From: Acidobacteriaceae bacterium
GTDB lineage: Bacteria > Acidobacteriota > Terriglobia > Terriglobales > Acidobacteriaceae
Assembly: GCA_030040425.1 (NCBI GenBank)
Contig: JASHTS010000041.1
Span: forward strand, 1 to 38,645
Reading direction: 5' to 3'
DNA length: 38,645 nt
Both the position numbers and the translations under genes were made by a program. Of the stretch, positions 1 through 38,645 are shown one piece after another. The number at the start of each line of letters is the position of its first letter. Within the stretch, counting starts at the first letter, position 1. Below the pieces are notes generated by a model, which worked only from the letters and a program-made list of their open reading frames with translations, did not search any database and was not told where the DNA came from.

Positions 1-1376
1 GCGTGCGCGGCTTCGCACCCTGTATTCCCGGAACCGGCCTTCCGGCGAACGTAGTGGTCTCTCCAAACGAGAAGCTCATTGATAACACGCCCACCAATGT
101 CGGCCCACACCTCGGTTTCGCTTTAAAGGTGAGAGAAAACACGATTGTTCATGGTGCCGTCGGCATCGTCTATGACAATTGGGCCGGCGTATTGCAACTG
201 GCGCAAAATGTCGACGGACTGTGGCCCGACATCGGTCAACAGGAACCCACGAACTTAAACGTACCGAGTGCGAGTTCACCGACACCGACAGTCACTTCTC
301 AGAATCCACTCGCGAGCAGCGGCAGCGGCAGCTTTGTTCCGGCGCCTACGCCATTTAGTCAGCAAGGGTTTGAATACGATCCGAGAATGAAGGATCCTTA
401 TTCGGAACAGTGGAGTTTTGGCGTGCAGCAACTCATTGGCTCATCGACGACAGTGACGGTGAATTATGTCGGAGCGAGCACACACCGGCTCGATGTTGGC
501 GGCATTTACAATGGCGCGCTCACGCCATCACCTACAAACACGCAGAACTTCGACGCCAACGGAAATCCACTCGGGTATACAGACTCTCCATTTCCCTACA
601 TTGAACCGACGTTTTACGATCGCAGCACAGGCCGCGGCAATTACAACGCGCTACAAGCCTCGCTGGACAGGAGGTTCGCCAACGGTCTCTCCTACTCGGT
701 GGCCTACACCTGGTCAAAGTCCATGGATGTCGGAGGCGATGGATACTTCGGCGTGGAAGGCGGTGTTCCGCAGAATGCCTACGACCCGGGTCAGTACGAT
801 CGGTCTGTATCGGGACTTGATTTGAAGCAGATTCTCGCCGTGAATACGCTTTACCAAATTCCCGTTGGGAGGGGAAAGAGGTTCTCCACTGGAAACGGCA
901 CGTTGGATTACATCCTCGGGAACTGGCAGATTAATAACATCTTCCAGGCCCATTCGGGTTCACCTCTTACTTGCCTTGACGGCAATGATGTTTCGAATAC
1001 AGGGTCGCTTGGTTTTGTTGCATATGAGCATTGTGATGTGGTACCGAGCCCCGCGCCCAAGGTGGCAGGGACATGGTTCAATACCAACGCGTTTGTCGCG
1101 CCGACCTTTGGAACTTACGGCGACGCAGGGCGCAATACCCTCCGGGGCCCAAGCTATTGGGACTGGGATTCGTCGGTCTTCCGCGATTTTCCGGTGGGTG
1201 AACGGCGGCAATTCCAGTTTCGAGCCGAGGCATACAATGTGGCCAACCACGTGAACCTGGGTCAGCCCGACGGCGCCATCACCGACGGGCCGACGTTCGG
1301 CACGATCAGCGGCACTGCATACGATAACACGGCCTTAAACCGGCAGCTTCAGATTGCAGTGAAGTTTGTTTTCTAG
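1..1376 (+). CDS. Oar-like TonB-dependent receptor, C-terminal part (5' end outside the window)
   Basis: This is the last ~457 residues of an outer-membrane beta-barrel receptor; reading is open to the window edge, so the start lies upstream. The text has the features of acidobacterial Oar/CarboxypepD_reg receptors: 'DPYSEQWSFGVQQLIGSS', then 'VNYVGASTHRL', 'YNALQASLDRRFANGLSYSVAYTWSKSMD', a 'LAVNTLYQIPVGRGKRF' strand pair, 'NNIFQAHSGSPLT', and a final strand ending in Phe (QIAVKFVF) as outer-membrane barrels do. The family takes up ligands, often glycans or peptides, using TonB energy; the ligand cannot be read from this part. The plug and the N-terminal regulatory domain are not in the window. 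A possible terminator follows at 1403-1426 and a TPR gene starts 75 bases downstream. Confidence 0.9.
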   Translation, partial: VRGFAPCIPGTGLPANVVVSPNEKLIDNTPTNVGPHLGFALKVRENTIVHGAVGIVYDNWAGVLQLAQNVDGLWPDIGQQEPTNLNVPSASSPTPTVTSQNPLASSGSGSFVPAPTPFSQQGFEYDPRMKDPYSEQWSFGVQQLIGSSTTVTVNYVGASTHRLDVGGIYNGALTPSPTNTQNFDANGNPLGYTDSPFPYIEPTFYDRSTGRGNYNALQASLDRRFANGLSYSVAYTWSKSMDVGGDGYFGVEGGVPQNAYDPGQYDRSVSGLDLKQILAVNTLYQIPVGRGKRFSTGNGTLDYILGNWQINNIFQAHSGSPLTCLDGNDVSNTGSLGFVAYEHCDVVPSPAPKVAGTWFNTNAFVAPTFGTYGDAGRNTLRGPSYWDWDSSVFRDFPVGERRQFQFRAEAYNVANHVNLGQPDGAITDGPTFGTISGTAYDNTALNRQLQIAVKFVF

Positions 1377-1402
1377 GGAATGTCGGGGGCTGAGCAAGAC
1401 CA

Positions 1403-1426
1403 GGCCGGCGTGGCTGGCCCGGTTTT
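1403..1426 (+). terminator. Possible intrinsic terminator after the receptor gene
   Basis: GGCCGG and CTGGCC form a 6-bp stem (one G-U pair) with a 5-base loop. The stem is followed by CGG and TTTT. It lies 27 bases after the receptor stop codon. The stem is short and the T-run has only four bases, so the call is moderate. Confidence 0.4.
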
Positions 1427-1450
1427 GCGCGAAGTAAGATAATCAAATTG

Positions 1451-2644
1451 ATGGCGGTGTTTTTGCAGGAGCTCGGAATAGAACAGTCGCAGCCGAGTCC
1501 TCTCAACCCTGAGGCGCGTTCAAATGGACGAGGGGCAAGCGCTTTGTGGCCGGCCGGCAAGAATAATCGCATTCGCGTCTTTGCGTTGGCGATTGTATGC
1601 TGCGCTAACTTGGGCTCAACCTTCGCAAGCGTCCCAGAGGATACGCAGACTCCGAGCGAACTCCTCGAGCAAAGCCGAAAGCTGCTTGAGGCAGGGAAGC
1701 TCGCCGAAGCCGAATTGGTTTTGGATCGCGCGGAGAAACTCGCTCCCTCTGATCCGGTGATCCTGACGTTGGATGCCAGGGTGAAGGGCCGGCTGGGTGA
1801 GTATGCCAGTGCCGTCGATCTCCTCCGACGGGTAATTCAGCTTACTCCGCGGTCGGCTCAGGCTCACGTCGATCTTGCCATTGCTCTCGCTGACTCTGGC
1901 GACCTGAACGGTGCCTTGGCGGAAACGGCAACCGCGATCTCCATCGCCCCCGCCCTGGCCAGCGCGCACTTGAATCGGGCGCGCATTCTTAGCGATCTGA
2001 AGAAGGACCAGGACGCTGGCAAAGAGTTTGCTCTTGCTGCAGGCTTGGCTCCTGACAATCCGGACTGTTTCTTCTACTGGGCCTACGCTGAGCAGGCGCA
2101 GGGAAATGTGACAAAAGAGACAGAATTGCTGCGGAGAGTGACGGAGCTGCAACCTGGCAATATAAGAGCTCATATCATGCTCGCAAATAGCCTGACGGAC
2201 CAGAATCGAACCGCCGAAGCTGTAGCCGAGCTTCGCGCCGCCCTTGCGATCGATCCCAATTCGGCGCAAGCCCTCTATAAGCTTTCGCGTGCTCTTCACG
2301 CGAGCGATCCCGCGGAATCAGCGAGACTGCGTCGCCAGTTCGACCGGCTCAACGCACAGAATTCCGTTGTCGATGAGGCCAAGACGCTTGCCAACCAGGC
2401 TTTCCACGCATTTACGGTGCAGGACTGGCGCGAATCCATCCGCCTTTACAGCGAGGCGATTGACACCTGCGGAGATTGCGAGATCGAGAGCTCGCTTCAT
2501 CGTGACCTAGGCCTGACTCTTTGCCGCGATGGCCAGATTCAACGGGGAGCCATAGAGCTACGCAAAGCGCTCGCACTCAACCCCGACGATCGGGACGCCG
2601 CGAAGGCCCTGGGAATGATAAGCATTCCGAATCAGACCGAGTGA
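1451..2644 (+). CDS. Tetratricopeptide repeat protein, probably exported
   Basis: A 397-residue protein built mostly of TPR units from about residue 60 to the end. Examples are 'LAEAELVLDRAEKLAPSDP', 'GEYASAVDLLRRVIQLTP', 'GDLNGALAETATAISIAP' and the last unit 'GQIQRGAIELRKALALNPDD'. Residues ~37-60 (NNRIRVFALAIVCCANLGSTFA) look like a signal peptide or membrane anchor, so either the true start is further in than the ATG used here or the protein has a long N-terminal extension. A TTG directly precedes the ATG and no strong ribosome site is visible. TPR proteins are scaffolds; in Acidobacteriota they often sit next to Oar-like receptors, as here. The specific partner is unknown. Confidence 0.8.
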   Translation: MAVFLQELGIEQSQPSPLNPEARSNGRGASALWPAGKNNRIRVFALAIVCCANLGSTFASVPEDTQTPSELLEQSRKLLEAGKLAEAELVLDRAEKLAPSDPVILTLDARVKGRLGEYASAVDLLRRVIQLTPRSAQAHVDLAIALADSGDLNGALAETATAISIAPALASAHLNRARILSDLKKDQDAGKEFALAAGLAPDNPDCFFYWAYAEQAQGNVTKETELLRRVTELQPGNIRAHIMLANSLTDQNRTAEAVAELRAALAIDPNSAQALYKLSRALHASDPAESARLRRQFDRLNAQNSVVDEAKTLANQAFHAFTVQDWRESIRLYSEAIDTCGDCEIESSLHRDLGLTLCRDGQIQRGAIELRKALALNPDDRDAAKALGMISIPNQTE

Positions 2645-2719
2645 AGTAAAGGTTGGACCAAAGTCGGACCGAAACAATGGGTTGGGTGAGTAAAACCCGT
2701 GTCAAAACTGGCTCGAGAT

Positions 2720-2747
2720 CCCTTGGATAGAGGTCTCCAAGGTTTTT
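2720..2747 (+). terminator. Intrinsic terminator downstream of the TPR gene
   Basis: CCTTGGA (2721-2727) and TCCAAGG (2736-2742) form a perfect 7-bp stem around the 8-base loop TAGAGGTC. TTTTT follows immediately. The hairpin is 76 bases after the TPR stop codon, so it can end that transcript, although it could also belong to a lost gene in this decayed region. Confidence 0.6.
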
Positions 2748-2751
2748 ATAC

Positions 2752-2768
2752 GCCGGTTCGATCCCGGC
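2752..2768 (+). other. tRNA T-arm-like sequence (isolated)
   Basis: GCCGG-TTCGATC-CCGGC is a perfect 5-bp stem with a 7-base loop carrying the TTCGA text of a tRNA T-loop. No acceptor, D-arm or anticodon arm with the right spacing can be assembled around it, so it is not a working tRNA. Integrases of many islands recombine at tRNA 3' ends, so this could be the 3' piece of an attachment site. Confidence 0.35.
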
Positions 2769-2938
2769 TCGCCTTTCCGTTCCTTCAAAGATCCAATCGG
2801 CGGAGGAGCGTTAAACAGAATCGGTAGCTGTGTCTGTTCGCACTCAATCGTGGTAAGTCGGCGAATAGCAGACTCGATCGGTCTCAGCGTCGGACCAAAA
2901 TCGGACCGAGCAAAATCTGTTTTCCTTCCCCTGTCCAG

Positions 2939-3097
2939 CTAACGGTCTGACGGACACGCAAACCATAGCGGCACCTTCTTGATTTCAGGCATGGCCAGGC
3001 CCTGGCTAAGTGCCGCAGCCGCCACAGCGCCGAGCAGAAAGTCACGACGGTTCGGTTTCACGCGGCCATTCCGCTTGCTAAGCCAGCGGATATTCAC
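2939..3097 (-). pseudogene. Truncated gene fragment with Tat signal peptide
   Basis: On the minus strand a 52-codon reading frame runs from GTG at 3097 (or GTG at 3061) to TAG at 2939-2941. It contains 'KPNRRDFLLGAVAAAALSQGLA', a textbook twin-arginine signal (RRDFL plus an Ala-rich hydrophobic core), followed by 'MPEIKKVPLWFACPSDR' and a stop. A Tat signal with only ~17 residues of mature protein is very unlikely to be a complete exported enzyme. I read it as the 5' stump of a Tat-exported protein whose body was lost at the junction with the repeat at 2890-2909. It is divergent from the LacI-type regulator, the usual place for a regulated gene. The lost enzyme's identity cannot be told. Confidence 0.6.
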
Positions 3098-3212
3098 TAG
3101 GGATCGTGTACGTTCACGACATCCAAATTACTCATCCTCTTCCAAGGATGTCAAACCCTGCAACATTGCCTTGCCGGCGGCGCGATGTGCGAAACTGAAA
3201 GCAACTCTGGAA

Positions 3213-4307
3213 ATGCGATCAGCAAACAAAACCAGCAAAGCGGCCGGCATTCGTGACATCGCGGAGGCATTGGGAACCTCGATCGGCACAGTGGATCGCG
3301 CCCTGCATGGACGTAGCGGAGTAAGCGCCCGAACCAAGGCGCGAGTGCTGCGCATGGCCGAACAACTTGGCTATAAGCCCAACATCGCCGCCAGATCACT
3401 CAAGCTTAACCGGAATATCCGAATTGCGGCCGTATTTCCCCGCGAGATTGCGGCTTTCTTCGATCTGTTGCGAAGGGGAATTCAAGACGCTGCGGACGAA
3501 GCGGTAGGCATGCAGCTTACGCTGGATTTTATCGACTACCCGCATCTTGGGTCCGGCGATGCTGCGGCCCTTGAGAGCGCAGCAGGGAAGAGGTGTGACG
3601 GAATACTCTTCACTCCCGGTCGTCCGCGCGAACTGGCAGGAATAATTCGCCGCATCACGGGACAGGGCATTCCCATGCTTTGCGTCGCCAGCGATGCGCC
3701 AGACAGCGGCCGCATCTCGTCTGTCACTGTGGACGCATATGTCAGCGGCGCGCTGGCAGCGGAACTGCTATCGCACCGGCTGCAGACCCCCTCACGAGTC
3801 GCAACCATAACCGGCGATCTGGCCACTTTCGATCATGCGGAGAAACTTCGCGGTTTTGCCGCGACCCTTGCGATGCTCGCTCCCCACCTTACCCTGCTTC
3901 CCGTGGTCGAATCCCATGAAAGTGCGCAAGACGCCTATCGCCAATCCCTGGCTCTGTTGAAGACCAGAACTCGGCCCGATGCGATTTATATCAGCACGGC
4001 AAACAGCGTCCCGGTATTGCGGGCGCTGGAGGAGCTGAAACTGCTCGGCCGTGTGCAGGTCATTGCGACCGATCTGTTTCCCGAATTGGTGCCACTGCTG
4101 GAATCAGGCAAAGTGCTGGCTACGCTCTACCAGCGTCCGGAAGCGCAAGGCAAAACCGCAATGGAAATGCTCCTTGCTTACCTAATGGACAAGAACAAGC
4201 CCACGAAGGTTCATCGCTTCGCTCCGCATATCATCCTCCGCAGCAACCTTTCACTTTTTATCAATAGACTTGCCGCCCCATCGGGAGCATCTTCGGCCAG
4301 TCATTGA
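3213..4307 (+). CDS. LacI-family transcriptional regulator with sugar-binding domain
   Basis: A 364-residue repressor-type protein. Residues ~10-60 are the LacI helix-turn-helix and hinge: 'GIRDIAEALGTSIGTVDRAL', 'VSARTKARVLRMAEQLGYKPN', 'AARSLKLNRN'. From residue ~65 follows a periplasmic-binding-protein-like effector domain (IRIAAVFPREIAAFFDLLRRGIQDAADE ... CDGILFTPGRP ... YISTANSVPVLRALEEL ... VIATDLFPELVPLLESGKVLATLYQRPEAQG). The open frame extends upstream to 2979, but that part is antisense to the Tat-signal fragment, so I place the start at ATG 3213; the ribosome site there is weak. Members bind a sugar or polyol and release DNA. The palindrome at 4823-4838 is a candidate operator, and the neighbours (GH97 relic, DUF5107 protein) point to a glycan as effector. 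Confidence 0.88.
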   Translation: MRSANKTSKAAGIRDIAEALGTSIGTVDRALHGRSGVSARTKARVLRMAEQLGYKPNIAARSLKLNRNIRIAAVFPREIAAFFDLLRRGIQDAADEAVGMQLTLDFIDYPHLGSGDAAALESAAGKRCDGILFTPGRPRELAGIIRRITGQGIPMLCVASDAPDSGRISSVTVDAYVSGALAAELLSHRLQTPSRVATITGDLATFDHAEKLRGFAATLAMLAPHLTLLPVVESHESAQDAYRQSLALLKTRTRPDAIYISTANSVPVLRALEELKLLGRVQVIATDLFPELVPLLESGKVLATLYQRPEAQGKTAMEMLLAYLMDKNKPTKVHRFAPHIILRSNLSLFINRLAAPSGASSASH

Positions 4308-4335
4308 TCTCCAGTTAATTTTGGACTGGAACGAA

Positions 4336-4711
4336 TCATATGGCGGTGCCGCCACCGCTTGCCGGATGCAGGATGAGTGCATTGTTGCTGCAGACATTTT
4401 GCTGACGCAACGCGGCATATTTTGGATTTTGAGCCATGCCGCGAGCGTCCTCGTAAAGCTCTGCCTTCTCAGCGCCATGCCCCGGGAGAATGCAAGAGGA
4501 TGGGTAAAGAGCACGTCTTCCAGTTGGTCGGACTTCCCAGATATCATTTGTCGCCGTGCCGCCGCGCGATGGTGATGATTCCCCCCGGCTCACCATTGAG
4601 CACGCCTGACTCGTCCCAGGACGTAGGCACATCTTTTGTGAAGCTTAACTCCGGCCGATTGGCGTAAGCCGAACGATTGCCCTGGCACAGCAGACCAATT
4701 CTGCCGTCTCA
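4336..4711 (-). pseudogene. GH97 glycosidase relic (C-terminal end only)
   Basis: Minus-strand text read across two frames matches the C-terminal domain of glycoside hydrolase family 97 (alpha-glucosidase/alpha-galactosidase). From ~4708 downward the frame reads 'NRPELSFTKDVPTSWDESGV' then 'LNGEPGGIITIARRHGDK', then hits TGA at 4544-4546 where the family has Trp (K-W-Y). The text continues 'YLGSPTNW', then shifts frame into 'LPGHGAEKAELYEDARGMA' ... 'NALILHPASGGGTAI' and the natural stop at 4336. The rest of the ~650-residue enzyme, including the catalytic barrel, is absent. The stop, the frameshift and the truncation make this a dead gene. Identification is by recognition of the conserved VPT-WDE, ARR-G--WY and LAPGGG-like blocks. 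Confidence 0.65.
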
Positions 4712-4788
4712 CTCCAGGCAGGCTAGAAGTACGATTGGGAGATCCAATTCAGCGTGAGCGAGACGAGCGCTCGTCGACTGTTCTATAC

Positions 4789-4818
4789 TTGACAACCGCA
4801 ATGGACAACTCTTAAAGT
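4789..4818 (+). promoter_or_regulatory. Putative sigma-70 promoter of the DUF5107 gene
   Basis: TTGACA at 4789-4794 is a perfect -35 box. TAAAGT at 4813-4818 (18-base spacing, 4 of 6 matches) or TTAAAG one base upstream (17-base spacing) could be the -10. The palindrome at 4823-4838 falls over the expected transcription start, the position of a repressor site. The DUF5107 start codon is 90 bases downstream. Confidence 0.5.
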
Positions 4819-4822
4819 GGCA

Positions 4823-4838
4823 TGTACGGTAACGTACA
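4823..4838. promoter_or_regulatory. Palindromic operator candidate, TGTACG-GTAA-CGTACA
   Basis: Two perfect 6-base arms, TGTACG and CGTACA, flank a 4-base spacer. It sits just after a -10-like box and 71 bases upstream of the DUF5107 start. The size and symmetry suit a dimeric regulator such as the LacI-family protein encoded 0.5 kb upstream. The pairing of regulator and site is inferred from position only. Confidence 0.5.
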
Positions 4839-4908
4839 CGGCTAGTGAAGGTCGCGCGCTCCTTCCGGGCGGCGTTGCGTCTCCGCCTCGGCCGCAAGAA
4901 GGGATCCC

Positions 4909-7900
4909 ATGGGGCAGGATGTCGTCGACGCGAAGAACCCGGCCCCTCAGCCGGCGACAGATCTACCCAAACTCGAATTGCCACCTGCGCCAGCCGCGGA
5001 ACGTGGACGCGTCAAAGCATGGCGGGCGCCGGTTACCGTGTTGACTTACGAACCAGCCTCTCCCGATCCGAATCCCTTGTTCCTCGAGAAGCGGGTTTAT
5101 CAGGGAAGCAGCGGCCGCGTCTATCCTCTGCCGGTAATCGACTGCGTCGAGCGAACGCCTCATCCACGCTCCTGGGACGCTGTCCACATAGAAAACGAAT
5201 TCCTGCGTCTCATGGTTTTGCCTGCCATTGGCGGTCGCATTCACGTTGGCCTCGATAAGCGCACGGGCTACGACTTTTTCTATCGCCAGAACGTCATTAA
5301 ACCTGCTCTTGTGGGCCTAGCCGGTCCCTGGGTCTCCGGAGGCGTGGAATTCAACTGGCCGCAGCACCATCGCCCGGCCACATTCATGTCCGTGGAAACC
5401 GCCATTGAGCGCCATGCTGACGGTTCGATAACGATATGGTGCAGCGACCACGATCCGATGGTCCGGATGAAAGGCATGCACGGCATATGCCTGCATCCGG
5501 GCAAGGCTTACGTCCAGCTCAAAGTCCGCCTCTATAACCGCACTCTTCAGACCCAGACCTTCCTCTGGTGGGCCAATGCGGCCACCCACGTTCACGAGCA
5601 ATACCAGTCTTTTTTCCCGAAAGACGTGCGCTACGCCGCCGATCACGCCAAGCGCGCGGTAACCGAATACCCTCTCAGCCAGAGCATCTACTACGGCATC
5701 GACTACGGGGAGCGCGCTCGAACCGGCATTCCGCCGGAAGAGATGCCGAGCCGCTTCGTTCCCGACGGCTCCTATCCGCCAAATGACCTCGGCTGGTACG
5801 CGAACATCCCCGTCCCCACCAGCTATATGATCGTTGGCTCGCGGGGAGATTTTTTCGGTGGTTACGACCACCGCGTCCATGCCGGCACCGTGGCTTATGC
5901 GAAACACCACATTGCACCCGGGAAGAAGCAGTGGACATGGGGCAACCACGAATTTGGCTACGCCTGGGACCGCAGTCTCACTGACCACGACGGACCCTAC
6001 GTCGAGCTTATGTCCGGCGTCTACACCGACAATCAGCCGGACTTCTCTTTCCTCGTTCCCGGTGAAACGAAGACATTCTGCCAATACTGGTATCCGATCG
6101 GCGACATCGGCGTACCTGATCTCGCCAACCTGCGCGTAGCGCTCCGCGTCGAAAACTGCGGCGGGCCGGTCAAAGTCCATCTTCAAGCCACCGAGGATCT
6201 TCCCGAAGCGTCTCTCGTGGTGCGTGTTGGTGAATCCGAAATCGGGCGCTGGACCGGCAACCTCACTACCGCTGAGCCGTTGCATCTGCAATTTCCTACC
6301 GGTGGAGCTACCGGTCTTGTGGCCGTGACACTTACCCATGGCGATCGCGCCGTTCTTCGCTACGGCCCGGAAGAATTTGAGCCGGAGCCGTCTCCCGCAG
6401 TGGCTACCGAGCCACCGCTGCCCGAAGAGGTGCTCAACAACGATGAGCTTTATCTGAACGGCCTTCATCTTGAGCAATATCGCCACCCGACTCGTATGCC
6501 GGAGATTTACTGGCAGGAAGGTATCCGGCGCGACCCGGGCGATTGCCGTTGCAATCTTGCCCTCGGCCGCTGGCATCTGAACCGCGGCGAATTCCTCGAG
6601 GCCCAGAAGTTTCTGGTTGCCTCCATCGCGCGCCTCACTGCGCGCAATCCCAATCCGGCGGACGGCGAAGCGCACTACGTCCTCGGCCTGGCGCTCTTGT
6701 ACCAGCAGCGTTCTGACAAAGCGTACAACGCCTTCTACAAGAGCACCTGGAATGCAGCCTGGCGCGGTCCCGCGTATCATCGCCTCGCCGAGATCGATTG
6801 CACTCGCGCAGACTGGACAACTGCCCTCGATCATCTCGATCGATCGCTCCGCGCCGAAAGCGATAACCTCAACGCTCGCAATCTCCGCTCTCTGGTGCTG
6901 CGCCGTCTCGGCCGCGTGGCCGAGGCCACAGCGTTCTTTGAGGAAACCTGCGCCCTCGATCCTCTCGACATTTTCAGCCGCTGGCTGGCTTCAGATGTGC
7001 CTCCCCAGGATGGGCAGTTAATGCTCGACCTCACATTTGACCTTGCGCGCGCGGGTTTTCTGGATGAAGCACTGTCGATGCTTGGCTCCATAGACCGAGG
7101 GACAACCGGGAGCGCCGAACCCATATTGCTTTATCTGAAGGCCGATATTCTCGATCGCCTTGGCCGTCCCAGCGAAGGCGCCGCCGCTCGCGAGTGTGCT
7201 CGCCAGGCTGACCCTGCGTTTGTCTTCCCCAGCCGCCTTGAAGAGCTGGTTCTGCTTAGCAAGGCGGTCATCGCAGACGCACGCGACCCGCATGCACCTT
7301 GCTATCTCGGCAACCTCCTCTATGATCGTCGCCGTTACCACGAAGCAATCTCGATGTGGGAGCGCGCCGTTGCGCTCGAGCCTTCCGTCGCCACCCCGTG
7401 GCGCAACCTGGGTATTGCGTACTTCAATGAGCTCCACGATCCCGTTCGCGCTTTGCAAGCCTTCGCCAAAGCCCGCATTGCTGCGCCGCGCGATGCCCGC
7501 ATCCTCTACGAATATGACCAACTCCTGAAGCGCACGGGCCTCGGCTTGCTGGAGCGCCTGGCTAAACTCGAGGCCAATGCCACGCTGGTTGGCCAGCGCG
7601 ATGACCTCTCTGTCGAGCTTGCCTCGCTTTACAACAGCCTCGACAAACCCCAGCGCGCTCTCGACCTTCTTCTTAACCGCGGCTTCCAGCCCTGGGAAGG
7701 CGGTGAGGGCCTCGTGCTCTCGCAATACGTTCGCGCCAACGTTCTAGTTGCACATCGCTTCCTGCAACGAGGAGAGCCTGCGTCGGCCATTTCAGCCCTG
7801 CTCGCCGCATGCAAGCCGCCGGAAAATCTGAGTGAAGCCAGACACCTGCTCATGAATCTCAGCATTGTTGATTACTGGCTGGGTATGGCGCACCATGATG

Positions 7901-8316
7901 CTGGCAATGGTTGCGAGGCCGAACTTTGTTGGGCCCGCGCCGCCCACCCAAGGGGGGATTTCCAGCAGATGCAGGCCAAGACCGTCTCCGATTGCACGTA
8001 TTGGAGCGCCCTGGCTCTGCGCCGCCTCGGCCGCGAGCAAGATGCCCTCGATGCCTTCCACGCGATTCTCGACTATTCCGCCGCAATAGAACGTCAGAAA
8101 CCCAAAATCGACTACTTCGCCACATCGCTGCCCGCCATGCTCCTCTTCGAAGAAGATTTGGGCCGTCGCCAGACCATCACCGCTCGCTTCCTGGAAGGGC
8201 AAGCGCGGCTCGGGTTGGGCGAGGAGGCCGCGGGAGTTCGGCTGCTTGAGGAAGTCCTGACCATGGACAACGCTCATGCAGGCGCCATCGATCTCCTCCG
8301 CTTCGACAAGGGGTAG
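4909..8316 (+). CDS. DUF5107 domain protein with long TPR region
   Basis: A 1135-residue protein. Residues ~40-385 match the DUF5107 domain as I recall it: 'VYPLPVIDCVERTPHPRSWDAVHIENEFLRLMVLPAIGGRI', 'GLAGPWVSGGVEFNWPQHHRP', 'FLWWANAATHVHEQYQSFFP', and 'WTWGNHEFGYAWDRSLTDHDGPYVELMSGVYTDNQPDF'. This beta-sandwich text, with 'PAIGGRI', resembles aldose-1-epimerase-type folds and suggests carbohydrate binding. Residues ~515-1130 are TPR units (NPADGEAHYVLGLALLYQQR, DNLNARNLRSLVLRRLGRVAEA, APCYLGNLLYDRRRYHEAISMWERAVALEP, VATPWRNLGIAYF). No signal peptide is visible, so it is probably cytoplasmic. The start is supported by AAGAAGGGA 7 bases upstream of ATG. Its reaction is unknown to me; the LacI-type regulator and GH97 relic upstream suggest sugar metabolism. 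Confidence 0.85.
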   Translation: MGQDVVDAKNPAPQPATDLPKLELPPAPAAERGRVKAWRAPVTVLTYEPASPDPNPLFLEKRVYQGSSGRVYPLPVIDCVERTPHPRSWDAVHIENEFLRLMVLPAIGGRIHVGLDKRTGYDFFYRQNVIKPALVGLAGPWVSGGVEFNWPQHHRPATFMSVETAIERHADGSITIWCSDHDPMVRMKGMHGICLHPGKAYVQLKVRLYNRTLQTQTFLWWANAATHVHEQYQSFFPKDVRYAADHAKRAVTEYPLSQSIYYGIDYGERARTGIPPEEMPSRFVPDGSYPPNDLGWYANIPVPTSYMIVGSRGDFFGGYDHRVHAGTVAYAKHHIAPGKKQWTWGNHEFGYAWDRSLTDHDGPYVELMSGVYTDNQPDFSFLVPGETKTFCQYWYPIGDIGVPDLANLRVALRVENCGGPVKVHLQATEDLPEASLVVRVGESEIGRWTGNLTTAEPLHLQFPTGGATGLVAVTLTHGDRAVLRYGPEEFEPEPSPAVATEPPLPEEVLNNDELYLNGLHLEQYRHPTRMPEIYWQEGIRRDPGDCRCNLALGRWHLNRGEFLEAQKFLVASIARLTARNPNPADGEAHYVLGLALLYQQRSDKAYNAFYKSTWNAAWRGPAYHRLAEIDCTRADWTTALDHLDRSLRAESDNLNARNLRSLVLRRLGRVAEATAFFEETCALDPLDIFSRWLASDVPPQDGQLMLDLTFDLARAGFLDEALSMLGSIDRGTTGSAEPILLYLKADILDRLGRPSEGAAARECARQADPAFVFPSRLEELVLLSKAVIADARDPHAPCYLGNLLYDRRRYHEAISMWERAVALEPSVATPWRNLGIAYFNELHDPVRALQAFAKARIAAPRDARILYEYDQLLKRTGLGLLERLAKLEANATLVGQRDDLSVELASLYNSLDKPQRALDLLLNRGFQPWEGGEGLVLSQYVRANVLVAHRFLQRGEPASAISALLAACKPPENLSEARHLLMNLSIVDYWLGMAHHDAGNGCEAELCWARAAHPRGDFQQMQAKTVSDCTYWSALALRRLGREQDALDAFHAILDYSAAIERQKPKIDYFATSLPAMLLFEEDLGRRQTITARFLEGQARLGLGEEAAGVRLLEEVLTMDNAHAGAIDLLRFDKG

Positions 8317-8468
8317 CGACGCACGGGCCATCCATGCCTGCGCTTCCCCATTCCCCTAGGCCGCGCCGCAGGATAGTTTCTATCTTTGGAGCCGATCATC
8401 GTCTCGACCGGAGCCAAAACGTTCCGCGGATTGCTCTCGAATCCGCGCGCCATCGCCTTCACTCCAGG

Positions 8469-9884
8469 TTATCGCTGCGGGCGCTGATGGGAATCGACTT
8501 GGAATCGAGCACACGGCAGGTACCGCGGCCGATTTCCAATTATTTCGCCGTGGTGAGAGCCCACCGCCTTTCGAACGCCATTCTTTCTGGCGAAGACCTC
8601 AATCGTCGGAGTTGAATGGGATGACTCGGCGCGATGACCCGCATACCAGTTTTCGCGAGTGCGTAACTCGGCCTTGTGGCCGGGATGACGGCGAAGCAGT
8701 AGAACCTGACAAACCGAAATGTCTCCACGCTCGAAGGCAGCCGCGGAACCTGCCATGTAGAGCAGCCACGTGCGCAAGGTGCGTTCTGAGACGGTTTGAA
8801 GGAGACCGGAAGAACGTTCCTGAAGATTTCGGACCCATAGCCGGAGTGTGCGGGCATAGTGCTCGCGAAGAGACTCGACGTCGCGAATCTCAAAGCCGGA
8901 CCCTTCGGCTGCGCGCAGCGATTCGGTAAGCGTAGGAAGCTCGCCGTCAGGAAAAACGTATTGATCGATGAAAGATTGTTTTCTGCGCGGAGATTCGGCG
9001 GCACGGACGATTCCGGAATTCAGAAAAAGGCCTCCGGGCGCCAGCAGATTGAGTGCGATCCTAAAGTAGCCGGGCAGGTTTTTCACGCCGACATGTTCGA
9101 ACATTCCGATGCTTGCAAGCTTGTCGTAGCGCAACGGAAGATCGAGGGCATCCCGGTAGCCGCGATATTCGACGAAGCATCGATCGCCCAGCTCCGCCTC
9201 CGAAATTCTTTGGGCAGCCACCCGAGCTTGGCGTTTGCTCACAGTGATGCCGCGCACCTGCGCCTCGTAAATAGACGCAGCGGAAATCGCCAGACTCCCC
9301 CAGCCGCATCCGATGTCCATGAAGCGGTCACCGGGCTGAAGGTCGAGCTTGCGGCAAATAAGATCGAGTTTATCCATCTGCGCAGCATCAAGGTCCGTCG
9401 AAGAATCGCGAAAGTACGCGGCGGAGTACAGGAGTGTTGGACCGAGCCAAGGCTCATAGAACTCCACGGGGAGATCGTAATGATGGGAGATGGAAGCAGC
9501 ATCTCGCCGCCGGGAATGCTTGGGGCCCTTTGTCAACCACTTTGCGAGGGCCAGCGAATCGTGGTGCAACTCGGCCAAAATTCGATCTCGCAAGCCGATG
9601 TGCCGGTCGAATAGCCATTCAGCGACACCGAACGCGGCAAAAATGTCTCCCTCGACATCGAGTTCGCCGGATACAAAAGCTTCCCCCAGACAGGTCTCAG
9701 ACGGCCGCAGCAGGCTTTCGAATGTCCTCGAGCTGCGAAAAATCAGAGAGAAAGTTGGCTGCGAGCAGGAAGATGAGGACCAACTCCACAGGGGAGGGCG
9801 AATCGAGAAGGCAGAGCCGGCATAACCAAGAAACAAATGGTTGAGAGGCTTGGTTCGATCGCAATAAACAGAAGCAAGGGACAT
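8469..9884 (-). CDS. cfa: Cyclopropane-fatty-acyl-phospholipid synthase
   Basis: Transfers a methylene group from S-adenosylmethionine to the double bond of unsaturated acyl chains in membrane phospholipids, usually in stationary phase or acid stress. The 471-residue protein has 'HHYDLP' at 134-139, 'YSAAYF' at 153-158, the SAM-binding motif DIGCGWG at 190-196, 'GMFEHVG' at 260-266 and 'YVFPDGELPTL' at ~309-319, all in family order. The open frame extends to 10196 but ATG at 9884 has AAGGAG 8 bases upstream, so I start there. About 55 C-terminal residues after 'VLLLRRHPG' go beyond the usual end and look unconserved. It is convergent with the DUF5107 gene and appears to be a single-gene unit. 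Confidence 0.92.
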   Translation of the reverse strand: MSLASVYCDRTKPLNHLFLGYAGSAFSIRPPLWSWSSSSCSQPTFSLIFRSSRTFESLLRPSETCLGEAFVSGELDVEGDIFAAFGVAEWLFDRHIGLRDRILAELHHDSLALAKWLTKGPKHSRRRDAASISHHYDLPVEFYEPWLGPTLLYSAAYFRDSSTDLDAAQMDKLDLICRKLDLQPGDRFMDIGCGWGSLAISAASIYEAQVRGITVSKRQARVAAQRISEAELGDRCFVEYRGYRDALDLPLRYDKLASIGMFEHVGVKNLPGYFRIALNLLAPGGLFLNSGIVRAAESPRRKQSFIDQYVFPDGELPTLTESLRAAEGSGFEIRDVESLREHYARTLRLWVRNLQERSSGLLQTVSERTLRTWLLYMAGSAAAFERGDISVCQVLLLRRHPGHKAELRTRENWYAGHRAESSHSTPTIEVFARKNGVRKAVGSHHGEIIGNRPRYLPCARFQVDSHQRPQR

Positions 9885-10308
9885 TCCGTGACTCCTTGCA
9901 GGCGTCGATAGCAACACCTGTATTTTTTGATGCGAAACGATCGGGACGTGGATGGAGCCAGTTGGATCGCGCTGGTCTAACTCGAACAGCGCTTGACGAG
10001 AGAGCCTCTGACCTTTCGGTCCCGGCTCCTGTTTCAGCGAGGTCGTCCCGGCTTTTGAACTTAGGGAAATCCCCAGTATTCTCAAATATCCTGCATAATT
10101 GCCGGTCGACGAATTCTGTCTCGGGAGCATGAGACCAGCGCGTGCCGGTAGGGCAGCCTCGAAATTCCCGCGAAGGGAACGGTGCTGTTTTTTCAATGGA
10201 GATATGACTGGCAGAAGCAGACGAGAAGGCGCGCCGGAAGATGGTTGTTGACTCGCACTCGAAGGTAGGCTATTTTACGTGAAACAAGAAATTTAGGGAC
10301 GGGAATGC
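9885..10308. other. Gene-free divergent intergenic region
   Basis: 424 bases between the divergent cfa and ECF sigma genes. Open frames here on either strand have no recognisable protein text. It should carry the promoters of both genes, but I could not identify convincing -35/-10 pairs. A TTTTACGTGAAA stretch near 10274 resembles half of the palindromes at 23127-23173, weakly. Confidence 0.5.
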
Positions 10309-10905
10309 GTGCTACAGCCATCGGATTCGCCCACGCACCTGCTCCTTCGCTGGAGGAGCGGGGACCAGGAAGCACTGCAAGCACTCATCCCCCTCGTCTA
10401 TAAGGAGCTGCGTCTGGCTGCGCGGCGCTGTTTGCGCTCGGAACGCAGCGACCACACGTTGCAAAGCACGGAGTTGGTGCATGAGGCATATCTTCGGCTC
10501 GCCGCCGATCGCCCATTGAGCACCGAAAACAAGGCGCATTTTGTCGCGGTTGCGGCCAAATTGATGCGACAGATCCTCGTGGACTATGCGCGCCGTCGGT
10601 CCGCGGCGAAACGGGGACCGCAGTACAAAGTAGAACTGTCTGAAAATTTCGATCTCCCCCTACCGGCGAATGTCGATCTTGTGGAATTGGATCATGCGTT
10701 GACTCGGCTCTCCCGACGCGACGCTCAGCAGGAAAGGATCGTGGAGCTGCGCTTCTTTGGCGGCCTCACGGTGGAGGAAACTGCTGAGGCGCTCGAGGTT
10801 TCTCCCGCAACGGTCAAACGGGACTGGAGCATGGCCAAAGCATGGCTCACGCGCGAAGTGGGGAGAAGCTCCATTGGAAAAGACAGGGCAGTGGGAGCGA
10901 GTTAA
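10309..10905 (+). CDS. ECF sigma factor (ECF/Sig-70_X6 type)
   Basis: A 198-residue RNA polymerase sigma factor. Residues ~8-95 are region 2 (HLLLRWRSGDQEALQALIPLVYKELRLAARR, STELVHEAYLRLA, FVAVAAKLMRQILVDYARRR). Residues ~135-185 are region 4 with its helix-turn-helix (QERIVELRFFGGLTVEETAEALEVSPATVKRDWSMAKAWLTREV). This is the ECF subtype common in Acidobacteriota and Planctomycetota, normally paired with a Ser/Thr kinase. GTG at 10309 is preceded by AGGGACGGGA. The kinase gene begins inside its last 32 bases, so the two are co-translated and the kinase probably controls the sigma factor's output. No anti-sigma gene is next to it. Confidence 0.9.
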   Translation: MLQPSDSPTHLLLRWRSGDQEALQALIPLVYKELRLAARRCLRSERSDHTLQSTELVHEAYLRLAADRPLSTENKAHFVAVAAKLMRQILVDYARRRSAAKRGPQYKVELSENFDLPLPANVDLVELDHALTRLSRRDAQQERIVELRFFGGLTVEETAEALEVSPATVKRDWSMAKAWLTREVGRSSIGKDRAVGAS

Positions 10906-13399
10906 AGAAATATTCGATGCGGCCCTTCAGCAGGAGCCGGCTCAGCGGGAAGAATTCCTCAAGAACGCCTGCGGTCCGGATGATTCGCTGCGCGAAGAGG
11001 TTCGATCGCTGCTATCGGCCTACGTGGATTCGGGAGGCCTCTCGCAGCCCTTCGCCCCCGTTGATTTGCCTCCCGACGCGCGCGCCGGGGACCTGGTCGG
11101 ACCCTACCGGCTCATCACCAAGATCGGCGAAGGCGGCATGGGACAGGTCTGGCTCGCCGAACAGACCGAGCCTCTGCGCCGGCAGGTAGCCCTCAAGCTG
11201 ATCCGCGCTGGAGTGTATGACAGCGCCATGCTGGCGCGCTTCCTGGCGGAGCGGCAATCGCTGGCGGTGATGGAGCATCCGGCCATCGCCAAAGTGTTCG
11301 ACGCGGGTGCCACGGAGGACGGTCAACCCTACCTGGTGATGGAGTATGTGCACGGCGAACCCATCACTCGCTATTGCGACGAGCACAACCTTAGCCTGAA
11401 GCAGCGGCTCGAGCTCTTCATTCAGGCGTGCGAGGGCGTGCAGCACGCGCATCAGAAGGCCATCATTCATCGCGACCTGAAGCCGGCCAACATTCTGGTG
11501 GCTGAAGTCGACGGCAAGCCCACGCCGCGCATCATCGATTTCGGACTGGCGCGCGCGATCGAACTGCAGCCGGGCGTACGGGATACAGAAGCTCTCGCGG
11601 GCACGCCGGGCTATGTGAGCCCGGAACAGGCTGCCGGCGGCGACATCGACACCCGCACCGATGTGTATTCCCTGGGCGTGGTCCTTTACGAGCTGCTCGC
11701 GGGACAGACTCCCTTCGACGCCGCAGAATGGCGGAATCTGCCGTTGGGCGAAGCGCTCGAGCGCGCGCAGAAGCAGAATACTCCGCGGCCGAGCGCAAAG
11801 GCAGCGGAGAGATCGGAGGCCACGCACGAAGCCGAAGTGCACCGCCAGTGCAGGCAGGGCAGGCTGGCGGCTCAGCTGTCCGGCGATCTGGACCTGATCG
11901 CGCTTAAGGCGCTCGAAAAAGACCGGCAAAGGCGCTACGGAACGCCCAACGAGCTCGCCGCGGACATTCGCCGCTTCCTTCGCCATGAACCCGTGGAAGC
12001 GCATCCATCGAGCCTGGCCTATCAGCTCCGGAAATACGCGCGCCGGCATCGCGTCGGGTTGGCCATGGCCGCGCTGCTGGTGCTGCTGTTCGCCGGCTTT
12101 GCTGCTTTGCAGGCTATGCAACTGCGCCGCATTAAGCGCGAGCGTGACCGCGCCAACCGCATTACCGACTTCATGACCGGCATGTTCAAGGTCTCCAACC
12201 CGAGCGAGGCTCACGGCAATCAGGTAACCGCGCGCGAAATTCTCGACAAAGCCTCGAAGGACATTGATACCGGGCTGTCGCGGGATCCTGAGCTGCAGGC
12301 GCAAATGATGGCGGTGATGGGCTCGGTCTATGAGAACCTGGGCATTTACGATCGCGCCGAGGCGCTTTTCAGCCAGGCGCACGAGATCGACCGGGGCCTC
12401 GAGGGCGCGGAAGGCGATGACACGCTGAGAGAGCAGACCCTTCTGGCCTGGATGAAATACCGCCGCGGCAAATACCACGATGCTGAAGTCATTCTGCGAC
12501 AGGTGCTGGCTATTCGACTGCGCAGATTCGGGTCCAATAATGCCGACACCATGACCGTGATGGACTACCTAGGTGCGACGCTCAACTCGGAAGGACGCTC
12601 CGCCGAAGCGGAGACCATGCTGCGCCAGGCAGTGGCCTACCGCCAGCGCACCCTGGGCAACAATAATCCGGACACGCTTGTTGTGATCAACAATCTGGCG
12701 CTTGCCCTGCAGGGGCAGGGCCGCTGGGCAGAGGCGGAATCACTGGACCGCGAACTGGTGAGCCTCTGGCGGCAGATTGAAGGCCCCGACTCCGAGCGCG
12801 GACTATTTTCCTCTGACAATCTGGCGATCATTCTTTACCGGGAGAAGCGCCTGGCCGATGCCGAATTGCTTGAACGGCAGACGCTCAAAGACAAGTTGAG
12901 GGTTCTGGGACCGGACCATCCGGAGACGGTTCGTTCGATGAATACTCTGGCCGCCATACTCGCCGATGAGGGCAAGTTAAGCGATGCCAAACCCCTGGCC
13001 GAGCAGGTGCTGGCCTATCGTACCCGTGTGCTCGGACCTGACCATCCGCTCACTTTCTCCGCAATGAGCAATCTCGGGGAGGTCCTCACGCAGCTGAAAG
13101 ATTATGAGGCTGCCGAACGCATTCTGAAGGAGGCGCAGGCGGGCGAGCTGCGTGCGCTGGGACCGAACTCGCCGACGGTGGGCCTCACTATGTACAACCT
13201 GGCCTGCCTGGAGCTCAAGCGCGGCCGCCGCACGGAAGCGCTCGCGACCTTGCGCGATGCGGCGGATCACGGATTGCAGCATTGGGTGGCGGCGCAAATG
13301 GCAACTGACCCCGACTTGGCGGCGCTGCACGGCGACCCGCGGTTTACCGCGCTGGTTCAATACGCCGAGCAGCATACGGCCAGCTCTATGGCCAAGTAG
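10874..13399 (+). CDS. Transmembrane Ser/Thr protein kinase with TPR sensor region
   Basis: An 841-residue Hanks-type kinase. Using TTG 10874 as residue 1, the kinase domain spans ~79-360: glycine loop GEGGMGQVW, Lys108 in VALKLI, HRDLKPAN with Asp201, DFG at 222-224, and GTPGYVSPEQ in the activation segment. A membrane helix follows at ~394-415 (VGLAMAALLVLLFAGFAALQAM). The rest (~460-820) is TPR_12-like repeats (RAEALFSQAHEIDRGLEG, NPDTLVVINNLALALQGQGRWAEAESLDRELV, VLGPDHPLTFSAMSNLGEVL) and lies outside the cytoplasm. TTG is chosen because GGGGAGA lies upstream; the longer open frame upstream is out of phase with the sigma gene and looks non-coding. The 32-base overlap with the ECF sigma gene implies coupling. 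Confidence 0.9.
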   Translation: MEKTGQWERVKEIFDAALQQEPAQREEFLKNACGPDDSLREEVRSLLSAYVDSGGLSQPFAPVDLPPDARAGDLVGPYRLITKIGEGGMGQVWLAEQTEPLRRQVALKLIRAGVYDSAMLARFLAERQSLAVMEHPAIAKVFDAGATEDGQPYLVMEYVHGEPITRYCDEHNLSLKQRLELFIQACEGVQHAHQKAIIHRDLKPANILVAEVDGKPTPRIIDFGLARAIELQPGVRDTEALAGTPGYVSPEQAAGGDIDTRTDVYSLGVVLYELLAGQTPFDAAEWRNLPLGEALERAQKQNTPRPSAKAAERSEATHEAEVHRQCRQGRLAAQLSGDLDLIALKALEKDRQRRYGTPNELAADIRRFLRHEPVEAHPSSLAYQLRKYARRHRVGLAMAALLVLLFAGFAALQAMQLRRIKRERDRANRITDFMTGMFKVSNPSEAHGNQVTAREILDKASKDIDTGLSRDPELQAQMMAVMGSVYENLGIYDRAEALFSQAHEIDRGLEGAEGDDTLREQTLLAWMKYRRGKYHDAEVILRQVLAIRLRRFGSNNADTMTVMDYLGATLNSEGRSAEAETMLRQAVAYRQRTLGNNNPDTLVVINNLALALQGQGRWAEAESLDRELVSLWRQIEGPDSERGLFSSDNLAIILYREKRLADAELLERQTLKDKLRVLGPDHPETVRSMNTLAAILADEGKLSDAKPLAEQVLAYRTRVLGPDHPLTFSAMSNLGEVLTQLKDYEAAERILKEAQAGELRALGPNSPTVGLTMYNLACLELKRGRRTEALATLRDAADHGLQHWVAAQMATDPDLAALHGDPRFTALVQYAEQHTASSMAK

Positions 13400-13551
13400 C
13401 TGAAGGCCTTTCCCCTACAGTCAATGTTGGCCGGGACAGCACGGAAACCCTGTGCTCCCTGATCCGGGCGGCGGAATTGTGTATCTTTCCGGGCAGCGGA
13501 GGGCTATACTACAGTTTCGTGAAGCACTCGTATTGAGAGTACGGCTCGAAA

Positions 13552-14001
13552 TTGTCCGCCCGAAGACCAATCACGAACGCTCTTCAGATGCCTGAGGCTT
13601 GCGTTGCCGGTGCGAGCCATCCCTCAAAGAAATTGCATTCTATCTCCGGCAAGCTACGCAGGCCATACGCATTTGGACTGGTCGCGCTGGCCTTTGCCGT
13701 AACCATATGCGGCCTCGGTCACAGGCTGGCTTCTTATCTGCACGGATCGCTGGCTAACCGCGCCACCGTAACGCGTTTCTGGCTTGAGCCGCGTAACCAT
13801 TCCGTCACGGCAATCCCCCGGATCGGTGGCAAGAACCGCTTCATCTCCGATTCCCAGCCACTGCCCGCCTCGCCGGTGCGGGCGCACCGCTTGGCCGCCC
13901 ATCTCAGGGTCGCAGCTCTTGTCGAAGAGTGCCGGCCTGCACGCTTCAGTTTCCTCATTCCCTTCCGTTCACCCCCTCCTCAGCGCGTCTCCCTGGCATA
14001 G
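13552..14001 (+). CDS. Hypothetical single-pass membrane protein
   Basis: A frame of 149 codons (TTG 13552; ATG 13588 is an alternative giving 137). I do not recognise the family. It has a basic N-terminus (~residues 25-38, SKKLHSISGKLRRP), one clear membrane helix (~39-61, YAFGLVALAFAVTICGLGHRLAS), then a basic C-terminal region of ~85 residues. Codon use looks coding (C/G-rich third positions). It precedes the 52-residue ORF and the second ECF sigma gene by 92 bases, so it may belong to their unit, but it lacks recognisable anti-sigma text. Confidence 0.5.
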   Translation: MSARRPITNALQMPEACVAGASHPSKKLHSISGKLRRPYAFGLVALAFAVTICGLGHRLASYLHGSLANRATVTRFWLEPRNHSVTAIPRIGGKNRFISDSQPLPASPVRAHRLAAHLRVAALVEECRPARFSFLIPFRSPPPQRVSLA

Positions 14002-14093
14002 TCGGGCCACGCACGATTGCTCTTCTCGAGACGCATTCATGCGTGTTCCATACATCCAGTGCATTTCGAGGACGTCGCTTAGTGGAGGAGCAC

Positions 14094-14252
14094 ATGAGTT
14101 CCATCGGGCCTCTCTTGCCCGGGCTGTTATCTTTCGCGGCCCCGGCGGAACTGACCCTTGATTCGGCGCGGGCTGCATCATTGGCCCTGCGCGAAGCTGC
14201 AGGCTCAATGCGGCCTGCGGGCGCGGCAAACCGGCAGGAGGGTGCAGCATGA
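14094..14252 (+). CDS. 52-residue ORF, translationally coupled to ECF sigma factor
   Basis: ATG 14094 follows a strong ribosome site (GGAGGAG, 3-4 bases upstream). The ORF encodes 52 residues: a hydrophobic start (MSSIGPLLPGLLSFAAPAEL), an Ala/Arg-rich helix (DSARAASLALREAAGSMR), and a polar end. Its stop overlaps the sigma factor's start as ATGA (14249-14252), and the sigma gene's own AGGAGGG site lies inside it. This arrangement argues for real translation. It may be a leader peptide tuning sigma synthesis or a small partner protein; the sequence shows no known domain. Confidence 0.6.
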   Translation: MSSIGPLLPGLLSFAAPAELTLDSARAASLALREAAGSMRPAGAANRQEGAA

Positions 14253-14905
14253 GCACATCTCTGTTGGCCATCGAATCCAAACCGCCTCAGTGCGAATTCA
14301 AAGGGTGCGAGCCCGGCGAGTTTCAAGCAGGCGCTTACGACATGGGGTTGCCAGCCTCCGAGGACAAGCTGAAGAGGTTTACCCAGGCAGCCGAGAAACA
14401 CCGCGCGCAACTGCTGTGGCTGGCGCAGCGGATCACGCCGCAGCGCGAGGAGGCCGAGGACATTGTGCAGGAGGCGCTGCTCAAGGCCTTCCGCAACCTG
14501 GCGCAGTTTCGCGGCGACGCGCAGATGACCAGCTGGCTGCGCGCAATCGTGCAGAACACGGCGCGCGACTGGCTTCGCAACCAGAAGGGGCGCGTACACC
14601 TGCCGCTCGAACAGACACGTCCCAGCGAGGGCTCAACCATGCTCTTCGATTTTCCGCATCCCGCGGAGAGCCCCGAAGATCGTTGCGAGCGCAAGGAACT
14701 GGAGTGGATGCTGCGCAGGGAAATCAAGAAGCTGAACTCCGTTTCTCGTCGCGCTCTGCAATTGTGCGTGCTTGAGGAGTTTTCTCATAGCGCCGCTGCA
14801 CATCGGCTCAACATCGGCGTGATCACCGTCAAGTCGCGAGTCTTCAGCGGGAAGCGGCGATTGAAGCGGGCGATGTGCATGCGCCTTGGCATGCAGGACG
14901 CCTGA
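14249..14905 (+). CDS. ECF (RpoE-like) RNA polymerase sigma factor
   Basis: A 218-residue sigma factor. Region 2 is at ~45-112: 'HRAQLLWLAQRITPQREEAEDIVQEALLKAFRNLAQFRGDAQMTSWLRAIVQNTARDWLR'. Region 4 is at ~150-205: 'LEWMLRREIKKLNSVSRRALQLCVLEEFSHSAAAHRLNIGVITVKSRVFSGKRRLKRAM'. About 40 N-terminal residues precede region 2 and are not conserved text. AGGAGGG lies ahead of ATG 14249, within the coupled 52-residue ORF. No anti-sigma factor follows; the next gene is convergent and ends 34 bases away. Targets are unknown, though the GH16 locus next door is a plausible candidate. Confidence 0.88.
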   Translation: MSTSLLAIESKPPQCEFKGCEPGEFQAGAYDMGLPASEDKLKRFTQAAEKHRAQLLWLAQRITPQREEAEDIVQEALLKAFRNLAQFRGDAQMTSWLRAIVQNTARDWLRNQKGRVHLPLEQTRPSEGSTMLFDFPHPAESPEDRCERKELEWMLRREIKKLNSVSRRALQLCVLEEFSHSAAAHRLNIGVITVKSRVFSGKRRLKRAMCMRLGMQDA

Positions 14906-14939
14906 AGCGCGGTTGGACCGGGAACGCGCGCCGGCCGCG

Positions 14940-16745
14940 TTACTCGGCGGCGCGCACCTCGAATGGCACGGTGAGCTGCGAGTGGTCGCCGCTGATGGTG
15001 GTGGCGGTGATGGTCATCTTGTACCGGCCGGGCGGCGCAATCACTCTGCCTTTGTCTGAGAAGAAGTCCGTGGAGACGGTCAGGCTGTCGTCCTGCGAGA
15101 GCGTGTCGGAGAGATCGACGACCGAGGATGCAAGAGAACAGGCCGCCGCGGCCGGCTCAATGGAGCAGCCCAGATGCACGCGGCCCGCATATTCGCGCGC
15201 ACGCAGGGTAATCACGCTCGCCACAGACGCGCCGGCCTTCACATCGACCGGCTGCCACTGGACGGCGGGCGCGGGCACTGGCGGAATCCTGTACACGCGC
15301 ACATAATCGACGAGCATCTCCGCCGGGTTGGGCGTGGTCGCGTCGGGATTTCCCGGCCAGTCGCCGCCGACCGCGAGGTTCATCACCAGGAAGAAGGGGT
15401 GGTCGAAGACCCACTGGCCGCCTTCGGGCAGATCGCTCGCATTCTGGACAAAGAATATGTTGGCCGGATCGTCCACGTAGAACTGCATCATGCCCGGCGA
15501 CCAGATTATGCCGTATGTATGGAAATTGCCGTCGTCGACGCGCGCGCCGTTGGGGAACTGGAAGTCGCGCCACGGGCCATTGCCGCCGTAGTAGCGAGGA
15601 CCATGCAGCGTTGCGCGAATCCGTGTGGGGCCGATGCCGTTGGTGCGCTGCGTGAGCGCGACGTTTTCGACGATCGTGAAGGAACCCGACGCGGGCCAGC
15701 CCGTGGTGAGAAAGTTCGAGCCCAGCATCCAGAATGAGGGCCACAACCCGGTGCCCACCGGCAGCTTCATGCGCGCTTCAATGCGCCCGTACTCAAAGTC
15801 CTTGAGGCCTCGTGTGGTGAGGCGGGCTGACGTCCAATCGCCGTCGGCGTTGCGCTCGGCGCGCAGAACCAGATGGCCGGAGCCGTCTAAAAAGGCGTTG
15901 GGTCGGCGTGGATCGCATCCATGAGGATTTGCGCCCACAGGGGCGCAGTACGTCTCCACTTCGTGGTCGCCCCATCCCTGGTTGCCGAATTCGTTATGGC
16001 TTCCGGTGTCATAAGTCCAGTGGGTAGGGTCCGGCGCTTGCCCGGCAGCGCCGTTGAATTCGTCACTCCAAACGGGATCACCCCACCGGAAGGATTGTGC
16101 GACGGGTTGGACCGCATGTTCCCTGTTCCGGCCAAAGAAGTAACCTGCGAGGAAGATGACAGGGACCACGAACAGAACCAGCGCGGACTCAAGGAGCAGG
16201 CGCCGATGTCCGGCCAAAAACCCGGCTCGCGCCTTCGGTTGCGCGCCCGCGGAATTTGCGCTTTGCTCCGTCTCGGCCTCTTCATCCGCTTCTGAGGCGT
16301 CGATCGTGGCTTCATCCGGCAGGGCCACGTGCGCGCCGGGCGCATTCGGACGGACAAATTGCGGAACGTAATGGCCGAGCGGCAGCACGATTTGCAGCGC
16401 ATGACTCCCTCCGTCCGTCGAATAGATCTTCCAAAGCTTCTTGCGCAGCGAGCGCGCGGTGACGCGAACAATGGGGTCAATGTGGGAGTCGAAGCTCGAC
16501 TCCTTGCGCCCGAGCGCTTCGACAGCGATTGTGTATTCTCGGATGTCGTCGGTCTGGCCATCGAAGTATTTGTTGCAAATGAAGGAAAGGAAACGAACCA
16601 GGCTCTGGGAGCGGCTGATCTCGGGATCGTTGAGGATGCGTTCCAATTCTTCGCGTTCTTCACGGAACGCGACGCTGGCGCCGTGCGGGCGCGGCCCCGA
16701 CTCGGCAGGTTTCTCCAGCTTCTCGATCGATGCGTCCAGTGGCAT
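14940..16745 (-). CDS. Transmembrane GH16-like protein with cytoplasmic winged-helix-like domain and missing catalytic nucleophile
   Basis: A 601-residue protein in four parts. Residues ~28-131 form the cytosolic domain often found at the N-terminus of TolB-like and cyclase proteins (RFLSFICNKYFDGQTDDIRE, FDSHIDPIVRVTARSLRKKLWKIY, IVLPLGHYVPQF). Its helix plus beta-hairpin text resembles an OmpR/CadC winged helix. A membrane helix is at ~183-205. A GH16 (laminarinase-type) domain is at ~226-488 (WSDEFNG, GRIEARMKLPVGTGLWPSFWMLG, LVDYVRVYRI). A C-terminal Ig-like domain is at ~495-600. The family active site E-x-D-x-x-E reads S355-F-T357-I-V-E360, so nucleophile and assisting Asp are gone; both neighbouring GH16 proteins keep them. 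I infer a sugar-binding pseudoenzyme, possibly a CadC-like sensor. It lies 190 bases after the second GH16 gene. Confidence 0.88.
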   Translation of the reverse strand: MPLDASIEKLEKPAESGPRPHGASVAFREEREELERILNDPEISRSQSLVRFLSFICNKYFDGQTDDIREYTIAVEALGRKESSFDSHIDPIVRVTARSLRKKLWKIYSTDGGSHALQIVLPLGHYVPQFVRPNAPGAHVALPDEATIDASEADEEAETEQSANSAGAQPKARAGFLAGHRRLLLESALVLFVVPVIFLAGYFFGRNREHAVQPVAQSFRWGDPVWSDEFNGAAGQAPDPTHWTYDTGSHNEFGNQGWGDHEVETYCAPVGANPHGCDPRRPNAFLDGSGHLVLRAERNADGDWTSARLTTRGLKDFEYGRIEARMKLPVGTGLWPSFWMLGSNFLTTGWPASGSFTIVENVALTQRTNGIGPTRIRATLHGPRYYGGNGPWRDFQFPNGARVDDGNFHTYGIIWSPGMMQFYVDDPANIFFVQNASDLPEGGQWVFDHPFFLVMNLAVGGDWPGNPDATTPNPAEMLVDYVRVYRIPPVPAPAVQWQPVDVKAGASVASVITLRAREYAGRVHLGCSIEPAAAACSLASSVVDLSDTLSQDDSLTVSTDFFSDKGRVIAPPGRYKMTITATTISGDHSQLTVPFEVRAAE

Positions 16746-16935
16746 GCGCGCTCAACGAGTCTCCGCGGCGGCGCGCGGCAGCCGGGGCCTGATTTGATTC
16801 CGCATGTGCCTGCAATGCGGACGCCGTCAGCGCGCAGCCTGAGCTTCGTAAGCTGGAATCATAGCATTTTGTTTGTGCGCAAATGAAGACCCCGTCCCCG
16901 AACCGGCAGCCCATTGCGGCAGAGGCGCGAGAACC

Positions 16936-17880
<945 letters not shown>

Positions 17881-17900
17881 GGATCTCCTGGGGGTCGCTC

Positions 17901-19031
17901 TCAGTTGGTGTAGATACGCACATAATCGACGAGCATTTGCGATGGAAACGGGGTGCTCGAGTCAGGAGACCCGGGCCAGTCGCCTCCGATGGCCAGATTG
18001 AGAAGAAGGAAGCTCGGCCCGGAATCGAACGGCCAAACCGAACCCGAAAATCCGCTGATGCTCGAAGGCGTGTACGTTGCGTACGGCTGGGATGGGTCAT
18101 CGACGTAATAGGCTACGCTGCCCTTGCTCCAGATCATGCCGTAGGTGTGCCAGGTCGCGGCAGTGACGCCGGCGGGAAAATTGAATTGCGTGCCGAGATT
18201 GCTGCCGGTGAATCCGGTGCCGTGAATTGAACCCATATTCCAATCCGGCGAGCCGGCCGCATTCACGCGCTCGAGCACGTCCATCTCACCGCAGGCCGGC
18301 CAGTTCGCAGTCGCAATGCTATTCCCCAGCAGCCAGTTGGCAGGCCAAAAGCCCTGCGCCTCCGGCACCTGAGCGCGAAATTCGACGCGGCCGTACTGAA
18401 AGCTGAACAGGCCTTCGCTCTTGAGCCGGGCCGAGGTGTAGACGCCCGGGGAAGGCTCCTCAGCCACGATGTGCAGATAGCCGTCTGTCCCAACGTAGAC
18501 ATTGGGGTTGGCGCTGCTGCATGGCGAAACGGAGGAGTTCCAGCCGCAATAATCCTCAAGCTCATCATTGCCCCAGCCGCCGGCGCCTGTGTCGTAGGTC
18601 CAGGTGGCGGGATTGGGCTGGGCGTTGGCGCCGGTCGAGTTCGAGAACTCGTCGCTCCACACCAGGGTTCCTGACGGAATGTTGGCCGCGAAGGTCTGGC
18701 TGGTGACGGGGCTGTTCGTGTCGCCTGGCGCCGCAGCCATGGCGTTGAGAGTGAGATTCGAGTCCACCAGGAAGGGTGCTTCGTAGATCGGTGAGGATGT
18801 GGTAGGCGTGGAACCGTCCGTCGTGAAAAAGATGGTGGCGCCCGCAGTCGTAGCGCTCAGGCTTACGATCACGGCGCCACCCTGGGCCGCGCTTGTTGCG
18901 ACCGTGGGCGCGGCGGTCTGCGTTGTCGCGCCGCCGCCGGTCATTGAGCCGCCGCCGCTGCCGCAGCCGGCCAGCAGAATAGCGCTGACGGCCAGCACGC
19001 AGCGGAGTCGAAACTCAGAAGAAAGGGACAT
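17901..19031 (-). CDS. GH16 beta-glucanase lipoprotein
   Basis: A 376-residue surface-type glucanase. The N-terminus has a lipobox (ILLAGC, Cys23), so it should be lipid-anchored. Residues ~42-115 form a chitobiase/FN3-like C-terminal-type beta domain (TIFFTTDGSTPTTSSPIYEAPF), an unusual N-terminal position that may act as a spacer. The GH16 domain runs from 'LVWSDEFSNSTGANAQPNPATW' (~123) to 'MLVDYVRIYTN'. Its active site reads GEMDVLERV with E249, D251 and E254, all present. GAGGAG lies ~13 bases before ATG 19031. It follows the TonB-dependent receptor by 174 bases and precedes the second GH16 by 20 bases. A lipoprotein endo-glucanase beside a receptor fits surface cutting of polysaccharide before import. 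Confidence 0.92.
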   Translation of the reverse strand: MSLSSEFRLRCVLAVSAILLAGCGSGGGSMTGGGATTQTAAPTVATSAAQGGAVIVSLSATTAGATIFFTTDGSTPTTSSPIYEAPFLVDSNLTLNAMAAAPGDTNSPVTSQTFAANIPSGTLVWSDEFSNSTGANAQPNPATWTYDTGAGGWGNDELEDYCGWNSSVSPCSSANPNVYVGTDGYLHIVAEEPSPGVYTSARLKSEGLFSFQYGRVEFRAQVPEAQGFWPANWLLGNSIATANWPACGEMDVLERVNAAGSPDWNMGSIHGTGFTGSNLGTQFNFPAGVTAATWHTYGMIWSKGSVAYYVDDPSQPYATYTPSSISGFSGSVWPFDSGPSFLLLNLAIGGDWPGSPDSSTPFPSQMLVDYVRIYTN

Positions 19032-19205
19032 GCGGCAGAGTTTTCTCCTCGGGTCGTGCGGATTCGCGCCCGCTTGCTTCCATGATGAACCGCGCCTCGC
19101 CGAATCGCGAATCTGGGCTGCCTGCTCCGTCTGTCATCAGCATTCAAATTTTGCCGCGCCGGGCTCCGGAGATCATGGCCGGAGCGCGGCGCGCAGGCAA
19201 ATCCG

Positions 19206-22200
19206 CTAGAACGTTAGACGCGCACCGAATTGGCCAATGCGCCCGCCGACGCCGCCATAGCTGATGATCTGTCCGAATGTTCCGTCAGCCATGTTCGTGT
19301 CCGGGCCGCCCAGCGCATCGCGGTTGAACACGTTGAAGAACTCCATGCGGAGAGTGAGGTTGTATCGGCCCTCGGGACCGAAGCCGAGAGTCTTGTGCGC
19401 GCCCAGGTCTTCCGTGGCCAGGCCGGGATTGCGCACTTGCGATTGATAGTTGCCGCCGTTGCCGAATTGCGGAGCAGCCCCTCCATATGCGCCAGGATTG
19501 GGATTCTGGAAGCAGGCCGTGTTCAAAAACGGCTGGAAGAGCTTGCGCGTGCCCGTGGTCAGCTTGCAGTTGGAGGCCAGGTTGACGTAGACCGCATTGA
19601 AGCCCTCGTAGTAATTCGTCGAGTGCACGGAGATGGGCGTGCCGGTGTCGTAGTGGAAGTCGCCGTCGAGGCTCCAGCCGCCGATGAAGCCGTTAGCGAG
19701 CGGGCTTACCGCCGAACCGAACTGCTTGCCGCGCCCGAAGGGAAGGTTATAGATGATGTAGCCCTTCACGATATGGGTTTCGTCGAAGTCAGAGATATCC
19801 TTGGCTTCGTCCTTCAGGTCGTACGTATTCTGCAGCGACCCTGTCCACCAGAGTTCCTGGAAGTCGCTGTCGATATCACCGTGAGTGCGCGACCAGTTGT
19901 AGCTGCCCAGCAGCGAAAGGCCGTGCGCTGCTCTTCGCTGCACGCTGAATTGCAGGCTCTTGTAGTCCCCATTACCGAGCGGCGCGCCCACGGAAAGCAT
20001 AGGGCCGTAGCCGGCTTCGGCCTGCGGATACGGCGTCAGGCCCTCCCATCCGGGGCCGGTGCTGCCCCAATACCCGTTATAGGTGGATGGAAATTCTCCG
20101 GTGACCACATAGTTCTGGTAGTTGGCCTCCGTGGGCTGATTGGTCTCAAAGATGCCGCTCTGCAGGTGGTAGCTGTGGCTCTGGATCCAGTTAACGTCGA
20201 GCTTGGTTACGCTGTCGAGCTCCCGCTGCACGCCCACGCTGTATTGCTGCACGTTGCCCGGAGTAAGCGAGCGCGGGTCGACGTGGATCACATCGGCCTG
20301 CGTGTATTGTGGCGTCTTCACCTGGGAGCTGACCGGGCTGTAGCCGTTATCCCAGTCGAATGCAACTCCATTGGTGGCGAAACCCTCCTGGGTTACCGGA
20401 TGGAAGCCGACATCGCCTGCCTGCTGATACGGCACGCCTCCCCAGGTATTCAGATTGAGTGGAGTGAAGAAGACCCCGACGTTTGCGCGGGCCACCATCT
20501 TATTCGTGAGCTTGTAAGCGATGCCGATGTGCGGCGAGTAGTTGAAATAATCCTGGCGCTTTTCAAACGACTGGCTGCCGCTGGTGAGGTACTGGTACTC
20601 GCCATACTCGCCGGTGACAGGATTGAGCGCGTCGGTCACAAAGTTTGACCAGTGGCCGTACTTCTCTTTGTAGGGATTGTTGTAATCCCAGCGCAGGCTT
20701 ACGTTGAGTGTGATCCGCGAGCCGGCGCGGATATCGTCGCTCGCATACCAGGAGAAGGCTTTGCGGCGGCCATATTCGTTGTCGGGGTTGTTGGTCTCCG
20801 CGTTGTACACCTGGCCAAGAAGGAAACTGCCGAAGGCGTTGCCCACCTCGTCATAGGCATTGAAGTCATACCAGTTGGGCGCGGTTTGCGTGGGATCGAA
20901 GATGAGCGGGTAACCACCGGTAAAGGTGTTGTCGTCGGTGGTGTAGTTGAACTGCATGGCGCGAAACTCAATGCCGAATTTCACGTTGTTGCGGCCGTGG
21001 CTCCAGACCGTCTCATCGTTGTAGACGTAGGTGTTGCCGGCATAGTAGTCGTTGTACTGGCTGCCCAGGGGCGAGAAGTTCCAGCCGTTCTGATAATTCG
21101 CGCCGCCGAAGTACATTCCGGAATCGAAATAAATGAGCGGAAAGTTTCCTGCGCCATCGAAGCCCAGCAGCTTGTTGTCCCAGTGGCCGGTTTGGGAGAC
21201 GGCGATGCTCGGATTGCGGAAGCGATTGAACGTAGCGTAGACGGTGTTGAGCAGGTTGGGCGAAATGGTGATGGCGTCGCTCAGGCGCGCGCCGGGCGCG
21301 GTCGTATTGTGCCAGTACGAGTTGGCCATGGGACCGCCATCGGGCGCAGTGGGCGACCACACGCCGCCCTGGTCGGCGTTGATGCGCGGGTAGTCGTCCC
21401 AATAGAAAGAGCCGGCGATGTGCTGCCTGCTGTTCATGTAGTAATCCATCTTGAGGCTCGACTGCGTATTGTGGAACCAGGGATCGGGTTGATAGCCAGG
21501 CCCGGCATCGTTGGCCGTCAGGCTCGACTCCGGTTGGTAGTACTGGTGGTACAGCTGAAGAATCTCCGACGTGACCCTGCTGATGCGGTTGGTGGGAATC
21601 TGGTTGTTGACGAAGACGCAGCCAAAGGCGCCGTTCGTCGCCGTGGCCGGATCGACGATGGCGCCCTTGTAAACCGGATTGCCGCAGCTATCCAGAGCTG
21701 GCGCGCCGCCGTACGTGAGCACGGGCACGGTGGGCGAGAGCATCGGGCTCAGATCGGCGTACGCAGTGACGTTGCCGCTCGAGTCCAGGCCCATCATGGC
21801 GTCCGTGGGCACGGTGCGCGAATTGGGGCCGAGGTTCCACATCGACTGCATGTAGCGCTCGAATGCGCCAAAGTAAAACAGCTTGTTCTTCACGATGGCT
21901 CCGCCAAAGCTGCCGCCCCAGTCGGAGAGCGAGTCGCTGATCTTGAGATATGCGGCCGCATTGGCCGGATCGGTGATCGCCGACAGGTGATTCGAGGCGC
22001 TGATGGCATCGAGCGCGGTCGAGTGCGAAAAGCCGAAGAGCGAGCCGTGAATCCTGTTGGTGCCTGACTTGAGCTCGTAACGGAACACGCCGCCGCCCGT
22101 GCGGCCCGCGTCCGCTGTAATGCCGGCGGTGTCGGTCTCGAACTCCTGTACGGATTCCATCGGAGGTTGCGACTCGCTGATGTAGCCGCCAAGCTGCGAA

Positions 22201-22793
22201 GTTGCCGAGGTGCCGTCGATGAGCACCTCCTTGGTCATGGCCATGCCGCCGTCGATATGCGAGCTGTAATCGGAGCCCTCGGCGCCGGGCACATAGGCGA
22301 AGATGAAGTTGGAGAGGTTACGGCTGCCCTGCACATTGAGCGGCAACTCGGTGACCGCTTCGCCATTCAGGTTGGTGGAGACGGTGGAGTCCTCGGTCTG
22401 CAGGATGGGCGGCGCCGAGGTGACTTCTACGGTTTCGCTGGCCCGGCCGATGCGCAACGCGACGTCGATTTCGGCAATTTGCCCGATCAGCAGCGTAACG
22501 CCGGTGCGGCGCAGGGTCTCAAAGCCGGACTTCGAAAACTCGACGGAATAGCTGCCAACCGCAAGATCGCTGACCCGATAAAACCCGGCGCTATCGGTGG
22601 TCGTCGTGACCATCTGGCCGGTGCCGGCGTTGGTGATCTGAACCTGCGCGCCCGGCAATACGGCGGACGAGGTGTCCGTGACCGTGCCGGTGATGCTTCC
22701 CCGGTCCGACTGCGCAAAGAGCACACTCGCCGTGCTGAGCGCGGCCAACCCAATGATCGCCAGAGCCTTTCCCCAAAGCTTGCCCATCCTCAT
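19206..22793 (-). CDS. Oar/SusC-like TonB-dependent receptor, putative beta-glucan importer
   Basis: A 1195-residue outer-membrane receptor. A signal peptide (LWGKALAIIGLAALSTASVLFAQ) is followed by a carboxypeptidase-regulatory-like domain at ~30-115 (GSITGTVTDTSSAVLPGAQVQITNAGTG, AGFYRVSDLAVGSYSVEFSKSGF). The plug comes next (VSTNLNGEAVTELPLNVQGSRNLSNFIFAYVPG, VLIDGTSATSQLGGYI), then a long barrel ending '...GRIGQFGARLTF' with terminal Phe. It is complete and of normal family length. ATG 22793 has GGAGGAA four bases upstream. It heads a minus-strand cluster with two GH16 enzymes and a GH16-like membrane protein, so I infer import of beta-glucan oligosaccharides. No SusD-type partner is present, as is usual for this receptor type. 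Confidence 0.92.
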   Translation of the reverse strand: MRMGKLWGKALAIIGLAALSTASVLFAQSDRGSITGTVTDTSSAVLPGAQVQITNAGTGQMVTTTTDSAGFYRVSDLAVGSYSVEFSKSGFETLRRTGVTLLIGQIAEIDVALRIGRASETVEVTSAPPILQTEDSTVSTNLNGEAVTELPLNVQGSRNLSNFIFAYVPGAEGSDYSSHIDGGMAMTKEVLIDGTSATSQLGGYISESQPPMESVQEFETDTAGITADAGRTGGGVFRYELKSGTNRIHGSLFGFSHSTALDAISASNHLSAITDPANAAAYLKISDSLSDWGGSFGGAIVKNKLFYFGAFERYMQSMWNLGPNSRTVPTDAMMGLDSSGNVTAYADLSPMLSPTVPVLTYGGAPALDSCGNPVYKGAIVDPATATNGAFGCVFVNNQIPTNRISRVTSEILQLYHQYYQPESSLTANDAGPGYQPDPWFHNTQSSLKMDYYMNSRQHIAGSFYWDDYPRINADQGGVWSPTAPDGGPMANSYWHNTTAPGARLSDAITISPNLLNTVYATFNRFRNPSIAVSQTGHWDNKLLGFDGAGNFPLIYFDSGMYFGGANYQNGWNFSPLGSQYNDYYAGNTYVYNDETVWSHGRNNVKFGIEFRAMQFNYTTDDNTFTGGYPLIFDPTQTAPNWYDFNAYDEVGNAFGSFLLGQVYNAETNNPDNEYGRRKAFSWYASDDIRAGSRITLNVSLRWDYNNPYKEKYGHWSNFVTDALNPVTGEYGEYQYLTSGSQSFEKRQDYFNYSPHIGIAYKLTNKMVARANVGVFFTPLNLNTWGGVPYQQAGDVGFHPVTQEGFATNGVAFDWDNGYSPVSSQVKTPQYTQADVIHVDPRSLTPGNVQQYSVGVQRELDSVTKLDVNWIQSHSYHLQSGIFETNQPTEANYQNYVVTGEFPSTYNGYWGSTGPGWEGLTPYPQAEAGYGPMLSVGAPLGNGDYKSLQFSVQRRAAHGLSLLGSYNWSRTHGDIDSDFQELWWTGSLQNTYDLKDEAKDISDFDETHIVKGYIIYNLPFGRGKQFGSAVSPLANGFIGGWSLDGDFHYDTGTPISVHSTNYYEGFNAVYVNLASNCKLTTGTRKLFQPFLNTACFQNPNPGAYGGAAPQFGNGGNYQSQVRNPGLATEDLGAHKTLGFGPEGRYNLTLRMEFFNVFNRDALGGPDTNMADGTFGQIISYGGVGGRIGQFGARLTF

Positions 22794-23126
22794 GGTTCCT
22801 CCTCAATGCCGCACCTGGTTTGGCGGTGCGGAGCAGATGTTGCGCGTAAACCTTTGCTTCTGAGCCGGAGCCCCCTTTTGCTAGGGCGGGTTTCCGCGCG
22901 GAAGCCGCCACGATGAGCTCCGCCCTTCGGGTCAGCCTGGCCGCAGAACGGCCATGAAAAGGTGCTCTTGAAACCAGAAGCATTGAACGCGCCCGTGAGC
23001 AGAACTGGAAACGTAAGCCGGGGATAAATTAACCTGTGACTCGGAACGAGGGTTTGAGACCCGATTCGGCGAGTGCAGGCGGCGCCAGACTTATGGCCTG
23101 AAAGGGAGCTGTCCGCAAGGCAGTGA

Positions 23127-23140
23127 ATTTACGTGTAAAT
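23127..23140. promoter_or_regulatory. Palindromic operator candidate 1 (ATTTAC-GT-GTAAAT)
   Basis: ATTTACGTGTAAAT has perfect 6-base arms around GT. It lies upstream of the receptor gene, next to the -35 side of the promoter candidate, and is repeated nearly exactly 33 bp further upstream. The size fits a dimeric regulator. Confidence 0.55.
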
Positions 23141-23159
23141 CGGACATTTGTAAGAGCTG

Positions 23160-23173
23160 ATTTACGTGTAAAA
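23160..23173. promoter_or_regulatory. Palindromic operator candidate 2 (ATTTAC-GT-GTAAAA)
   Basis: This copy differs from the first only in its last base and keeps 5-base perfect arms. Start-to-start distance between the two is 33 bp, close to three helical turns, so dimers on both would face the same side of the DNA. Confidence 0.55.
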
Positions 23174-23244
23174 AGGACTGGATTGCAAGAAATTGCGAGC
23201 GCTGCGATGTCCATGGCTCGATTCTTGATTCATCCCCGTCAATT

Positions 23245-23730
23245 TCAATTTGCCGGCAGGCCAGGGGCACACGGCACGACCGGCACGGAGGGCCGCACCC
23301 ACGTTTGAGACTCACCAAAGATTGAGATCCCGACATAGCCGCGCAACTCCAGCCTTGCACCCGCAGAGTTTCCCGTGGCCGACCCGGCCGCAGTCATGGA
23401 CCCGTGGTACGTCTTCCCGGTCTTCGGGTCGTAGAGCGTCCCGCCGTTCGCATGAACGGAGTCGCGCAGGGTAAATCCAGAGCCGATCTTCAAACCGCAA
23501 AGCGCGCGCCGGCGCAGACTGGCATCGGGGTTATGGATGTCAGTTGTAGCCGGCGCGGACGGGCTGAGCTCGATCAGCCGCAGACAGATCTGGTTGCCGC
23601 AGGAGCCGATGCGAATCACGGAGCCGGTTGGATCCTGCCAGTCGCCCAGGACCCCGGACCGTACGCCGGCCGGCTGCGCAGCCCATGGCGCGAGCGCAGC
23701 CAGCACCAGGAAAGCCAGCGTCCCATTCAT
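23245..23730 (-). CDS. DUF2147 family secreted protein
   Basis: A 161-residue protein with an N-terminal signal peptide (MNGTLAFLVLAALAPWAAQPAG). The mature part matches DUF2147: 'GDWQDPTGSVIRIGSCGNQICLRLIELSP', 'GLKIGSGFTLRDSVHANGGTLYDPKTGKTYHGSMTA' and 'ARLELRGYVGISIFGESQTWVR'. This is the family order of the W-x-DP-x-GSVIRI opening, the CG-x-x-C pair and the G-x-YDP-x-TGK-x-Y block, forming a small calycin-like beta barrel. No reaction is established for the family to my knowledge. It lies 42 bases after the M61 peptidase on the same strand and is probably co-transcribed. A GAGG-type site is ~16 bases upstream of ATG, rather far. Confidence 0.85.
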   Translation of the reverse strand: MNGTLAFLVLAALAPWAAQPAGVRSGVLGDWQDPTGSVIRIGSCGNQICLRLIELSPSAPATTDIHNPDASLRRRALCGLKIGSGFTLRDSVHANGGTLYDPKTGKTYHGSMTAAGSATGNSAGARLELRGYVGISIFGESQTWVRPSVPVVPCAPGLPAN

Positions 23731-23772
23731 GCGGCAAAGCCTCGACCCGTCCTCATCGAAAAAAACGGGAAT

Positions 23773-25641
23773 TTATTGCGCGCCGGCACGCGGCTTGATC
23801 AGGTCGTCAAGATAATCCGGCTTGCTCGCGACGCGCTCCAGGTGCGCATAACGTGGGCCACCGTGGTAGTCGATGTTACAGGTGCGAAAATATCCGTCGG
23901 AAACGACCAAAAGCCTGATCGGCTGCGAGGAGTCACTCGAATCCTTGACCGCATCGGCGAGCAGCTCAGGCGTGTAAATGCGGTCGTTGACCCCGACAAT
24001 CTTCATGCCCGAAGAAATCCCGGCCTGAAATGCCGGGCCACCGAAAATGGAGTCATTGACCATGCCGTCGTCGCCCACCTGGAGCCCGATGGAATAAACC
24101 TCGCCCTGGTGGCCGCGCCGGCCCGGCAGCTTGGCCGGTTCGCTTGAAAATACAACTTTCCAGCCGCCGTTCTCGATCCCGCCTACGGGCGCTTCGGCGG
24201 AAGTCGAGTCGAGCCGCTCATGAAAGAACGACGCCCAGTCGTAGGGTGCGATCGAATTGAGCGCGCTCATCACATCGTCAAAGGTGTAAGGCTTCAATTC
24301 GGGACCGTTATTCGGTCCGCCGTGAAACAAGTGGCAGAAATCGTCGATCGATTGGACGCCATTCGTTTGCTGATGGATGATGGTGGCCACTTCCAGCCAC
24401 ACTAGGTCGCCTTCATCGTAGTAATCGGTGCCGCGGCGTTCACTCAGCCACCCCCGTTCGCCGGGCCCGCCGCCTCCGAGGACCGGCTCGGCCACGGCCG
24501 TATCGAGGAGCGGGCGCCAGGTGCGTCCCGGCCGGCCGGGCCCCAGCTGCGCGGCGATGCTGGCGAGGTATTCGTGGTACTGGTCCGGCGTCCACAATCC
24601 GCTGCGCGCGGCCAACATTGGACCCAGGTAATCAGTGAGCCCTTCATAGACCCACAAAAGATCGGTTTCCTCTGACTGTTCGTAGTAGGGAGTCGCCAGA
24701 TCGGCGGGACGGCGGAATTTTCCGTTCCAGGAGTGAACGAATTCGTGCGCCAGCAACCCGCCCAGCATGAAGCCGGAACTCGGCTCCAGCAGCGCACGCT
24801 CGGGCAGGCGGCTGTCATTCGATTCGTGGTGTTCGAGCCCAAAGTGGGCCACGTGATCGCTGAGCGTCAGCAGGAAATGGTAATCGCGGTAATGGCGCGT
24901 GCCGAAGAGCTTGCCCGACTCGGCCACCAGGTTCACCATCTCCTTCTGGTTTTCCGGGCTGATGTTGAGCGCCTCCTCACTGTCGGCCACCATGTCAAGC
25001 TCGTGATGAATCGGCTCTCCCGGCGGCGTGATGTCGATGTCACGGTAGTACTGCCCGGTGATGAGAGGCGAATCCACCAGCCGGTTGAGGGCCACGGGCT
25101 TAAACGTAATGTCGTTGCCGGATTGCTTCTCGACCGCAAGCGCGGTGCCGAACTTCCAGCCTTCGGGGATGCGCAGGGAAGCGTCGTAAGTAAGCTGCTC
25201 TGCGGGCGTACCGGCTGGATAGAAGAGCACGTCGTTCCACTCAAGGACCATCAGCTTGTCCGTAGCCGAGTATCCTTCGGGCTCGATGAAATCGTAGCTT
25301 GCTGTGAGCCGGTTCACCCCCGCGGGAATGTCCAGGTGGAAGGTGAAGACATCGAGCAGATCGCGCTTCCACGGGATGGTCTTCCCGTCGGCTTCGAAAT
25401 GCAGATTGACAACGTCGGCGATAGGGCCGGACGCGGCATGTTCGCCGGGAATCCACTTGGGATAGTAGAGGGTGAGCGGACCGGCTGCGACGGGGATCTC
25501 CATGCGGGCATGCAGCAGCTTCTGTTCCGTGCCGGTTGCATCCACGGCAAGGGAGATTGCGTCGGCAGCGAGCGCACACGGCGCACTCAGCGCCAGAAGG
25601 AAGGCAAGGAACAACAACGGGCGTTTACGGCTAAGGATCAT
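23773..25641 (-). CDS. M61 family (glycyl aminopeptidase-like) metallopeptidase with PDZ domain
   Basis: A 622-residue exported zinc peptidase. It has a signal peptide at 1-25 (RPLLFLAFLLALSAPCALA), an N-terminal beta domain, the block 'HFGLEHHES' at ~266-273, and the zinc motif HEFVHSWN with H299, E300 and H303. The third ligand is probably E333 in 'VYEGLTDYLG'. A PDZ domain is near the C-terminus (~540-600, VYSIGLQVGDDGMVNDSIFGGPAFQAGISSGMKIVGVNDR). M61 enzymes remove N-terminal Gly or Ala residues or act more broadly; substrate is not predictable. The open frame extends to 25803, but ATG 25641 has AAGGAG six bases upstream. It sits between the DUF2252 gene (61 bases) and the DUF2147 gene (42 bases), likely one transcript. 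Confidence 0.92.
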   Translation of the reverse strand: MILSRKRPLLFLAFLLALSAPCALAADAISLAVDATGTEQKLLHARMEIPVAAGPLTLYYPKWIPGEHAASGPIADVVNLHFEADGKTIPWKRDLLDVFTFHLDIPAGVNRLTASYDFIEPEGYSATDKLMVLEWNDVLFYPAGTPAEQLTYDASLRIPEGWKFGTALAVEKQSGNDITFKPVALNRLVDSPLITGQYYRDIDITPPGEPIHHELDMVADSEEALNISPENQKEMVNLVAESGKLFGTRHYRDYHFLLTLSDHVAHFGLEHHESNDSRLPERALLEPSSGFMLGGLLAHEFVHSWNGKFRRPADLATPYYEQSEETDLLWVYEGLTDYLGPMLAARSGLWTPDQYHEYLASIAAQLGPGRPGRTWRPLLDTAVAEPVLGGGGPGERGWLSERRGTDYYDEGDLVWLEVATIIHQQTNGVQSIDDFCHLFHGGPNNGPELKPYTFDDVMSALNSIAPYDWASFFHERLDSTSAEAPVGGIENGGWKVVFSSEPAKLPGRRGHQGEVYSIGLQVGDDGMVNDSIFGGPAFQAGISSGMKIVGVNDRIYTPELLADAVKDSSDSSQPIRLLVVSDGYFRTCNIDYHGGPRYAHLERVASKPDYLDDLIKPRAGAQ

Positions 25642-25702
25642 GCAGGACTCCTTGAGGAGGGAATTTTCGCACTGCTGCATCATACGCGGTGAGGGCCGGA
25701 CT

Positions 25703-27019
25703 TCAGGACCTGTTCCTTCTCTTGCGCGAACGACACAAATCTTCCCAGTCTTTCTCCGTACGGTCGGCATAGGCGCAGCCGAATTTGGCCAGCGACTGGG
25801 CAAATCCGCCGCCCGAGCCGAGATAGCCGGCGATCACGAGCGGATCGCCGGAGCGGGCGTGGCCGCGCGCAAGCAATTCGCCACAGACTTCTGCGTAGGC
25901 GCTCAGACCGCCCCCGGCGAGGTCATCGAGCTCGATCGATCCCTTGTGGTCGTTCAACTGGCGCACCAGAAACGTGCGCGCGCCGATGTGCGTCCAGCCC
26001 AGGAACGGGTCAGTCTGCACCTGCATGGCGCGCTGGCCGTCAGCCACGCGTTGGCCATTGTGGTGCGGCGATTGTGCGTCTGGAAGATACGGCGCGTAAG
26101 CCGACGCGGTCTCTTCCTTGATCTGCAGGAAGAGCGGATCGCCTGGCCCATTGCCCTCGAGGTAGATGCAATAGTCGCGTAGACCGACAGAGCCTGTTCC
26201 GACCACTTTGAAGGCCACATCGATGGGGCGATAGAGCGAGAGCAGGTGCTGACGCTGCGGCTCCAGCGTAGCGCGATACGTACCGAGCGAGGCCAGCACC
26301 GCGGCCGCCTGCGAGGCGCTTACGCGCGTAAGCATGGGCTTCGCTTCCTTGAAGTGCCGCGGTGCGCTGAGATCGGTCGACCGGGGCTCGGTGAGCTGCT
26401 CGAGCGTGTGCATCGGCGTGGCGCGCTCAGCTTTGAGCAGTGCCGCATGCACCGGCTTGGCCATCCCGATGCGGTGCACCTGGAAGCGACCGACCTCGAG
26501 GAGGGGCATGCGTGCGAATGCTCGCATCTGTGCGGAATAGCGCTCGATGCATGCCTCGACTGCCCGGCGCGCTGCGCCCTCCTTGTGGCCCGCTGCGCGG
26601 CCGGCGAGGACCAGCGACGCGGCCATGCGCTTCAGATCCCATTCGAAGGGTCCGCGAATGGTCTCGTCGAAATCGTTGATGTCGAAGACCAGGCGGCCGT
26701 CGGGCGCGGCAAAGGCGCCTAGATTTCGCACATGCGCATCGCCACAAAGCTGGCTGATGATGCCGGTCGATGGTGTCACGGAAAAGTCGGTGGCCATAAC
26801 CGGCGCGGCGCCGCGAAAATAAGCAAACGGCGACTCGGCCATCAGCTCGTATTTGAGCTTGACCAGCGAGGCGACTCGGCCGCGCATGGAGTGCTCGAGA
26901 AGCTGGAGCGACGTAGCCGGACGCGTTTTGGCGCGCAGCTGGTCATGCTGCTGGCGGCCGATCTGCTTGCGCCGCGCCTGGCCGAGTTTGCGCCGCTCCT
27001 GAGGCGTGGTCCACTGCAT
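25703..27019 (-). CDS. DUF2252 family protein
   Basis: A 438-residue cytoplasmic protein. It matches DUF2252 (COG4320): 'ESPFAYFRGAAPVMATDF', 'ISQLCGDAHVRNLGAFAAPDGRLVFDINDFDETIRGPFEWDLKRMAASLVLAGR', 'VVGTGSVGLRDYCIYLEG', 'PLFLQIKEETASAY', and 'ARSGDPLVIAGYLGSGGGFAQSLAKFGCAYADRTEKDWEDL'. The GDAH-x-x-N and D-x-ND-x-DE motifs recall the catalytic loop and metal site of the protein-kinase/phosphotransferase fold, so an ATP-dependent phosphotransferase is plausible but unproven. ATG 27019 is chosen because the family starts near 'TPQERRKLGQARRKQ'; the upstream extension to 27340 is basic, low-quality text. It is divergent from the DPP IV gene. Confidence 0.88.
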   Translation of the reverse strand: MQWTTPQERRKLGQARRKQIGRQQHDQLRAKTRPATSLQLLEHSMRGRVASLVKLKYELMAESPFAYFRGAAPVMATDFSVTPSTGIISQLCGDAHVRNLGAFAAPDGRLVFDINDFDETIRGPFEWDLKRMAASLVLAGRAAGHKEGAARRAVEACIERYSAQMRAFARMPLLEVGRFQVHRIGMAKPVHAALLKAERATPMHTLEQLTEPRSTDLSAPRHFKEAKPMLTRVSASQAAAVLASLGTYRATLEPQRQHLLSLYRPIDVAFKVVGTGSVGLRDYCIYLEGNGPGDPLFLQIKEETASAYAPYLPDAQSPHHNGQRVADGQRAMQVQTDPFLGWTHIGARTFLVRQLNDHKGSIELDDLAGGGLSAYAEVCGELLARGHARSGDPLVIAGYLGSGGGFAQSLAKFGCAYADRTEKDWEDLCRSRKRRNRS

Positions 27020-27255
27020 GAATCGCGTCTCCGCTTTCTCTCGCTTCGCCGGTCTATTGCGAAATGGCAACTGCGAGGTAAACCAATTGTAGAACCACGC
27101 TCGCGGGCCGCCTGCCTTTGCAGTACGGCGCTGGCGCCAGGCTGATTTACACTCATGCTTAAAGCGCCCGCTCCTTTCCCTCGCGGCCTTCGGGCGCTGC
27201 CGCTCTTTGCTCGGCCGCACTTTGCTCCAGTATTTTGTTTCAGGAGGAAACTCAT

Positions 27256-29466
27256 TTGACCCGTGCAGCCTCCTTCCTGTTTCCGGGTTCGCTTGGCCTG
27301 TGCCTTGCCTGTACCTGTCTTTGCGCGCAAACCACCTCAAAGCCGCTCACGGTAGAGGCCATCTACGGCCATGGATCGTTGATCGGCAGCCCGCCCGATG
27401 AGCTGACCTGGTCGCCGGATGGGAAGCTCCTCACCTATCTCGACGGCGGCGAGATGGTTGCGCTTGATCCGGCCACCGGCAAGTCCCACGTCCTTGTGAG
27501 CCGCGACAAGCTCTCTCCTTTGCTGACCGAAAGCGGAACGGAGCAGGACCGCGACCATCGCCGGCGCTATGGCGCGGCCAGTTATCAGTGGTCGCCGGAT
27601 TCAACGCACCTGCTGTTCGACTCCGACGGCCACATCTGGCTTTACGACCTGCACAATGGCGTGGGCGTGCAGATGGGTTATTCCGGCGCGGCTTCGGGCG
27701 ACGATCCGAAGTTTTCGCCTGACGGCTCGACCATCTCCTTCATTCGCGATCATGGCATCGCCGTCATCCGGCTCAAGGAACCGGACACGCCGACCGCGAT
27801 GATTGCGCCGGCGCCGAATCCGGCGACTCTTTGCGGGCAGGTCGATTGGGTGTACGAAGAAGAGCTGGACACGCGCAGCAACTACTTCTGGTCGCCGGAC
27901 TCAAAGAACATTGCATTCCTCGAAATGAATGAAGCGCAGGTGCCGGAGTACCCGCTCACGGACTGGATTCCCATTCACGCGTCGGTTGCCGAGCAGCGCT
28001 ATCCGCAGCCCGGCGACGCCAATCCGGGCGTGCGGGTGGGTGTGGTGAGCGCGCGCGGCGGGCGGGTGAGCTGGATCCATCTGCCGATCGAAGCCGGACA
28101 AGATTATGTGCCCCGCTTTGGATGGGTCAACGACAAGACGCTCTGGATCGAGACGCTCACGCGCGACCAGAAGCATCGCGATCTTTACTTTGGCGATCCC
28201 AGCACCGGCGATGCGCGACTGATGCTCGAAATCAAGGACGAAAAATTTCTGGATGAAAACTACAACATCAGCCTAGGCGATGGTTTCCTTGTCCTCACCG
28301 ACTGGAGCGACGGTCACAATCACCTCTATCTCTACAGCTACGACCAGCACCATCCCATGGATAAGAACGCGAGCCTGGTAAAGCAGCTCACCAGCGGCGA
28401 CTTCGAGGTGAGCGACGTCTATAGCGTCGATTTCGATCGCAAAGTTGTCGCTTACGCTTCCAACGAAGACAACGTGCTGGAGCAGCAGTTGTGGCAAGTG
28501 AGTTTTGATGGCGAGCGCAAGCGGTTGAGCAGCGGTGCGGGTTTTGACGAAGGCAACTTTGCGCCTGCGGGCACCGCGTTCATTGACATTCACTCCACGC
28601 GCATGGATCCGCCGGAAGACGATCTGTGCCAGGCTGCAGGCAAGTGCAGCGTCCTCTGGCGGACGCACGCCCTCGGCCCGTATGGATTGCGCGCGCCGGA
28701 TCAACTAGAGGTGAAGGCGCACGACGGAACAACTCTCTACGCCACGGTGCTGCTGCCGCAGGACGCCACAGCGCGGGCCAGCGTGCCGCTGATCGTGAAT
28801 CCTTACGGGGGCCCCGGGCCGCAGACCGTATCCAATCGCTGGAGCGACGCGCTGCTGTTCGACGAGTTGCTGGCCGAGCACGGATTCGCCGTGTTACACG
28901 CTGACAATCGCGGCACGGGCATGCGCGGACGCACGTTTGCGCAGGCCGCTTACCACAACTTCGGCCCCGTCCAGCTCGAGGACCAGCTCACCGTGGTGGA
29001 TGCAGTGGTGGCCAAATACCCGCAAATCGATCCCAGGCGCCTGGGCTGGTGGGGCTGGAGCTGGGGCGGAACTTTCACTCTCTACGCGATGTCGCACTCA
29101 GACCGCTTCAAGGCAGGCGTCGCCGTGGCGCCCGTGACCGACTGGCGTGACTACGACTCGATTTATACCGAGCGTTACATGGGACTGCCTGACCAGAATG
29201 CGGATGCATACCACGACGATTCCGTGGTGAATTCCGCCGCGAATCTCAAGGGAAGGCTCTTATTGGCGCATGGCACCGGTGACGACAATGTGCACATCGA
29301 AAACACGGTGCAGTTTGTGCAGAAGCTGATTGAAGCTGGCATTCCGTACGATCTCCAAATCTACCCGCGCAAAACGCACGCGATTGCCGGCCCCGATGTG
29401 CGGACGCACCTCTTTAAACGGATCCTGGCTCAATTTGAGACGTATTTAATGCCTGCTGGTAAATGA
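27256..29466 (+). CDS. Dipeptidyl peptidase IV-type serine peptidase (S9B)
   Basis: A 736-residue exported enzyme that removes X-Pro or X-Ala dipeptides from peptide N-termini. A signal peptide (ASFLFPGSLGLCLACTCLCAQ) leads into an eight-bladed beta-propeller (WSPDGKLLTYLDGG, WSPDSTHLLFDSDGHIWLYDL, FSPDGSTISFIRD). The propeller includes the N-terminus-binding motif VYEEEL. The alpha/beta hydrolase domain carries GWSWGG with Ser602, Asp676 in HGTGDDNVH, and His708 in RKTHAIAG. TTG 27256 is chosen over an upstream TTG because AGGAGGAA lies seven bases before it and would otherwise be inside the coding region. It stands alone on the plus strand, divergent from DUF2252, next to an M61 peptidase unit, suggesting peptide scavenging. 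Confidence 0.93.
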   Translation: MTRAASFLFPGSLGLCLACTCLCAQTTSKPLTVEAIYGHGSLIGSPPDELTWSPDGKLLTYLDGGEMVALDPATGKSHVLVSRDKLSPLLTESGTEQDRDHRRRYGAASYQWSPDSTHLLFDSDGHIWLYDLHNGVGVQMGYSGAASGDDPKFSPDGSTISFIRDHGIAVIRLKEPDTPTAMIAPAPNPATLCGQVDWVYEEELDTRSNYFWSPDSKNIAFLEMNEAQVPEYPLTDWIPIHASVAEQRYPQPGDANPGVRVGVVSARGGRVSWIHLPIEAGQDYVPRFGWVNDKTLWIETLTRDQKHRDLYFGDPSTGDARLMLEIKDEKFLDENYNISLGDGFLVLTDWSDGHNHLYLYSYDQHHPMDKNASLVKQLTSGDFEVSDVYSVDFDRKVVAYASNEDNVLEQQLWQVSFDGERKRLSSGAGFDEGNFAPAGTAFIDIHSTRMDPPEDDLCQAAGKCSVLWRTHALGPYGLRAPDQLEVKAHDGTTLYATVLLPQDATARASVPLIVNPYGGPGPQTVSNRWSDALLFDELLAEHGFAVLHADNRGTGMRGRTFAQAAYHNFGPVQLEDQLTVVDAVVAKYPQIDPRRLGWWGWSWGGTFTLYAMSHSDRFKAGVAVAPVTDWRDYDSIYTERYMGLPDQNADAYHDDSVVNSAANLKGRLLLAHGTGDDNVHIENTVQFVQKLIEAGIPYDLQIYPRKTHAIAGPDVRTHLFKRILAQFETYLMPAGK

Positions 29467-29497
29467 CCATCGGGCGATGCGCGCCTGAAAAGCGTGT

Positions 29498-29662
29498 TCA
29501 GACTTCGTGGCGCTTAAAGAGATCGTCTTTTTCGCGGCAGCCGCAGTCGGAGCACTCCAGGCAGCAAACCAGCAGCACGGCAACACCCACCGTAATCAGG
29601 ACGGCGAGGATGTTCCCGTTGACTCCGAGCCAGTGCATCAGGGTGCTCATGGTGAAGGCCAT
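29498..29662 (-). CDS. 54-residue Cys-rich membrane miniprotein
   Basis: The minus-strand frame from ATG 29662 encodes a short N-terminus (MAFTMSTLMHWLGVNGN), one hydrophobic helix (ILAVLITVGVAVLLV, ~18-32), then a cluster CCLECSDCGC and a charged tail (REKDDLFKRHEV). Six of the 20 residues after the helix are arranged as C-C-x2-C-x2-C-x-C. The clean split into helix, Cys cluster and charged tail suggests a real gene. ATG at the fifth codon (29650) is an alternative start; the ribosome site is weak for both. It is convergent with the DPP IV gene. The Cys pattern could bind a metal or be lipidated. No family is recognised. Confidence 0.6.
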   Translation of the reverse strand: MAFTMSTLMHWLGVNGNILAVLITVGVAVLLVCCLECSDCGCREKDDLFKRHEV

Positions 29663-29869
29663 TTCCGAGGTGATTCGATTTCCATCATAACCGGAATTTC
29701 TGCAAACTTACCTCATTACGTTTGACGCAAGGGGCATTGTACTGGTTGATCGGCGTTGATTCCACTCATTTTCTTCAGACGAAACGGCAAACATAGACCG
29801 AAGATCGGCGGAAGATATTTTTCATCCTCTCGAGGGAATTTTCAGGAATCCGAACAGGGTGGCACTGCT

Positions 29870-31432
29870 CTAGGGGGTAACCTGAAATCCTTCAACGGCT
29901 AAATAGCCTGTACCCCGGTTCACGAGGCGCAGGCTATGCGCGGCCGGGTGCAGATCGGCAGCCGCAAAAACTTGCACACCCGAGATTCTGGGAAAAGTTG
30001 GCATGCGCACTTCGATTGCCGAGGCGAGCCGCCCGTCGAGATAGATATCAGCCGCGCCGAACTCCGGACCCTTTTCACCGAAGAGCGCCACGCCCGTTCC
30101 ATGGAACGGCAGCTCCACCGCTGCGCCCGCAGCGCCGGTGTAGCGCGTGCGCGCCTTGAGGCTCGGCAGAGCATCGCTGCCCGCGTGCCATGCGCCGGTG
30201 TATACCACAGCGGGATCATCGGCGGGAATGCTGACCGGCGAAGGCAACAGCCGCGTGTCGAGGATGAGTGGGATCTCCCACATTTTGTAAAGCCCTTCGG
30301 GAATGTCCTCAAATGGACAGCCGGAGGTAAACATCGAAATCCTCACGTTGGAGCCCATGCGTTTCTGGAAGCGCGCGCAGAGACTTGGTCCATACATGTG
30401 ACCGGCGGAGAGAAAGCTGTCGTCGAATGAATCTATGCGTGTCCATGGTCCCCAGGGATGTTCGGCTTGAAGGAAGTCATAGCGCATGCGCGCCGGCTCA
30501 AACCATTTGGTGAGCCTCTCGGTGTTGTACCAGGCGATAAGGAGATAGAGGTTGAGTGCGGCAATAAAGCAGATGGGACCCTGGCCGCAGTGCGCCGGCG
30601 CGGAGAAGATCGGCGCGGCTTCGGCAATGGACGCAGACCAGCTTTCTTCCCGCACGCCATCGCCTCCCGCATAGTAACTCCAGTCTGCACTTGAGAGTGC
30701 GGAGAGCTTGCTGCGTTCGACGCGGCCAAGGTTATACGCGTCACCGTCGTTCCAGAAGCCGTTGGTCGAGGAGGCATAGACGAAGCGATCCGCGCCGTCG
30801 CGCGCAACTGCGCCGCCGTTCTGTCCGTAGTGCACGAAGAATGGCGCGCCGAATGCGGGTCCAGAAGCAGATGCAGGCCACATGGGCCGGATGTAGCTTT
30901 CCTCTGCGCTGCGCGTCCAGGTCAATCCGCGATCCGTAGATTTGATCAGGCTCGAGTTCACAGCGGTCTGCCGCATCAGCGGGTCGCCGCTCTCGCTGCC
31001 ATAGGTGTTGCGCGAGACAAAAGCATAGAACACGCCGTCAATGCACTCCTGTCCGCAAGCCTTCCAGGTGGCGCCGTCCGCACGCTTCTCGCCGCCCTTG
31101 CCGTATTCGTCCATGCTGTTCACCTGCGCGCCGGCGAGCGCGTCTATACTGTCGCCGACGAGCCGGTTGAACGCGAGATTGCGCCCGCGCCCCTTTGGCC
31201 CGAAGCCGCGCCCGTCGCAGTTGAAGGCATAGAGATTGCCGTCGTCGGCCCAGAAGGGATCCCACGTGTCGCCATTCGAGTCATCCCACTTGTGAATGCT
31301 GTTGAGATCGGGAAAGACACGCGCGACGTGCGCGGATTCTTCCGTGCGGCCGAAAGCGAGATGGTTGGGCGTCGACAGCACGACCCCGGTGGCGACCGCG
31401 TTTTTGAGAAACGACCGGCGGGAATGATGCAT
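29870..31432 (-). CDS. Tat-exported DUF4185-like (beta-propeller) protein
   Basis: A 520-residue protein with a twin-arginine signal at 1-28 (SRRSFLKNAVATGVVLSTPNHLAFG). The body resembles DUF4185/sialidase-like five-bladed propellers: 'NGDTWDPFWADDGNLYAFNCDGRGFG', 'GVFYAFVSRNTYG', 'SSLIKSTDRGLTWTRSAEE', 'DRFVYASSTNGFWNDGDAYNLGRVERSKL' and 'YDFLQAEHPWGPWTRIDSF'. Residues ~395-520 form a C-terminal beta-sandwich that resembles carbohydrate-binding modules (VVYTGAWHAGSDALPSLKARTRYTG, VALFGEKGPEFGAADIYLDGRLA). The combination suggests a glycan-related surface or periplasmic role, but no catalytic residues can be assigned. The start at ATG 31432 is supported by the Tat motif directly after it; the ribosome site is weak. 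Confidence 0.75.
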   Translation of the reverse strand: MHHSRRSFLKNAVATGVVLSTPNHLAFGRTEESAHVARVFPDLNSIHKWDDSNGDTWDPFWADDGNLYAFNCDGRGFGPKGRGRNLAFNRLVGDSIDALAGAQVNSMDEYGKGGEKRADGATWKACGQECIDGVFYAFVSRNTYGSESGDPLMRQTAVNSSLIKSTDRGLTWTRSAEESYIRPMWPASASGPAFGAPFFVHYGQNGGAVARDGADRFVYASSTNGFWNDGDAYNLGRVERSKLSALSSADWSYYAGGDGVREESWSASIAEAAPIFSAPAHCGQGPICFIAALNLYLLIAWYNTERLTKWFEPARMRYDFLQAEHPWGPWTRIDSFDDSFLSAGHMYGPSLCARFQKRMGSNVRISMFTSGCPFEDIPEGLYKMWEIPLILDTRLLPSPVSIPADDPAVVYTGAWHAGSDALPSLKARTRYTGAAGAAVELPFHGTGVALFGEKGPEFGAADIYLDGRLASAIEVRMPTFPRISGVQVFAAADLHPAAHSLRLVNRGTGYLAVEGFQVTP

Positions 31433-31679
31433 GATGGGAATTCATTCTAGAACGTTCACGGCGCAGCTACGCCAGGAGAGGATGGCCGGTTTGAAAGCAT
31501 GTGTCTCCATGCGCGCGAAACGTGACCTCCCCGAGAAAATGTGCGGCTTCTGATCGAGTTGGAGGGGCACACTGCGAAGAGTCAAGGCTCGAGCTGCACG
31601 CTAAGGCCGGCTCCAAAGGTGCGAATGGGGCTTTTAGTCCCCGCGATGCGCGCGGGATCTGGCTGATTGCCCGTGAGGC

Positions 31680-33212
31680 TTACTGCTGCGCCTGCTGAGG
31701 TGGGTGCTCCACGCTGTAGGGGCCGGGGAGGATGGGCGCAGAGGGCTTCTGCGCTTGCTCGGGCGAGTCGGTCACATTCGTGCGCTTTGAATAAATACGG
31801 AACTGGACTACGAGATCGAGCAGCACGGGCACGGGTTTGCCGTCTTTCATGGCCGGCGCGAACTGTGCCTTGCGGATGCCGTCAACGGCGCTCTCGTCCA
31901 GGCCGAAGCCGATGGGACGGGCGACGGCGATCTCGGCGGGTTTGCCGTCAGGGCCGATCACGGCATGGTACAGAGCCATGCCGGCCACTCCGGCCGACTG
32001 CGCGAACTCGTTGGAGGCCGGCTCGAAGGTGGTGAGCAGGCGCGCCTTGGTGTCGACCGTGTTCTGGCGCAGAACTCCCGGGTCGGTGGGGCGGAAATCA
32101 GTGTGAGCAGCGGCGGCCTGGTAGTAGAGCTTCCAGAAGTCGGGCATGGCGGACAGCATGCGCTCGTCGAGGCCGACGGAGAAGACATTATTGAGGGCGT
32201 CTTTGAGGACCTGGGCGGCATGTGCGGGCGAGGTGGTGGCAGTGACACTGTTGGGATCAGCCGGACGCTCCTCGGGCGAGGCCGAGGCGATCTCCTTCTG
32301 CGCTTCGTCAGTGTCGGGCTCCTCGGGCTGGGCGCTGGACGAAGCCGACGCATTTTCTGGTGAAGCCGGCGATGCGGGCTGCGCGGTGGGGGCATTGTCT
32401 GCCGTTGCCGATGCTGCGGATGCGTTTTCCGAACCAGAGCCGCCGGCGGTTGGCGCTGGCTGCGCGCTCGCGGCCGGTGCGCCTTTTACGGGAGCGGCAT
32501 TGGCTGCGGTTTCGAGCTTCCTGCCTTTTTCCTTTTTCTCTTTTGGCTTGACCACGAGTTCGCGGTCGATGGTGATCTTCACCAGCTTTTTCTTCGGCGT
32601 AATGCGCACGCGGTCGACGGCCTTGGTGGGATCTTCATAGGGCAGCGCGCCGAGGAAATGCAGCCCGTAGCGCGCGCCCTCGAGTTCGAGCTTATGTCTG
32701 GTGAGGCGAACCTTGTCGATTTCGATGCCGCAAAGCGTGTAGGAGCCCTGCGCCGAGTGGCCGATGAGCTTGCCGTGCTCGTTGAAGGTGAGCGAGTCGT
32801 CAAGAAAGCCGCCCCGCAGATAGAGCTCCTTGCCCACCAGCATTTGCTTGACATCTTCTTCGGTGATGCCCTGCTCAGCCGGCTTGGCAGACGCGGCGGA
32901 TGCACCTGATGCGGCCGCGGGCGGGTTTGTTGGAGCCGGACTCGCTGGAGTCTGCGCAGAGGCCGGCGTTTGCCGTGCGGACGGCTCTGCGGATGAGGGC
33001 GGTTGCTGCTGATCGGTCGCAGCCGGCGCCGATGGCCGTGCAGGCGCGGGCGGCGGAGGTGCATCCTGCTGCGCGAAGGCGGCGATCCCAAACACGAGGG
33101 CGAGCGCGATGGGTGCGGCTGCGGCAAGGGCGCGGACCGCGATTCGAGACGCGGGGGCAGGCGCGGAGGTAAGCGCAAACCTGGGACGAGGTCTGGACGA
33201 GGCTGAAGGCAT
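31680..33212 (-). CDS. TonB C-terminal-domain (energy transducer-like) protein with Pro/Ala-rich linkers
   Basis: A 510-residue protein. A hydrophobic segment at ~24-46 (AVRALAAAAPIALALVFGIAAFA) is a signal or anchor. A Pro/Ala/Gln-rich linker follows (~47-105), then a folded middle part (~115-215, GITEEDVKQMLVGKELYLRGGFLDDSLTFNEHGKLIGHSAQGSYTL). A second low-complexity Ala/Ser/Pro stretch (~225-320) comes next. The C-terminus (~370-485) holds a TonB_C-like domain: 'GVAGMALYHAVIGPDGKPAEIAVARPIGFGLDESAVDGIRKAQFAPAMKDGKPVPVLLDLVVQFRI'. The domain normally contacts TonB boxes of outer-membrane receptors. The frame is open to 33269; I prefer ATG 33212 because the signal sequence follows closely. 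It lies 157 bases after the trmJ-like gene. Confidence 0.8.
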   Translation of the reverse strand: MPSASSRPRPRFALTSAPAPASRIAVRALAAAAPIALALVFGIAAFAQQDAPPPPAPARPSAPAATDQQQPPSSAEPSARQTPASAQTPASPAPTNPPAAASGASAASAKPAEQGITEEDVKQMLVGKELYLRGGFLDDSLTFNEHGKLIGHSAQGSYTLCGIEIDKVRLTRHKLELEGARYGLHFLGALPYEDPTKAVDRVRITPKKKLVKITIDRELVVKPKEKKEKGRKLETAANAAPVKGAPAASAQPAPTAGGSGSENASAASATADNAPTAQPASPASPENASASSSAQPEEPDTDEAQKEIASASPEERPADPNSVTATTSPAHAAQVLKDALNNVFSVGLDERMLSAMPDFWKLYYQAAAAHTDFRPTDPGVLRQNTVDTKARLLTTFEPASNEFAQSAGVAGMALYHAVIGPDGKPAEIAVARPIGFGLDESAVDGIRKAQFAPAMKDGKPVPVLLDLVVQFRIYSKRTNVTDSPEQAQKPSAPILPGPYSVEHPPQQAQQ

Positions 33213-33309
33213 GTGGGGGAGCCCCTGAGCGCCAATGTAGCAGGAATTTGCCGGCTGTGCGCAAACCATTGCGGGGTTTCCCTAACACTTTCCGGTACTT
33301 ACGAGGTAA

Positions 33310-33338
33310 CCCGGAATGGGAAGGTGCTCCATTCCGGG
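33310..33338. other. Perfect 10-bp inverted repeat between two minus-strand genes
   Basis: CCCGGAATGG and CCATTCCGGG flank a 9-base loop. The hairpin lies 32 bases after the TrmJ-type gene on the minus strand. No T-run follows on that strand, so it is not a classic terminator. It may instead stabilise or process the transcript. Confidence 0.5.
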
Positions 33339-33369
33339 ACCCGGTGTCGAGCCACCGCGCATCGGCCGG

Positions 33370-34149
33370 TTATGGCCGAGCCTTGCGGCCGAATCGATGA
33401 CGAACGCGGTGGAAGAAGCCGAGGGCTCGGCGCGCGTCGGGTGCAGAGAGCGCGAGACGCCGGAGCAGCAGGCGCAGATCGTGGCGGTTGGCCTCGCGCA
33501 TCGCGGGTGGCGAATAGCGTGCGGCCAGCATGACCTGGTCGATGACGTCGGCGAGACGGTCGAGCTCGGACGAGGTTGCGGCGGGCGGATTCTCTGACGA
33601 CTCGTTGGAGGCGCGGCCGGATTCTTCCTCATTTAAAAGTTCGGACGCGGAGAGGCGGTGGGCGAGATCGTAAAGGCAAACGGCGACGGCCTGGCCGAGA
33701 TTCATCGAGGGCTGGCTCGGGTGCGTGGGGATCTGGACCAGGGCGTGACAGTACGAGAGATCTTCGCGGGTGAGACCGCGTTTTTCGGGGCCGAAGAGGA
33801 GGGCGATGCGCCCGCCGCGGCTCAGTTCTTCCTGGACGAGCGGGGCGAGCGCAGTCAGCAAAACCGCGGGCTGCTCCGGCTTGCGGCGTGTGAGCATGCC
33901 GGTGCCGAGTACGAGCGTTGCCGGGGCAATTGCTGTTTGCAAGGACTCAGTCACTTTTGCAGATTGGAGAAGTTTCTCCGCGCCAATCGCGGAGCGAGCC
34001 TCGCGCCAGTGCGGCTCGTAGGGTGCGACGACGGACAGGCGCGTGAAGCCGAAGTTGGCCATGGCGCGCGCCGCGGCGCCGATGTTGAGCGGGTTGCGCG
34101 GGGAGACGAGGACGATGTCGATTGAATCGAGATGGGATGAGAAGGACAA
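33370..34149 (-). CDS. trmJ: TrmJ-type RNA 2'-O-methyltransferase (SPOUT family)
   Basis: A 259-residue SPOUT-fold enzyme that methylates ribose, in TrmJ at position 32 of tRNAs, using S-adenosylmethionine. It opens with 'IDIVLVSPRNPLNIGAAARAMANFGFTRLSVV'. The SAM-knot motifs follow: 'LVLGTGML', 'RIALLFGPEKRGLTREDLSYCHALVQIPTHPSQPSMNLGQAVAVCLYDL'. The N-G-A-A-A-R, FGPE-x-GL and PS-x-NL-x-QAV blocks are all present. The C-terminal ~80 residues include the helical tail (DQVMLAARYSPPAMREANRHDLRLLLRRL) seen in TrmJ. The start is TTG 34149, just before the conserved block, with no strong ribosome site. It is divergent from mtnB with a 51-base gap, so the promoters overlap. Confidence 0.88.
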   Translation of the reverse strand: MSFSSHLDSIDIVLVSPRNPLNIGAAARAMANFGFTRLSVVAPYEPHWREARSAIGAEKLLQSAKVTESLQTAIAPATLVLGTGMLTRRKPEQPAVLLTALAPLVQEELSRGGRIALLFGPEKRGLTREDLSYCHALVQIPTHPSQPSMNLGQAVAVCLYDLAHRLSASELLNEEESGRASNESSENPPAATSSELDRLADVIDQVMLAARYSPPAMREANRHDLRLLLRRLALSAPDARRALGFFHRVRHRFGRKARP

Positions 34150-34200
34150 GGCTTCATTCTAGAGCGGAGTGGGTGCGGAGTTGGTACACTGCGAGGACGG

Positions 34201-34896
34201 ATGAGCGAGCCGGTGCAAGGAACAGACCCCGCGCAGCCTGCGGGCGAAGGGTCTTCCAGCGTGGAGATCGATGCTCTGTGCGCGACGGCGCGGTGGTGCT
34301 ATGCGCGCGGATGGGTTCCCGCGACGAGCGGGAACTTCAGCGTGCGGCCATTTATGAATTCTTCCGCACGGGTACTGGTTACGCCTTCTGGCCTGGATAA
34401 GGGCACACTGCAGCCCGGCGATCTGATCGAGATCGATGGCCAGGGCCAAGTGGTTGCGGGCACAGGCAAGCCTTCGGCCGAGACAGCGCTGCATCTGGTT
34501 CTTTACGGCGCACGTCCCCAGGCGCGGGCGATCCTCCACGTGCACTCGGTGTGGAACACGCTGCTCAGCGGGCATTATGCTGCCGGCGGATTCGTGCCCC
34601 TTGAGGGGTACGAGATCTTGAAAGGCCTGAGCGGCGTGACCACACACGCCCATCTCGAGCGCGTGCCGGTGCTCGAGAATACCCAGGACTATGCGGTCCT
34701 GGCTCAGAAGATGCAGGCGGCGCTCGAGGAGAATCCCACCGCGCATGGCGTGCTGTTGAGCCGGCACGGGCTTTATACTTGGGGGCAATCGGTGGCCGAG
34801 GCGCGTCGGCATCTCGAGGCGCTCGAATTCCTGTTTGAAATCGAGGGCCGGCGGCTGCTGAGCCGTTCCGCGATCGAGCCGGACTTTCTGCCGTGA
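34201..34896 (+). CDS. mtnB: Methylthioribulose-1-phosphate dehydratase
   Basis: Dehydrates 5-methylthioribulose-1-phosphate to 2,3-diketo-5-methylthiopentyl-1-phosphate in methionine salvage. The 231-residue class II aldolase-fold protein has 'CYARGWVPATSGNFSVR', 'VLVTPSGLDKG', 'KPSAETALHLVLY' with a probable catalytic Glu at 94, the zinc ligands HVH at 113-115, 'VPLEGYEILKGL' and 'LLSRHGLYTWG' with H189. This is the MtnB pattern rather than fuculose aldolase. It is the first gene of a unit with mtnD and mtnC. GAGGACGG lies right before the ATG. Confidence 0.92.
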   Translation: MSEPVQGTDPAQPAGEGSSSVEIDALCATARWCYARGWVPATSGNFSVRPFMNSSARVLVTPSGLDKGTLQPGDLIEIDGQGQVVAGTGKPSAETALHLVLYGARPQARAILHVHSVWNTLLSGHYAAGGFVPLEGYEILKGLSGVTTHAHLERVPVLENTQDYAVLAQKMQAALEENPTAHGVLLSRHGLYTWGQSVAEARRHLEALEFLFEIEGRRLLSRSAIEPDFLP

Positions 34897-35004
34897 GCGC
34901 GCGGCCTCTGTGCTTGCACTTTCCCAAGTCTAATCCGCCGCAGCGGACGATACCTGGGGCAGCCGGTTTTGGCGCGGCGGCTGAGAGCGAGTGGGGGTAG
35001 AGCA

Positions 35005-35586
35005 ATGGCGGTGCTCCGTATTCCGGATACAGGTGAGAAGATTACGGTCGAAGCCGACATTCGCGCGGCGCTCGGCCGAGTGGGCATTGACTACGAGCGT
35101 TGGAGTTTGGATCGCGTGCCGGCCGATTGTTCCGCGGAGGATGTCTTGCGTGCGTATGGCTCGGAGATTGAGGGGATGAAGCAGCGCGGCGGTTACGTGA
35201 CCGCAGACGTGATCGATGTGACGCCCGAAACGCCAAACCTCGAGGCGATGCTGGCGCGCTTCGACAAGGAGCACACACACTCTGAGGACGAGGTGCGCTT
35301 TATTCTTGCGGGGCGCGGCATTTTTTTCCTGCATCTGGAAAAGAAGGTCTACTCGGTCGAAGTGGGGCCGGGCGACATGCTGCGCGTGCCGCGGGAAACC
35401 ACGCACTGGTTCACGCTCTGTGAAGACCGCAGGATCCGCGCCATCCGCTGGTTCCAGGACACAACCGGCTGGACGCCGCATTACACCGGCTCCGGTGTCG
35501 ACCAAGGCTACCAGCCTCTGTGCTTCGGTCCGGCATATCTGGGGCCGCGAGTCGAATCCGCAATTAAGCTCAACCGAAATGCATGA
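35005..35586 (+). CDS. mtnD: Acireductone dioxygenase
   Basis: Oxidises the acireductone of methionine salvage to the keto acid precursor of methionine plus formate (Fe form), or off-pathway with Ni. The 193-residue cupin has metal ligands H90 and H92 in 'KEHTHSEDEVRFIL', E96 and H134 in 'VPRETTHWF', the usual family set. The open frame reaches 34969, but ATG 35005 gives the standard start (MAVLRIPDTGEK). The downstream mtnC start overlaps its stop as ATGA (35583-35586), which implies translational coupling. It lies 108 bases after mtnB. Confidence 0.93.
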   Translation: MAVLRIPDTGEKITVEADIRAALGRVGIDYERWSLDRVPADCSAEDVLRAYGSEIEGMKQRGGYVTADVIDVTPETPNLEAMLARFDKEHTHSEDEVRFILAGRGIFFLHLEKKVYSVEVGPGDMLRVPRETTHWFTLCEDRRIRAIRWFQDTTGWTPHYTGSGVDQGYQPLCFGPAYLGPRVESAIKLNRNA

Positions 35587-36326
35587 GCGCTGAGCGCCTC
35601 TACCTGCTCGACATCGAAGGCACCGTTGCGCCGCTGACGCTGACGAGCGAGCAGTTGTTTCCTTATGCGCGAGCGCACATGCGGGCGTTTCTCGAAGAAA
35701 ATGCCTCCGCTGCCGCCGTGCGCGAGGACCTGGCTTTACTGGCCGCGGAGAATCGCGTGGAGACCGATCCGGCGGTGCCCTGCCGGTTCGACGAGGTCAG
35801 CGGGCCGAGCGCGGAGGATGAGGTGCGGTTCCGCATGGGCGCGTACCTTTATCTGCTCTGGTTGATGGACTGCGACCGGAAATCGACCGCCTTGAAGAGC
35901 CTGCAGGGCAAGATCTGGAAGGCGGGATTCGAGAGCGGCGAACTGAAAGGGACGCTTTTCGCCGATGTGCCGGCGGCGTTCGAGCGGTGGGCGCGCGCGG
36001 GAAAAGTGGCGATCTATTCGTCGGGCAGCGTGGAGGCGCAGAAGTTGCTCTTCGGGCACACGATTGACGGCGATCTGCGGCCGTTCATCGCGGACTACTT
36101 CGACACGCGCACCGGACCGAAGTCGGTGCCCGCGAGCTACGCGGCAATTGCGGAGGCAATGCACGTGGCGCCATCGGAGTCGATCTTCTTTTCCGACCTG
36201 GTGCGGGAGCTGGACGCGGCACGCGAGGCGGGATTTTCCACGGGATTGGTCGTCCGTGAAGGCAATCCTCCGGTCGAAGATGCGCACGGGCATGCGATCA
36301 TCGGGTCATTCCAAGAGGTGAATTGA
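35583..36326 (+). CDS. mtnC: Enolase-phosphatase E1
   Basis: A HAD-superfamily enzyme that enolises and dephosphorylates diketo-methylthiopentyl phosphate to the acireductone, the step between MtnB and MtnD. The 247-residue protein has the nucleophile motif DIEGTVAPL with D10 and E12, 'GKIWKAGFESGELKG', 'VAIYSSGSVEAQKLLFGHT', the Lys motif 'DTRTGPKSVPASY', and the acidic motif 'IFFSDLVRELDAAREAG'. It overlaps mtnD by four bases. The three genes cover three successive steps of the pathway; mtnA and the nucleosidase or kinase are not in the window. Confidence 0.93.
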   Translation: MSAERLYLLDIEGTVAPLTLTSEQLFPYARAHMRAFLEENASAAAVREDLALLAAENRVETDPAVPCRFDEVSGPSAEDEVRFRMGAYLYLLWLMDCDRKSTALKSLQGKIWKAGFESGELKGTLFADVPAAFERWARAGKVAIYSSGSVEAQKLLFGHTIDGDLRPFIADYFDTRTGPKSVPASYAAIAEAMHVAPSESIFFSDLVRELDAAREAGFSTGLVVREGNPPVEDAHGHAIIGSFQEVN

Positions 36327-36602
36327 TTGAACGCGTCTCCGGAGAGAAAGAAACGGGCCGCCTCGACCACTCGCAGAGGCTACGTCAATCGGAATGGACA
36401 GGTGGTGATCCGCAACACCGGGCTGCCCGGTAACGAGCAGGGGCAGAGCGTCTACCAGATGGCCTGCTCCATCTGCGGCCACGTATACGGAGCGAATGGC
36501 AGCGACATTCATCTGCGGCGCTGCCCGATGCACGACCGCGGCGCTCCGGGGCTCAAGTACGAGCAGGGAATCTTTGGCGCAGGGGTCCGGCGGCTCACCT
36601 GA
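36327..36602 (+). CDS. Small zinc-binding-motif protein, unknown function
   Basis: A 91-residue protein. The N-terminus is basic (NASPERKKRAASTTRRG). The core has 'RNGQVVIRNTGLPGNEQGQSVYQMACSICGHVYGANGSDIHLRRCPMHDRGAPG', with C-x2-C followed by C-P-x-H, a likely treble-clef or zinc-ribbon site. It starts with TTG 36327, directly after the mtnC stop, and GAGGTG lies seven bases upstream, so it is co-transcribed with the mtn genes. I do not know the family. The motif recalls small nucleic-acid-binding proteins, which is a weak guess. Confidence 0.75.
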   Translation: MNASPERKKRAASTTRRGYVNRNGQVVIRNTGLPGNEQGQSVYQMACSICGHVYGANGSDIHLRRCPMHDRGAPGLKYEQGIFGAGVRRLT

Positions 36603-36624
36603 AGGCATGCGGTAACCTTGAACC

Positions 36625-37314
36625 GTGCTCTGGAACAATCCAGCGGAAGTAGCGTTCAACGAGATTCGCACCGCACCCATTGTGCGCTTTTCGGTGCTGG
36701 CGCTGAGCTCGATCTTCTTTCTCGTCGACCCGTTCGCGGCAATCGGCTCGTTTCTGGCCATCACGGCGGGCGCGGATGCGGCGCGTCGCAAGCGCATGGC
36801 GCGCAAAGGCGCCCTCACCTGCTTCATCGTGCTCACGAGCTTTGCGCTGGCGGGCCAGCTGATCTTCCGCCTCTTCGGTATCACGCTGCCGGCGTTTGAG
36901 ATTGCCGGTGGACTGATTCTTCTGTTGATTGGCCTGGACATGCTGGAGGCGAAACGTTCGCCTACACAAGAGGCGCATGGCGACACCGAAGAGGCGACAG
37001 CAAAAGAGGATGCGGGGATTGTGCCGCTGGGTATTCCCATGCTCGCCGGCCCCGGCGCCATCTCCAGCGTGATGGTGCTGGTGGGGCAGGCGCCAAAGCT
37101 ATGGGGATGGCAGATGGGCGCCATCCTGGGGTCGATCGCAGTCACCGCTTTCGTCAGCTACTGGGTCCTGGCCGGTGCGGACCGCGTGCGCGGCGTGATG
37201 GGCGAAACCGGCATCCGCATCCTGGTACGCATCATGGGATTGCTGCTCGTGGCCCTGGCCATGCAGTTTTTCGTGAATGGGCTGACGGATCTGGGAATTA
37301 TTCCGCGGCGATGA
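36625..37314 (+). CDS. MarC family (UPF0056) integral membrane protein
   Basis: A 229-residue multi-spanning inner-membrane protein. It has about six hydrophobic segments, among them 'FSVLALSSIFFLVDPFAAIGSFLAIT', 'GALTCFIVLTSFALAGQLIFRLFG', 'FEIAGGLILLLIGLDMLEA', 'ISSVMVLVG', 'IAVTAFVSYWVLAG' and 'LVRIMGLLLVALAMQFFVNGL'. The 'LVDPFAAIGSFLAIT' and 'VPLGIPMLAGPGAIS' blocks are the MarC family signatures. The transported substrate of the family is not established. The start is GTG 36625; it is 22 bases after the zinc-binding gene and may be part of the same transcript. Confidence 0.9.
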   Translation: MLWNNPAEVAFNEIRTAPIVRFSVLALSSIFFLVDPFAAIGSFLAITAGADAARRKRMARKGALTCFIVLTSFALAGQLIFRLFGITLPAFEIAGGLILLLIGLDMLEAKRSPTQEAHGDTEEATAKEDAGIVPLGIPMLAGPGAISSVMVLVGQAPKLWGWQMGAILGSIAVTAFVSYWVLAGADRVRGVMGETGIRILVRIMGLLLVALAMQFFVNGLTDLGIIPRR

Positions 37315-37529
37315 AGAAGGCAGCGAGTGAGCGAGCCAGCGAGTCAGCGGGTTAGTGAGCGAGCCGGCCGACGGCTCCACACGTCAGGCGATTGGCGCGT
37401 CCTTCGTGCGGCGGTTTCCCACAGAATCGGCCGCTTTCCACAGGCCGGGGAAGGCGGGAAATTGGAGGGGAGGACGCGAGGCGGCTCTCTCCTGACTGGG
37501 AATAAAGGAGTTAGACGCATCCCCATCAT

Positions 37530-37558
37530 TTGCATCGAGATGGAGCCTGTGTTACTCT
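37530..37558 (+). promoter_or_regulatory. Putative promoter of the candidate RNA upstream of rRNA
   Basis: TTGCAT at 37530-37535 and TACTCT at 37553-37558 are spaced by exactly 17 bases. Each box matches consensus at only three positions. The case rests on spacing and on the structured stretch and terminator that follow. Confidence 0.3.
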
Positions 37559-37564
37559 AAAGAG

Positions 37565-37811
37565 GTTGTAATGAGGCAGTGGAGCCTCCCGGTGGCCCAA
37601 GGTGCGAAAGCACAAGGAATCAAGGGCCTGCCCCGATCGGCGTAACGGATTGAGGGAAGTGGGAAGCTGGTTCGCTGGGCCAAGTGAGGGTGGCGATGGA
37701 AGTGATGCCCGCCCCTCGAGCCCCTGTAGGGATTCCCTAGAGAGAACAAGCCATTGCAGGACCTGAAAGCACACGCTTTCGCGCGTCCGCCGCGGCGGGC
37801 GCGGGCTTTTT
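37565..37811 (+). ncRNA. Candidate structured non-coding RNA, family unknown
   Basis: About 247 bases lie between a promoter-like pair and a strong terminator, with no plausible protein. Pairings can be drawn by eye: GCAGTGG (37576-37582) with CCATTGC (37751-37757, one G-U pair) as an outer stem; TGGCCCA (37593-37599) with TGGGCCA (37676-37682) as an inner stem; a GTGC-GAAA-GCAC hairpin inside it near 37603-37613; and a GAGG/CCTC plus GGCG/CGCC arm after it. It is not RNase P, tmRNA or SRP RNA by their conserved text. The length and nested form would suit a 6S-type RNA, but I cannot confirm that. Confidence 0.35.
37782..37811 (+). terminator. Intrinsic terminator upstream of the rRNA promoter
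   Basis: CGCGTCCG (37782-37789) pairs with CGGGCGCG (37796-37803), eight pairs with one G-U and a 6-base loop, followed by GGC and TTTTT. It would end the candidate RNA or read-through from marC and isolate the rRNA promoter. Confidence 0.7.
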
Positions 37812-37816
37812 GCCGG

Positions 37817-37833
37817 TTGCTCTTTGATATTTG
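37817..37833 (+). promoter_or_regulatory. boxA-like sequence (first)
   Basis: TTGCTCTTTGATATTTG resembles the rRNA antitermination boxA (TGCTCTTTAACA). It lies before the rRNA promoter candidate, so it would work only if a promoter lies further upstream. It may be chance. Confidence 0.25.
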
Positions 37834-37906
37834 CGCTGCGCGACGGGGGCCTATTGAGCCCGTTCCCATGCATTCAAGGGCGGGAAACAGGAATCAAGTT
37901 TCTACC

Positions 37907-37935
37907 TTGACACGATGCGGGTGCTTTAGTACCTT
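37907..37935 (+). promoter_or_regulatory. Putative rRNA operon promoter
   Basis: A perfect TTGACA at 37907-37912 is followed after 17 bases by TACCTT (37930-37935), a weak -10. It lies about 380 bases upstream of 16S, a normal leader length. A second TTGACA at 38301 lies too close to the 16S start to drive a processed leader. Confidence 0.5.
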
Positions 37936-38156
37936 TAGAAAGTTCGCGCAAAAACGCCGAATGCTGCAAAGATGAGCGCATTTGGCGCCGAAATCCGGGG
38001 CGAGCGAGAGAGCGACGAAGTGGAAGTGAACTCTCGACCGGATCGAATTCCTTAGAAAAGCGAATTTCGGCAGAGCGCATCAAGTTCGAGGACACTCCAG
38101 ACGCAAGCCCGGAGACTCGATCCCAAGGGTCCCGCCCAGGCGGGTAGCCCTCAAGG

Positions 38157-38170
38157 ATCTTTGACAATTT
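38157..38170 (+). promoter_or_regulatory. boxA-like antitermination element in the rRNA leader
   Basis: ATCTTTGACAATTT, about 145 bases before 16S, resembles the CTTTGACAA core seen in many bacterial rRNA leaders, where NusB-NusE load. It follows a CCCGCC-CA-GGCGGG hairpin-like stretch. Confidence 0.5.
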
Positions 38171-38313
38171 GGTTGAACGTGCCAGTCGTGAGATGCGATC
38201 AGGTTTGGCTTGGTCAGTCTCACAAGGTAAGGTATCTCGAGCTCGGGCCTCGGTCCGATCTGGAGATACGGTCGATTCACTTTGACCTCCGTCAAGTGGG
38301 TTGACATCAGGTT

Positions 38314-38645
<332 letters not shown>

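Follow-up and report, generated by a model that had tools for sequence, protein, structure and literature searches.

Introduction

Insect beta-1,3-glucan recognition proteins are derived from GH16 glycoside hydrolases and recognise beta-1,3-glucan as non-enzymatic, secreted immune proteins. In bacteria, RsgI6 of Clostridium thermocellum is a membrane anti-sigma factor whose GH10 domain has very low activity, keeps its binding and senses polysaccharide (PMC4711584). Rv0315 of Mycobacterium tuberculosis is an inactive GH16 protein in which both Glu residues remain; binding residues are missing from it, and it fails to bind laminarin (PMC4606783). Engineered Glu-to-Ser laminarinases were made as inactive proteins, and one of them, ZgLamA E269S, binds laminarin with a Kd of 1.78 uM in a ratio of one laminarin to two proteins (PMC4606783). 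ToxR/CadC-like regulators combine a cytosolic winged helix, one membrane helix and a periplasmic sensor in a single protein (PMC10269533, PMC5430869).

Acidobacteriota rank with the most common bacteria of soil, and little is known of how they sense polysaccharides. We analysed a gene cluster in a stretch of 38,645 nucleotides from an Acidobacteriaceae bacterium (hereafter the window), in which a preliminary description had noted a membrane-anchored GH16 protein with an altered active site (hereafter the sensor). We consider it likely that this protein is a one-component regulator, anchored in the membrane, which controls transcription of genes for beta-1,3-glucan use and has a laminarinase turned lectin as its sensor domain. 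Neither the preliminary description nor the open-access literature searched named a one-component regulator whose sensor is a GH16 domain. The locus offers a concrete receptor, ligand class, operator and target set, all of them proposed, and would be a natural case of an enzyme that became a receptor through losing a single catalytic residue; its catalytic sisters are encoded in the same cluster.

Results

Architecture of the sensor

The sensor gene and its parts are located in the window as follows:

14940..16745, minus strand: whole sensor gene, 601 aa, with a cytosolic domain, a membrane helix, a GH16 pseudoenzyme and an Ig-like tail
16353..16664, minus strand: N-terminal cytosolic domain (N-domain), residues 28-131, about 104 aa, winged-helix-like in the AF2 model, with recognition-helix candidate DPIVRVTARSLRKKL
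16125..16205, minus strand: membrane helix, residues 181-207, an AF2 helix with a hydrophobic peak in nearly all scanned relatives
15285..16082, minus strand: GH16 laminarinase-like domain without nucleophile, residues 222-487, from Pfam and structure matches
15666..15683, minus strand: former active site S355-F-T-I-V-E360 (E-x-D-x-x-E in enzymes), from the alignment
14952..15269, minus strand: C-terminal beta-sandwich (Ig-like) tail, residues 493-598, from AF2 strands, with invariant Cys527 and Cys536

The AF2 model of the full-length sensor (pLDDT 85.5, alignment of 57 sequences) comprised a helical N-domain with a terminal beta hairpin, a helix at residues 181-207, a GH16 jelly roll and a C-terminal beta-sandwich. 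A single membrane helix had been claimed at about residues 183-205, and the one long helix of the model agrees with it. This hydrophobic helix lies between the cytosolic-type domain and the GH16 domain, a ToxR/CadC-like layout in the AF2 model, and the topology of the sensor across the membrane is likewise a prediction. The claimed succession of N-terminal domain, membrane helix and GH16 domain is real, as the modelled helix, a Pfam match to PF00722 (E 7.8e-14) and matches to laminarinase structures attest. The closest solved proteins were the laminarinases 3atg (E 9.4e-65) and 2hyk, on which Foldseek placed the GH16 part of the model with target-normalised TM scores of 0.92 and 0.95, respectively. 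The Foldseek matches also included the nucleophile mutants 4crq (E142S), 6xqf (E144S) and 4bow (E269S).

Relatives and single origin of the fusion

The search covered 60 related genomes first, and then samples of the order (397 genomes) and the phylum (396 genomes). Twenty-two full-length proteins had the architecture of the sensor, the host copy included, and they came from six genera in two families of one acidobacterial order; outside that order none was found in the sample of 396 phylum genomes. These fusions scored at least 850 bits, against 456 for the next complete GH16 protein and 524 for a fusion fragment at a contig end. Named records among them were Terracidiphilus gabretensis S55 (now Occallatibacter gabretensis in the NCBI taxonomy) and metagenome-assembled Acidobacteriaceae. 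Mis-assembly as the source of the GH16 fold or of the fusion was ruled out by its presence in 22 genomes, including that of T. gabretensis S55.

In an IQ-TREE phylogeny of 84 GH16 domains, the fused domains formed one clade (support 100/87). Around it lie secreted-type GH16 proteins whose sites are intact; a GLGPxxIRST-like loop is shared by several of them. The fusion had a single origin. Its GH16 part has been maintained by purifying selection: pairwise dN/dS, taken where dS was unsaturated, was about 0.05-0.16 in the GH16 part, 0.05-0.13 in the N-domain and 0.2-1 in the linker. These values are rough, many pairs being close to saturated at synonymous sites.

Loss of the nucleophile and conservation of the binding platform

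The sensor reads S355-F-T-I-V-E360 where active GH16 enzymes read E-x-D-x-x-E. The change had been described as a substitution, not a frameshift, and this is confirmed by a frame that is open on both sides and by full-length relatives that are collinear. Frameshift or pseudogene decay was thus ruled out, the folded domains also having dN/dS values far below 1. It had been considered that homologues of the same architecture might have kept the catalytic pair. None does, and the nucleophile is absent from all 22; an isolated mutation in the host genome was rejected on the same count. At the nucleophile position, Ser stands in 20 fused domains, Ala in one and Thr in one, whereas Glu stands there in every one of the 65 unfused GH16 domains in the alignment, a distribution that argues against chance or decay.

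The description of the site can be narrowed in one respect: the third Glu (acid/base) is still present here and in 20 of the 22 fusions (Gln in the other two). The constant loss is therefore that of the nucleophile. The Asp position is variable (Thr in eight, Asp in seven, Ser in five, and others; n = 22). The fusions in L071 and L007 have none of the three catalytic acids (SVAIVQN and SIGIMQN).

The predicted binding positions W335, W339, W350, R308 and H381 were conserved in 21-22 of the 22 fusions. Matched by motif and not by superposition, Trp350 corresponds to ZgLamA Trp264, five residues ahead of the nucleophile, and Trp335/Trp339 correspond to ZgLamA Trp238/Trp242 through W-x3-W. The engineered Glu-to-Ser laminarinases 4bow, 4crq and 6xqf have oligosaccharides bound in their crystals, and Glu-to-Ser, the commonest natural loss in the fusions, is the very change that crystallographers use to obtain laminarinases that bind and do not cut. 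Judged by its residues, the GH16 domain of the sensor probably still holds glucan and no longer cuts it.

The N-domain is probably a DNA-binding domain

The first 220 residues of the sensor had no match in Pfam, in agreement with NCBIfam, and a profile of the N-domain found no match among PDB sequences. Modelled alone (48 sequences), the N-domain gave a pLDDT of 89.7 and a pTM of 0.82, with a core of helix, helix, long helix and hairpin. OmpR/CadC DNA-binding domains have an N-terminal beta-sheet; the model has none. The top four rows of a VIA-align comparison, which covers listed families, were OmpR/PhoB DNA-binding domains (PrrA, Z 6.9; SaeR, Z 6.5-6.8), with scores under the tool's own safe level of 8. 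Foldseek gave a best E of 0.29 and nothing under E 0.001. One N-domain paralogue matched PF00486 (Trans_reg_C) at E 0.066, and hhalign (-norealign) placed the long helix on the OmpR recognition helix, a weak match confined to that helix (P 0.0065; P 0.2-0.6 for reversed-sequence controls and other helix-turn-helix families).

The domain had been put forward as cytosolic and winged-helix-like. Its nearest fold is indeed that of OmpR/PhoB, but the Z of 6.9, the Foldseek result, the lack of a Pfam match and the absent N-terminal sheet do not carry a full winged-helix assignment. Given these modest scores, the nearest fold and the weak hhalign match, we label the domain winged-helix-like and probably DNA-binding.

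The N-domain was also found in other settings. In many acidobacterial proteins it is followed by a membrane helix and then by a single malectin domain or a pair of them (PF11721; L037, L038, L042, L044-L050, L142, L152 and others); they are possibly a family of glycan-sensing one-component regulators, and we found no publication on them. The host genome encodes further proteins with an N-domain and a membrane helix (L031, 1607-3118; L033, 2279-3760; L035, 2522-3865; L036, 1920-3221), whose C-terminal domain had no Pfam match in the three of the four that were scanned. The N-domain is also frequent in Alphaproteobacteria (Devosia, Ancylobacter, Bosea; L143-L199), where it precedes TPR-type regions, a domain name assigned there by reading the sequences.

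The sensor travels with glucanase genes and an outer-membrane protein gene

Three genes of the cluster lie beyond the sensor:

16936..17880, minus strand: GH16a, active site intact (EIDIMEN), directly upstream of the sensor gene in one of the two gene orders
17901..19031, minus strand: GH16b with a chitobiase-like domain, active site intact (EMDVLER)
19206..22793, minus strand: OMP, an outer-membrane beta-barrel with a carboxypeptidase-regulatory-like domain (OMP_b-brl_4), the cluster's first gene and proposed target

Both neighbouring GH16 proteins have all three acids, as the preliminary description had it. In most loci the sensor, OMP and GH16 genes all point the same way, in two orders: OMP-GH16b-GH16a-sensor (the window, L120-L124, L130 and L137) and sensor-OMP (L128, L131-L134 and L138). 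In T. gabretensis, which has no OMP orthologue, the sensor lies downstream of GH3 and GH16a, and the gene next to divergent copies is GH81 in L126 and L139 and GH3 in L140. Most copies of the sensor thus adjoin GH16, GH81, GH3 or OMP genes. GH81 enzymes are endo-beta-1,3-glucanases, and this neighbourhood points to beta-1,3-glucan as the ligand. OMP orthologues occurred in 17 of 80 genus genomes, 15 of them with the sensor; one genome had the sensor alone and two had OMP alone (Fisher test, 3e-13).

On the other side of the sensor, the window contains an ECF sigma gene and, after it, a gene for a Ser/Thr kinase-TPR protein (10309-13399), as well as another ECF sigma gene that converges with the sensor gene (14249-14905). 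The same ECF sigma and kinase-TPR genes adjoin the sensor in L120, the only other sensor locus with a neighbouring ECF sigma gene.

A palindrome upstream of OMP follows the sensor

The region 5' of OMP contains three conserved elements:

23127..23140, unstranded: palindrome ATTTACGTGTAAAT, proposed operator 1
23160..23173, unstranded: palindrome ATTTACGTGTAAAA with one mismatch, proposed operator 2, 33 bp from operator 1
23001..23036, minus strand: conserved proximal block of the GTAAATTTATC...TTACGTTTCCA type, between the palindromes and OMP

The two palindromes of the window, 33 bp apart, lie 347-380 bp 5' of the OMP start and had been named as a possible target. Their consensus is ATTTAC-N1-3-GTAAAT, with a half-site spacing of 1-3 bp. 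At one mismatch or fewer, ATTTACNNGTAAAT occurred only at the OMP promoter in the host assembly (75% complete). Fourteen of the 15 genus genomes with OMP and sensor had enough upstream sequence to score, and the palindrome was present at 0-1 mismatch in all 14, a level never reached by shuffled upstream sequence in 200 tries each. Two copies 31-33 bp apart were present in six of these regions. Where OMP and sensor are on separate contigs (G016 and G270), the palindrome stays with OMP. The proximal block was found in nearly all sensor-bearing OMP upstream regions and in neither sensor-less one; it may be a promoter or a further pair of half-sites.

The palindrome was also absent from both sensor-less OMP orthologues (G359 and G017), a control of two genomes. 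There, the region 5' of OMP contains AAACCGGTTTA-type repeats and a divergently oriented gene of the LacI family (L269, L277), which looks like a regulator exchanged together with its operator: a natural swap, at one target gene, between sensor and LacI. No convincing palindrome was found near the sensor in divergent genera (GH81 and GH3 neighbours) or near unlinked copies, and its absence in those genera means that it is not universal. Across the order, 15 of the 22 genomes with the fusion and 63 of the 375 without it contain the exact palindrome, so the motif by itself is not diagnostic; its position 5' of OMP is. The proposal of these sites as a target has thus gained support, in that they are conserved, track the sensor gene and are unique to the promoter in the host genome.

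Discussion

Through the sensor, one protein may both sense a sugar outside the cell and switch on the genes for its use. In the mechanism we infer, glucan fragments, the presumed ligand, would enter the periplasm and settle uncut in the intact GH16 cleft. One glucan chain, or a change induced by the ligand, would then bring together two or more receptors or alter the form of a dimer; cross-linking by the ligand is possible given the 1:2 ratio of laminarin to ZgLamA E269S. The cytosolic winged-helix-like domains would bind the ATTTAC-N1-3-GTAAAT palindromes 5' of OMP and so switch the OMP gene and the linked GH16 genes, the predicted sign being induction by glucan.

That the sensor is a regulator whose palindromes belong to another transcription factor, so that it acts elsewhere or merely modulates, seems unlikely to us. 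Divergent genera lack the sites near the sensor, half-site spacing varies, and symmetric sites are typical also of other families such as LacI, which seems to control the same OMP in two genomes; however, the palindrome tracks the sensor across two gene orders and unlinked copies, and a survey of part of the genes saw no other regulator gene common to the loci. Less likely still, the GH16 domain would be a membrane-tethered module for glucan binding or scaffolding and the N-domain would act by protein-protein contact, for example with the neighbouring ECF sigma factor, and not on DNA. It is by fold that the N-domain is assigned to its family, and an ECF sigma gene adjoins the sensor in the window and in L120. 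Yet such a gene occurs at just one other sensor locus, the N-domain is membrane-anchored with malectin sensors or TPR-type domains as well, and the structures nearest to it are DNA-binding domains.

A GH16 domain that has stayed catalytic, through a different nucleophile or in the manner of a transglycosylase, would fit the acid/base Glu of 20/22 copies and the Asp357 of 7/22. We regard this as highly improbable, because every copy has Ser, Ala or Thr at the nucleophile position, the acid/base Glu has gone as well in two, and Glu-to-Ser laminarinases were engineered to be inactive (PMC4606783). A one-component regulator with a lectin-like sensor is the reading we prefer. Its most specific form we advance tentatively, as rather less than an even prospect: a laminarinase was naturally converted by Glu-to-Ser into a lectin, a polymeric ligand cross-links the receptors into a DNA-binding dimer, and the sensor is one branch of a larger undescribed N-domain family in which malectin, GH16 and other glycan sensors can replace one another.

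Among known systems, the sensor resembles ToxR/CadC-like regulators in uniting a putative cytosolic winged helix, one membrane helix and a periplasmic sensor, but its N-domain has no Trans_reg_C (PF00486) match and no N-terminal sheet in the model, and its sensor domain is a recycled glycoside hydrolase. The N-domain-malectin proteins of the same bacteria have the same N-domain and layout and a periplasmic domain of carbohydrate-binding type, malectin (PF11721), in whose place the sensor has GH16. Unlike the sensor, with its membrane helix and putative DNA-binding part, insect beta-1,3-glucan recognition proteins have neither a membrane helix nor a DNA-binding part. Rv0315 likewise has a GH16 laminarinase fold without activity (predicted, for the sensor) and is the opposite case, the sensor having lost the nucleophile and kept the binding platform. 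RsgI-type anti-sigma factors have an RsgI N-terminal domain and a partner sigma-I gene; the sensor lacks this combination, and scans of Pfam and NCBIfam found no RsgI domain in it. RsgI6 is also a membrane protein with a glycoside hydrolase domain as polysaccharide sensor, whereas the sensor is a putative direct DNA-binding regulator, has a GH16 fold, comes from another phylum and has lost the nucleophile in every copy. In kind, the sensor is at home among the transmembrane one-component regulators, and also among sensors that derive from glycoside hydrolases, such as RsgI6.
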